Shown here one piece after another: positions 1 through 50,099 of a stretch of DNA of 50,099 nucleotides. The notes below the pieces were generated by a model. The model had not been told where the DNA came from, did no database searches, and saw only the letters and a program-made list of their open reading frames with translations. Location: contig CATJOM010000054.1 in assembly GCA_949741915.1 (NCBI GenBank), positions 1 to 50,099 on the forward strand. The letters run 5' to 3'. The stretch's first letter is position 1, and each line of letters begins with the position of its first letter. Both the position numbers and the translations under genes were made by a program. This DNA is from an uncultured Candidatus Melainabacteria bacterium (GTDB taxonomy: Bacteria > Cyanobacteriota > Vampirovibrionia > Gastranaerophilales > Gastranaerophilaceae).

Positions 1-98
1 AAAGACCTCATCAAGCCTTGAATTACTTGACACCTATGGAGTATTACAATAACATGACTAAAAATATTGCTTAGTCTAATATGTTATGAACCAGGACA
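1..98 (+). mobile_element. right end of an insertion sequence (IS481/IS3-like), cut by window edge
   Basis: The window opens inside an insertion sequence. The first 74 bases encode the last residues of a DDE integrase-type transposase. The element probably ends at base 98, because the bottom strand from 98 downwards reads TGTCCTGGTT, beginning with the TG dinucleotide typical of IS3/IS481-type ends. The other end lies outside the window, so target duplication and completeness cannot be judged. The family is inferred only from the C-terminal motif and the end sequence. Confidence 0.5.
3..74 (+). CDS. transposase C-terminus (integrase core), partial
   Basis: Reading frame 3 from the window edge gives 23 residues, including RPHQALNYLTPMEYYNN, then TAG at 72-74. 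The RPHxALxxLTPxEYY pattern is the usual C-terminal tail of rve-type (IS3 and IS481 family) transposases, which cut and join DNA at element ends. Catalytic residues lie upstream of the window. The gene could be intact or a remnant; only the tail is visible. Confidence 0.6.
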   Translation, partial: RPHQALNYLTPMEYYNNMTKNIA

Positions 99-166
99 AA
101 AATTGTTTATTATAATGTTTTATATTATAATAATGTCTGCAATTATATTAGTTTGGAAGTTGAATT

Positions 167-676
167 TTGGGCAACTTAATACAAATTAACAGGCTTATTT
201 ATGAGATAAGAGGCCAAAAGGTAATGCTCGATAGTGACCTTGCAAAGCTTTATGAGGTAGAAACAAGAGTTTTAAATCAGGCAGTTAAAAGAAACATGGA
301 GCGCTTCCCGGATGATTTTATGTTTCAATTAACAAAGGAAGAAACTGAAAACTTGAGGTCACAATTTGTGATATCAAGTTGGGGTGGCACAAGAAAATTG
401 CCATATGCCTTTACAGAACAGGGTGTTGCAATGCTTTCAGGTGTTTTGAAAAGCAAGCGTGCAATTCAAGTTAATATTCAAATAATGCGCACATTTGTAA
501 AATTAAGACAATGGGCGCTGGATAATAAAGAACTTGCAGAAAGATTAACAGAATTAGAACATTATTTTATGCAGCACTGTGAAGAAAACAGAGTAGATTT
601 AGCTGAAATCAATAAGGCTCTCATGCTTTTAATGGACAGAACAAAGCCGAAAGAAATTGGTTTTAAGACTGAATAA
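167..676 (+). CDS. ORF6N domain DNA-binding protein
   Basis: A 169-residue protein. The N-terminal ~90 residues match the ORF6N domain: an 'IRGQKVMLDSDLAKLYEVETR' type opening, then RFPDDFMFQLT, then SQFVISSWGG and the AFTEQGVAMLSGVL segment. The C-terminal half is predicted helical (ELAERLTELE), probably for oligomerisation. ORF6N domains occur in phage antirepressors and in many chromosomal copies with unknown targets; a DNA-binding role is inferred. The start is TTG at 167, preceded by GGAAG seven bases upstream. It lies just beyond an IS end, in keeping with an accessory spot, and is followed by a terminator at 777-817. Confidence 0.8.
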   Translation: MGNLIQINRLIYEIRGQKVMLDSDLAKLYEVETRVLNQAVKRNMERFPDDFMFQLTKEETENLRSQFVISSWGGTRKLPYAFTEQGVAMLSGVLKSKRAIQVNIQIMRTFVKLRQWALDNKELAERLTELEHYFMQHCEENRVDLAEINKALMLLMDRTKPKEIGFKTE

Positions 677-776
677 ATTTTGATGCCGGGTTTGTGCTCC
701 CTTATTAAAGAATGGTGAAATATTTCCCGTGCTTTAATTGTATTTAGTTTGAAAGGCACAAAAATACGGTATCACA

Positions 777-817
777 AAGGCGCTCGAATTAATTTTTTGA
801 GCGCCTTCTGTATTTTT
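777..817 (+). terminator. intrinsic terminator after the ORF6N gene
   Basis: Nine-base arms AAGGCGCTC (777-785) and GAGCGCCTT (799-807) are followed by a T-rich tail on the plus strand. It separates the ORF6N gene from the convergent response regulator and probably serves the plus strand, because the minus side lacks a T-run. Confidence 0.75.
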
Positions 818-833
818 TATTTAGAATCTCTTT

Positions 834-1529
834 TTATCCCTGGACAATTCCTTCTTTTATTGCCTTAACTGCGGCTTGCACTCTATCATCTACACATAAT
901 TTTTGCAAAATACTGCAAACATGAGCCTTTGCTGTGTGAACCGATACAATTAATTCTTTTGCAATTTCTGTGTTACTCTTTCCTTTTACAAGAAGCTTTA
1001 ATACTTCGGTTTCTCTATCTGTTAAGTGTCCTTTTGCATCAATTGGTTCGTGCTCATTTAATAATTTAACATTCTCTGGTTTTGGGAAAAGTTTTAGTGC
1101 AAGTTTTGCAACATTAGGATCAATCCAGCATGCACCCTGTGCAACCGATCTTATTACCTCTGAAAGCGCCTTGGGGTCAATGTCTTTAAGGCAATATGCA
1201 ATAGCGCCTGAGCCTAGTGCAGCAAGCACTTCTTCTTCTCTTTCATGAGATGTTAAAATTATTACCTTTACATCGGGACATATTTCTTTTGCCTTCATCG
1301 TAGCCTCGAGGCCGTTCATCCCGGGTAAACCTAAATCCATAAGGATTACATCTGGTTTTTCCCTTCTGATAAATTCAATCCCTGCTTCGCCTGATTCAGC
1401 CTCGCCAATAACATCAATGTGTTCAAACTCATTAAGAGCATACCTTAAGCCTACTCTTGTTAATTTATAGTCCTCAACTATAATTACCTTTATCGGGTTT
1501 ACTTTTGTCTGTGTTTTTGTCGCCATCAT
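834..1529 (-). CDS. NarL/FixJ-type response regulator (REC + LuxR HTH)
   Basis: A 231-residue cytoplasmic transcription factor. Residues ~13-130 form a receiver domain with the acidic pocket (IIVEDYKLTR), the phospho-acceptor Asp in DVILMDLGLPGMNG, Thr/Ser in VIILTSHE, and Lys in AYCLKDID. Residues ~165-228 form a LuxR-type helix-turn-helix (LTDRETEVLKLLVKGKSNTEIA, HTAKAHVCSIL). No histidine kinase is adjacent, so this is an orphan regulator with unknown targets. The start MMATK is preceded by GAAAGG. A 6+6 bp palindrome (ATTGTT-AA-AACAAT, 1555-1568) lies just upstream and could be an autoregulatory site; that is inference. Confidence 0.9.
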   Translation of the reverse strand: MMATKTQTKVNPIKVIIVEDYKLTRVGLRYALNEFEHIDVIGEAESGEAGIEFIRREKPDVILMDLGLPGMNGLEATMKAKEICPDVKVIILTSHEREEEVLAALGSGAIAYCLKDIDPKALSEVIRSVAQGACWIDPNVAKLALKLFPKPENVKLLNEHEPIDAKGHLTDRETEVLKLLVKGKSNTEIAKELIVSVHTAKAHVCSILQKLCVDDRVQAAVKAIKEGIVQG

Positions 1530-1774
1530 TTAATACCTTTCAATGAACTTATTTATTGTTAAAACAATACTACAAGTTAAGTTTTGTTTCCGATATTACC
1601 CAAAGGGATAGTTTTTGAAGTTACCCGACAAGATATATTGTCCGTTTTTGATATACCTAAAGATTACCTCTTTTATATTTTAATTCAGCCTGTAAATTTC
1701 AACAATAAAAATAATTCAGCGTAAATAATTTCATATTTTAATTATAACATATTTTTAAGTGCTATTTAATATAA

Positions 1775-1818
1775 TAAAAAGCCCTTTGAACTTTGTTTGG
1801 AAAATCAAAGGGCTTTTA
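1775..1818 (-). terminator. intrinsic terminator of gapA
   Basis: Arms AAAAGCCCTTTGA (1777-1789) and TCAAAGGGCTTTTA (1805-1818) form a strong stem. On the minus strand it is followed by a T-run, directly after the gapA stop. Confidence 0.85.
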
Positions 1819-1825
1819 AATATTT

Positions 1826-2851
<1,026 letters not shown>

Positions 2852-2872
2852 CTATAAAAAACTAACAAGCCT

Positions 2873-2901
2873 TTTATATTATAAAAATGGAAAATTTTCA
2901 A
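2873..2901 (-). promoter_or_regulatory. sigma-70 promoter of gapA
   Basis: On the minus strand, TTGAAA (2896-2901) and TATAAA (2873-2878) are separated by exactly 17 bases, about 35 bases upstream of the gapA ATG. Confidence 0.65.
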
Positions 2902-2963
2902 GCAGGATATTTATTTATGATATATAATTGGCTTATTCGGACTTGCGGTAGAAAAATGCAAAA

Positions 2964-3233
2964 TTGAGCATAAAAGAGAAAGTAGAATATAAATTTTATT
3001 CAGTGATTGATGCTGTTATAATGGCTGGCATTATCATTTTGATTACAGGTTTATATTATCTTATGGTGAAAGCAGGAATTCCATATCAGAACCCGCCGCT
3101 AGATTTAAGAATAAAATATACAGTTAATATGAGTATAGGTGAAACACTTTCAGGAATAGGTTTTAAAACTATGCTATGCGGGATTATTATTCGTCTTGTT
3201 TCAAAATTAATGCGTAAAAAAGTATTAAAGTAA
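2964..3233 (+). CDS. small two-helix membrane protein, unknown
   Basis: An 89-residue protein I do not recognise. It has two hydrophobic segments, around residues 15-35 (DAVIMAGIIILITGLYYL) and 60-80 (SGIGFKTMLCGIIIRLV), and a basic tail (KLMRKKVLK), so it is predicted to sit in the inner membrane with the tail in the cytoplasm. The start would be TTG at 2964 with no good ribosome binding site, so the gene and start are both uncertain. It is flanked by the divergent gapA and the convergent recQ-like gene. Confidence 0.5.
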   Translation: MSIKEKVEYKFYSVIDAVIMAGIIILITGLYYLMVKAGIPYQNPPLDLRIKYTVNMSIGETLSGIGFKTMLCGIIIRLVSKLMRKKVLK

Positions 3234-3337
3234 GCAAGTTTTAATTTTATTATGCAACGGATAGTCGCTAATTTTTCTGTTTTATTAATGAAGTAAACTT
3301 ATAAACCGAATTTTGTAATGCGAAAATGATTTATTAT

Positions 3338-5488
3338 TTACTCGCTCTTAAATTTTTTATTAAATTCTTCAATCTGTTTTTTGGTAGCGTCAAAATTGTT
3401 TATACTAAACTTATATTTTTTGCAGTTATCACACATATTACAGGATTCTATTGAAAAATCTTCAAAATAATTGCACAAATACTTCATTCTGCAAATATCG
3501 GTATTTGCATAATCAAGCATTTTATCGAGTTCTTTTAATTTTTGCTGCATCTGCCAAACAAAATAATCTTCATCAAGCTTTGGGGCATTTGGCCTGTAAT
3601 AATAATATTTCTCCTTTGCAAAAACTATATTTTGATCATATAAATCATTTAAAAGTGTATCTGTGTCTGATTCACTTAAATATAATTCTTCCGCAAGAAC
3701 AGCTTTAGTGTATGGTTTTAATTTAAGCTTATTTATTGCATACCTGTATTTTTTAATGTGTGGTCTGGAATTTTCAATGAAAAATTCAGCAAGCTCTCTG
3801 TCTTTTTGATTGTATAATAGTACTATCTGTGAAAGTTTTCCGTCTCTTCCTGCTCTTCCTATTTCCTGGTAATAGCTCATTAGATTTTCAGGAATTTGAA
3901 GATGGATAATAAACCTCATATCTTTTTTATCGACCCCCATCCCAAGGGCATTTGTTGAGGCAATAACCTTGTATCTATCCTCAAAGAAATCTTTTTCAAT
4001 AGCAAGCCTTTTCTTTTTATCGAGCCCGGCATGGTAATAACAGGAGTTTATCCCGTTAAAATTCAGCCATTCCGCTACAAGTTGCGTATCAGCACGTTTT
4101 GGACAATATATAAGTCCGTTCCCCTTTGTATTCTTTATTATCCTTAAAAGCCAGTATAATTTTTGGTCATTATCATTGCAAAAAATAGAATGCAATTGAA
4201 GATTTTCTCTGTTAAGACTACCCTTTATGATTTCAAGGCTGTCTCCAAGCTGCATTTTAATATCATCAACCACTTTGGAAGTTGCTGTTGCTGTAACAGC
4301 AAGGATTGGGAACTTTTCTGGAAGTGAATTCACAAGGTTTAAAATTCTTCTGTACGAGGGCCTGAAATCATGTCCCCATTGCGATATGCAATGTGCTTCA
4401 TCTACAACCACCATGGCGAGCCTTATCTTTGATAAAAATTCAAGACAAACGTCATTTTCAAGCCTTTCGGGGGCAATGTATAAAATTGAAACTTCATTTC
4501 TTTGAGCCTTTTTGAATATTTCAAGGTTGGTCTCTTCATCCTGCTCTGCATTAATGCACTCAGCCTTTATTCCTTTTTGCTTGAGGCTTAAAACCTGGTC
4601 TCTCATTAAGGATAGAAGCGGCGAAAATACTATGGTTAGGCACTTAGATTCTTTGTAGAATATGCTTGCAGCATATTGATAGCAAAGCGATTTTCCAAAT
4701 CCTGTTTTTTCAATGATTAAAACCCTTTTGTTCTCTAATATTTTTGAAACAACAAGCCACTGGTTATCAAAAAACTTTTCATACCCTAATTCTTTAAGCC
4801 TCTTCTCGTGGTATTTTCTGTCTAAATTCTCAATATTATTTTGTACAAAATTTACATCTAGCTTTTCGCTTGCTTCTATTTTTCTTATTTTTATTTTTGA
4901 ATAATCAACATTTGAAATACGAAGCGCTGGACGGCTTCCGCCTGTTTGCAGTATCTTATTTTCTTCTATTAATTTTTCTATTGCAAATTTAATGGTATTT
5001 GCAGAATATTTTTTTAAAATTCCAAAAAATTTTGAATTTATAGGACCTTTATAGTATTCTTCAACAAAATAGCTTTTATGAACAGCATCAGAACCTTTTA
5101 AAATTTTAACAATGCCGGATATTCCAAATTCGCCGTTAAATTTTTCAATACACTTTATAATTAGATTTTCTTCTTCATCTGACAGGCCAGCCACTAATTT
5201 TGTTTCTTTTGTCTTTTTTATTTTAATTGGAATTTCGGGTTTTTCAACGCTATTTTCCTTCATATAAGCAGTAATTAAGTCTATAATCTTTTTGCCGTAT
5301 TTTTCAACTTTTGCCTTGCCAAAGCCTTTTATAGCCTCAAGTTCTTCTTCGGACGTCGGTAAATATTGAACAAGTTCATCCAGGCTCTTATTGTTAAATA
5401 TGCAATAGCTTGGCAGATTTTCTTCCTTTGATAAATCAAACCTTAATTCTCTTAATTCTTCAAACAGGCTATTCATAAACAAAATCAT
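3338..5488 (-). CDS. RecQ-family DNA helicase with N-terminal HRDC domain
   Basis: A 716-residue superfamily 2 3'-5' DNA helicase. The order is unusual. An HRDC-like domain (ELREL...LPSYCIFNNKSLDEL, then EELEAIKGFGKAKVEKYG) occupies the first ~75 residues, a winged-helix-like region (~100-200) follows, and then the helicase core. The core shows motif I EKTGFGKSLCYQ, DEAHCISQWGHDFRP, VTATAT and the QEIGRAGRDG arginine-finger motif. A Cys cluster near the C-terminus (CRMKYLC...CNMCDNC) matches the RecQ zinc module. In classical RecQ the HRDC is C-terminal. The gene starts 14 bases after the nucleotidase-like stop with no clear ribosome site, so translation may be coupled. The role in repair or recombination is inferred from the family. 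Confidence 0.9.
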   Translation of the reverse strand: MILFMNSLFEELRELRFDLSKEENLPSYCIFNNKSLDELVQYLPTSEEELEAIKGFGKAKVEKYGKKIIDLITAYMKENSVEKPEIPIKIKKTKETKLVAGLSDEEENLIIKCIEKFNGEFGISGIVKILKGSDAVHKSYFVEEYYKGPINSKFFGILKKYSANTIKFAIEKLIEENKILQTGGSRPALRISNVDYSKIKIRKIEASEKLDVNFVQNNIENLDRKYHEKRLKELGYEKFFDNQWLVVSKILENKRVLIIEKTGFGKSLCYQYAASIFYKESKCLTIVFSPLLSLMRDQVLSLKQKGIKAECINAEQDEETNLEIFKKAQRNEVSILYIAPERLENDVCLEFLSKIRLAMVVVDEAHCISQWGHDFRPSYRRILNLVNSLPEKFPILAVTATATSKVVDDIKMQLGDSLEIIKGSLNRENLQLHSIFCNDNDQKLYWLLRIIKNTKGNGLIYCPKRADTQLVAEWLNFNGINSCYYHAGLDKKKRLAIEKDFFEDRYKVIASTNALGMGVDKKDMRFIIHLQIPENLMSYYQEIGRAGRDGKLSQIVLLYNQKDRELAEFFIENSRPHIKKYRYAINKLKLKPYTKAVLAEELYLSESDTDTLLNDLYDQNIVFAKEKYYYYRPNAPKLDEDYFVWQMQQKLKELDKMLDYANTDICRMKYLCNYFEDFSIESCNMCDNCKKYKFSINNFDATKKQIEEFNKKFKSE

Positions 5489-5502
5489 ATCATAAATGAT
5501 TA

Positions 5503-7227
5503 TTATTCACTGATGAGCTCTGATGCATGATAATTTGGTTCATTCGGGTCTGCGGTTTCATTTTTAAGTGAATCCGCTAAAAGGGTCCTTAATGTAATAT
5601 TATCAACAGGCTCGGTATTAAAGTGCAAATTCAGATATTCAGCCCGCTCTGATAGCGCAAGTGTTCTGTCTGTTGCTATTGTAAAAGTTCTATTGGGATA
5701 TTTTGCCTTCCCATCCTTATCAAGAAGTTTTACCCATTCCCTGTTTTCTTTTATTTCTATCTGTAAAACCTTATCCTCATCTTCATTCGAATTAGCTTTT
5801 CTTGTTACCCTTAAATTATCAGAATATTCAAGGAATGTAGGGTTTGAAAGCCCCATATTCTGTTTTTGAAGCGAAACTTCAAAAATTTCTTTGAGTAATT
5901 CTATGGAACAATCTTTTATTCTGTATAAGCCAAAATCCATATTTGCAGCATCTGCAATATTATACCAGTTTATGGGTTTACCCTTCTCTGGCAAAATTTC
6001 TCTCAAATGCTGGTTTTTGCAAATTCCAATATCGCATTTCAGTGTGTCTCTGAATTTGTTTGAGATATATGTGCCAAATGTTGTGGGCGTACTTAATTTT
6101 TCGTCATAGTTTCTAAATTGAAGTGAATAAGGTGAATGTTTAGTCACCATTTTTGTAAATTCTAAATTTTTAGGGCCTTTTAATATGTGGGCATATTCTT
6201 TGCTGATGGGAAATGGGTTATTAATATCTGAATTATCAACAACATCAGGATTGCCTTTAAGAGGTGAATAATCATAATGATTATCTTTTAATTCTAATGG
6301 TGTAAAATGAAATCCATCTTTATCATTCTTTATTTCAAAAGCACCTTTTCCTTGTGCAGGCGGATACAATACTCTTGTATTATCTGCCGTATAATCTTCT
6401 ATGCTATGAGGATGTCCTCCAATTACAAGTTCTACATTCTCCATCTCTAATTCTTTTTTAGCATATTCTAATAATTCGTTTGCTTTTTTGGGCATATCAT
6501 GAAGCATTAAGATTATTTTATCCGGTTTAACTCCATCCTTTTGATAGTATTCTTTAGCGTATTTTAGGGCTTTCTTCTCTTCTTCAACTCCAAGCTCAAA
6601 TAAGTTTGACTTATTAACAGAAACACCAGTTACAAGTATATTTTGCTCATTGTCATCTACTTTATCTTTTATCATTATGTATGGTTTTATAAAATCAAGT
6701 TTTTTATAATTCATTTCGCGTTTGGGTATTTCTTCTAATGCAAAACAGTAAGATGCGCTTACAAATTTTATTCCGGCATCAAACATTTTTTTAAAAGATT
6801 CAACTACTTTATCCTGATAAGATGACATATCTCCTAAACCATTGTCATAAAAGGCTGAAAGGTCCATATTGCCAAGGTTGAAGATAATATCTATGTCAGG
6901 ATTTCTTTTTTTGAAGGTGGTATATAAATCCGCCATACTATCGAGAGAATAATTTTCGCCAAGACAATCTCCACAGTCAAGGAAAAATACAGGTTCGTCT
7001 TTAGGTCTCCTTCTTTCGATTTCGCTGAACGTTGAAGCCACCATAGGCACCCTGGTATGGCTATCTGTTGCAGTATAATATGCGCCAAGAAAACTTAATG
7101 TATTAGGAAGTTTGCCTGAAATATTGTTACTGGTTAAGCTAATTCTATCTTGTCTTATTGTATTTTTTGCCTGAATAGGCGGAGTAAAATTTTTGTAATA
7201 AGAATATCCTGCTTTCAATATTTTCAT
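5503..7227 (-). CDS. 5'-nucleotidase/metallophosphatase-like protein
   Basis: A 574-residue protein built like UshA/CpdB-type nucleotidases. The N-terminal metallophosphatase half has TDSHTR (for D-x-H), LDCGDCLGE (for GDxxG), FNLGNMDLS (for GNH[DE]), LMLHDMP and GGHPHS. The C-terminal half resembles the 5'-nucleotidase substrate domain (TTFGTYISNKFRD, INWYNIADAANMDFG, FTIATDRTLA). The His of GNHD is Met here, so activity is uncertain. There is no classical signal peptide; instead ~45 polar residues end in NTLSFLGA, a motif shared with two other proteins in this window. It shares a transcript with the RecQ-like gene. Substrate unknown. Confidence 0.75.
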   Translation of the reverse strand: MKILKAGYSYYKNFTPPIQAKNTIRQDRISLTSNNISGKLPNTLSFLGAYYTATDSHTRVPMVASTFSEIERRRPKDEPVFFLDCGDCLGENYSLDSMADLYTTFKKRNPDIDIIFNLGNMDLSAFYDNGLGDMSSYQDKVVESFKKMFDAGIKFVSASYCFALEEIPKREMNYKKLDFIKPYIMIKDKVDDNEQNILVTGVSVNKSNLFELGVEEEKKALKYAKEYYQKDGVKPDKIILMLHDMPKKANELLEYAKKELEMENVELVIGGHPHSIEDYTADNTRVLYPPAQGKGAFEIKNDKDGFHFTPLELKDNHYDYSPLKGNPDVVDNSDINNPFPISKEYAHILKGPKNLEFTKMVTKHSPYSLQFRNYDEKLSTPTTFGTYISNKFRDTLKCDIGICKNQHLREILPEKGKPINWYNIADAANMDFGLYRIKDCSIELLKEIFEVSLQKQNMGLSNPTFLEYSDNLRVTRKANSNEDEDKVLQIEIKENREWVKLLDKDGKAKYPNRTFTIATDRTLALSERAEYLNLHFNTEPVDNITLRTLLADSLKNETADPNEPNYHASELISE

Positions 7228-7353
7228 TATTATAAAATCTCATATTTTTCAACACAATTAATGCCTTTTTATAAAACTCATAAATTTTAAACTTTGCTAA
7301 TGCGGTTAATTTTCGTTACAAAAGCTTACATTGTTTAACTAATATTTTTTGCA

Positions 7354-8241
7354 TCACACTTCAAAATAACACCTTGAGCACTTTGAACATCCCCTGCACC
7401 ATTCTTTTTGAAGGCAATATGTGCAATCTTCTTTAAAATATTTTTCAGCTATTGGCGGACTGAATAAATTTGTCTGCAGGTATTCTTTTGTACTTTTAAT
7501 ATTAAACATCTGCTTTTTTGCGCTCTTATAATTCAAATTGCACAGATAAGCGTATTTTGCCTGCTCCGCCTTATTCTTAAACGTAATTTTTTTATTATCC
7601 TTTATAAATACATTCCCTGTTTCAAAAAAACTAAATGTAACATCGCACCTTTTGCACTCATCCGATAATTGCTCCACCCAGTTGTAAAAAAGCGGTCGCG
7701 TACTTTCATAATTCTCACCTCCGCACCATACGTTTTCTATTTGACCTGTTTTTAAGTATTTTTCAACAGAAATTTTCCCAATAAATGGCGCTATCATAAT
7801 TCCTTTGTGCAAAAATGGTAAATCAAGCAATATTGGTATTCTCTCATCTGCTCGTTTTTGGTTTTCGCAGGTTACATGAAACCATAAATTTTCATAATTT
7901 AAGTTTTTAGGCAGTGTCTTTAATACCCTCTCGGGGCGTTTTGTAATGAATATAAAAACAACATCCGGCCGTTTTTGTATAATCTCCCATGCCTGTTGCC
8001 GCCAGGGGTCTGCTTCTTCAAGGAAGAAATCAGATGTCATACAAACCCTTAAATACTCGCCGCTTTTTATTTTATAATTGCCTGATTTGTCTTTGTGTAA
8101 AGGATAGTCAAAATTATTCTTCACACGAAAAATATCCGCACCGGATTTATCCCGTTTGGCATCCAAAAAGTACATATAACAATTGTCGCAGCCTTCGCTT
8201 TTCTTTGTGCAGCCATGCCATGGGTTCCATATGTCATGCAT
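7354..8241 (-). CDS. DUF5131 (phage Gp37/Gp68) family protein
   Basis: A 295-residue protein of the DUF5131/Gp37-Gp68 family. It opens with WNPWHGCTKKSEGCDNCYM, a CxxxxxxCxxC cysteine cluster that probably binds a metal or Fe-S centre, followed by the typical EYLRVCMTSDFF, DPWRQQAWE, VFIFITKRPERV, WFHVTCENQ and ENVWCGGEN segments. A second, C-terminal cluster (CTYCLQKEWCRGCSKCSRC) with six cysteines appears to be an addition. The family is often compared with radical SAM enzymes, but no function is established. No ribosome site precedes ATG 8241. Members occur on phages and chromosomes; nothing else nearby is phage-like. Confidence 0.85.
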   Translation of the reverse strand: MHDIWNPWHGCTKKSEGCDNCYMYFLDAKRDKSGADIFRVKNNFDYPLHKDKSGNYKIKSGEYLRVCMTSDFFLEEADPWRQQAWEIIQKRPDVVFIFITKRPERVLKTLPKNLNYENLWFHVTCENQKRADERIPILLDLPFLHKGIMIAPFIGKISVEKYLKTGQIENVWCGGENYESTRPLFYNWVEQLSDECKRCDVTFSFFETGNVFIKDNKKITFKNKAEQAKYAYLCNLNYKSAKKQMFNIKSTKEYLQTNLFSPPIAEKYFKEDCTYCLQKEWCRGCSKCSRCYFEV

Positions 8242-8319
8242 TTTTTGATATTAGCACAAATATAGGTAAGTAAATGCCACTTATGCTATAATTATTTAAG
8301 CCGCTATAGTGAGGATTTT

Positions 8320-8877
8320 ATGATGGATGAAAAAGAAAAAATGCTAAAAGGGCTGTTGTACGATGCAAACTATGACAAAAGTCTTATTGAAGAACGTACT
8401 AAATGTAAAATTCTTTGCGCAAAATACAACAGTCTGTCATATGATGATTTTGCAGGTAGAAAAGCTTTACTAAAAGAAATTTTAGGCACTACAAAGGAAG
8501 AATTTTTGATTGAACAGCCATTTATGTGCGATTATGGATACAATATAACAATTGGGCAAAATTTTTATTCTAATCATAATTTGATTATTTTAGACCCTGG
8601 TAATGTAGAATTTGGGGATAACGTATTCATAGGGCCAAATTGCAGTTTTTATACGGCAGAGCATCCAATTGATGCACAAACAAGAAACAAAGGCCTTGAA
8701 TATGCAAAGCCAATTAAAGTCGGTAGCAATGTATGGTTTGGCGGCAGTGTCACTGTTATTGGAGATGTAACCATAGGAGATAACGTTGTAATTGGTGCAG
8801 GAAGTGTTGTAACAAAAAATATTCCGTCCAATTCAGTTGCTGTAGGCAATCCCTGTAAAGTAATTAAAAATATCTAA
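8320..8877 (+). CDS. maltose/galactoside O-acetyltransferase-like (LbH)
   Basis: A 185-residue left-handed beta-helix acetyltransferase of the Maa/LacA/NodL group, which moves acetyl from acetyl-CoA to a sugar hydroxyl. The N-terminal Maa-type helical domain (EKEKMLKGLLYDANYD) is followed by hexapeptide repeats (ITIGQNFYSN, VEFGDNVFIG, VTIGDNVVIGAGSVVTKNIP) and the catalytic His in TAEHPID. It ends with the family signature VAVGNPCKVI. The start ATGATG follows GTGAGG. A homologous but distinct acetyltransferase lies at 10029-10601, on the other strand. The acceptor sugar cannot be told. Confidence 0.9.
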   Translation: MMDEKEKMLKGLLYDANYDKSLIEERTKCKILCAKYNSLSYDDFAGRKALLKEILGTTKEEFLIEQPFMCDYGYNITIGQNFYSNHNLIILDPGNVEFGDNVFIGPNCSFYTAEHPIDAQTRNKGLEYAKPIKVGSNVWFGGSVTVIGDVTIGDNVVIGAGSVVTKNIPSNSVAVGNPCKVIKNI

Positions 8878-8882
8878 GAAAT

Positions 8883-8906
8883 GGAGCCGATTTTTTATTC
8901 GGCTCC
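8883..8906 (+). terminator. hairpin after the acetyltransferase
   Basis: Eight-base perfect arms GGAGCCGA and TCGGCTCC with a T-rich loop lie five bases after the stop. The downstream T-run is poor, so it is a weak or bidirectional terminator. Confidence 0.5.
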
Positions 8907-8981
8907 TCTCAGCTGTTAATCGTTATTGGTAAGCGATGTCAATCAATATAAAGTAAATTTTTAAAGGCGTAAAACTTGAAT

Positions 8982-10016
8982 CTATTTCAAATTCTCCTTA
9001 TAAAATTTTTCAATCTTATCGAAAGGAATTTTTTCTAAATTATTATATAAGTCAACATGGTTTGCACCCTTAATTATCAACAATTCTTTGTTCTTGCCTT
9101 TTAGTTTTTTGTATGCATCTTCTGAAAAATACCTGCTATGCGCATTTTCACCATGGAGCATAAGTACTGCATTTTGAATTTCGCCGCTGTATTCAAGTAT
9201 CGGCATATTCATAAACGATAATGAAGATGTCATATTCCAGGCTCCGTTAGAGTTTATAGAGCGTTTATGAAAGCCGCGCTCTGTTTTGTAATATCCAAAG
9301 TAATCCTTTACAAACTGCGGCTCATTTCCTGTAAGTTTCTCAGGCAAGCCTGAGCCTGGTGTATACACACCGTTCTTAAAATCTTCCGTCCTTTGCTTAT
9401 TCAAAACCTTCTTTTGTTCATAGCGTGCCTTTTCATCCATAGAATCAAAATAACCGTTTGTATTTACTCTGCTCATATCATACATAGTTGATGTGACAGT
9501 AGCCTTAATTCTTGTATCCATACTGGCAGCATTTAGTGCAAATCCTCCAAAGCCGCATATGCCAAGGATTCCAATTTGTTCGGGATTAATATTATCCTGA
9601 TTGCTTAAAAAATCAACAGCCGCAGAAAAGTCCTCAGTATTAATATCCGGTGATGCAACATGTCTTGGTTCCCCGCCGCTCTCACCTGTATATGAAGGGT
9701 CAAAAGCCAGGGTTGTAAAGCCTCTTTCTGCAAGTGTTTGCGCATATAAACCGGATGCCTGTTCCTTTACTGCTCCAAAGGGCCCGCTAACTGCTATAGC
9801 TGGTAATCTTCCCTTGCTGTCTTTTGGCGTATATAAATCTCCGACAAGTGTAATCCCATACCTGTTTTTAAAACTCACCTTTTTAATATTAACTTTTTCG
9901 CTTTTTTTAAAGGTTTTGTCCCAATTGTTGTCTGAAATGTTCTGCTGTGCAAATCTCATAGATGCGCCTCCTGAAATTAAAATAAATACCATGCAAATTA
10001 ATAACCAAATTTTCAT
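8982..10016 (-). CDS. secreted alpha/beta hydrolase, dienelactone-hydrolase type
   Basis: A 344-residue hydrolase with an N-terminal hydrophobic signal (WLLICMVFILISGGAS), probably exported or membrane-anchored. The fold signature is YGITLVGDLYTP, PAIAVSGPFG and RGFTTLAFDPSYTGESGG. The nucleophile elbow reads GICGFGG: Cys replaces the usual Ser, as in dienelactone hydrolase and YcjY-like proteins. The His is probably in GANHVDLY and the acid in the HGENAHSRYFSEDA region. It is the last gene of a three-gene minus operon (hydrolase, acetyltransferase, this gene), 12 bases after the acetyltransferase, facing a divergent LysR gene. Substrate unknown. Confidence 0.85.
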   Translation of the reverse strand: MKIWLLICMVFILISGGASMRFAQQNISDNNWDKTFKKSEKVNIKKVSFKNRYGITLVGDLYTPKDSKGRLPAIAVSGPFGAVKEQASGLYAQTLAERGFTTLAFDPSYTGESGGEPRHVASPDINTEDFSAAVDFLSNQDNINPEQIGILGICGFGGFALNAASMDTRIKATVTSTMYDMSRVNTNGYFDSMDEKARYEQKKVLNKQRTEDFKNGVYTPGSGLPEKLTGNEPQFVKDYFGYYKTERGFHKRSINSNGAWNMTSSLSFMNMPILEYSGEIQNAVLMLHGENAHSRYFSEDAYKKLKGKNKELLIIKGANHVDLYNNLEKIPFDKIEKFYKENLK

Positions 10017-10028
10017 AATCTTGCATCC

Positions 10029-10601
10029 TTATTCCTTAATTTTCTTTATTACCCTGCAGGGATTGCCAACAGCAATTGAATTTGCAGGAATATTTTTTGT
10101 TACTACACTGCCTGCACCTATAATTGCTCCATCCCCTATAGTAACGCCGGGAAGTATTGTTGAATCTGCACCTATCCAGACATTTTTCCCTAGTTTTACT
10201 GCTTTGGCATACAATGAAGCCCTGTTCTTTGGGTTAATGTCATGATTAAGTGTTGCAATTGTCACATTATGTCCTATCAGGCACCCATCTCCGATTGTAA
10301 TTCCGCCCTGGTCCTGAAATTTGCAGCAGGCATTAATAAAAACATTTTTGCCAATTTTGATATTCTTTCCGCAATCAGTGTAAAACGGAGGAAATAAACG
10401 AAAGCTTTTATCTATATCTTTGCCTGTCAATTTTGAAAATATACCAATAATTTCATCTGGCGTATGATATTTATTGTTTAATTCCACTGTGATTTTAAGC
10501 GCCTCCTGACTTAGTTTGTGGAACATTTCAAAAACCTTGGAACCAGCTTCAATTCTGTTATTGTTTTTCATAAAATCTAAAAATTTATCAATTTTCATCA
10601 T
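10029..10601 (-). CDS. hexapeptide O-acetyltransferase (NodL/Maa-like)
   Basis: A 190-residue left-handed beta-helix acetyltransferase. The middle and C-terminal parts carry hexapeptide repeats (IKIGKNVFIN, ITIGDGCLIG, VKLGKNVWIGADSTILPGVTIGDGAIIG), the catalytic His in ATLNHDINP and the terminal AVGNPCRVI signature. The N-terminal ~60 residues differ from the Maa type (DKFLDFMKNNNRIEAGSKVF). ATGATG begins directly after the TAA of the upstream hydrolase, so translation is coupled. Acetyltransferase plus two esterase-like hydrolases in one operon hints at acylation/deacylation of one compound, but that is inference. Confidence 0.88.
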   Translation of the reverse strand: MMKIDKFLDFMKNNNRIEAGSKVFEMFHKLSQEALKITVELNNKYHTPDEIIGIFSKLTGKDIDKSFRLFPPFYTDCGKNIKIGKNVFINACCKFQDQGGITIGDGCLIGHNVTIATLNHDINPKNRASLYAKAVKLGKNVWIGADSTILPGVTIGDGAIIGAGSVVTKNIPANSIAVGNPCRVIKKIKE

Positions 10602-11480
10602 TTAATATCTATCCTTTGAAAGCATATTTTCTCTAATAATCCTTAGGACAGTCTCTGCATACTCTTTATCTTTCCCATAAAAAATATGAGACGCCTCTGG
10701 TACAACGACAACCTTGTTTTTATCTGGGTTTTTGGTGTAGGAATTTATTTTTTCTATAAAACCTCTTGGGTCATTTTCAGTAAGACTATCTTTTGCGCCG
10801 ATTACAAATGAGCCTCTAATTTTAATATTATTAAGTGAATTAACTTCTCCCTCATTGCTTATAACCGGGCAGTTTTTAAGATTATATGCTTTATAAAAAT
10901 TTAGGGCTGTTTTTGCTGTTATTGGTGAGAAACCTCCAAACAGATATGGAAGAATTTCATCTTCTCTGCCAGCATTAACAAATTCTTTTGCCTTTTTAAT
11001 GCAATCAGATATATTTGGCATAACCTTAAACCAATGCGCCAAATCTACCGGGGCTGAAACTATAAAATAATCCACAAAATCATCAGGTGTATTTCCAAGA
11101 TAGTGAATAATTTTGTTTGAACCAAGTGAATGCCCTGCAAGAATTATATTTTTAAATCCTAAATCTTTTACATATTTTACATAAGACTCTACATCTTCAT
11201 AAACAAAGCTGAAATCATCATTAAAAACACCTGCAATCTTTTGTTTGCCGATAGATAAATCAGAGTAGGTAATGCAGGAAAATGCATCCATTGCATGGCC
11301 AATTATGCAGGTAATATTATTTTTACTTAATAATTGCCCCGTTGTTAATAGTAAATCATTCTGAAAAACGTTGGAGCAAATTCCTGACATTATGATTGCA
11401 GCTGTTTCTTTATTGTTGCTGTTAAATATTGCTCCCTTAAGTTCAAGTCCTCTTTTGGTATGTATTCTGATAATTTCCAT
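10602..11480 (-). CDS. alpha/beta hydrolase, cytoplasmic
   Basis: A 292-residue serine hydrolase. The Ser nucleophile sits in AGHSLGSNK, the acid probably in VIGAKDSLTENDP and the His in VPEASHIFYG, giving a complete triad. The opening RIHTKRGLELKGAIFNS and AAIIMSGICSN resemble predicted esterases/acyltransferases of the DUF1749 type. I chose ATG 11480 because AAGGTG lies six bases upstream; an upstream in-frame ATG at 11540 would add 20 residues without a ribosome site. It is the first gene of the operon facing the LysR gene, whose product may control it. Confidence 0.85.
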   Translation of the reverse strand: MEIIRIHTKRGLELKGAIFNSNNKETAAIIMSGICSNVFQNDLLLTTGQLLSKNNITCIIGHAMDAFSCITYSDLSIGKQKIAGVFNDDFSFVYEDVESYVKYVKDLGFKNIILAGHSLGSNKIIHYLGNTPDDFVDYFIVSAPVDLAHWFKVMPNISDCIKKAKEFVNAGREDEILPYLFGGFSPITAKTALNFYKAYNLKNCPVISNEGEVNSLNNIKIRGSFVIGAKDSLTENDPRGFIEKINSYTKNPDKNKVVVVPEASHIFYGKDKEYAETVLRIIRENMLSKDRY

Positions 11481-11717
11481 TGTTTTCACCTTTTTATCGT
11501 TATTGATGCCAACCAAATTTAAAAACAAAAAACAAGACAATCTTTCTGTTTTTGGTGATTGCGGTGTTTGTTCAAAAGGGCATTCACGTCGAATGATTAT
11601 AATCTTATTTGTTCTGGTTATTTACTGGTATCATTTTAGTGAAATATTTTTTAATTAAAATAGAATCGTAATCTGCATCTTTTTAATTTTACAAAATTTC
11701 TGTGTTCATATATTTAT

Positions 11718-11769
11718 TATTTATCAATATCTAAAAATAGCAAATACTTATATTATATAACGATAAATA
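11718..11769. promoter_or_regulatory. candidate LysR binding region between divergent genes
   Basis: TATTTATC (11718-11725) and GATAAATA (11762-11769) form an 8-bp inverted pair ending immediately upstream of the lysR -35 box. LysR-type regulators commonly bind dyads in the shared region between their own gene and a divergent target operon. Binding is inferred. Confidence 0.3.
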
Positions 11770-11770
11770 C

Positions 11771-11798
11771 TTGACAGGCATAATTAAAAAACTATAAT
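11771..11798 (+). promoter_or_regulatory. consensus sigma-70 promoter of the LysR gene
   Basis: Perfect TTGACA (11771-11776) and perfect TATAAT (11793-11798) are separated by 16 bases. Start of transcription is expected at about 11805-11806, which is the ATG itself, so the mRNA may be leaderless. No Shine-Dalgarno site is present. Confidence 0.8.
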
Positions 11799-11805
11799 AA
11801 TCATT

Positions 11806-12702
11806 ATGGAAATCAGAGTTTTAAAATATTTTCTTGCTGTTGCAAGAGAAGGCTCTATTACGGGTGCGGCAAATTCTTTGCATTTAACTCAGCCAACCCT
11901 TACAAGACAGTTGCAAAGCCTTGAAAAAGAACTCAATAAAAAGCTTTTAATAAGGGGTAAATACAAGGTTACCCTTACAAAAGAAGGCATGCTTCTAAGA
12001 AAAAGGGCTCAGGAAATCGTTGATATGGTTGAAAAAACTGAGGCCGAGTTTCAATCAATATCTGAAACCATAACGGGTGATATCTATATTGGTGGCGGCG
12101 AAACTGATTCGATGAAATATATAGCTGACATTATAAAACAATTGCAGGAAGAATATCCGAAAATAAAGTTTCATATCTATTCTGGAAACGCAGAAGATGT
12201 GACAGAAAAATTAGACAAGGGCCTGCTTGATTTTGGTGTACTAATTCAGCCTATCGATTTATCAAAATATGACAGCCTTTCTTTGCCAAGAAAAGATATC
12301 TGGGGTGTCATTATGAGAAAAGACAGCCCGCTTGCAAAAAATAATGTTATAAAACTTAACGACTTATTAGATGTTCCATTGCTTGCATCCCGCCAGATGT
12401 CTCCTAAATATTCGAAAGAAAGCGGCTTTCTGAGCTGGTTTGGCGATAAATTTGAAACCCTTAATATAGTTGCCACATATAATCTTGTATATAATGCAGC
12501 AGTTATGGTAAAGGCAGGAATAGGTTGCGCTGTCACCCTTGATAAACTTGCAGACACCTCTGTTGACAGCCAGCTTTGTTTTCGTCCATTGAGCCCAAAG
12601 CTTGAATCAGGTCTTGATATTGTTTGGAAAAAAAATCAAGTATTTTCCTCTGCCGCAAAAATATTTTTAGAAAAATTATATGATAGATTTAATAAGAAAT
12701 AG
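11806..12702 (+). CDS. LysR-family transcriptional regulator
   Basis: A 298-residue regulator. Residues 1-60 are the LysR winged helix (LKYFLAVAREGSITGAANSLHLTQPTLTRQLQSLE), followed by the linker helix and a periplasmic-binding-type effector domain (~90-295, ITGDIYIGGGETDSM..., AGIGCAVTLDKLA). The effector is unknown. It is divergent from the hydrolase-acetyltransferase-hydrolase operon, the usual arrangement of a LysR regulator and its target. The consensus promoter places the transcript start at the ATG, suggesting leaderless translation. Confidence 0.93.
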   Translation: MEIRVLKYFLAVAREGSITGAANSLHLTQPTLTRQLQSLEKELNKKLLIRGKYKVTLTKEGMLLRKRAQEIVDMVEKTEAEFQSISETITGDIYIGGGETDSMKYIADIIKQLQEEYPKIKFHIYSGNAEDVTEKLDKGLLDFGVLIQPIDLSKYDSLSLPRKDIWGVIMRKDSPLAKNNVIKLNDLLDVPLLASRQMSPKYSKESGFLSWFGDKFETLNIVATYNLVYNAAVMVKAGIGCAVTLDKLADTSVDSQLCFRPLSPKLESGLDIVWKKNQVFSSAAKIFLEKLYDRFNKK

Positions 12703-12882
12703 AACCGGCCTTTTATTATGATTCAACCGTTTTCAACAAAAGCAAATAAAAGATAATCCGCCAAATAACAAATAGTTTAATTTTAAACGAAATCAGAGTT
12801 TGATTCAAAATAAAAAATACGGAATGAATATAAAATTATTTTAAGATTTCTAAAGAAACATCGGCATCAGAATTTTAAACTA

Positions 12883-12954
12883 AGCGGGGAACGGGGCTCG
12901 AACCCGCGACGTCAACCTTGGGAAGGTTGCATTCTACCACTGAATTACCCCCGC
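12883..12954 (-). tRNA. tRNA-Gly(CCC)
   Basis: The minus strand folds as a tRNA. The acceptor GCGGGGG pairs with TCCCCGC with one G-U. The D arm is ATTC...GAAT, the anticodon stem is CAACC/GGTTG with loop TTCCCAA (anticodon CCC), and the T arm is GCGGG/CCCGT. The discriminator is T and CCA is not encoded. It is the second of two tandem glycine tRNAs. Confidence 0.93.
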
Positions 12955-12989
12955 AGATAGTGTTTTGACCGGAATTTTATACAAAAAAT

Positions 12990-13062
12990 AGCGGACGACG
13001 AGGCTCGAACTCGCAACAGCTTGCTTGGAAGGCAAGTACTCTACCAATTGAGTTACATCCGC
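12990..13062 (-). tRNA. tRNA-Gly(TCC)
   Basis: The minus-strand cloverleaf has acceptor GCGGATG/CGTCCGC, anticodon stem CTTGC/GCAAG with loop CTTCCAA (anticodon TCC), and T-loop TTCGAGC. CCA is not encoded. It lies 35 bases upstream of tRNA-Gly(CCC), probably on the same transcript. Confidence 0.95.
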
Positions 13063-13182
13063 ATACATTACATTTAGTTGTCAAATTGTATTAAGAATAC
13101 ATACAAATATTACACTAAGCAAAGTTTTTTTTCAAGCAGAAACTTATGAGATGCTGCATTGTTACTTTTTTGCGAATATCGT

Positions 13183-14337
13183 TTAATTTCGCATGAATTT
13201 TTTTAAATCCAGCTTTAATATATCCAAAATTTCATCATAATTATCTGTCTTTGCAAATGCACAAGCAAACAACGGATGTTTGTTGTAGTTAATTTTTCTA
13301 AGTTCAAGAAGCGAAGAAAAATGCTCGGCAAAGGCTTCATAGTCAATTCTATTAAACAAAGACTTATCCACATCTTTTGGCACATCGGCAACCACGAAAT
13401 AATATAACTCATCACCCTTAGTATTTAAAATCTTATTCCAATCCGGTTTTATTTGGTTAAAATAATACTCATAGACATTTATCCCAAAGGCATGATAAGC
13501 TAAATCGCACAAGCACCAGCCCGCAAAACGCATAGGGTTTACTTCAATAGGGATGATTTTATTTTCCTTTACCCTTAATTCTATGTGTGCTGGAAAATTA
13601 GATAATTCTGCGGCATCGGAAATTTTTTTGAATAATTCTTCGAATTTATTGAGCCAGGTTTCAATTATCTCCTTTGATGTAAAATAAGCTCTATCTGAAA
13701 CATCGTCTCCCGATGCAAAAGGATGCTTGTATATATTTAAAATTATTGGCTGTCCATTTTTGTCAAAATAAACATCTGCTGCGTATTCTTCGCCTTCTAT
13801 CATCTCTTCAATAATAAAATTTGAGGTGTCAACAACTGCCTTTGGGAAAAACTCTTTAAATTTTTCAACATCTTGGTCAATAGATTTTACAACTTTTCTC
13901 CATCCGTCAGTATTGTTTATAATATACACCCCGAAGCTTAAAAATCCGACAGACGGCTTCAAAACCACGGGAAATCTTAATTTTTCGTAATTGAAATCTT
14001 TTAATTTACCAAATGGAATTTCTTCAAAGAAAAAATCAGGATATATTTTGGAAATCAGTCTTCTGAATTTTGCCTTATCCTTAAATAATTCAATTTTTTC
14101 AGGCATGTCTCCAGTTTTAAGGTTGTTTGCTATCCAGCTGATTGCATTTTCGGAATTACAATAAATAGCTTTTTTGTCTTCTTTAATCCTCTTAATTGTA
14201 GTATTTTCATCTAACAATTTTAAATTTTGGTCAAGTTCAAGGTCTCTAGCGTCAGGATTTAAAAATGTCGGAAAATTATTCTTAACGGCAGTTTCCTGCA
14301 AAAACTCAGAAATATAAGGTTTATCTAGAATAAACAT
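13183..14337 (-). CDS. ATP-grasp ligase-like protein
   Basis: A 384-residue ATP-grasp protein. The ATP-binding segment is recognisable: LRFPVVLKPSVGFLSFGVYII (Lys in the A-loop), NFIIEEMIEGEEYAADVYFD, and the metal-binding HIELRVKENKIIPIEVNPMRFAGW with the E-x-N pair. Family members join a carboxylate to an amine or thiol through an acyl-phosphate. The substrate is unknown; the last ~100 residues are not recognisable. It begins one base after the aminotransferase stop (TAA-G-ATG), so the two are translationally coupled and probably act on one pathway, for example making an amino-acid conjugate or dipeptide. Confidence 0.8.
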   Translation of the reverse strand: MFILDKPYISEFLQETAVKNNFPTFLNPDARDLELDQNLKLLDENTTIKRIKEDKKAIYCNSENAISWIANNLKTGDMPEKIELFKDKAKFRRLISKIYPDFFFEEIPFGKLKDFNYEKLRFPVVLKPSVGFLSFGVYIINNTDGWRKVVKSIDQDVEKFKEFFPKAVVDTSNFIIEEMIEGEEYAADVYFDKNGQPIILNIYKHPFASGDDVSDRAYFTSKEIIETWLNKFEELFKKISDAAELSNFPAHIELRVKENKIIPIEVNPMRFAGWCLCDLAYHAFGINVYEYYFNQIKPDWNKILNTKGDELYYFVVADVPKDVDKSLFNRIDYEAFAEHFSSLLELRKINYNKHPLFACAFAKTDNYDEILDILKLDLKKFMRN

Positions 14338-14338
14338 C

Positions 14339-15514
14339 TTACAGCCCCTTTAAAAGTTCACCAAGCCTTTTGATGCCTTCCTCAATAGTTTCACAGTCAG
14401 CATTTGTATAATTTAATCGCATCGTATTTACATTCTTTTTATTAATATAGAAGGGGTCTCCTGGAACAAATGCTACTTTCTTTTCAAGCGCTTTTGGAAA
14501 TAATTCAAGCGCGCTTATATTTTCTGGCAAGGTTACCCACAAAAACATCCCGCCATCAGGTCTTGTGTATGAAACATTGGATGGAAAGTATTTATCCATT
14601 GAATCAAGCATAGCCTTGGCCTGTTTTTTATATAATTCTCTGATTTTTGCAATGTGTGTATCAAAATTATTATGTTCTAGGTAATCCCAAATCAGATATT
14701 GAGCAAAAACGTTTGTGTGCAGGTCACTTGCTTCTTTTGAAACGGAAATATTTTTTAACAATTCTCTATTCTGACAAATCATATATCCTGTGCGCATTCC
14801 AGGCGTTACTGTCTTTGAAAATGACCCAAGTAAAATACTATTTTTTAGCCTTCCTGCGCCAATGTAGGGTAAATGTTCTCCAGTAAAGCGCAATTCGCCG
14901 TATGGATCATCCTCAATTAATACAATATCTTTGTCTTTTAGAATTTCATAAACCTCTTCCCTGTTTTCCTTTGAATAAGTCAATCCTGTAGGATTTTGAA
15001 ATTCAGGTATTGCATAAATAAGTTTGATATCATTATCTAAGGCCTCTTTTAACTGTTCAATATTTAATCCATTTTCTGTTAATTCAACCATATGAAATTT
15101 TGGCTGATACTGTGAAAATACCTGAATGGCGCCAAGATAGCTGGGTTTTTCTAAGATAATACCATCATTCTTATCAAGTATGGTTTTGCCAGCTAAATCT
15201 AGTGCCTGTTGAGAACCTGTTGATATTAAAACATCTTCATAAGTTAAGTTGAGCCCGAATTTTTTATTATAACGCCTTGCAATATAGTCTCTTAATTCAA
15301 AAATTCCTGGCGTCAAAGAATACTGAAACACGGCACTGCCATAGGTTTTAGTAATTCGTTCCATAGATTTTAATAAATCGTCCTGAGGAAATGAGACAGG
15401 GTTTGGCAATCCGCCTGCAAAAGAGATAATCTCAGGGTCTGCCGCAGTTTTTAGAATGCTTCTTACAAAAGATGGCGGAGTTGATTTAATTCTTTCAGAT
15501 AACAGATTTTCCAT
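14339..15514 (-). CDS. PLP-dependent aminotransferase, class I/II (LysN/MocR-like)
   Basis: A 391-residue fold-type I aminotransferase. Visible are the substrate loop ISFAGGLPNPVSFP, STGSQQALDLAGK, AIPEFQNPTGLTYS (PLP-binding Asn), IEDDPYGELRF and the PLP lysine in LGSFSKTVTPGMRTGYM. It resembles 2-aminoadipate/aromatic aminotransferases of the LysN/KAT II group; the amino acid is not determined. ATG 15514 is chosen because AGAGGA precedes it; an upstream in-frame ATG at 15592 lacks a ribosome site and would add an atypical 26-residue extension. Coupled to the downstream ATP-grasp gene. Confidence 0.92.
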   Translation of the reverse strand: MENLLSERIKSTPPSFVRSILKTAADPEIISFAGGLPNPVSFPQDDLLKSMERITKTYGSAVFQYSLTPGIFELRDYIARRYNKKFGLNLTYEDVLISTGSQQALDLAGKTILDKNDGIILEKPSYLGAIQVFSQYQPKFHMVELTENGLNIEQLKEALDNDIKLIYAIPEFQNPTGLTYSKENREEVYEILKDKDIVLIEDDPYGELRFTGEHLPYIGAGRLKNSILLGSFSKTVTPGMRTGYMICQNRELLKNISVSKEASDLHTNVFAQYLIWDYLEHNNFDTHIAKIRELYKKQAKAMLDSMDKYFPSNVSYTRPDGGMFLWVTLPENISALELFPKALEKKVAFVPGDPFYINKKNVNTMRLNYTNADCETIEEGIKRLGELLKGL

Positions 15515-15634
15515 AATTCTTATTCCTCTCGTTTTGATGTGCTGATGAACTTCAGCATAAAATATTATACTATCAACGCAGGATACAAACAATAGGGTGA
15601 AATTATCGTAAATAAATTGCCAATTTGATAAAAA

Positions 15635-16603
15635 ATGTATAAATTAAATGATATGATGAAAAAATTAGTGTTTTATATTTTAATTGCATTTATTGCTTCA
15701 AAAGTTTTTACATCGGCAGGGTTTGTTGACTTTGCAAATAAAAATAATACTTTAAGAACATTGTTCAATAAAAATAATGATGATAAAGATGGGATTCTGA
15801 CAAATTCATCATTTAAAATTGTGCCAAAAACTGCACTTCATTGTTATGACCTTATAAAGCAGAGTGCATATGACAAGGCAACTTTTTGTTACAAAAACGA
15901 ATTAGTAAAAGATAAAAATAACCCTGAAATTTATTATTATCTTGCATATGCATACCGCGAAAACAGAAATTTTGAGCCTGCAATTTATTATGCCAATTAT
16001 GTGATAAAGAACTGGAAGGACACAGAATATGCAGTTCAGGCTAATAAAATCTATACCGGTGCAAAAAATGATTTGGAACAAAAAGAAAGGCTTGAAACCA
16101 CAGATAAGCCTGATTATTATGATGAGATTAAAAGCCCTACCCATTGGGGCAAAATGCCTATAACGGTTTGGATAGAGCCCGGTCATAATACTGCAAATCT
16201 TTTAAATGCTTTTAGTAATTGGCAAAATGCACTTTATCCTGTTGTAAGTTTTCATACGGTGCAAAAGGAAAAAGAAGCTGATATTGCAGTCATATTTGAT
16301 GACCCCACCAAACATTGTACGGATAAAAATGCAGTAGGTTGCGCTATATGGAGGGCGTACGCTCACAATAATACAGAATTTTATGATGCAAAAATATATC
16401 TGGCGCAATATGATAAGGATGGAACAAGATTTTCTGATACTTATATATACAGCGTTTTATGTCATGAAATAGGTCATGCGATTGGCATTGCAGGCGCACA
16501 TAGTAAAAACAGAAGTGATGTAATGTATGAAAATGAAGGAAAATACAATACTCGCCCCACACAAAGAGATATTAGAACCGTTATGAAAATATATGGAAAA
16601 TAA
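15635..16603 (+). CDS. matrixin-like zinc metalloprotease with TPR-like region
   Basis: A 322-residue predicted exported protease. An N-terminal hydrophobic segment (KLVFYILIAFIASKVF) acts as signal or anchor. Residues ~70-140 look like TPR repeats (YDKATFCYKNEL, PEIYYYLAYAYRENRNFEPAIYYANYV). The C-terminal metzincin domain has HEIGHAIGIAGAHS and the Met-turn SDVMYEN. The third zinc His is two residues later than in the standard HExxHxxGxxH, probably a loop insertion. The start could be any of three close Met codons (15635, 15653, 15656); the latter two place the hydrophobic segment right at the N-terminus. No inhibitor or partner is adjacent. Confidence 0.85.
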   Translation: MYKLNDMMKKLVFYILIAFIASKVFTSAGFVDFANKNNTLRTLFNKNNDDKDGILTNSSFKIVPKTALHCYDLIKQSAYDKATFCYKNELVKDKNNPEIYYYLAYAYRENRNFEPAIYYANYVIKNWKDTEYAVQANKIYTGAKNDLEQKERLETTDKPDYYDEIKSPTHWGKMPITVWIEPGHNTANLLNAFSNWQNALYPVVSFHTVQKEKEADIAVIFDDPTKHCTDKNAVGCAIWRAYAHNNTEFYDAKIYLAQYDKDGTRFSDTYIYSVLCHEIGHAIGIAGAHSKNRSDVMYENEGKYNTRPTQRDIRTVMKIYGK

Positions 16604-16604
16604 A

Positions 16605-17117
16605 TCAATTTGCTTTGTTTGTTTTGTCCTTAAAAATAAATGTCTTAAAAATAACAAAAGACAACACGGCCACAGGCGGAATTACAATAGCTTCCGCAAG
16701 ATATTTATTTAAATGCAGCGTGTCTATTAAAAAGTTTAGGGAATAATTATTCACATAATATGTAAAAATATAGGATAGAAAGAATTTAAAAATTAAACTG
16801 TTGTCTTTGTTTTTAAAGACAATTGAGCCTGTGGTTTTGAAATTCCAAAAAATGCTCAAAATATATGATATTAAAAGTGCATCCGAAGGTTTACAAGAGA
16901 GTGTGACAAATAAGGCATACATTGAATAACCAAACATGGTATTCACAGCCCCCACAAATAAAAATTTTACAAACCTTCTTTCAAGGTGTTGTAAAATTCC
17001 CCAGAATGATTTTGTATAAATCCAGTCAAAAACTTTAAAAAGCATAGAGCGCAAAAAATTTTTTCTCCGCTCTATGCTTCTAAACATTAAATTTGTAGTT
17101 TTTAAACTATCCGACAT
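16605..17117 (-). CDS. GtrA-like membrane protein
   Basis: A ~170-residue protein with four predicted membrane helices and the GtrA family opening [23 protein letters not shown], then [18 protein letters not shown]. GtrA-like proteins are linked to moving lipid-linked sugars across the membrane; the exact role here is unknown. The start is uncertain: ATG 17117 overlaps the rplA stop by 11 bases and suggests coupling, but ATG 17087 and 17045 are possible, and a TTG at 17153 lies inside rplA. It follows rplA where rplJ is normally found, so it probably rides on the ribosomal transcript. Confidence 0.75.
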
Positions 17118-17832
17118 ATTCCTTAATTTCGCTGGCAAGGTTTTTAGAATCAAGTTTAATTCCAGGACCCATTGTGGTTGTTAAATAAGCAGATTTAATG
17201 TAGGTACCTTTTGCAGCAGATGGTTTTGCCTTAATTACTGCATCTGCAAGGGTTGCAAAGTTCTTAATCAAATCTTCCTTTGTGAATTTGATTTTGCCAA
17301 TAGGAACGTGAATCATACCCTGTTTGTCAGCTCTGAATTCAACTTTACCAGCCTTGGCATCTTTAACAGCTTTGGCTACATCGGTTGTAACAGTTCCTGT
17401 TTTTGGGTTTGGCATTAAACCTTTAGGGCCCAATACACGTCCTAATTTACCTAAGGGCGCCATCATATCAGGTGTTGCAATCAATGTGTCAAACTCAAAC
17501 CAGCCCTTTGATATTTTTTCAATAATATCTTCAGCACCAGCTTCGTCTGCACCAGCTTCTTTCGCAAGAGCTGCCTTGTCTGCCTTTGCAATAACGCAAA
17601 CTCTTACTGTTTTACCAAGACCTGCAGGAAGAACAGTGGTTGATCTTATCTGCTGGTCAGCATGTTTAACATCAATACCAAGTCTCATATGGCATTCAAC
17701 CGTTTCATTAAATTTTGCAGTTTCAGATGAAATCTTTTGAAGCATCTCAATAGCAGTAACTGCTGCTGCAGGTTGTTCAAAGCCTTCAAGCATTTCTTTT
17801 ATTTTTGTTTGTTTTTTTGTTAATTTCGACAT
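17107..17832 (-). CDS. rplA: 50S ribosomal protein L1
   Basis: A 241-residue L1, which binds 23S rRNA at the L1 stalk and usually represses its own operon. Visible are [54 protein letters not shown] and [24 protein letters not shown] precedes ATG 17832. It follows rplK by 73 bases, in the standard rplK-rplA order. Confidence 0.98.
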
Positions 17833-17905
17833 TTAATTCTCCTTCCGTGGTGATAACGGCAGCTTTAAAGCCAAATGACTTTTAAATTCTGCCTCCCATC
17901 AATAA

Positions 17906-18340
17906 CTATTCAGCAACAGTAACGCCCATTGCTCTTGCAGTACCTTTAATCATATCAACAGCAGCCTCTAAAGTGGTAGCATTCAAATCGTCCATCTTGG
18001 TTTTTGCTATTTCTTCAAGCTGTGCTTTAGTAATTTGTGCCACTTTGGTTTTGTTAGGTGCAGCAGAGCCTTTTGAAAGATTAAGTGCCTTTTTAATTAA
18101 AACTGCAGCTGGAGGGGATTTTGTAACAAATGTAAAGCTTCTGTCTTCATAAACATCAATCACAACAGGGATAATATATCCTGCCTGAGATTGTGTTCTT
18201 TCATTAAATTGTTTACAAAAATCCATAATATTTACGCCCTTTTGGCCTAAAGCTGGACCAACAGGCGGTGATGGATTAGCTTTTCCGGCCTCAATTTGAA
18301 GTTTAATTTTGCCGGTTACTTTCTTGTTACTTGGTGCCAT
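17906..18340 (-). CDS. rplK: 50S ribosomal protein L11
   Basis: A 144-residue L11 of the GTPase-associated centre. Visible are [35 protein letters not shown] and the C-terminal rRNA-binding part ending in [19 protein letters not shown] lies seven bases before the ATG. The preceding 190-base gap holds a structured element (18424-18528) and a possible TATAAA -10 box. Confidence 0.98.
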
Positions 18341-18423
18341 TTTGTTTTCTCCTTTCGTGGTCTGGCAGGCATTTTAGTGCCCTTCCACATATTTTATACT
18401 TTATTGTTTTTGTGTTCTGATTA

Positions 18424-18528
18424 CTCGGGCAAACAAGTCCTTGATTTCGCTTCAAATTGCTCTGCAATTTGCCACTTCATCGGACTTTTGCAAGCTGCGG
18501 GGCTCCGCTTTCGCTTCGCCCTACCGAG
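18424..18528 (-). other. structured GC-rich intergenic element between nusG and rplK
   Basis: Nested complementary arms are visible. CTCGG/CCGAG (18424-18428, 18524-18528) closes the whole element. AAGTCC/GGACTT (18435-18440, 18482-18487) encloses CAAATTGC/GCAATTTG (18453-18460, 18464-18471), and a short GCGG/CCGC hairpin lies near 18496-18510. The composition is more GC-rich than its surroundings. It may be an operon-internal RNA structure (processing site or L1/L11 autoregulation) or a dispersed palindromic repeat. Confidence 0.5.
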
Positions 18529-18530
18529 AA

Positions 18531-19163
18531 TCAGACTTTTTGTATCTGTTTATATTCTAACTCAACAGGGGTTTCGCGTCCAAAAATCGAAACCATCGCT
18601 CTTAATTTAGACTTATCAGGATAAACCTCTGTAATATCGCCGATAAATTCTGCAAAAGGCCCTGATACGATTCTAACCTTGTCGCCAACCTTAACATCAA
18701 GCTCAATCTTTGGAGTAGAAGCCTGACCTCTGTGAATAATCTTTTTAATTTCAGAATCTTTTGCAGGAATCGGTTTTTTGGATGAGCCTACAAATTTTGT
18801 TACGCCTGCTGTGTGTCTTACAACATACCACGAATCATCATCCATAATCATCTCAACCAAAACATATCCTGGGAAAATCTTTTCTTCTTTCTCAGATTTT
18901 TTCCCGCCCTTAACTTGGGTTATTGTTTTTTGTGGAACTTCAATTCTAAAAATTTTTTCACCCATATTCATATATTCAACACGTTTTTCAAGGTTAACCT
19001 TTACCTTGTTTTCATGCCCAGAATATGTGTGAACTACATACCATCTTTTTTTCGGCTCTTTATTGGATTTAAAATCCGGCTTTTCTTCTTTTGGGCTAAC
19101 CACAGTATCTTCAAGTTCGGAGGCCAGATTATCTTTTTCATCAAACATTTCGCTATCTTTCAT
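18531..19163 (-). CDS. nusG: transcription termination/antitermination factor NusG
   Basis: A 210-residue NusG, which binds RNA polymerase and modulates pausing, Rho action and coupling to the ribosome. An acidic ~38-residue N-terminal extension precedes the NGN domain (RWYVVHTYSGHENKVK, KIFPGYVLVEMIMDDDSWYVVRHTAGVTKFVG). The C-terminal KOW domain reads GDKVRIVSGPFAEFIGDITEVYPDKSKL. It sits between secE and rplK, as in most bacteria. Confidence 0.97.
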   Translation of the reverse strand: MKDSEMFDEKDNLASELEDTVVSPKEEKPDFKSNKEPKKRWYVVHTYSGHENKVKVNLEKRVEYMNMGEKIFRIEVPQKTITQVKGGKKSEKEEKIFPGYVLVEMIMDDDSWYVVRHTAGVTKFVGSSKKPIPAKDSEIKKIIHRGQASTPKIELDVKVGDKVRIVSGPFAEFIGDITEVYPDKSKLRAMVSIFGRETPVELEYKQIQKV

Positions 19164-19187
19164 CTATTCTAAATTCCTTCTTGCTTT

Positions 19188-19415
19188 TTAGGGAATCAAC
19201 CCGAGCAAACCCTTAAATATAATATCCATAAGATATACAATTACAGTGAAAGCAATAACAACAAAAAGAACAATGCCAGTTTCTACAATTATCTGGTGTT
19301 TTTCAGGCCAGGTAACCTTGCCCCATTCGGCCTTTACACCCTTAAAATAATTTTTAAAACTCAAGGCAATAGTTGTTTTATCGTCTTTTTTAATCTTTGT
19401 ATTAGGATTTGCCAT
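19188..19415 (-). CDS. secE: preprotein translocase subunit SecE
   Basis: A 75-residue single-span SecE, a component of the SecYEG channel. The amphipathic part FKNYFKGVKAEWGKVTWPEKHQI carries the conserved E...KVxWP motif, followed by the membrane helix (~48-68, IVLFVVIAFTVIVYLMDIIF). AAAGGA precedes the ATG. Its position between tRNA-Trp and nusG is standard. Confidence 0.96.
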   Translation of the reverse strand: MANPNTKIKKDDKTTIALSFKNYFKGVKAEWGKVTWPEKHQIIVETGIVLFVVIAFTVIVYLMDIIFKGLLGLIP

Positions 19416-19454
19416 TTCTTTTCCTTTGTAGTTGAAGAGACTATTTTATAAAAT

Positions 19455-19527
19455 CGCGCCCTGAAGGACTCGAACCCTCGACATCCGGTTTTGGAGACCG
19501 ACGTTCTACCAACTGAACTAAGGACGC
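19455..19527 (-). tRNA. tRNA-Trp(CCA)
   Basis: The minus-strand cloverleaf has acceptor GCGTCCT/AGGGCGC with one G-U, anticodon loop CTCCAAA (anticodon CCA), T-loop TTCGAGT and discriminator G, as expected for tryptophan. CCA is not encoded. It lies between rpmG and secE, a placement common in many bacteria. Confidence 0.96.
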
Positions 19528-19625
19528 ATTTGTTTTGATTTAATTTTTTGTCATTTTGCAAAACAAAAAACTGATATGTTAAAAGCTAAGTCAAAATGCA
19601 TTTTTTTAATCAATCAATGCACTCT

Positions 19626-19695
19626 TGTCTTTTAATTTGGCTGTCAAATTCTTGCCTGTATTGGCGCTGTTTGGCATAAGCCAAATTAAAAGACA
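19626..19695. repeat. 17-bp perfect inverted repeat between rpmG and tRNA-Trp
   Basis: TGTCTTTTAATTTGGCT (19626-19642) and its exact complement (19679-19695) flank a 36-base loop, giving a very stable hairpin in the transcript. No T-run follows on either strand, so it is not a simple terminator. It occupies a 291-base gap that otherwise shows nothing. It could be an RNase III-type processing site releasing the tRNA, or a small transposon-like palindrome. Confidence 0.75.
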
Positions 19696-19818
19696 TATTT
19701 ATTATATTCAATGTGCCAATATGCTTAATTGTTAGGCAGATAATTTTGCCAAACTAAACGCATATATTTTTACTGATAATTATTGAAAAACAACCCGCCA
19801 AAGGATTATATTCAAAAA

Positions 19819-19986
19819 CTATTTCGTTTCTTTATGAACAGTGTGCTTATTGCATCTTGAACAGAATTTTTTAAGCTCCATTCTTTCTTTGTTTGTCTTT
19901 TTATTCTTGGTGGTTGTGTAATTTCTTTCCTTGCAGTCTTCACATGCAAGAACAACCATTCTGTCGTTTTTTCCTTTGATTCCCAT
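19819..19986 (-). CDS. rpmG: 50S ribosomal protein L33
   Basis: A 55-residue L33. The translation opens [18 protein letters not shown], continues through [17 protein letters not shown] and ends [15 protein letters not shown]. Two CxxC pairs (CEDC and CSRC) make it the zinc-binding form. AAGGAG lies seven bases before the ATG. It is the first gene of the rpmG-tRNA-Trp-secE-nusG-rplK-rplA cluster. Confidence 0.95.
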
Positions 19987-20083
19987 TTGTGTCTCCTTGT
20001 CTTTTTAGGGAAGTGTATCTATTCTGTTTTTCTCTTTGTAAACCTTTATATGGTTGCAAAGAAGCTTCGCATTTAGCAAAGCC

Positions 20084-20115
20084 ATTAAAAAATGCCCATT
20101 TGGACATTTTTTAAT
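20084..20115 (-). promoter_or_regulatory. terminator-like hairpin in the rpmG leader
   Basis: In the minus-strand RNA, a 14-bp stem (with one G-U) around the loop AAAU ends in a run of six U. It falls 15-45 bases after the predicted transcript start and ~100 bases before rpmG, so it may act as an attenuator or as a back-up terminator. Confidence 0.5.
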
Positions 20116-20135
20116 TTCTATTTATGATTAATTTA

Positions 20136-20163
20136 ATTCTAGCAAAAACAAAAATTTTGTAAA
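20136..20163 (-). promoter_or_regulatory. candidate promoter of the rpmG operon
   Basis: Minus strand TTTACA (20158-20163) and TAGAAT (20136-20141) are 16 bases apart, giving a ~140-base leader before rpmG. It is the best sigma-70 match in the 430-base gap between pilT and rpmG. Confidence 0.5.
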
Positions 20164-20355
20164 GTACAGAAATGCAAATAACATCCATTTTGTCATAAAA
20201 TAAGTATATCCTAGTGTGTAAAAATTTCTTAATTAATTTTATAGCGGCCAATCATTTTTATCCAGGCTGCATTGTCTTGTAATTAATGTTTCTAAAAAGA
20301 TTGCCTGTCTAATTTATCGCTTATTATTAATTATTAAGAAAAGGCAAATTCACAT

Positions 20356-20393
20356 AACAAAACCTTCTCCAATATTTGAAAGAAGGTTTTGTT
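20356..20393 (-). terminator. terminator of pilT
   Basis: Perfect 13-base arms (AACAAAACCTTCT and its complement) lie 23 bases after the pilT stop. The T-rich 3' arm supports termination on the minus strand. Confidence 0.75.
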
Positions 20394-20415
20394 AAGTTTA
20401 TTAAAACTAAATTTA

Positions 20416-21519
20416 TTACATGCCAAATGTTCTAGCTGCAGCACCTGTCTGAATGCCAAGCATTCTTTTTAATTCTTCTGGGTGTTGTGATTTTGAAATA
20501 GCATCCTGCTGATCAATCAAATTCATTTTGAATAAATCACGAAGTGCCATATCAAGTGTCTGCATACCAGAGCCTGCACCAGTTTGAATTGCTGAATATA
20601 TCTGTGCAGATTTCTGTTCTCTAATTAAGTTTGCAATGGCATTATTTACAATCATAATTTCCTGTGCCATTACACGTCCTTTTTTTGTAAATCCATCTTC
20701 AGATAACTTAGGAAGTAATGTCTGAGAGAATACCGCAATTAAGCTTGTTGATAATTGAAGTCTGATTTGCTGCTGCTGGCCTTCGGGGAATACATCTATA
20801 ATACGGTCAATAGTCTGTGATGCAGAAGATGTATGTAGTGTTCCCATAACCAAGTGGCCCGTTTCAGCGGCTGTAAGAGCAAGAGAAATAGTTTCAAGAT
20901 CTCTCATCTCACCTATTAGGATAATATCAGGGTCTTCACGAAGGGCTGATTTTAGAGCGTTTGCGGTTGATCTTGTATCTTGACCCAATTCTCTTTGGTG
21001 AACGATACTCTTTTTTGAGGGGTGAACAAATTCTATAGGGTCCTCAATTGTTAAAATATGTTCTGTCCTGCTTGTGTTGATGTAATCAATCATCGCAGCA
21101 AGTGTTGTTGATTTACCTGAACCTGTTGGTCCTGTTACAAGAACAAGCCCTCTTGGTTTATTTGCAATTCTTTTTACAATATCAGGTAAACCTAATTCTT
21201 CAAAAGAAGGGGGCTCTGAATTAATTGTTCTGAATGCTGCAGCATAGCTGCCTTTATCTTTATAAACGTTAACCCTGAAACGGCCGATACCATGAAGGCC
21301 ATATCCAAAGTCTAGTTCCCAGTTTTGTTCTAATGTACGTCTTTGTTCGTTTGTTAAAATCGGGAATACCAATGTTTCAATATCATCGCTGGTTAAAGCC
21401 GGCATACTTGTTCTTATAAGTTCGCCGTCAATGCGGATAACAGGTGGCAAATCGGCAGATATGTGCAAGTCACTCGCATTTTTTTGCACCGTAAGCTCTA
21501 AAATTTCTTCAATTAACAT
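20416..21519 (-). CDS. pilT: type IV pilus retraction ATPase PilT
   Basis: A 367-residue hexameric ATPase that powers pilus retraction at the cytoplasmic base. Visible are the N-terminal NASDLHISADLPPVIRIDG, Walker A VTGPTGSGKSTT, the Asp box ILTIEDPIEFVH, Walker B PDIILIGEMRDLETI, the His box GHLVMGTLHTSSASQTIDRI, and the retraction motif as AIANLIRE (usual AIRNLIRE). Length is typical. No other pilus genes are adjacent. GGAG lies ~11 bases before ATG. Confidence 0.96.
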   Translation of the reverse strand: MLIEEILELTVQKNASDLHISADLPPVIRIDGELIRTSMPALTSDDIETLVFPILTNEQRRTLEQNWELDFGYGLHGIGRFRVNVYKDKGSYAAAFRTINSEPPSFEELGLPDIVKRIANKPRGLVLVTGPTGSGKSTTLAAMIDYINTSRTEHILTIEDPIEFVHPSKKSIVHQRELGQDTRSTANALKSALREDPDIILIGEMRDLETISLALTAAETGHLVMGTLHTSSASQTIDRIIDVFPEGQQQQIRLQLSTSLIAVFSQTLLPKLSEDGFTKKGRVMAQEIMIVNNAIANLIREQKSAQIYSAIQTGAGSGMQTLDMALRDLFKMNLIDQQDAISKSQHPEELKRMLGIQTGAAARTFGM

Positions 21520-21630
21520 AGGTTATAATTGCTCCAAAATAAGATATTATACTAACAATATTACATTTTGACGCTAAAAAAGTAAATACCTTTCTGATAA
21601 AATCCTATGAATAATGCAAAAATATAATAA

Positions 21631-21662
21631 AAAGCCCTTATATCTACAATAATAAGGGCTTT
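21631..21662 (-). terminator. orphan minus-strand terminator upstream of pilT
   Basis: AAAGCCCTTAT (21631-21641) and ATAAGGGCTTT (21652-21662) form a perfect 11-bp stem followed by a T-run on the minus strand. No minus-strand gene ends here: pilT starts 110 bases further on. It is either a pilT leader attenuator or the end of an unannotated antisense/small RNA. Confidence 0.65.
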
Positions 21663-21812
21663 AAAATTAGTTATATTTAGTTTGAATTATATTTGTTTCC
21701 ATTTTTAATATTTTGTTGTCTAAAACAACATTATGCTTTCATATTCTATTATTAATATTCATAAGATTCAATACTCCTTTCATTGCTTGGATTAGTTTAT
21801 TCATAACAATGT

Positions 21813-21884
21813 GTTGGTACCAACTTGCTGAATTAAAATATAACAAATTGATACTAATATGTCAATATCAATATTTTGGTATCA
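21813..21884. promoter_or_regulatory. operator-like repeats upstream of the XRE gene
   Basis: Three related sites precede the regulator: the perfect palindrome GTTGGTACCAAC (21813-21824), TTGATACTAA (21848-21857) and TTGGTATCA (21876-21884), roughly TTGRTAYYAA. Small XRE repressors usually bind such dyads and repress themselves. Binding is inferred. Confidence 0.45.
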
Positions 21885-21889
21885 CAATT

Positions 21890-22126
21890 ATGAACATAAA
21901 TAAAAAAGTTGCTGAGAGGATTCTTGAATTAAAGCAAAGAGAAAATTTAACAATGGAAAAACTGGCCTGGCGCGGAAATCTATCAAAAAGCGGTATAGGC
22001 TATGTGCTTAAGGGCTCAAGTAATATGAAGCTTTCAACTATAGTGGGCATCTGTGCCTCCCTAAAAATCTCTCTCGCTGAATTTTTCAGTACCTTCACCG
22101 AAATTCCCGAAGTTGAAGAAAAATAA
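21890..22126 (+). CDS. small XRE-family regulator
   Basis: A 78-residue Cro/CI-type helix-turn-helix protein (VAERILELKQRENLTMEKLAWRGNLSKSGIGYVLKGSS, then KLSTIVGICASLKISLAEFF) with almost no extra sequence, so it probably binds DNA as a dimer. ATG 21890 is preferred, because the domain begins there and the 59-residue upstream extension in the same frame has the composition of intergenic DNA. No ribosome site is visible; the mRNA may be nearly leaderless. Targets unknown, self-regulation likely. Confidence 0.85.
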   Translation: MNINKKVAERILELKQRENLTMEKLAWRGNLSKSGIGYVLKGSSNMKLSTIVGICASLKISLAEFFSTFTEIPEVEEK

Positions 22127-22429
22127 TGTCCAACATCTTTGGATAATTTAGGGCAAATACTGTTTTGGTAATCGTTGCCAATGTCTTAAATGCTAAGTAT
22201 ATTAAATCATTCAAAGCCCTGTTGGGTGTTTCGGTGCCATGTAAAGCTAAAAATGCTTAATAACTGGCGTTTATATGTAATAGTTAGGTTTTTTATCATT
22301 ATTGCAGAATGCTTTTTGTGTCAGCTAAGACTGTACAATTGTTAAGTTTTATTAACTAACAAACGCGTATTTGGCAAAAAAATTCCTGTGCGTGGTTTAT
22401 AATAATGGCAGACCAACAAGCTTTTAATT
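22127..22429. promoter_or_regulatory. 303-base gap with a -10 box for the hydrolase
   Basis: No gene or RNA is seen here. A perfect TATAAT at 22398-22403 lies 26 bases before the hydrolase ATG; no good -35 box at normal spacing is visible. The rest shows no repeat of note. Confidence 0.5.
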
Positions 22430-23437
22430 ATGATAAAAATTACTGTAATTCCAAATTATGCACGCAAAAATATAAATAAAATGGCAAATCAAGGGCCCAC
22501 AATGCCAAAGGCCCTGAAAAACAGTATCAATTGTCATTTTAATGAGGCGAAGGATGGTTTTGCAAACATGTCTGCACCAAAAAAGGTTGCAATGGGTATT
22601 AGTACTGCAGTTTCTGTTTTGACCGCAGCGTGTATTTATAAAATCAGAAAGATGGAGTCTGATTTTTTCAAAATACGTGAAAAATTTCACTATAATAATA
22701 ATGAAATAACCGATGATACAAAGGATTTTTCTGAAAAATTAACCCTGAGAACAAAAAGCGGCGCCAATATAAGCGTTTGGGACATAAATCCTGACGATAA
22801 TAAAAAATATGCAGTCATTTGTCTTGGTTTTGGCTGTCCAAAGGACCACATTCAGGCACAAAAAAGCTATATGAAATTAATGGATGAAGGCTATGGAGTG
22901 ATTGCCTTCGATTATCTTGGCTGGGGTGACAGCGACGGTGATGGTCTTTCCCAAAAGGGTACAAAAGAAAGCCTTGAAACTGTGTTCAACTATCTTCATA
23001 ATAAAGGCATAGAAGATAAGGATATTAATTTAATTGGGCATTCACTTGGCTGCGGTGTTGCAGCTGATTATGCCAAAAATCATGATGTTGAAAGCCTCGT
23101 CTTGATAAATCCTTTTAATAAGCTGAAAGATATGGTAAAAAAACGCATTGATTCTATTGATGCTTCTAACACTGTTAAACAGATTCTAAAAAAAGCCCCT
23201 AGCAGTTTAATTCCCTTGAAAAATAAATTCAACAATGAAAAAGCACTAAAGCACGTACACTGTCCCACTTTGATTCTTCATAGCGCTGATGATAAAACAA
23301 TCCCTGTTGAATATGCTCACAAACTTCATGATAAAACCAGAAAAAACAGTAATATTCATTATGAAGAATTTTCACAAGGAGGCCACTTCTTATCAGACGG
23401 AAAAGTCGATGCTGTGCTAGATTTTTTAACCACTTAA
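22430..23437 (+). CDS. membrane-anchored alpha/beta hydrolase
   Basis: A 335-residue hydrolase. A polar N-terminus is followed by one hydrophobic segment (~50-68, VAMGISTAVSVLTAACIY), then the hydrolase domain (VICLGFGCPKDH, YGVIAFDYLGWGDSDGDG). The triad is complete: Ser in IGHSLGCGVA, Asp in LHSADDKTIP and His in QGGHFLSDG. It resembles ABHD-type serine hydrolases; substrate unknown. No Shine-Dalgarno site precedes the ATG. It is single, with no partner gene. Confidence 0.85.
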   Translation: MIKITVIPNYARKNINKMANQGPTMPKALKNSINCHFNEAKDGFANMSAPKKVAMGISTAVSVLTAACIYKIRKMESDFFKIREKFHYNNNEITDDTKDFSEKLTLRTKSGANISVWDINPDDNKKYAVICLGFGCPKDHIQAQKSYMKLMDEGYGVIAFDYLGWGDSDGDGLSQKGTKESLETVFNYLHNKGIEDKDINLIGHSLGCGVAADYAKNHDVESLVLINPFNKLKDMVKKRIDSIDASNTVKQILKKAPSSLIPLKNKFNNEKALKHVHCPTLILHSADDKTIPVEYAHKLHDKTRKNSNIHYEEFSQGGHFLSDGKVDAVLDFLTT

Positions 23438-23730
23438 CATTTCAGCCCTTCCTTTTAACGCAAAGCTGCAAAACATAAAATGCCATCCATATTTAAATTT
23501 TTTAAATGTGGCTAGATTTTGTCTAAGATAAATACAAGTTTTTTGATTTTTTGACTTGCGTGTAAATTGATTTATATAATCAATTGGGTTGAAATGTTTG
23601 CAATTCCTATAGTGATATCAGCTCGCCTTAAAGCCCTTGCGCTGCAGCAGATTAGCTACATCTGCACTCATAACATAGCTGTCAATGCGCAAAAATGCAC
23701 AATAATTTAAGTGCATAAACTTTTTTGTGT

Positions 23731-23782
23731 GCCCATCAGCCCATCAGCCCATCAGCCCATCAGCCCATCAGCCCATCAGCCC
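23731..23782. repeat. 8-bp tandem repeat (GCCCATCA) x 6.5
   Basis: Six perfect copies of GCCCATCA plus a final GCCC lie 37 bases downstream of the carB stop, in a 381-base gap between two convergent genes. The copies are identical, so the array is probably young and variable in length. GTGTGC and GCACAC flank it. Nothing else was found in the gap except a short GCAGAT/ATCTGC hairpin near 23646-23664. Confidence 0.95.
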
Positions 23783-23818
23783 AAAAATTAGTTTTTGCAC
23801 ACCTTTGCGGAGTTCGTT

Positions 23819-26800
23819 TTAAAATATCCCTAAAAATTTTTTCTTTCTGTAATTGGTTATGGTGTCACAATTTAGCCGGGTTTTCTTATCATATGTTTTA
23901 ACTGCCGTCATATAGGCTCTTGCTGTATCTATGCTTGTAAAACAAGGTATCCCGTATATTTCGGCAATTGTTCTAATCTGAAAACCGGATGTCTGGGAAT
24001 TTTTACCGAGAGTTGGCGTATTTAAGACAAAGCTCAAACGACCTTCCTTCATACGTTTTTGAAGTTTATCTACCATGAATTTTTCTATCATCTTTGATGG
24101 TATGCCGTTTTTCTCTAAAAATTTATGCGTGCCCCAGGTTGCCATAATAAAGAATCCCTGTTCGTAAATCTGTTTCACAATCTTTAATGCCGGTTTTTTA
24201 TAATGGTCATTTAAAGACACAAGCACACGCTGCTTTTTTTGGTCGAATTTATATCCCCCCGCAATAAATGCCTTTAATAAAGCCTTTTTATAAGAATAAT
24301 CCACCCCTAAAACTTCGCCAGTGGATTTCATTTCAGGTGCCAGCGCCGGGTCTATTTTGTTGAGTTTCCTAAAGCTGAAAACAGGCATTTTTACACACAC
24401 AAGCTTTGTTGTCTTATGAAGCCCTATGCCGTATCCTTGTCCCCGTATGCTTTTTCCTAATATTGCATTTATTGCAATCTCTGTCATAGGAAGCCCTGTC
24501 ACCTTTGACATAATAGGCACGGTCCTTGAAGCTCTTGGGTTTACCTCAATTACATAAACAACGTCATCCTTAATGATAAACTGTATATTCATAAGGCCGA
24601 TTATTTTTACCTTTTGGGCAATTTTTTTAGCATATTCTACAAGTTTTTTCTCCTGCCTTTTTGTAATATTTCTTGAAGGATAGATGCTCATAGAGTCGCC
24701 TGAATGTACCCCTGCACGCTCTATGTGTTCGCATATGCCTGGAATTAAGACATCTTTGCCATCCGAAATAGCGTCTAATTCTACCTCTAACCCCTCTATG
24801 TACTGGTCAATTAATACTGGATGTTCGTTCGAAAACTTTAAAGCTTCGTTAATATAAGTTAAAAGCTCATCATCATTGTACACCACTTGCATGCCACGCC
24901 CGCCAATTACATATGAAGGCCGCACCAATACGGGATATCCAAGTTCCTTTGCAGTGCTAAGAGCCTCAGCCGTGCTTCTTACACCCCTTCCTTTTGGCTG
25001 TGGTATATTTAGGTCTGATAAAAGTTTTTCAAAAACCTTCCTATCCTCAACCATATCAATGCTTTCAAGGGAGGTTCCTAGAATTTTCACCCCTTCTCTT
25101 GCAAGCTTTGGCGCCAAATTTATTGCTGTCTGTCCGCCAAACTGTACCATTACCCCCTCAGGCTTTTCTTTTCTTATAATGTTCATCACATTTTCAGCGT
25201 TCATAGGTTCAAAATAAAGCCTGCTTGCTATGTCAAAATCGGTCGAAAGCGTCTCAGGGTTTGAATTTACCATAACAGATTCATAACCGTTTTGAAGAAT
25301 TGCCATTGAAGCATGGACTGAACAATAGTCAAACTCTATCCCCTGGCCGATTCTAATGGGGCCTGAGCCTAAAACCACTATGTTACCTTTCTTTTGGTTG
25401 CCTCCTTTTTCTTGAGGAGGCTCTTTAGAGTTGACTTCACCATGTTCCATCTTGTATTCTTCAAGCTCGCACGCTTCGCCATATGTAGAGTAGAAATAAG
25501 GCGTTGAAGCGTGAAATTCTCCGGCACAAGTATCCACAATCCTAAACGCAGCAGGGTAATCGTACTCCTTTAGTTCGTCTATTGAAACGTTTGAAATGTC
25601 TGAAATTTCGCAATCCAGATAGCCATAATCTTTTGCCTTTTTGTAAAGCTCTAAATTAAGAGGCTTGATGGACATTTCAAACTCAAGTCCTACAATGTCT
25701 TTAATTTGATTTATAAACCAAGGGTCAATCTTTGTAATTTCCTGAACTTTTTTAACATCAAAATTCCTTTTAAGTGCTTCCGCCACCCTGAAAATCCTTC
25801 TGTCATCTTGAATGTAAAGGTTTTGCAGTAATTCTTCATCAGGCAGATTTTCAAATTTATAATGCAAAATCCCCGGGTGCTTGTCTTCCAATGATGCCAC
25901 AGCCTTCTTAAAGCTGCTCTTAAACGTCCTGCCGATTGCCATAACTTCGCCTGTCGCCTTCATTTTGGTGCCAAGCATCCTATCGCCTGTCGCAAACTTA
26001 TCAAATGGCCATTTTGGAATCTTTACAACAGTGTAATCAAGCGCCGGCTCAAACGCCGCGACAGTTTTACCCGTTATGGCATTTTTAATCTCAGAGAGTT
26101 CATATCCGATTGCAATTTTTGTTGTAACTTTTGCAATAGGATAACCTGTAGCCTTCGAGGCAAGCGCCGAAGACCGGCTTACCCTCGGGTTTACTTCAAT
26201 TACATAATACTGATTAGATGTTGTATCCAAGGCATACTGTACATTACAGCCCCCTTCAATTTTTAGGGCGCGTATAATTTTTATGGCAGAGGCCCGAAGC
26301 ATCTGATATTCGTTGTTTGTAAGCGTTTGAGACGGCGCCACAACAAAGCTGTCTCCTGTGTGAATTCCAATAGGATCAATATTTTCCATATTGCAGATAA
26401 TAATGCAGGTATCGTTGGAATCGCGCATTACTTCATACTCAATCTCTTTGAATCCTGCAATACTTTTTTCAACCAGTACTTGGTTTATAGGAGATTGCTG
26501 CAGTCCTGAATATACGATTTCCTCATATTCGGTTTCATTATTGGCTATACCGCCGCCAGAGCCGCCAAGAGTGAACGCAGGCCTTATAATAATAGGAAAT
26601 CCTATCCTGTCAGCGAATTTTTTTGCATCATCATAGCTTGAAACTATTTCACTGTCGGGAATCGGTTCTCCTATTTCATTCATCAGGTTCTTAAAAAGTT
26701 CCCTGTCCTCAGCCTTTTTGATGGATTCAATGTTTGTACCTAAAAGTTTTACGCCATATTCATCTAAAACGCCTGCATCACTTAGCTCGCAGGCCAAATT

Positions 26801-27088
26801 GAGACCTGTTTGTCCGCCAAGAGAGGCTATAAGGCCGTTTGGACGCTCTTTTTTGATAATGCAAGTTAAGCTCTCAAGGGTCAAAGGCTCGATATAGACT
26901 TTATCTGCAATATTTTCATCGGTCATAATCGTTGCAGGGTTTGAATTCACAAGGATAACTTCAATCTTTTCCTCCCTTAATGCGCGGCACGCCTGTACCC
27001 CAGCATAGTCAAATTCTGCTGCCTGCCCTATGATTATTGGACCAGAACCTATTACGAGTACTTTTTTTATGCTTAAATCTTTTCCCAT
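23819..27088 (-). CDS. carB: carbamoyl-phosphate synthase large subunit
   Basis: A 1089-residue enzyme that makes carbamoyl phosphate from bicarbonate, ATP and CarA-supplied ammonia for pyrimidines and arginine. Two homologous ATP-grasp halves are visible. The first opens [23 protein letters not shown] and contains [13 protein letters not shown]; the second opens [23 protein letters not shown] and contains [14 protein letters not shown]. The C-terminal MGS-like allosteric domain follows (~950-1089). AAAGGAAAG precedes ATG. Last gene of the pyr operon, separated from carA by 171 bases holding a possible internal promoter. Confidence 0.98.
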   Translation of the reverse strand: [1089 protein letters not shown]

Positions 27089-27153
27089 TGATTCTTTCCT
27101 TTGCTACTTTTGCTTAAAACCCTTATGAATGACTGATTTTACGCCTATCTGTA

Positions 27154-27182
27154 TTTATATTACGTTGAAACCCTTGTTGCAA
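27154..27182 (-). promoter_or_regulatory. possible internal promoter before carB
   Basis: On the minus strand, TTGCAA (27177-27182) and TATAAA (27154-27159) are 17 bases apart, 66 bases before the carB ATG. The rest of the operon has only overlaps or very short gaps, so the 171-base carA-carB gap stands out. Confidence 0.45.
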
Positions 27183-27259
27183 TTGCCTTTGCACTGTCTT
27201 TTATGTGGCATATTATAATAAAATCATCTTATGCTCTTGCTGTGCAGCTGCTTTACACA

Positions 27260-28381
27260 TTATGATAGATTTGCCACTTCGTCAGCCTTTCTTAAGGGTA
27301 TTTTTTTGTATTTACGCATTTTTTCAACCCACTCATCAAAAATCACAGCAGCATCAGTGGGACCAGGGTTTGCTTCAGGGTGAAACTGTACTGCATCAAT
27401 CTTCAAGCTGTTAGACTTAAACCCTTCCAGTGTGCCGTCGTTCAGGTTTTGATACGTTGCATCCATTATTTTTGTAAGACTTTCAGTATCTACCGCATAT
27501 CCATGGTTTTGCGATGTCATCATGACCTTTTTGTTCAAAAGGTTTACAACTGGGTGATTTGCACCCCTGTGGCCGTATTTCAGTTTATATGTTTTTGCCC
27601 CCAAAACTATTGATAACAGCTGATACCCAAGACATATGCCAAAAATCGGCAGTTTTCCTATCAAATTATGTAGTGTATTTATCTCGAATTCGCAATCCGC
27701 GGGGTTTCCGGGGCCATTTGAAAGAAAAATACAGTCAAATTTTCCATCTAAAATTGTGTTAGCTTCCGTATTGGCCGGAAATACTGTAACTCTGCAACCT
27801 CGCCTGATTAAGCTGTCAATAATACCTGTTTTGCAGCCATAGTCAATAAGAGCCAGATTAATATCCCCAAAATCATTTACCCGCCTGATTTTATTGGATG
27901 AAACCTTGAAAACCACATCTCTGTCTGTTGTGTATAAATCAAGCTGGGCCATTTTGCTTGTAATGTTGTTTTCATCAACATTTTCAGTTGTAATAAGGCA
28001 ATTCATTGTACCCTTTTCTCTGATTTTTTTGGTTAAAAACCTGGTATCGATACCGCTGATTCCTATTATACCGTGTTCTTTCAAGTATTCTGAAATATTT
28101 TTTCCGCTCTTATAGTGAGATTCGTTTTTGCACCAATTTTTAACTATAAATCCCTTGCACCTTGGCTTTTCAGATTCTGAATCGGTTTCATTTATGCCAT
28201 AGTTTCCGATTTCTGGGTAGGTCATTACTATGACCTGGTTTGCGTATGATGGGTCGGTTAAAATCTCCTGATAACCTGCCATTGAGGTATTGAAAACAAT
28301 TTCGCCCATTGAAGTGCCTTCTGCCCCAAAGGATTCGCCCCTTAAAACCGTGCCGTCCTCTAATATTAGTGCTGCTAGCAT
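27260..28381 (-). CDS. carA: carbamoyl-phosphate synthase small subunit
   Basis: A 373-residue glutaminase subunit that feeds ammonia to CarB. The N-terminal CPSase domain (ALILEDGTVLRGESFGAEG, GEIVFNTSMAGYQEILTDPSY) is followed by a class I amidotransferase with nucleophile Cys in FGICLGYQLL and His/Glu in QFHPEANPGP. The start overlaps the pyrF stop by seven bases, so translation is coupled. Confidence 0.98.
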   Translation of the reverse strand: MLAALILEDGTVLRGESFGAEGTSMGEIVFNTSMAGYQEILTDPSYANQVIVMTYPEIGNYGINETDSESEKPRCKGFIVKNWCKNESHYKSGKNISEYLKEHGIIGISGIDTRFLTKKIREKGTMNCLITTENVDENNITSKMAQLDLYTTDRDVVFKVSSNKIRRVNDFGDINLALIDYGCKTGIIDSLIRRGCRVTVFPANTEANTILDGKFDCIFLSNGPGNPADCEFEINTLHNLIGKLPIFGICLGYQLLSIVLGAKTYKLKYGHRGANHPVVNLLNKKVMMTSQNHGYAVDTESLTKIMDATYQNLNDGTLEGFKSNSLKIDAVQFHPEANPGPTDAAVIFDEWVEKMRKYKKIPLRKADEVANLS

Positions 28382-29130
28382 TCTATTTCTCCAATTTCAT
28401 CATATATTTTTTTCATTGCATTAATCGGGGTTAAACCCTCTGCCGGCTGTGTTGCTGCCCTTCCTATAACTAAATAATCTGCCCCCTGCTCAATTGCAAA
28501 TTTTGGTGTTGCCGCTCTTTTTTGATCGTCTTTACTGCTCCAGGCTGGCCTTATGCCGGGGCACAATACCTTGAAATCAGCTCCACAGGCTTCTTTTATC
28601 CTCTTTGCTTCCAAGGAAGATGCCACAACGCCGCTCATACCAGCCTTTTTTGCCAATTTTGCAAGCCTTATTGCAAATTCTGAAACATCTGTTTTTATTT
28701 CAAATTCTTCATCCATAACTTCCTGAGAAATGCTTGTAAGCATCGTCACAGCAAGGATTACGGGCGGATTAACTCCAAAATTTTTATTTAATTTTTCAAA
28801 TGCTTTCATAGCACCGTTTTTAGCTGCCTGCATCATCTTGAGACCACCAGTGGCGTGCACATTAAAGAAATTGGCACCTCTTAAAACCACATTTTCGCTG
28901 GCTTTTTCAACAGTATTTGGGATGTCGTGGAGCTTAATATCAAGGAAAAAATTTGAATTTTTACCCAAAATATAGTCTATCACTTCGTTTCCGTATTTTG
29001 TATATAATTGCAGCCCAATCTTGAATGTTCCCACATATGGATATAGTGAATCTACAAGGATTTTAGCCTCTTTGATATCTTCAACATCAAGCGCCAGAAC
29101 GATTTTCTCTTTTATTTTGTCATTTATCAT
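28375..29130 (-). CDS. pyrF: orotidine-5'-phosphate decarboxylase (operon copy)
   Basis: A 251-residue OMP decarboxylase, the last step of UMP synthesis. It carries the catalytic DxKxxD array in FLDIKLHDIPNTV, VLAV/TMLTS and phosphate loops PGIRPAWSSKDDQ and YLVIGRAAT. It overlaps pyrC by four bases (ATGA) and carA by seven. A second, divergent copy sits at 36413-37168, also with catalytic residues. Confidence 0.97.
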   Translation of the reverse strand: MINDKIKEKIVLALDVEDIKEAKILVDSLYPYVGTFKIGLQLYTKYGNEVIDYILGKNSNFFLDIKLHDIPNTVEKASENVVLRGANFFNVHATGGLKMMQAAKNGAMKAFEKLNKNFGVNPPVILAVTMLTSISQEVMDEEFEIKTDVSEFAIRLAKLAKKAGMSGVVASSLEAKRIKEACGADFKVLCPGIRPAWSSKDDQKRAATPKFAIEQGADYLVIGRAATQPAEGLTPINAMKKIYDEIGEIEC

Positions 29131-30122
29131 ACTAAAACTTTTCCTCTTAGTCTCATATTTTCATAGGGCGAAATTTTGCACTTAGACTTAAATTCAGCCG
29201 ATTTTACAACCCATTCCACATCTAAATCCACCGTAATTTCACGCTTGTTTTCTATCCCTAAAATTTTTGCTGGATTGTAGCACATTTTTTCTAAAATTTC
29301 ATCAAGTGAAAGCACGCGCAAGGCAAGTGGGAAGGCGGTTTCAAGCCCTACTATTCCATTCGGGGAGCTTGAATATGGCATCAGTTTTTCTTCTACAGTA
29401 TGCGGAGCGTGGTCAGTAGCTATTACATCTATCGTTCCATCCTTCAGACACTCTATAACAGCCTCTCTGTCAGCTTCTTCTCTGAGCGGGGGGTTCATTT
29501 TGTACACTCCGTTTGATGTTACATCCTTTTTTGTAAAAGTAAAATAATGCGGTGCTGTTTCGCAAGTCACCTTAAATCCTTGTAACTTGGCGCTTTTAAT
29601 GGCCTTTAGCGCGTCAGATGTAGATATATGGCAAAAATGCAGCCTCGGATTTGGACATAATCCTTGCTTAGCAAGGCTTTGAACATGTTTGAATACGTCA
29701 ATCTGCCATTCTACCTCATTTACCTCGTTTTCGCAGTGTGAAAGTATTAATTCACCTGACTTTAGCGCGTTTTTGAACACTTCTTTGTCTAAAATGGGAA
29801 GACCATCATTCGAAAAAGCAATAGCACCGGCTTTTTTCAGGTTTTTAAAGCGTACAAGTTCAGTGGTATTAAGGTTTTTGGTCACTGCAGAAATTGGATA
29901 TACGTCTATATTAGGGTTTTTAGACGTGACATCAAGCAAAAACCTTATTATATCAGGATTATCAGCCACTGGGTTAGTGTTTGGCATTGCACATATGCTT
30001 CCGAAGCCACCAGCAATCGCACTTGCCATACCGGTTTCCAGGGTTTCTTTACGTGAAAACCCTGGCTCTCTAAGGTGAACGTGCATATCAACAAAAGCTG
30101 GAATTTTTTTAATTTTTGTCAC
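29127..30122 (-). CDS. pyrC: dihydroorotase (short form)
   Basis: A 331-residue dihydroorotase closing carbamoyl aspartate to dihydroorotate. The metal site is visible in DMHVHLREPGFSRKETLE, LSHCEN, LHFCHIST and VIATDHAPHTVEEK. It starts only ~11 residues before the HxH motif, so the ~45-residue N-terminal strand region found in typical ~430-residue type I enzymes is absent, while the C-terminal tail (RLRGKVLV) is kept. The start overlaps pyrB by 14 bases and the end overlaps pyrF by four. No frameshift is visible upstream that would restore the missing part. Confidence 0.95.
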   Translation of the reverse strand: MTKIKKIPAFVDMHVHLREPGFSRKETLETGMASAIAGGFGSICAMPNTNPVADNPDIIRFLLDVTSKNPNIDVYPISAVTKNLNTTELVRFKNLKKAGAIAFSNDGLPILDKEVFKNALKSGELILSHCENEVNEVEWQIDVFKHVQSLAKQGLCPNPRLHFCHISTSDALKAIKSAKLQGFKVTCETAPHYFTFTKKDVTSNGVYKMNPPLREEADREAVIECLKDGTIDVIATDHAPHTVEEKLMPYSSSPNGIVGLETAFPLALRVLSLDEILEKMCYNPAKILGIENKREITVDLDVEWVVKSAEFKSKCKISPYENMRLRGKVLV

Positions 30123-31050
30123 TTTTTTCCCCTAAAATCATCTCCAGGACTGCCATTCGGGTGTATACGCCGTTATTTGCCTGTTTTAATATTATGTCTC
30201 CTTTTTTTGAGTTTAATAATGCCGAATTAGCCTCTACATCACGGTTTACAGGCCCTGGATGCATTAAAATGCACTCAGCAGGGAGGTTTTCATCTGTTAA
30301 TTGATAATTTTTAATATAATCTTCAAGTTCAATTTTTTCCTGAATTCTTTCTTTTTGAATCCTCAAAATCATTGCCACATCTGCATTTTGAAGGCCATCA
30401 GCTAAATTGTCAACCCATTGTGCATTTTTTATGCTCTCATCCCTGAAATAGCTTGGTGCCACACATTTTATGTTAACATTAAATCTGCTTAATAGCTCTA
30501 TATTTGACTTTGCAACCCTTGAATGGCGTATATCCCCTATTATTGTTAGGTTTAAGCCGTTTATGTTTCCAAAAATTTCCTTTAATGTAACAAAATCAAG
30601 CAAAGCCTGCGTGGGGTGGCTCTTTTGGCCTTCTCCTGCATTGATTATAGCAATATCTCTGAAAAATTTTCTGCCCATTAACTGTTTCTCAAGAGTGTCT
30701 TTTACAAGCCCCTCTTGGCTTGTGCGGATTATACAAGCGTCAAACCCAATGGCAGAAAGGTTATTCAAGGTGTCAAAAAAGTCTTCTCCTTTTGAAATAG
30801 AGGATTTAGACGTTTCAAAGTTGTAAGCCGTTGCACTAAGCCTATTTAGCGCCATTTCAAATGAAAATTTTGTACGCGTGGAATTTTCAAAAAACATCAT
30901 AGCGACCTGTTTTTCCTTGAGGCTCAAGGGTTTCGCTCCATTCTTAATTTCAATGGCTCGTTCAGCAATTGCTGCAATCTTGCTTGTAGTGAGGCTTTTA
31001 ATGTCAAGTAAATGTTTCATCTTTGGCTCAATCTTTACTGCTAAATCCAT
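30109..31050 (-). CDS. pyrB: aspartate carbamoyltransferase catalytic subunit
   Basis: A 313-residue ATCase that joins carbamoyl phosphate and aspartate. Visible are FFENSTRTKFSFEMALNRL (carbamoyl phosphate site), SHPTQALLDFVTLKE and ILMHPGPVNRDVEA. No regulatory pyrI is present. The start at 31050 has GGAG nine bases upstream at the end of pyrE; an internal ATG at 31020 is a less likely alternative. Confidence 0.97.
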   Translation of the reverse strand: MDLAVKIEPKMKHLLDIKSLTTSKIAAIAERAIEIKNGAKPLSLKEKQVAMMFFENSTRTKFSFEMALNRLSATAYNFETSKSSISKGEDFFDTLNNLSAIGFDACIIRTSQEGLVKDTLEKQLMGRKFFRDIAIINAGEGQKSHPTQALLDFVTLKEIFGNINGLNLTIIGDIRHSRVAKSNIELLSRFNVNIKCVAPSYFRDESIKNAQWVDNLADGLQNADVAMILRIQKERIQEKIELEDYIKNYQLTDENLPAECILMHPGPVNRDVEANSALLNSKKGDIILKQANNGVYTRMAVLEMILGEKSDKN

Positions 31051-31053
31051 ATT

Positions 31054-31632
31054 TTAAGCTCCAGCCCTGCTTCCAGGCTTAGCAATAGGTATATTTTCTT
31101 TGCATAGCGGGCAATTTGCTGGTTCATAAACAACCGGGTCGATTTTTAAAAGTGAATTTATCCTGAGTGCATCGTCTAGCTTTCCCTGTGTCCTGTCTAC
31201 AATACAGCCTATTCCGACAACAACAGGCTCAAACTCTTTTATGGCATCTATTGTCTCAAAAATCGTTCTTGCTGTGGTGATTACATCTTCAATTATAACT
31301 ACCTTTTCGCCTTTTTGCAGGCTGTATCCGCGTCTTAGCTGCATTGTGCCGTCTTTTCTTTCAACAAAAAGATTGCGTTTTCTTGCCTGTTTTGCTACCT
31401 CATATCCGAAGATTACAGCGCCGATTGCAGGTGCTATAATGGTGTCAAACTCAATATCTGCCAACTTTTTCGCTAGTTCATTGCCTATTTTTTCAACCAA
31501 ATCAGGGTATTGATACAATTTTGCGCATTGAAAATACGTGTCAGAATGCAGGCCGCTTGTGAGGCAAAAATGCCCGTGCAATAAGCCATCTGCCTCTATT
31601 AATAACTGTTTTATGTTGGTTGCTTCAATCAT
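31054..31632 (-). CDS. pyrE: orotate phosphoribosyltransferase
   Basis: A 192-residue OPRTase that converts orotate and PRPP to OMP. The PRPP motif is VVIIEDVITTARTIFETI, and the substrate end shows GLHSDTYFQCAKLYQYP. The tail contains a CxxC (NCPLCKE), as in long PyrE forms of some bacteria. The ATG overlaps the pyrD stop (ATGA); pyrB follows three bases after. Confidence 0.96.
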   Translation of the reverse strand: MIEATNIKQLLIEADGLLHGHFCLTSGLHSDTYFQCAKLYQYPDLVEKIGNELAKKLADIEFDTIIAPAIGAVIFGYEVAKQARKRNLFVERKDGTMQLRRGYSLQKGEKVVIIEDVITTARTIFETIDAIKEFEPVVVGIGCIVDRTQGKLDDALRINSLLKIDPVVYEPANCPLCKENIPIAKPGSRAGA

Positions 31633-32549
31633 TTTCTAAGTTCCTCTTTTAAATGTTTTAAATCTCTAAACCCTTGTTTTACAATGAATTCAGCCAATTC
31701 TTTGGCTAAATTTACAGCTATACTGGGGTTTGTAAAGTTTTCTGTGCCTATTTGAATAGCCTCTGCGCCCACAGTAAAAAATTCAAGCATATCATTTAGG
31801 TTAGAAATGCCGCCAAGTCCTATCACTGGCAGGTTTGCAACTTCTTTAATTCTTTTTACCATAGAAAGCGCAACAGGTTTTATGCACTTTCCGCTTAAGC
31901 CACCCTGCACGAGGCTTTTTACTACTTTTGTGCCGCTAAAATTTAATTCCACCCCAAGACCTTTGACGGTATTTATGGCGCTAATGCAGTCTGCACCAGC
32001 ATTTTGAACAGCAAGGGCTAAATCCTCAATATTTGTAACATTTGGCGTTAGTTTTATTATTAAGAAGCCTTTGTATTTTTCTCTAATCCTTGAAACCAAG
32101 TCATAGAGGCACTTTTCATCTGTTCCAAATTCTAAACACCCGGCTTTTACATTAGGGCAGGAAACGTTAACTTCAATAGCTGGAATTTCTTCTCTCTGGC
32201 TTATTTCAGCCAGCTGCACGTAGTCTTCCTCGGTTTTTCCTGCAATATTTAGGATAAAATTTATCCCAAGCTTCCTCAGTCTCGCTAATTTACGGTTTAC
32301 AAATGCTTCAATTCCTATATTTTCAAGCCCTATGCGGTTTATAAGACCACTTGAGGTCTCAAATAGCCTCTTGCCTTCATTTCCAGGGCGCTCTTCCAGT
32401 GTAATCCCTTTGGTGACAATTGCGCCAATGTTTCTAACATCTAAAAATGCATCAAATTCATCACAATAGCCATATGTGCCAGAGGCTGTCAAAATAGGAT
32501 TTTCAAGGTAAAATTTTCCAAAGTCAACGCTTAAATCTATCATTCCCAA
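31629..32549 (-). CDS. pyrD: dihydroorotate dehydrogenase B, catalytic subunit
   Basis: A 306-residue class 1B enzyme (FMN-binding TIM barrel) that oxidises dihydroorotate with electrons passed to PyrK. Visible are ENPILTASGTYGYCDEF, IGAIVTKGITLEERPGN, the catalytic-base Cys in EVNVSCPNVKAG, and GLGGISNLNDMLEF. It overlaps pyrK by 10 bases, in keeping with a stoichiometric PyrD-PyrK complex, and so uses NAD rather than quinone or fumarate. Confidence 0.97.
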   Translation of the reverse strand: MGMIDLSVDFGKFYLENPILTASGTYGYCDEFDAFLDVRNIGAIVTKGITLEERPGNEGKRLFETSSGLINRIGLENIGIEAFVNRKLARLRKLGINFILNIAGKTEEDYVQLAEISQREEIPAIEVNVSCPNVKAGCLEFGTDEKCLYDLVSRIREKYKGFLIIKLTPNVTNIEDLALAVQNAGADCISAINTVKGLGVELNFSGTKVVKSLVQGGLSGKCIKPVALSMVKRIKEVANLPVIGLGGISNLNDMLEFFTVGAEAIQIGTENFTNPSIAVNLAKELAEFIVKQGFRDLKHLKEELRK

Positions 32550-33520
32550 ATAACCTCCGCACCTGAAAACACTGGCCCATCAGCACATACGGAGGCATTT
32601 TTTATCGCATCGTCCTTCTCTAGCTTAATTACACACCCTCTGCATACTCCAATGCCGCATGCCATAACCTTTTCCATTGCTATTTCTGCCCTAAGTTCGT
32701 TCTTTTTTGCAATGTCGCAAACCATTTGGAGAACAACCTTGGGCCCGCATGAATAAAGGATTTCAGGCCTAAACTCATCTATCAGGTTTTGAACCTTATC
32801 TATAACACTGCCGCCAATAACCACGCCATCAGAGCCTTTTATTACCTCTTCTTCCGTCTTAAACCCTGAAATCAGGTAATTTGAGATAGATTTTTTATCT
32901 AATATTTTTTTAAGATACAACATTGGTGCAATTCCAATGCCTGCTCCGATTAGGAGCGCTTTTTTGCTTGAATTTACGCCTATTGCACAAGCCACTGCCT
33001 TGGTTTCAATTGCTCCACTTGGTTCGCTGTCTTTATCCATACCTTTGGTGCCATTCATGACTGTTTGGTTAATTCTGTCTACCGTCTCGCATCCCCTTGC
33101 ATCTGTGGTTTTAATTGTAATATCACCACTAGCGCTGGCAGTATTTTTGGGGTTGTTTTTATTATCAGGTATGGTAAATGTATTGCCCAATGGCGCTAAA
33201 TAGTCAATCATATCACCTTTCTGAAGGCCTTTTAAATAATTTGTACCGTCGCCTTTAAGTTTAAATAAAACCGTGATAGCCCCTTTGTTTTTGGCGTTTT
33301 CCTCTAAAATGCTGTCAAAATTTCTGTTATTAGTGCCAAAGGCCGAATTTAAACAAAAATCCGCTACGCTGAACGGACGTCTGAGAGTTTTATGGGGAAT
33401 TAATATTGAGACAAATTGTCCAGGCAAAATAGATTCTAATGGGGTTGAAAACTCTAGCCTAACAGTATCTTTGGCTATATTTTCTATATTTAAAACTATT
33501 CCCTTCAAATGCTTTTTCAT
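32540..33520 (-). CDS. pyrK: dihydroorotate dehydrogenase B, electron transfer subunit (long form)
   Basis: A 326-residue FAD/2Fe-2S subunit that moves electrons from PyrD to NAD. Visible are the flavin motif RRPFSVADF, NAD domain KKALLIGAGIGIAPML and the iron-sulphur cysteines ACGIGVCRGCVIKL...CADGPVF. Typical PyrK is ~250-260 residues; here about 65 extra polar residues (~120-186, rich in Asn, Thr, Asp) are inserted between the FAD and NAD domains, and a smaller insert lies at ~56-79. First gene of the pyr operon, 43 bases after a leader terminator. Confidence 0.95.
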   Translation of the reverse strand: MKKHLKGIVLNIENIAKDTVRLEFSTPLESILPGQFVSILIPHKTLRRPFSVADFCLNSAFGTNNRNFDSILEENAKNKGAITVLFKLKGDGTNYLKGLQKGDMIDYLAPLGNTFTIPDNKNNPKNTASASGDITIKTTDARGCETVDRINQTVMNGTKGMDKDSEPSGAIETKAVACAIGVNSSKKALLIGAGIGIAPMLYLKKILDKKSISNYLISGFKTEEEVIKGSDGVVIGGSVIDKVQNLIDEFRPEILYSCGPKVVLQMVCDIAKKNELRAEIAMEKVMACGIGVCRGCVIKLEKDDAIKNASVCADGPVFSGAEVIWE

Positions 33521-33562
33521 TTTATCTTAAACCTTTGCTATGAGCGCATTTTACCGATACCT

Positions 33563-33596
33563 TATTAAAAAAGGAAAGGCAAAAACGCCTTTCCTT
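33563..33596 (-). terminator. leader terminator/attenuator of the pyr operon
   Basis: On the minus strand, AAGGAAAGGC and GCCTTTCCTT form a perfect 10-bp stem with loop GTTTTT followed by six T. It lies between the operon promoter and pyrK with no minus-strand gene upstream for 8 kb, so it acts on the pyr transcript itself. An 8-base upstream segment (33630-33637) can pair with its 3' arm (33569-33576) and undo it. Confidence 0.85.
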
Positions 33597-33604
33597 AAAT
33601 TAGA

Positions 33605-33640
33605 TTATATGAAAATCTTTGTTAAAAACTTCCTTTTCAT
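33605..33640 (-). CDS. candidate pyr leader peptide (11 residues)
   Basis: The minus-strand ORF MKRKFLTKIFI ends with TAA nine bases before the terminator stem. GAGG lies only two bases before the ATG, and the predicted transcript start falls at about 33641, so translation would be leaderless or poor. A ribosome finishing here would cover the terminator, as in the E. coli pyrBI leader. That it is translated is inference. Confidence 0.35.
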   Translation of the reverse strand: MKRKFLTKIFI

Positions 33641-33647
33641 ATCCTCA

Positions 33648-33653
33648 ATTATA
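33648..33653 (-). promoter_or_regulatory. -10 box of the pyr operon
   Basis: A perfect TATAAT on the minus strand lies just upstream of the leader hairpin. The -35 region at 17 bases is poor (GAATTA). Expected transcript start is near 33641. Confidence 0.5.
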
Positions 33654-33741
33654 CTTTAAAAATAATTATTTAATTCTTTTGTGCTATTTTCCTTTACAAA
33701 ACTAAATATTCATTAATAAAATAGCAAAAAATTAACATAAT

Positions 33742-33765
33742 AATACCTTATACTTATAAGGTATT
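33742..33765. promoter_or_regulatory. 24-bp palindrome over the -10 region of the repeat-protein gene
   Basis: AATACCTTATA and TATAAGGTATT are perfect 11-bp arms around CT. On the plus strand TTAACA (33732-33737) and TATAAG (33755-33760) are 17 bases apart, so the palindrome overlaps the probable -10 box and ends 20 bases before ATG 33786. This is the layout of a repressor operator; it could also form a 5' hairpin. Confidence 0.5.
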
Positions 33766-33785
33766 TAATAATTAGAAAGCAAAAA

Positions 33786-34445
33786 ATGGATATGTCTGCA
33801 AAAATTGCAGGGTTGCAAATTGGCTCTAATTCCGGCTTAATGAGCTCTAATAATTTCCCCCGAATGAACACTAATTTTAATACATATCAAAGCCTTGCGC
33901 CCCTTGGGTCTGATACGCTTTCATTTGGTGCGATGAAGAAAAAAGAATTTAACGGTGTCGACCTTCTTGTTGCGAATAAATTTAAAGCGCCTATTGAAAA
34001 ATTTAACGATAATAAGGATTTACAAGCTTGGTGTGCCGATAAGATTAATAAAATAAAGGATAAAGATTATAAAGGACGACAGCCTGCAACCACAGAGCAA
34101 AGAAAACATATGCTAAAAGAATGGTTTAACTATGTTTTAGAGGAAAATGACAGCTATACAAGCACTATGGCGCTTTTGATTTTGGATGGAATAACAAAAG
34201 ATTTGAATAAAGACAACGATAACGTTCCGCTGGTTCTAAATCAAAGAGTACTTGCTGATACTATGTCTGAAATGCAGGACAAGGCAAGGGAAGATAAGAA
34301 TTTTCAGGCCAATTTCAACAAAATGTATCAGTTAAATTTGCAGAATTTTTATACAAAAGATATTGAAGAAACGGATGATGATGGCGTAAAAATTGGGGGG
34401 AAAGACGGGCTGGGTGCTTATCCCATCATTAGAAAACGACCCTGA
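33786..34445 (+). CDS. 5' part of a frameshifted lineage-specific repeat protein
   Basis: 219 residues in this frame. The N-terminal ~50 residues are polar and contain DTLSFGAMKKKEF, the LSFG motif also seen in two other proteins here. A helical domain follows (HMLKEWFNYVLEENDSYT, STMALLILDGITKDLN, LVLNQRVLADTMSEM). The frame ends ...GVKIGGKDGLGAYPIIRKRP, but removing one base from the G6 run at 34395-34400 continues as GVKIGGKTGWVLIPSLENDPENF into the next ORF. So this and 34393-35346 are one gene with a single-base shift: a pseudogene, an assembly error, or slippage. I do not know a function. ATG 33786 follows AGAAAGCAAAAA. Confidence 0.7.
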   Translation: MDMSAKIAGLQIGSNSGLMSSNNFPRMNTNFNTYQSLAPLGSDTLSFGAMKKKEFNGVDLLVANKFKAPIEKFNDNKDLQAWCADKINKIKDKDYKGRQPATTEQRKHMLKEWFNYVLEENDSYTSTMALLILDGITKDLNKDNDNVPLVLNQRVLADTMSEMQDKAREDKNFQANFNKMYQLNLQNFYTKDIEETDDDGVKIGGKDGLGAYPIIRKRP

Positions 34446-35346
34446 AAATTTTAATGATAATGTTAATAAATTAAAGTCATTGTCTTATAATAAGACATGG
34501 TGCACAAAAAATAATTTTAATGCAGAACCTTATTTAGAAAAGGATGATTTTCATATTTACCTTGACAATGGTAAATTAAAGTTTTGTATCAGGATTATCG
34601 GAGATGAAATACAGGAAATACAAGGTGATAGGAATGATGACCTGCTGCCTGCTGATTATTATGATGTAGCTATGCAGCATATAGATAAAGAAGGGTTGAA
34701 GATAAATAAGAATGTTGCTAGTTTTATTCAAAGTTCAAAAAAACACATTGAAAAGATTGAAAGTATTAAAAAAGACCTTAAAGAAGAAATCGATATTACA
34801 AACCCGAGAGAAGTTTATGAATTTTTTGAGATAGAATGTACGGAAAATGCCGATGGCACAATGTCGCTTTCAGAATATCGTCAGCCTGAAGATGATATAA
34901 CATTTTCTGAGTTAGGAATAAACGAAGTTGAGTTATATAAAAAGGCTAATATTAAAAATATAGCTGGAGACGCAAATTTCTTTGGCTCCCAGGTGCAAAA
35001 CCTTGGCAATCTCCAAACAATAGGCGGAAGCGCAATTTTCAAATATTCACAGGTGCAAAACCTCGGCAGTCTTCAAACAATTGGCGGAGGTGCAAATTTT
35101 GAACATTCTCAGGTGCAAAACCTTGGCAAACTTAAAACAATAGGCGGAAGTGCAGATTTTGGACATTCTCAAATAAGAGATCTTGGTAATCTCGAATCAA
35201 TTGGCTGGAATGCGTACTTCGAAAATTCTCAGGTGCAAAATCTTGGCAATCTTCAAACAATAGGCGGAGATGTATATCTTGAAAATTCAAAACTTACAGA
35301 AGTTGATTTCAAAAATATCAAGGTTGGGTACGAGATATATGCCTAG
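34393..35346 (+). CDS. 3' part of the frameshifted gene: WCTK domain plus 20-residue repeats
   Basis: 317 residues in the +1 frame. The first half has LKSLSYNKTWCTKNNFNAEP followed by YLEKDDFHIYLDNGKLKFCIRI, a pattern I associate with PcfJ-like and gut-cyanobacterial proteins. The second half has five 20-residue repeats (QVQNLGNLQTIGG...F..S) predicted to stack as a leucine-rich-like or beta-solenoid surface, then a short cap. The repeats suggest protein or surface binding. The TTG at 34393 is probably not a true start, because the sequence continues the upstream frame. A strong terminator follows at 35378. Confidence 0.7.
   Translation: MGGKTGWVLIPSLENDPENFNDNVNKLKSLSYNKTWCTKNNFNAEPYLEKDDFHIYLDNGKLKFCIRIIGDEIQEIQGDRNDDLLPADYYDVAMQHIDKEGLKINKNVASFIQSSKKHIEKIESIKKDLKEEIDITNPREVYEFFEIECTENADGTMSLSEYRQPEDDITFSELGINEVELYKKANIKNIAGDANFFGSQVQNLGNLQTIGGSAIFKYSQVQNLGSLQTIGGGANFEHSQVQNLGKLKTIGGSADFGHSQIRDLGNLESIGWNAYFENSQVQNLGNLQTIGGDVYLENSKLTEVDFKNIKVGYEIYA
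34990..35289 (+). repeat. five tandem 60-bp repeats (20-residue solenoid units)
   Basis: Units begin with CAGGTGCAAAA and encode QVQNLGxLxTIGGxAxFxxS. Units 1, 2, 3 and 5 are close; unit 4 (QIRDLGNLESIGWNAYFENS) is diverged. Near-identity of DNA suggests recent unit duplication. Confidence 0.9.
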
Positions 35347-35377
35347 CAAGGAGGCTTTACAATTACAACAGAATTAT

Positions 35378-35406
35378 ACCAGGGTTTTTTTGGCCCTGGT
35401 TTTTTA
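35378..35406 (+). terminator. terminator of the repeat-protein gene
   Basis: ACCAGGG (35378-35384) and CCCTGGT (35394-35400), followed by T6. Confidence 0.85.
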
Positions 35407-35571
35407 GTACCCATGTTTCTCTACTGCAATAGATTTGTAGGTGCAGTAGGATAAAAGACTTGATATAGCCAAGTTATAGGCTAAATGTATATGGAATATT
35501 TTATTAAAACCCCACTCAAATATCATCCAAATATATGTTGTAAAGAAATGTAACAAAAACTGTCAAATCTC

Positions 35572-35599
35572 TAATGTTTTTAGAGGAGTGTGCCGATAT
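35572..35599 (+). promoter_or_regulatory. sigma-28-like promoter
   Basis: TAATGTTT (35572-35579), 12 bases, then GCCGATAT (35592-35599), compared with the flagellar sigma consensus TAAAGTTT-N11-GCCGATAA (Bacillus SigD: CCGATAT). It lies 38 bases upstream of the unknown gene at 35638. No sigma-70 -10 box of comparable quality is nearby. Confidence 0.4.
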
Positions 35600-35637
35600 A
35601 AATAACATAAGAACAATGGAGAAGACAAGAAACAATT

Positions 35638-36129
35638 ATGGGATTAACAGTTAGTAAGTACAATGGAATAGACCTAAACAACATAGGCAAGGTCACAACA
35701 GAGATTTTAACCTCTCTTGAAAACAAAACAGTTGATGTGTCAAAGACTGATTTAACAAAGTTTACAAGAACAACACAAGGGGTTGACCTTTATTCTAGCA
35801 AAGTAAGTCTTGATGTGCAAAGACAGATTGCAATGACAAATGCAGGCTTATTAGATGCTTCAAGCGTTTTAACATCTGTACAAACCTTAAATGCACAGGC
35901 TGCAGCTCAGCTATACAATCCAAATGCTGTTGTAAAAAATGTTGAAGGCAAGCTTCATATTAATACAGATGCTCAAATGGAAACTATCAAAGAAGCTGGC
36001 AAATTAGAAGCCACATTAAATGTTTTTGAGACAAACAAAGACAAAAAAGGCTCAAATCCATTTTCTTTCAGCCAGTTTCAAGGTGAAGAACAAAAGGAAG
36101 AAAAACAGCCTCTAAACCTTGTAGCATAG
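35638..36129 (+). CDS. unknown 163-residue protein
   Basis: I do not recognise this protein. It has no Cys or Trp, no signal peptide and no membrane segment. The middle (VDLYSSKVSLDVQRQIAMTN, then LDASSVLTSVQTLNAQAAAQLY) is predicted helical and Ala/Gln-rich, and the tail is acidic and polar (NPFSFSQFQGEEQKEEK). The GGAG upstream is far (18 bases) from ATG 35638. A sigma-28-like promoter precedes it, so a motility- or surface-linked role is possible but unproven. It sits alone between terminators. Confidence 0.7.
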   Translation: MGLTVSKYNGIDLNNIGKVTTEILTSLENKTVDVSKTDLTKFTRTTQGVDLYSSKVSLDVQRQIAMTNAGLLDASSVLTSVQTLNAQAAAQLYNPNAVVKNVEGKLHINTDAQMETIKEAGKLEATLNVFETNKDKKGSNPFSFSQFQGEEQKEEKQPLNLVA

Positions 36130-36253
36130 TTATTAGGCTTTTAGGCCGCAGTAAAAAAATTGTGCGTGCAGCTGAAAGTTTAAATAAATTCCTCCATAAT
36201 CCAATGAATCTCTCTTTATTTCCCTAATCCTTATTAAATGTCTTTTCCTATTT

Positions 36254-36285
36254 AAGCCGCTTTTTACAAGCGGTTTTTATTTTTA
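36254..36285 (+). terminator. terminator downstream of the 163-residue gene
   Basis: AAGCCGCTT and AAGCGGTTT with loop TTTAC, followed by a long T-rich tail. It lies 125 bases after the stop. Confidence 0.7.
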
Positions 36286-36350
36286 TTCTGCAGCTTTTGC
36301 TTGTATGCTTGAATGGAATCAATCTGTCTTTCCTGTCCTCTGTCTTATTA

Positions 36351-36380
36351 TTGCAATATTTAAGCCATATGTGCTAAAAT
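36351..36380 (+). promoter_or_regulatory. promoter of the pyrF2-ald-proB-proA cluster
   Basis: TTGCAA (36351-36356), 18 bases, then TAAAAT (36375-36380) preceded by TGC, an extended -10. The start would be ~25 bases before pyrF2, which has AGGG upstream of ATG. Confidence 0.6.
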
Positions 36381-36412
36381 AAATTACCGTTATAAATTTT
36401 AGGGTAATTTAA

Positions 36413-37168
36413 ATGACAATTGAAAAACCAAAAACGCCTAAAGATAGAATTATTTTGGCTTTGGATGTGGATGATTTCGATGAAGCAAAAAAGCTTGTTT
36501 GTGAGTTAAAGGATTATATTGGTTTCTTTAAGGTTGGGCTGCAGCTATATACATCGGCTGGGTATGATGTAATAAGAATGATTCACGATGAGGGCGCAAA
36601 TGTCTTTTTTGACGGCAAATTTCATGACATTCCAAATACGGTTGCAAGAGCATGCGCAAACCTTGTAAAGAGAAATATAAGTTTTTTTGATGTTCATATA
36701 AAAGGCGGCTCTAAAATGCTTGCAACAACGGTGAAGCTGGCTAATGAAACCGCGAAGAAATATGAAAAACAGCCTCCTGTTATCCTTGGGGTGACACTTT
36801 TATCAAGCTTTGGACAAAGAACCCTCACTCAGGAATTAAACGTAAATATGAACATTGATGAATACGTAGGAAGCCTTGCAAAAATGGCAATTGATGCTGG
36901 CTTAAATGGCGTTGTTGCATCTGCTTCTGAGGCTAATGTTATAAGAAAGGAATGCCCTGAAGATTTTATAATAGTCTGTCCTGCTATAAGACCTACCTGG
37001 AGCGTAGTTAATGACCAGGTGCGCGTTGTAACTCCAACAGATGCTGTTCTTTCAGGGGTTGATTATATGGTAATAGGGCGTCCTGTAATCTGTGCGCAGA
37101 ACAAGATTGAGGCAATAAAGCTCATAATTGATGAAATTGAAGAGGCGGAAAGCCTGATAAGAGTATAA
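36413..37168 (+). CDS. pyrF: second orotidine-5'-phosphate decarboxylase
   Basis: 251 residues, clearly homologous to the operon PyrF but diverged. The catalytic array is kept (FFDGKFHDIPNTV for FLDIKLHDIPNTV), as are PAIRPTWSVVNDQVR and YMVIGRPV. Differences include GLQLYTSAG and loss of an HATGG-type segment (HIKGGSK here). Both copies therefore look active. It heads a plus-strand cluster with ald, proB and proA, 16 bases before ald. It may be a regulated or constitutive back-up for UMP synthesis, or act on a related substrate. Confidence 0.93.
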   Translation: MTIEKPKTPKDRIILALDVDDFDEAKKLVCELKDYIGFFKVGLQLYTSAGYDVIRMIHDEGANVFFDGKFHDIPNTVARACANLVKRNISFFDVHIKGGSKMLATTVKLANETAKKYEKQPPVILGVTLLSSFGQRTLTQELNVNMNIDEYVGSLAKMAIDAGLNGVVASASEANVIRKECPEDFIIVCPAIRPTWSVVNDQVRVVTPTDAVLSGVDYMVIGRPVICAQNKIEAIKLIIDEIEEAESLIRV

Positions 37169-37184
37169 AATAAGGGATTATTCT

Positions 37185-38327
37185 ATGAGGATGAAAACCG
37201 TATTTGGCATACCAAAAGAACTAAAAACCGACGAGACAAGGGTGGCACTTACACCTGATTGCATCCAGATGCTTTCAAATGAAGGCTATAAGGTTATTGT
37301 TGAAACTAAGGCTGGCGAATTGAGTGGTTTTTCTGATGAACAATATATTCAAAGTGGTGCTGAGATTGCCCCATCAAATAAAGAAGTTTGGGACAAAGCC
37401 ACCGTTATCTTAAAGGTGAAAGAGCCTCAAAAGTCGGAATACGAGTTCTTTAAGGAAGATCAGGTTATTTTTTCATACCTTCATCTTGCTGTTGAAGAAG
37501 AATTGACAAACCAGCTGTTGAAGAAAAAAGTTTGTGCAATCGCGGCAGAATCTGTTGAAACTACAAATAAGGAGCTTCCTCTTTTAAGGCCTATGAGCGA
37601 AGTTGCAGGCAGATTAAGCATTCAATTGGGCGCAAATTACCTTGAATCAGTTAATGGCGGCTCCGGCGTATTAATTGGTGGTGTTCCGGGTGTCCAGCCT
37701 GGAAAGGTTGTAATAATAGGCGGCGGCGTGGTTGGTGCTAATGCGGCAAAAGTTGCAATCGGCATGGGTGCCGACGTTTCTGTTTTAGATATAAATTCGG
37801 AACGGCTCGCGCATCTTGATTTAATGCTGAATGGCGCCATAAAAACGCATTACTGTAATCCTTATACCATAAAAGAAGAGTGTAAAAAGGCCGATATACT
37901 TGTGGGTGCTGTATTATTGCCAGGCAAAAAAGCGCCAAAGCTTGTAAGTGCCGACATTGTACAAGAGATGAAAAAAGGCTCGTTTATCATTGATGTTGCG
38001 ATTGATCAAGGCGGAAACATAGAAACTATAGACAGAATTACAACGCTAAAAAATCCTGTGTTTGAAAAATACGGCATTTTACATTGTGCCGTGCCGAATT
38101 TACCATCCTTAACACCCAGAACATCCTCATTCGCATATTCTTATGCTGTCCTTCCATATGTTCAAAAAATCGGCGAATACGGCGCTTATATGGCACTGAA
38201 AGAATGCGAATCCTTAAGAGCGGGCGTCAATACATTTAGAGGCGTTGTAACAAACAAAAATCTCGCTGAAACAATGAACGTGCCGCATACAGAGATATCC
38301 CTTCTTATAGGCTTTAAGGTGGCATAA
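37185..38327 (+). CDS. ald: alanine dehydrogenase
   Basis: A 380-residue NAD-dependent enzyme interconverting alanine and pyruvate plus ammonia. Visible are FGIPKELKTDETRVALTP, the catalytic Lys in ILKVKEP and His in SYLHLAVEEE, and the NAD domain GKVVIIGGGVVGANAAKVAIGMGADVSVLD. Near-typical length. The start at 37185 has AAGGG nine bases upstream; ATG 37191 is possible. proB begins one base after the stop, so expression is coupled with proline synthesis. Confidence 0.95.
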   Translation: MRMKTVFGIPKELKTDETRVALTPDCIQMLSNEGYKVIVETKAGELSGFSDEQYIQSGAEIAPSNKEVWDKATVILKVKEPQKSEYEFFKEDQVIFSYLHLAVEEELTNQLLKKKVCAIAAESVETTNKELPLLRPMSEVAGRLSIQLGANYLESVNGGSGVLIGGVPGVQPGKVVIIGGGVVGANAAKVAIGMGADVSVLDINSERLAHLDLMLNGAIKTHYCNPYTIKEECKKADILVGAVLLPGKKAPKLVSADIVQEMKKGSFIIDVAIDQGGNIETIDRITTLKNPVFEKYGILHCAVPNLPSLTPRTSSFAYSYAVLPYVQKIGEYGAYMALKECESLRAGVNTFRGVVTNKNLAETMNVPHTEISLLIGFKVA

Positions 38328-38328
38328 G

Positions 38329-39447
38329 ATGAACACAAAAAATGTTAAAAGAGTGGTTTTTAAGTTTGGTACAAACATTTTAAGGAATGATGAAGGAGAA
38401 ATTTCTTTGTCCCGTCTCTATTCCTTTGTAGAGGATATTTCACGTCTTTATAAAGAAGGAAAAGAAGTAATAATAGTCTCCTCGGGCTCTGTTGCCTTGG
38501 GTATGAAAAAACTCTGTCCTGTAAAAACCGCCTCAAATACAACAGTGGATAAGCAGGCAGCGGCTTCAATAGGCCAGCCTTTCTTGATGAGAATCTGGCA
38601 GGAGGGTTTTGAAAAGTATGGCATTGTTGTTTCTCAGGTGCTTTTAGTGGAGGATGATTTTTCAAACAGAAAAAGATATCTTAACCTTCGAAACACCCTA
38701 AATCGACTTCTTGAATGTGGAATTATACCTATTATTAACCAAAATGACACGGTTTCAACAAGCGAAATTGCAAATGTGTGTTTTTCTGATAATGATAAAC
38801 TCTCAGCTCTTGTTGCAAGCAAACTTGATGCTAATCTTCTGGTTATGGTTTCAGACATTGATGGACTGTATGATAAAAATCCAAAAGAATTTGATGATGC
38901 AAAATTAATCCCAGTTGTTGAAAAAGTAACATCAAAGATTGAAAAATTAGCTTCAGGCGCCTCTCTTGGAGGCAGAGGTGGAATGATAACAAAGCTTTCA
39001 GCAGCAAAGGTTGTGACTAATTCAGGCTCAAACGCTATGATTGTAAATGGCAAAAGAGAGGGCATAATTAAAAAAATCTTTGATAATGAGGATGTGGGCA
39101 CGATATTTTTATCTACCAATAAATTATCCTCAAAACACAGGTGGATTGCATACGCTACAAACCTTCGGGGGGCTGTTATTGTAAATGAAGGTGCAAAAAA
39201 AGCCCTTATTGAAAAACAGACAAGCCTTCTTCCAATTGGCGTACTGCAAATTGCAGGCATTTTTGAAAATGGTGAAGTGATAAGCATTTTGGATGAAAAA
39301 AATAATGAATTTGCACGTGGTGTGGCAAATTATCCGTCAAACGAATGTGAAAAACTTTTAGGTGTACACAGTGATAAAATAAGAGATATTTTAGGCTACA
39401 AACAAAGCGATGATCTGATAAGCAAAGATAATTTAGTCTTATTATAG
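38329..39447 (+). CDS. proB: glutamate 5-kinase with PUA domain
   Basis: A 372-residue ProB that phosphorylates glutamate, the first step of proline synthesis, usually feedback-inhibited by proline. The kinase domain shows VVFKFGTNILR, IVSSGSVALGMKKL, INQNDTVST, DKLSALVAS and GGRGGMITKLSAA. The C-terminal PUA domain covers ~280-372. AGGTGG precedes ATG. Confidence 0.96.
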   Translation: MNTKNVKRVVFKFGTNILRNDEGEISLSRLYSFVEDISRLYKEGKEVIIVSSGSVALGMKKLCPVKTASNTTVDKQAAASIGQPFLMRIWQEGFEKYGIVVSQVLLVEDDFSNRKRYLNLRNTLNRLLECGIIPIINQNDTVSTSEIANVCFSDNDKLSALVASKLDANLLVMVSDIDGLYDKNPKEFDDAKLIPVVEKVTSKIEKLASGASLGGRGGMITKLSAAKVVTNSGSNAMIVNGKREGIIKKIFDNEDVGTIFLSTNKLSSKHRWIAYATNLRGAVIVNEGAKKALIEKQTSLLPIGVLQIAGIFENGEVISILDEKNNEFARGVANYPSNECEKLLGVHSDKIRDILGYKQSDDLISKDNLVLL

Positions 39448-39455
39448 GAAATAGT

Positions 39456-40703
39456 ATGAATATAAAAGATATTGTAAAAGAGGCAAATAATGCCAAAATA
39501 AAACTCATGGGGCTGAATACTGAGAAGAAAAATGAGGCCCTCGCTGCTGTTGCACAAAATATTGAAAAAAATACATCTAAGATTTATGAAGCAAATAAAA
39601 AAGACTTAGAATTTGCTAAAACACTTGTACAGTCTGGTAAAATTACAGAAGCTACATATGGCAGACTGAAACTAGATGAAAACAAGATGCGCGATATGAT
39701 AGCGGGCATTTATGATGTTATAAAGCTTGAGGACCCTGCAAATAAGGTTCTTTGGACACGGCAATTGGATGATAATCTTGTTTTAAAAAAAGTAACAACA
39801 CCAATTGGCGTCCTTGGAATTATTTTTGAGGCGCGTCCAGATGTAATAGCGCAAATTTCATCCCTTGCAATAAAATCTGGCAATGCGGTAATTTTAAAGG
39901 GCGGAAGCGAAGCAAATAATACAAATTCAGCAATTTTTGAAATAATTAATGAAACACTTAACTCTGTGGAAGGTTTTCCAAAAGGCGCTGTGAGCCTTGT
40001 TTATTCCCATGATGATATAAAAGAGATGCTTGATATGGAAGGTCGTATTGATTTAATTATACCAAGAGGCTCTAATAAGCTTGTTAAATTTATTCAGGAA
40101 AATACAAAAATCCCTGTGCTTGGGCATGCTTCTGGTATTTGTCATATTTTTGTTGATGAATCTGCAGATTTTATTATGGCAAAAAAAATCTGTATTGATG
40201 CCAAAATTCAATACCCCACAGCTTGTAATGCTGTCGAAACAATTCTTGTACATAAAAATTTTAAGTTTTATGAAGAGCTTAAAAAAGAGCTTCAAAATGT
40301 AGACATAAAAGTAATTGAAAACCCTAAGGAATATGACGTTGAATATTCTGATAAAATCCTGACGCTTAAAAAAGTAAATAATATGAATGAAGCAATAGAA
40401 CACATAAACTCCTTTGGTTCCCACCATACAGACAGTATTATTACAAATGACGATGCAAATGCTGAAATTTTTATGAATAACGTTGATTCAGCTGGTGTGT
40501 TCCATAATGCTTCCACTAGATTTTCTGATGGTTTTAGATATGGTTTTGGTGCAGAAGTGGGCATATCTACAAATAAAACCCATGCAAGAGGCCCTGTCGG
40601 CCTAGACGGCCTTTGTATCTATAAATATAAGTTAACAGGTAAAGGGCAGATTGTCGATGATTATGCCAAAGGAATAAAAACTTTTAAACATAAAGACATT
40701 TAA
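39456..40703 (+). CDS. proA: gamma-glutamyl phosphate reductase
   Basis: A 415-residue NADPH-dependent reductase producing glutamate semialdehyde, the second step of proline synthesis. Visible are PIGVLGIIFEARPDVIAQI, ILKGGSEANNTN, the catalytic Cys in IQYPTACNAVETILVH, and the C-terminal GAEVGISTNKTHARGPVGLDGL. It follows proB by eight bases with AGGAAA as ribosome site. proC is not in the window. Confidence 0.97.
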   Translation: MNIKDIVKEANNAKIKLMGLNTEKKNEALAAVAQNIEKNTSKIYEANKKDLEFAKTLVQSGKITEATYGRLKLDENKMRDMIAGIYDVIKLEDPANKVLWTRQLDDNLVLKKVTTPIGVLGIIFEARPDVIAQISSLAIKSGNAVILKGGSEANNTNSAIFEIINETLNSVEGFPKGAVSLVYSHDDIKEMLDMEGRIDLIIPRGSNKLVKFIQENTKIPVLGHASGICHIFVDESADFIMAKKICIDAKIQYPTACNAVETILVHKNFKFYEELKKELQNVDIKVIENPKEYDVEYSDKILTLKKVNNMNEAIEHINSFGSHHTDSIITNDDANAEIFMNNVDSAGVFHNASTRFSDGFRYGFGAEVGISTNKTHARGPVGLDGLCIYKYKLTGKGQIVDDYAKGIKTFKHKDI

Positions 40704-40780
40704 TTTTTTTGTTTTATAATAAATAACCGAAGGCGGATATTGCCTTTTAAGATTGGAAGAAAATACAAGAGAGCATTGTT

Positions 40781-41692
40781 TTGACAGATTTTGATTTAGT
40801 CGAAAAAATAAATAAACTAAAGAAGGAAAAAAATGCAATAATCCTAGCACACTGTTATCAAAGTCCAGAGATTGATTTTGTTGCAGACTATGTTGGGGAT
40901 TCACTTGGTTTAAGCCGCCTTGCAAGTAAGACTGACGCTAAAACCATTGTCTTTGCCGGTGTTTATTTTATGGCAGAGACTGCAAAGATTTTATCTCCAG
41001 ATAAAACGGTTCTTCTTCCAAACAAAAACTCAGGCTGCAATATGGCTGATATGATAAACCTTAAGCAGGTGAGGGAATTTAAGGCTAAAAACCCTGGTGT
41101 TCCGCTTGTTTGTTATGTTAATTCAACAGCTGAAGTAAAGGCAGAATGCGATATTTGCTGCACTAGTGCAAATGCAGTTAATGTCATAAAATCATTAAAC
41201 CTTAAAAAGGTGCTTTTTGCACCAGACTGTTACCTTGGTAACTGGGCAAAAAAGAATCTCCCAGATATTGAAATTATAAGTTATCCTGGCTTTTGCCCCA
41301 CCCACCTTAGAATTATTCCTGATGAAATTGTGAAGATGAAGATTATGTATAAGGATGCAAAAATCCTTGTGCACCCTGAATGCCATCAGGAGGTTGTAAA
41401 GCTGGCTGATTTTGTGGGTTCCACAACGCAAATTATGCAATATTGCGCCACGGCGAACGCTAAGCAGTTTATAATCGCAACGGAAAAAGGCGTTGTAGAC
41501 AGATTGAAGCGCGATTTTCCCGATAAAGAATTTATCCTTGCTTCAAGCAAGCTCGTTTGCCACAATATGAAATGGAACACCCTTGAAGATATTCTAAACT
41601 CCCTTCTTCATAATCAGCATGAAGTAACAGTGGAAGAAAATATAAGACAAAAGGCTCTTAATTCAATTCAAAGAATGATTGAAGTAACATAG
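40781..41692 (+). CDS. nadA: quinolinate synthase
   Basis: A 303-residue NadA that condenses iminoaspartate with dihydroxyacetone phosphate to quinolinate for NAD synthesis. It carries one 4Fe-4S cluster; cysteines are in NKNSGCNMADM, CDICCTSANAV and HPECHQEVV. AHCYQSPEIDFVADYVGDSL and PDCYLGNW are family marks. The start is TTG at 40781 with GAGAG seven bases before it. nadB and nadC are not adjacent. It lies 77 bases after proA, with a hairpin at 41705-41726. Confidence 0.95.
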   Translation: MTDFDLVEKINKLKKEKNAIILAHCYQSPEIDFVADYVGDSLGLSRLASKTDAKTIVFAGVYFMAETAKILSPDKTVLLPNKNSGCNMADMINLKQVREFKAKNPGVPLVCYVNSTAEVKAECDICCTSANAVNVIKSLNLKKVLFAPDCYLGNWAKKNLPDIEIISYPGFCPTHLRIIPDEIVKMKIMYKDAKILVHPECHQEVVKLADFVGSTTQIMQYCATANAKQFIIATEKGVVDRLKRDFPDKEFILASSKLVCHNMKWNTLEDILNSLLHNQHEVTVEENIRQKALNSIQRMIEVT

Positions 41693-41704
41693 TTTCTACA
41701 TAAA

Positions 41705-41726
41705 GGCTCATAGCGCCTTATGAGCC
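41705..41726 (+). terminator. hairpin after nadA
   Basis: GGCTCATA and TATGAGCC form perfect 8-bp arms 12 bases after the stop. The T-run is weak. Confidence 0.45.
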
Positions 41727-41928
41727 AAATTTGCAGTATAATTTAAGGCATTTTTATACAATTTGTACAAAAGATTAATTTCCTTCTAATGTACTGCTGC
41801 ATGCATAAAAATGAGCGCATTCGCGGCTGTTCTTGAAACCAAAACCGCATACCGCCAATTTTACATAACACGGCAATCGGAAGTAAATATTTAACAAGCC
41901 GGCGCAAATTGTATATAATTGCCATAAT

Positions 41929-42633
41929 TCACGCCCCCAAATCAAGCCTTTGGCCTGCCGTATCTAAGTTTTCCCCTTCAACAAACGCGATATAATCATC
42001 GTAATTATCTTTGTCTAATCTTAGCTGGCCTTTGTCTGCCGGGTGATTGCTAAAGTTTTCAAAATATTTCATCTTATCCCAAAAATCATCATTGGTTGAT
42101 GTTGTGGAAACATAATCCTTGTCTGCTTCTTTGGCTAATTTTGCAATTTCTGAAATCAATGTGGCACCAAGGCCCTTATAGTGCCTTTTGTTTGAGCCGT
42201 ACATTTCATCCGGTTTTGCTTGCAGATATGAAATGTAAATGTCATCCTTCGGGAATGTATGATGTATTGTATCTGTTATAACAAGGGTTTTGCCATCCTT
42301 ATCCTCAAGCCCGTAATAATAATTTTTCCGCTGCCCTTCTGATGATGAAAATTTTGATGACCACTTGAAGCTGCTTGCAATGCTGCTTATATAATCTGCA
42401 AAAACCCAGTCTTGTTCTAGTTTTTCTATTTGCTCTTTGTCGTATACATCTCCAGGTTCATATTCTACAAAATTAAGGTTTTCAACTTTTCCATTAGTTT
42501 TTTGAATCTTTACTTCTTCGCTGCGAACAATTTTTCCAAATGATAAATCTTTCCTTGAGCCTTCTTGCATGTGCTTTTCGCCGCTTATATATTTTTGTGC
42601 ATTGTTAAACTGTGTAAAATTTATTATTTTCAT
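41929..42633 (-). CDS. GNAT-like acetyltransferase, lineage-specific
   Basis: A 234-residue protein. The acetyl-CoA loop of GNAT enzymes is suggested by RHYKGLGATLISEIAKLAKE, followed by a strand and TTSTNDDFWDKMKYFENF near the end of a typical GNAT fold. Residues 1-34 are polar and end in KDLSFGK, the LSFG motif shared with the nucleotidase-like and repeat proteins here. No partner gene. A weak GGGA site precedes ATG. Substrate unknown; the fold call is moderate. Confidence 0.65.
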   Translation of the reverse strand: MKIINFTQFNNAQKYISGEKHMQEGSRKDLSFGKIVRSEEVKIQKTNGKVENLNFVEYEPGDVYDKEQIEKLEQDWVFADYISSIASSFKWSSKFSSSEGQRKNYYYGLEDKDGKTLVITDTIHHTFPKDDIYISYLQAKPDEMYGSNKRHYKGLGATLISEIAKLAKEADKDYVSTTSTNDDFWDKMKYFENFSNHPADKGQLRLDKDNYDDYIAFVEGENLDTAGQRLDLGA

Positions 42634-42829
42634 ACGTTCCCAAAAATTCCTCTTGTATCTTTGTATGGATTATAAAACACAAAAATAAAAAATGTTGCTA
42701 TTTTATTACGGCCGCCATTTATTAGCCCTGATTGGATTATAAAATATTAAATATTTAATGATGGCGCAATATGCGGCGTTCAATAATTCGCAAATATTCG
42801 GGTACGAGCCTTAAGAATTCAGCATAAAA

Positions 42830-42919
42830 AATGTGAGCCCTCAAAATCTTTTTTCCCGCCCAAAATTTTTATATCGCAACCCCGAATAAAGATGGCAGGT
42901 GGTTTTGCTGACTCACATT
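42830..42919. ncRNA. structured 90-base element, unassigned
   Basis: Perfect 8-bp closing arms AATGTGAG (42830-42837) and CTCACATT (42912-42919) enclose a more GC-rich core with CCCGCC/GGTGG and GCAACC/GGTT..TTGC complementarity. On the minus strand the closing stem is followed by a T6 run, so it could be a small RNA with its own terminator. I could not match it to a known riboswitch class. Confidence 0.35.
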
Positions 42920-43081
42920 ATTATCTTATATTATATTAAACAGATTTTTATCGCATAATAGAATTAACTAAAAAGTATTAGTCATAAAACCTTTCCCTGA
43001 GCCAGTTTCCATTTTACTATAAATGTAACAAATTGCAAAGTTTCTTGTAATGATAATTTTTATACATAAAACCATCCATAG

Positions 43082-43112
43082 TGTCCTGTTAAGTAAAATT
43101 TAACCCCGTCCA
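43082..43112. mobile_element. insertion-sequence end-like remnant
   Basis: TGTCCTGTTAAG resembles the TGTCCTGGTT end of the element at the window start, with the TG dinucleotide. No transposase or second end is found nearby, so it may be a solo end, a MITE fragment or chance. Confidence 0.2.
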
Positions 43113-43461
43113 ATTTGATATATTATAAAGACCGAAATAAAAGAAAAGATTGTATAAGTAAGTGCAAAATTATTTTTACTTAAATTAAAATGTCGCGACG
43201 AAGATTAAATAACAATAAAACCCAATAAAAAGCCATTAAAATAGTAAAATTGGCATTTTAAACCCATAATACAAAAGAAATTGTAAATATTTATTAATAA
43301 ATGTAACAATTATATTAAAAACTTTACAAAACCCGAAAACTCACTTGTACTGGCAAACACAGCAAGATAAATGAAGCATAGTCATGCTAATGTCTTGGCA
43401 ATTTTTTTGTTTTTGATATTTTTAGACAATATAGGATTCTAGCAAAATAAAGGAAAATAAT

Positions 43462-43812
43462 ATGAGACTAGGCAAAATTTCGCAAGTGGCAGCTTCATTT
43501 TTTCAGACAGCTTCAAAAACTGTCAAAGGTGCAGCTTATGCGCCGATTAAAAAAGCAAATATTTCTAATAGAAGTGAAAAATTGCAAAAAACCACAGATT
43601 ATCTTTCAACAAGTGAAAAAGCAAAAATTCTTAGAGACTGGGAGCTTCGACAAGCTCTTCCAAGGGATATTGTAAGAATATATGCCAGAGAAACCGGAAA
43701 AACTTTTAAAGACAATCAAGGTGAATTCTTAAATGCAATTAAGGATGCCTTGGTACAAAAGTCAGATAAAACAAAAAAAGGTTTTATAAGCTTTTTAAAA
43801 AAAATAAGATAA
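43462..43812 (+). CDS. small basic protein, unknown
   Basis: A 116-residue Lys/Arg-rich protein I do not recognise. The N-terminal ~30 residues are weakly hydrophobic and basic (KISQVAASFFQTASKTVKGAA); the rest is predicted helical (EKAKILRDWELRQALPRDIVRIYARETGK), with a basic tail. The gene is supported by AAGGA seven bases before ATG 43462 and a strong terminator at 43859. No Cys. It stands alone. Confidence 0.75.
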   Translation: MRLGKISQVAASFFQTASKTVKGAAYAPIKKANISNRSEKLQKTTDYLSTSEKAKILRDWELRQALPRDIVRIYARETGKTFKDNQGEFLNAIKDALVQKSDKTKKGFISFLKKIR

Positions 43813-43858
43813 TTTACAAACTCATAGGTGAAGCACAGTTTGTATACAAAACTAAAAC

Positions 43859-43892
43859 AACCGGATGAGATAAATTTACTTATCCGGTTTTT
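43859..43892. terminator. bidirectional terminator
   Basis: AACCGGATGAG and CTTATCCGGTT form an 11-bp stem with one G-U, with T-runs on both strands. It ends the 43462 gene and the minus activator gene (stop at 43898). Confidence 0.85.
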
Positions 43893-43897
43893 GCTTG

Positions 43898-44644
43898 TTA
43901 AACTGTCCGGTGTTTTATCTGATATTCGCTATAGAGCCCATCCACAAGTACAAATCTGCCTAAAACCTCAACCTCGCAATATTTTTTAAGTGAATCAACA
44001 AAACATTTATTTTCGCAAAAGCCTCCTGAAATGCATAGCTTATCAGGATTTTTCGTGAAATTCCATGCGTTAAATGCAATACCATTTATAAATTTTGAAA
44101 TTGCAATTCTTGCTTCAAAACCTTTGGCTACATCATCCATAATCTTTTCCAAGCCAAATATACCGCAGGTTACCGCGTATTTTTCATCTTGAACCTCTAA
44201 TTCATTAACATCAACATTATAAAACTTCAAAAGCATCTCTATTGTTGCCCCTGTGGCGCTTGCACAGCTTGTATTCCAGTCCATATCTGAAAATTTACCA
44301 TCCTTAAATTTTACCCATTTGATATCCCTTGAACCCAAATCCAGTACAATATTGCTTTCAAGCAGTGCATTTTTTGCTCCGTTGGCTAATGCAACAACTT
44401 CGTTTTCATATTTTAAAACATTCTTTAAACCGGCAGAATGCCCTGTAGCAGCGCTAAATTCAATATCCAGACACGCTAAACTTGCTGTAGGCAATATTTT
44501 ATAGCTTTTAATAACCTTGTTTGTGCTGTCATACAAAGATTTCACGCTTCCATCATCGTTAAAATTACTGTACTTGCTGCTTTTTATGGCTAAAATTTTG
44601 CTCCATGTTGTTCCCGCATCTAGAAAATATTTTGTATCTTTCAT
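43898..44644 (-). CDS. BadF/HgdC-type ASKHA ATPase activator
   Basis: A 248-residue protein of the BcrAD/BadFG/HgdC ASKHA family, whose members use ATP to push a low-potential electron into a partner enzyme. Visible are phosphate-1 LDAGTTWSKIL, phosphate-2 IVLDLGSRDIKWVKF, and CISGGFCENKCFVDSL near the adenosine site. The family's cluster-ligand cysteines are probably those in TSCASATGATIE (for CAAGTG) and VTCGIFGLEKIM. In known activators a dimer holds one 4Fe-4S cluster. The usual partner (a two-subunit 2-hydroxyacyl-CoA dehydratase or benzoyl-CoA reductase) is absent. It overlaps the preceding gene by ATGA, so that protein is the likely partner. Confidence 0.8.
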   Translation of the reverse strand: MKDTKYFLDAGTTWSKILAIKSSKYSNFNDDGSVKSLYDSTNKVIKSYKILPTASLACLDIEFSAATGHSAGLKNVLKYENEVVALANGAKNALLESNIVLDLGSRDIKWVKFKDGKFSDMDWNTSCASATGATIEMLLKFYNVDVNELEVQDEKYAVTCGIFGLEKIMDDVAKGFEARIAISKFINGIAFNAWNFTKNPDKLCISGGFCENKCFVDSLKKYCEVEVLGRFVLVDGLYSEYQIKHRTV

Positions 44645-45372
44645 CTTAGCCTCAAAAATGCCTCTATCTTTGCCTTTACGGAATTTGTGGGGCGGGTGTC
44701 AATATCTATATAAAGACCGTTATATTTGGCTGCAAGATACTTAGCCAGCTGATTTTTGGCACAAAATGTCTGTGCAAAAAATACCGTGGGCACGTGCGGT
44801 TCAACAAACATTTCAAGCGCCAAATTCCCCGGATTTCGGGCTTCTACACATCGGCTCCAGCCAAACACGGCGGTTTTATCAGGAAAAACTTCAAGTATAC
44901 TTAAGTCGTTCGGCGGTACACCCCAAAAACCAAACTCTGCCTTGCATTGAACAAGATGTGCGTAGTTTTTTTCGTCAATAATATTTGCTGTTACCTTTTC
45001 AATCTTTTCCCTCAAAGGCAGACTGCTATTGCATATTGGGGTATTAGGTAAATCGGACAAAGGAAGCACTTCCTCAAAATATGAAGTTTTTATATTGAAT
45101 CCATTTTCCCTTAAAATTTCAACCGCAAAAAAAGCACTGTCGCACTTATCTTTGCCAATCGGAGCTAAAATCACAATCAGCTTGTCTTTTAGATAAAATG
45201 CATTGTTGAAAATATTCTTAATTATGCAGCAATAAGCCTCAGGCAGGATGTTTGCCTTTGGATAATTAAAATCAATATCTAAATCTACCCATTTGGCGTT
45301 AGGGTATTTATTTTTATATTCTTTAATGATTTCAGGGCGCGGATATCCCCAAAAGCCAATTATATCTTTCAT
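44641..45372 (-). CDS. unknown partner of the ASKHA activator
   Basis: A 243-residue protein I cannot name. It contains two GFWG-x-P motifs (GFWGYPRPEI at the start, GFWGVPPNDLS near 150), which may mark two related halves. The central part (KLIVILAPIGKDKCDSAFFAV) looks like a Rossmann-type strand-helix. The end has FGWSRCVEARNPGNLALEMF, VPTVFFAQTFCAKNQLAKYLA and LYIDIDTRP; the last resembles closing segments of HgdB/BcrB-type subunits. Several cysteines could bind a cluster. It overlaps the activator by four bases. It may be a small acceptor of the activator's electron. Confidence 0.55.
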   Translation of the reverse strand: MKDIIGFWGYPRPEIIKEYKNKYPNAKWVDLDIDFNYPKANILPEAYCCIIKNIFNNAFYLKDKLIVILAPIGKDKCDSAFFAVEILRENGFNIKTSYFEEVLPLSDLPNTPICNSSLPLREKIEKVTANIIDEKNYAHLVQCKAEFGFWGVPPNDLSILEVFPDKTAVFGWSRCVEARNPGNLALEMFVEPHVPTVFFAQTFCAKNQLAKYLAAKYNGLYIDIDTRPTNSVKAKIEAFLRLR

Positions 45373-45437
45373 AGGATGATTATATTTTAAAAAAAATTCT
45401 TGCGCAATTTAATGATAGCTGCTACAAAACTCTCGAC

Positions 45438-48338
45438 TTACGCCAATGAGAATATTTCATAAATTTCATCATCGCTTAATTCTGTTATTACCTTTTCGCC
45501 AGTAAATACGGCAGCATCGGCAAGCTCTCTTTTATCTTTGATTATTTTGTCAATCTTCTCTTCGAAGGTAGACAATGTGATGAACCTATGCACCATAACG
45601 TTTTTATCCTGGCCAATGCGGTATGTTCTATCTGTTGCCTGATCTTCAACCGCAGGGTTCCACCATAAATCATAATGAATAACATTGCTTGCTGATGTCA
45701 AATTTAGCCCCAAACCACCTGCTTTTAGGGACAATATCATAATCTTTCTTTGAATGTCCTCTGAAAATTCCTTTATCATCTCTTCTCTGGCCTTGACATT
45801 TAACGAGCCATGGAAAAATAATGGAAGAGAATCAAATTCATCAGCGATGATTTTTTCTAAGATTGCACCCATTTCCTTATATTGCGTGAAAATAAGCACC
45901 TTTTCATCATTATCAAGAATATTTCTTAAAATTGAAATAAGTTTTTCGGTTTTGCCGGATGCACTCGCTCCCATATCGCCGTGTTTTAAGTAATGATAAG
46001 GGTGGTTGCATACTTGTTTTAAGGATGTTATTAGTTTAAATATTGCACCCCGTCTGTTTATACCCTGCTGGGCAGACTGCACTTCTTGCATAGATTGGTT
46101 TAATACCCTTTCATACAAAGCAGCCTGTGGCTTTGTAAGGTAGCAGAATTCATCCAGCACAACCTTTTCAGGCAGGTCTGAAATAATCATTTTATCAGTC
46201 TTAAGACGCCTTAGCATAAACGGGGAAATTGCCCTCTTGAGCTTTTCTGCTCTCTGGTTTTCCTTAAATCTTTCAATCGGGATTGAATAATTTTTGCCAA
46301 AATCATTAATAGAGCCAAGATAACCTTTATTTATAAAGTCAAATATGCTCCATAGTTCTGACAGCCTGTTTTCAACTGGTGTACCTGTCATTGCAATTTT
46401 CATATCAGCTTTGATTGATTTAACTGCTTGGGTTTGTGAAGTTGATGGATTTTTAATATTCTGTGCCTCATCTATTATAACAAGGTCCCAATTGTGTTTT
46501 TTGAATTCTTCAATATCAATCCTTAAAATTGCATATGTTGTGAGTATAGCATCACAGTCTATCTTAAATTCGCGGTTAAAGCCATGGTATGTATAAACCT
46601 TAAGGTTTGGTGCAAAACTTTCAAATTCTCTTTCCCAGTTTCCAAGAAGCGTTGTTGGGCATACAACAAGAACCGGCTTTTTAAGCTTTTTTTCTTCCTT
46701 TAATTTTAGAATGAGGCTTATTACCTGAATTGTTTTACCAAGGCCCATATCATCTGCGATACAACAGCCAAAGCCTTTGTTAACATTGGTATATAGCCAT
46801 CTAAACCCGACTTCCTGATAAGGTCTTAATGTGCCATTTAAAGAATCAGGTAAGTCTATATCTTCTGTCTTTGTAAAGCTGCTTATAACCTTTGCAAAGG
46901 CTTCATCATAATCAAAGTCATATTCGTCAATTTTTCCAGATAAACTGTGATGTAATAATTCCATCTTATTCATCACAAAATCAGGTTTTTTCTTTAATCT
47001 TTCAAGCAGTTTTTCGGTTTCTTCCTTATCAATTAGGATATATTTTCCCTTATATTGAATAAGCCCATTTGTATCCTTTGCAAGCTTCTGAAATTCTTCT
47101 GCTGAAATTTTTTCGTTATCACCAAGCGCCACTTCTATTGAAAAATCCATAATTTCATCAAGAGAAATGGTTGATGAGTTTGGCATGTTCAATAATTCTT
47201 CAATATCGGTAAGCCTTTTTTCTTTGATTCTGGCATTTATTGAGGCCCTTGGAATAATTATGTTATCCATACCCTTTGGAAGGTTAACCTCCATATCTGC
47301 CTGAGATAGATAGTAAGAAATCTGTGTGATTATTTTGTATACACCAGAAAGATCTAATTCAAGGGTTGTGTCCTCTAAATCTTCAATATACTTGGTTGCC
47401 CAGTTTATTTGTTTTTCTATTATTGTCTTGTCTGCATCATTTAAATCTTCAAGGCTAAAGGTTTCTCCTGTCCTTTTATTCTTCGCAGATATTCTCAATA
47501 AGAACCTGTCATCGTTTTTAACATCGCTTTCAATCTTTTCAATGTTAAACACAGGAACTACTTCATACGTTCCAAGACTCATCTCATCAAGCCACGTTTG
47601 AATATCAGCCCCTAAATCATTTCCCTTAAGTATTCTCTTATGAATTGATGATTTTACAAAATATATAGCAGATTTTAAATCCTTAAACTTATAATGTTTT
47701 ACATTCAAAAATGTAAATATAAGGTAATTTAAATACCTCTCAACCAATTTTTTGGTTGTTTCAGGGTCTAGAATATCATTGTTTACAATTTCAACATACG
47801 CCCTTAAGTAATCTTTATTTCTAAAATAGGGCTCCCAGACTATTGAAAACGTATCCTTTTTAAACCTTACAGACGGTATAAAATTTAGCTTTTCAACGGT
47901 TTTCTTTACAAAACTTGTAAAATAGAAATAAAATTTGTAATCTTCACTTAAATCATCTGTTATCTCAATGTTTTCAGATAATCCTGTAAAATATTCAAAA
48001 AACAAATCTAAAGGAATAGAATAGCCGTACTTATCGCCTTTGTATTGAGCTTTAAGTTTATATAATGATCCTTTTGATTTTAGGTAATAATCAAAATTAT
48101 ACGGGGGTGTTACAAAAATATCTACATTATTGTCATTATTTTCAAAAATAATGTTTGTTGACCTCAAGACAGGGCTTTTTGTGTCAAAGGTGTCAGCAAA
48201 TTCTTCCTCTATAAGCTCATAAATCAAGGATAACGTGTATCTAAAATCCTTATTTTTTTGTGAATATGGATTCGTGCCCAAATTTAGAAGGAGTTTTTCT
48301 ACATCATTTTTCTTGAATGTTAAATTCTCGTGTTTCAT
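45438..48338 (-). CDS. SNF2-family DNA translocase/helicase
   Basis: A 966-residue Swi2/Snf2 ATPase. The N-terminal ~470 residues are the less conserved SNF2-associated region found in bacterial members. The motor shows LRPYQEVGFRWLY, CCIADDMGLGKTIQVISL (Walker A), VVCPTTLLGNWEREF, VIIDEAQNIKNPSTSQ (DEAQ box), AMTGTPVENRLSELWSIFDF, then QVCNHPYHY, FTQYKEM, ILSLKAGGLGLNLT and DQATDRTYRIGQDKNV. These proteins remodel protein-DNA or RNA polymerase complexes (compare RapA). It is single, with only 58 bases to the divergent PSP1 gene. Confidence 0.95.
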   Translation of the reverse strand: MKHENLTFKKNDVEKLLLNLGTNPYSQKNKDFRYTLSLIYELIEEEFADTFDTKSPVLRSTNIIFENNDNNVDIFVTPPYNFDYYLKSKGSLYKLKAQYKGDKYGYSIPLDLFFEYFTGLSENIEITDDLSEDYKFYFYFTSFVKKTVEKLNFIPSVRFKKDTFSIVWEPYFRNKDYLRAYVEIVNNDILDPETTKKLVERYLNYLIFTFLNVKHYKFKDLKSAIYFVKSSIHKRILKGNDLGADIQTWLDEMSLGTYEVVPVFNIEKIESDVKNDDRFLLRISAKNKRTGETFSLEDLNDADKTIIEKQINWATKYIEDLEDTTLELDLSGVYKIITQISYYLSQADMEVNLPKGMDNIIIPRASINARIKEKRLTDIEELLNMPNSSTISLDEIMDFSIEVALGDNEKISAEEFQKLAKDTNGLIQYKGKYILIDKEETEKLLERLKKKPDFVMNKMELLHHSLSGKIDEYDFDYDEAFAKVISSFTKTEDIDLPDSLNGTLRPYQEVGFRWLYTNVNKGFGCCIADDMGLGKTIQVISLILKLKEEKKLKKPVLVVCPTTLLGNWEREFESFAPNLKVYTYHGFNREFKIDCDAILTTYAILRIDIEEFKKHNWDLVIIDEAQNIKNPSTSQTQAVKSIKADMKIAMTGTPVENRLSELWSIFDFINKGYLGSINDFGKNYSIPIERFKENQRAEKLKRAISPFMLRRLKTDKMIISDLPEKVVLDEFCYLTKPQAALYERVLNQSMQEVQSAQQGINRRGAIFKLITSLKQVCNHPYHYLKHGDMGASASGKTEKLISILRNILDNDEKVLIFTQYKEMGAILEKIIADEFDSLPLFFHGSLNVKAREEMIKEFSEDIQRKIMILSLKAGGLGLNLTSASNVIHYDLWWNPAVEDQATDRTYRIGQDKNVMVHRFITLSTFEEKIDKIIKDKRELADAAVFTGEKVITELSDDEIYEIFSLA

Positions 48339-48372
48339 TATTTTCTTATTTTATTATAAAAAAAATTTGATG

Positions 48373-48378
48373 TATAAT
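48373..48378 (+). promoter_or_regulatory. -10 box of the PSP1-rsfS transcript
   Basis: TATAAT directly preceded by TG, 19 bases before ATG 48397. The -35 region is poor. It lies in the 58-base gap shared with the SNF2 gene. Confidence 0.5.
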
Positions 48379-48396
48379 AATTTTAGAGGATTTTGG

Positions 48397-49317
48397 ATGA
48401 AATTTGCAGTAAGAATTATTAAAAACCAGTTTTACCCTGTAGGAATCAGTGATGATGCTAATTTGCACCATGGCCAGATGATTCTTGTAAGGACAGAAAA
48501 AGGTGAAGAAGCCCACAAGGTTTTCCTTGTAAATTGTGCTATTCAAAAACAATGGGAAAAATTTAAACCAGAACCTCTCCCGTTTGTTCGCATTATGAAT
48601 GATGCTGATTTAAAAGAGCTTGAAATAATTAAAAAAGAAGAGGAGCAGGCTCTTTATAAATGTAGAGAGCTTGCTGAAAAAAGAAAACTCGCAATGAACC
48701 TCGTACAGACAAAGCTTACATTTGATAGAAAAAAAATAACATTCTATTATACTGCACCTGAAAGAGTTGACTTTAGAGAACTTCTGAAAGATTTAACCCA
48801 GGAATTTAAAAGGGTAAGGATTGATTTAAGACATATAGGCGTAAGGGATGCCACCAGTATATTACAAGGTATGGGTGTTTGTGGGCAGGCTTATTGCTGT
48901 TGTTCGTTTTTGAAAAAATTTGAATCCGTTAACACAAAACTTGCCCGGGACCAGGGAATTCCTATGACACCTGGGAAAATTACAGGTTCCTGCGGCAGGC
49001 TTCTATGCTGTCTGAATTATGAGTATTCAAACTATCTTGAAGCTGCAAAAACTCTCCCGCCTGTAGGTTCTGGTGTTATGACGCCTGATGGTATTGGAAA
49101 AGTAGCTGTTTTGAATTTCTTAAAAGGATCTGTTGGCGTAAAGCTTGAAGACGGCAAAATAAAGGATTATCCAAAAGATGCAATAGAGATGATTGATGGC
49201 GAAGTAAACATTGAAATTGAGGGCGAGGATAATATTTTAAATTACTCTGAGGGTGATGAAACAATTGATATAAAATCATTAGATAATGATAAAAACTCAT
49301 CAACTGGCAATATATAA
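48397..49317 (+). CDS. PSP1 domain protein (RicT/YaaT-like)
   Basis: A 306-residue protein with the PSP1 C-terminal domain: RVDFRELLKDLTQEFKRVRIDLR, IGVRDATSILQGMGVCGQAYCCCSFL and PGKITGSCGRLLCCLNYE. Its cysteine-rich motif binds Fe-S in Bacillus RicT, part of the RicTFA complex that adjusts RNase Y. The tail adds a KOW-like stretch (GSGVMTPDGIGKVAVLNFLKG) and an acidic end. ATG 48397 has AGAGGA eight bases upstream; a longer in-frame ORF from 48235 overlaps the SNF2 gene and is rejected. Function by family only; RicF and RicA are not nearby. Confidence 0.92.
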   Translation: MKFAVRIIKNQFYPVGISDDANLHHGQMILVRTEKGEEAHKVFLVNCAIQKQWEKFKPEPLPFVRIMNDADLKELEIIKKEEEQALYKCRELAEKRKLAMNLVQTKLTFDRKKITFYYTAPERVDFRELLKDLTQEFKRVRIDLRHIGVRDATSILQGMGVCGQAYCCCSFLKKFESVNTKLARDQGIPMTPGKITGSCGRLLCCLNYEYSNYLEAAKTLPPVGSGVMTPDGIGKVAVLNFLKGSVGVKLEDGKIKDYPKDAIEMIDGEVNIEIEGEDNILNYSEGDETIDIKSLDNDKNSSTGNI

Positions 49318-49326
49318 GGGATTTTT

Positions 49327-49725
49327 ATGAAAGAAGATGTATCAAGCAAAAAACTGTCAAGCATAATAGCGAGATTTTTAGACGACAAAAAGGCCCAGGA
49401 AATTTTGGTCTTAAGTGTAGCAAACATATGTGTTTTATCTGATTATTTTGTGATAGCCTCGGCTTCATCTACTTCACAGGTAAAAGGCCTTACATCTTCT
49501 TTAAGGGAAAAAATTAAGGAATTATTCGGAAGGATTCCAAACGGAGATGAAAATGACTTAAAAAACCGCTGGAACCTGCTTGATTATGGCGATGTGATTG
49601 TTCATATTATGCATTTTGAACAACGTGAAACCTATGCCCTTGAAAAATTTTGGAACCATGCCCTAAAAGTTCCAAGAGAAGAATGGGAAGAAGAATCAAA
49701 AGAATATTCTGTTTATAATCAATGA
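49327..49725 (+). CDS. rsfS: ribosomal silencing factor RsfS
   Basis: A 132-residue RsfS/YbeB/Iojap protein that binds L14 on free 50S subunits and blocks joining. Visible are SSIIARFLDDKKAQEILVL, NICVLSDYFVIASASSTSQVKGL, WNLLDYGDVIVHIMHFEQRETYALEKFW. It lies nine bases after the PSP1 gene with AAGGGA as ribosome site, so both are on one transcript. Confidence 0.95.
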   Translation: MKEDVSSKKLSSIIARFLDDKKAQEILVLSVANICVLSDYFVIASASSTSQVKGLTSSLREKIKELFGRIPNGDENDLKNRWNLLDYGDVIVHIMHFEQRETYALEKFWNHALKVPREEWEEESKEYSVYNQ

Positions 49726-49915
49726 GCTTTTAAACATTTGTTGTCTTGCATAGCCCGGTTTTTGCTGGCATTGGTATAGCTGCATCCATTGTTTTGTGTC
49801 TTAATATCTGCTAAATATCCTAATAAGCCATAGTCTTTCCGGGTTTCGTTTTTAAGGATGCAGATGTAACAGCTTTTTATCCAAGCGTCCACCGGCAGTC
49901 AGTATGCTAAAGGAC

Positions 49916-50099
49916 TCATATATACTTTTTTACCTTAACCCATACAGTCGGCACTTCGATATCATTAAACCCTTCAACAGGTGAATATTGTACAGGCTTA
50001 AACCTACCATCTTTTTCAAGGGCACGCTCTATTGCACCTTTCTTTAGAATTCTTACCTCCACCTGGCTCTTTAAGCTGTCAACATTTGTTTTTACAATG
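49916..50099 (-). CDS. unknown protein, C-terminal fragment cut by window edge
   Basis: The minus strand gives 60 open residues entering from the edge and ending with TGA at 49916-49918: DSLKSQVEVRILKKGAIERA, then FKPVQYSPVEGFNDIEVPTV and the end WVKVKKYI. Beta-rich, no Cys. I do not recognise it. The 190 bases between it and rsfS hold only a CTGCATCC/GGATGCAG inverted pair (49780-49787, 49856-49863). Confidence 0.6.
   Translation of the reverse strand, partial: IVKTNVDSLKSQVEVRILKKGAIERALEKDGRFKPVQYSPVEGFNDIEVPTVWVKVKKYI

Follow-up and report, generated by a model that had tools for sequence, protein, structure and literature searches.

In Bacillus, the protein PyrR controls the terminator of the pyr operon. 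In the pyrL leader of the Escherichia coli pyrBI operon, plentiful UTP leads to termination, while polymerase pausing on a U-demanding template, combined with a coupled ribosome that prevents the terminator from folding, leads to read-through (PMC10135430, PMC5021804). At E. coli rph-pyrE, shifting the rph stop codon nearer to the attenuator has been reported to restore the regulation of pyrE (PMC2784333). The distances involved can be compared with those of E. coli expressomes, which are collided at ≤37 nt, with coupled structures known up to 47 nt (PMC11711091).

The leader considered here precedes the pyr operon of an uncultured Candidatus Melainabacteria bacterium, within a 50,099-nt stretch of DNA that was analysed as a whole (hereafter, the window). 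Like pyrL, it has an open reading frame (ORF) upstream of an intrinsic terminator that precedes the pyr genes, its translation would reach the terminator, and no antiterminator is needed. In five relatives (L078, L082, L090, L092, and L148), the leader ORF runs through the terminator, as it does in pyrL. However, pyrL has 44 codons, whereas the leader ORFs of this lineage mostly have 7–15, and some of their starts look leaderless. In pyrL, the 5′ arm of the terminator is made of pyrimidines (GCCCCTC) and a pyrimidine-rich tract lies upstream of the hairpin, while the present leaders have a purine 5′ arm and their pyrimidine block consists of the loop, the 3′ arm, and the U-tract. The two have no sequence relationship. 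Since the pyrimidine-rich tract of pyrL lies upstream of its terminator and not inside it, a sensor within the hairpin is something that we infer for the present leaders.

Other known systems share some of these features. In rph-pyrE, the ORF likewise stops close to the stem (5 nt from it, in a frame ending TGATTTTTAAGGCG), but that ORF is a whole gene, whereas here it is a tiny dedicated leader. The pyr operon is terminator-controlled in the Bacillus PyrR attenuators as well, but 60 genomes of the window's family have no PyrR scoring over the cut-off, and its leaders have no conserved antiterminator. Lastly, the amino-acid leader-peptide attenuators (trp and his) also place a short leader ORF before a terminator; in contrast to them, the present leaders have no regulatory codon run and no conserved alternative helix.

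The pyr operon of the window and its leader

The genes pyrK-pyrD-pyrE-pyrB-pyrC-pyrF-carA-carB, as identified with NCBIfam models, lie in this order on the window's minus strand and cover every step to UMP (Table 1). An earlier note, made from the letters of the window, had described an attenuator-type leader on this operon. This description is borne out in part: the letters of each leader element are present at the position given for it, and the analysis confirms a complete operon along with the leader's promoter element, its ORF, and its terminator.

Table 1. Positions of the pyr genes and leader elements in the window
Feature	Coordinates	Strand	Remarks
-10 element of leader promoter, TATAAT	33648–33653	-	No recognisable -35 in the window's genome; predicted transcription start about 33641
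Leader ORF, 11 codons (MKRKFLTKIFI)	33605–33640	-	ATG...TAA; ATG 7 nt 3′ of the -10
Spacer, stop codon to terminator stem	33597–33604	-	8 nt
Terminator hairpin, AAGGAAAGGCGTTTTTGCCTTTCCTT	33571–33596	-	-15.6 kcal/mol; purine-rich 5′ arm 33596–33586, U loop, pyrimidine-rich 3′ arm 33581–33571
Terminator U-run	33567–33572	-	6 U
Proposed 5′ hairpin arms, ATATGAAAA and TTTTCATAT	33642–33634 and 33615–33607	-	Sequence complementarity
Proposed antiterminator arms, AAAAGGAA and TTCCTTTT	33637–33630 and 33576–33569	-	Sequence complementarity
pyrK	32540–33520	-	Operon gene 1; best models are dihydroorotate dehydrogenase electron transfer subunit (E 4e-33), a clear match but below model cut-offs
pyrD	31629–32549	-	NCBIfam model over cut-off
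pyrE	31054–31632	-	NCBIfam model over cut-off
pyrB	30109–31050	-	NCBIfam model over cut-off
pyrC	29127–30122	-	NCBIfam model over cut-off
pyrF	28375–29130	-	NCBIfam model over cut-off
carA	27260–28381	-	NCBIfam model over cut-off
carB	23819–27088	-	NCBIfam model over cut-off

As a whole, the leader of the window folds better than its shuffles (z -3.7), and the terminator accounts for most of this. Taken as a single sequence, its ORF is unremarkable, as 20% of shuffles also have one; it is across the family that the ORF becomes remarkable.

Three further observations concern the same region. Relatives match residues 1–121 and 185–326 of the window's PyrK, so that residues ~122–184 (about 32967–33157, minus strand) appear to be inserted sequence in this genome. 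On the plus strand, a second OMP decarboxylase (PF00215, E 1e-48) is encoded at 36413–37168, outside the pyr operon, which has a pyrF of its own. Also on the plus strand, two overlapping ORFs in different frames and without a Pfam match occupy 33786–35346; the second has repeats like VQNLGNLQTIGG, and a frameshift within a single gene may account for the pair.

Conservation of the leader among relatives

The regions upstream of pyrK were analysed for 99 loci. The window's family, with 17 of its genera, contributes 95 of these, and its sister families in the Gastranaerophilales, f6 and f7, contribute one and three, respectively. A non-redundant set of 60 leaders, with <85% identity to one another, was drawn from these. 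A terminator, with a tiny ORF (mostly 7–15 codons) reaching it, precedes pyrK in all 99 leaders, and in all 99 the ORF ends within 10 nt of the terminator stem or runs into it. The leader is real, and it is conserved in the family members checked that keep the pyr genes. The family comprises 41 genera among the sampled genomes, and 24 of these are without pyrK; pyrB is also missing in 23 of the 24, which indicates that the pathway is gone there.

Beyond these families, no comparable leader was seen upstream of the pyrK genes at class level, several of which are without an anchored start, or in most loci of family f3, where L109 has a poor hairpin. The upstream sequence of the f4 locus is too short to judge the presence of a leader. 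In the two f2 loci (L146 and L147), a different hairpin lies upstream of pyrK, followed by T (AGGAGGTGTGATACCTCCT) and containing AGGAGG, and this could be another kind of leader. Several related genomes, including those of L060, L072, and L075, carry a repetitive insert of the type GCGAAATGAGCGGCAGCGACAGCGAAGCG between the terminator and pyrK.

The ORF is more frequent than in shuffled sequence. Each of the 60 non-redundant leaders has an ORF with an ATG start and ≥7 codons that ends ≤10 nt before the stem or enters it, compared with 19.5 +/- 3.5 of 60 when the 70 nt preceding the stem are dinucleotide-shuffled, a figure that is not a strict probability because the leaders are related to one another. 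The start codon is ATG in 98 of all 99 leaders and GTG in the other, and its distance to the stem peaks at 37–38 nt. Stop codons lie between -68 and +10 nt from the stem in the 60 leaders, and never further than 10 nt before it.

The pattern of substitution supports the leader ORF being a translated frame. In 15 disjoint pairs of close relatives, 16 of the 39 codons with a single change (41%) differ synonymously, compared with 18% expected (p = 0.0007), and the third codon position has 30 changes, versus 14 and 19 at the other two. The peptides themselves differ between genera, as expected if it is translation that matters, and not the peptide. Lysine is abundant in them, at 26% of residues, while Asp and Gln make up 0.9% and 0.8%, respectively, and the ORFs have no conserved codon run.

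Promoters fall largely into two types. In 54 of the 60 leaders, a -10-like hexamer lies either 5–7 nt (9 leaders, including the window and its genus mate) or 17–25 nt (45 leaders) upstream of the start codon, with the remaining 6 placed elsewhere; the -10 was chosen by score, so that individual assignments may be wrong. In relatives, TTGACTT is often present ~17 nt further upstream of the -10. Judged by this spacing, the mRNA of the 5–7 nt type would begin at the ATG or within 1–2 bases of it, and the window's ORF is possibly leaderless. Reiterative transcription at the start site was considered and rejected, as the -10 is not followed by a conserved U-run in the start regions. Many relatives (L007, L014, L031, L040, and others), but not the window, have a near-palindrome, TTTGTTACATATATTTACA / TTTGTAACAATTGTTTACA, upstream of the -10, which is possibly a regulator site.

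The leader terminator has an unusual composition. A strict finder could read 41 of the 60 leader hairpins, and in these the 5′ arm is 85.5% purine, versus 36% in 30 ordinary terminators of the window's own genome (taken from about 420 kb; the genome was sampled as about 370 kb of stretches plus the window) and 49% in 73 ordinary terminators of relatives (Mann–Whitney U, p 4e-12 and 8e-16, respectively). The 5′ arm of the window's leader terminator has a higher purine share than any of the 30 own-genome controls. Loops are 76% U, compared with 45% and 39% in the two control sets. Along the transcript, the pyrimidine fraction rises from 1–4% in stem nt 1–10 to 95–98% at nt 20–30, and the loop, 3′ arm, and U-tract together are about 87% pyrimidine; the window's own terminator has 18 pyrimidines among the 19 nt that run from its loop into the U-run. 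No such split between purines and pyrimidines is seen in the ordinary terminators of the same genomes.

In the window's genome, the pyrK site alone has this terminator, and a search of 117 family genomes with a strict form of the pattern found one site besides the pyrK leaders, in G049. This site (G049:C5:141473-141501; L250, L257) is a bidirectional hairpin of the GAAAGG/CCTTTC type and not a pyrK leader.

Probable translation-coupled attenuation and its alternatives

Of the mechanisms considered by the earlier note, a coupling type fits the evidence best. It is likely that the leader is a translation-coupled attenuator of pyrKDEBCF-carAB, similar to those of E. coli pyrBI and pyrE and working without an antiterminator helix. 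Since the same layout occurs in every family relative checked that keeps the pyr genes, a ribosome chasing the polymerase probably sets the operon on or off. Translation of the ORF in the cell, the role of UTP and CTP as the signal, and the direction of the response given below are points that we infer.

Transcription would start at the ATG of the 11-codon ORF or just before it, and a ribosome would load onto the nascent RNA. When UTP (and CTP) is plentiful, the polymerase would cross the pyrimidine block fast, the hairpin would fold before the ribosome arrives, and transcription would terminate. When pyrimidines are scarce, the polymerase would slow in the pyrimidine block, and the ribosome could catch up and reach the stop codon, which precedes the stem by 8 nt. 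The bulk of the closed-up ribosome would then block the hairpin, and the polymerase would read into pyrK.

The geometry of the leaders can be compared with this scheme. From a P site on the last codon to a polymerase at the eighth U, the spacing has a median of 38 nt and is 45 nt in the window, which would place the leaders in or close to the range of collided and coupled expressomes. Some features speak against the scheme. In the window, where 8 nt separate the stop codon from the stem, a ribosome on the stop codon would cover no more than about 2 nt at the beginning of the 11-bp stem, so that masking would rest on the closeness of polymerase and ribosome at the 45-nt spacing; the window's promoter also has no clear -35. 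The distance from the start codon to the eighth U has a median of 72 nt; because the leader is very short, the ribosome would have to load and translate very fast.

A more tentative proposal is that the terminator is itself the nucleotide sensor. The polymerase would slow during synthesis of the hairpin when UTP or CTP is short, and a ribosome on the tiny ORF, leaderless in some species, would thereby reach expressome contact distance. The purine/pyrimidine split could also have a cause other than sensing.

The main rival to translation-coupled sensing is a general valve, in which read-through depends on prompt translation of the ORF, and thus on translation capacity or growth rate, with no nucleotide being sensed and the split being incidental. 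The conserved features (ORF, stop spacing, and terminator) are those that such a valve would have, but the leader belongs to the pyr operon and disappears where the operon does, the ordinary terminators of the same genomes are not split, and the E. coli precedents in this pathway sense UTP; a valve is unlikely. Attenuation by the leader peptide, sensing an amino acid or tRNA through codon-specific stalling that alters termination, or a ligand through nascent-peptide arrest, appears quite improbable. There is some selection on the ORF at the amino acid level and its peptides are lysine-rich, but these peptides are unlike between genera and lack a conserved codon run, and the residues that feed the pathway, Asp and Gln, each account for less than 1%. 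Moreover, without a conserved antiterminator, a ribosome stalled early would leave the terminator free to form, which is the reverse of the usual logic.

The earlier note had also proposed a switch between three helices: a 5′ hairpin, the terminator, and an antiterminator competing with both. Complementary letters for these do exist in the window. However, in the refuting check that the note itself had named, on the helices across relatives, the terminator held, as did the ORF, and the other two helices did not. The 5′ hairpin is at chance level, with z -1.1 for the window region alone and a mean z of 0.02 in 60 relatives (3 of 60 below -2), and so is the antiterminator, with z -0.5 for the window duplex and a mean z of 0.04 (4 of 60 below -2). 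The antiterminator is also weaker than the terminator in 59 of the 60 relatives, and in the window its energy is -6.2 versus -15.6. In addition, transcription that begins ~7 nt past the TATAAT, near 33641, would miss roughly one base at the beginning of the 5′ hairpin arm, and the predicted fold there changes. Because the two helices do no better than shuffles, the three-helix scheme is probably not how the leader works, and the chance left to it is slight. Control of the terminator by a riboswitch or by a PyrR-like RNA-binding protein, as PyrR does in Bacillus, has an almost negligible probability. The absence of pyrR observed by the earlier note extends to the family, with PyrR (NF003549) over the cut-off in none of 60 genomes. 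No Rfam family, pyr leaders included, matched at the gathering threshold, with weak unrelated matches alone at E up to 10. The ligand-sensing leader that the note had envisaged is likewise unlikely, because the leader measures about 50 nt and the terminator is its sole conserved structure.

Translation-coupled attenuation of this kind would be a variant of what is known from E. coli pyrBI and pyrE. For the lineage, novelty is judged from a search of the open-access PMC literature, which found no report on this leader or on attenuation.

If the terminator does act as the sensor, the leader would be a translation-coupled attenuator of unusual compactness, and one that is conserved in many relatives of the cyanobacteria that do not photosynthesise. 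The purine/pyrimidine-split terminator is a simple and transplantable design, and the sensing idea is directly testable. The geometry of these leaders, with the stop codon at the stem and about 38 nt to the release point, provides a natural test set for the role of ribosome–polymerase contact in gene control. More broadly, the leader suggests that UTP-type translation-coupled attenuation, known from work on the pyr genes of E. coli, also serves as the conserved control of these genes in a large group of gut bacteria that are distant from Proteobacteria.
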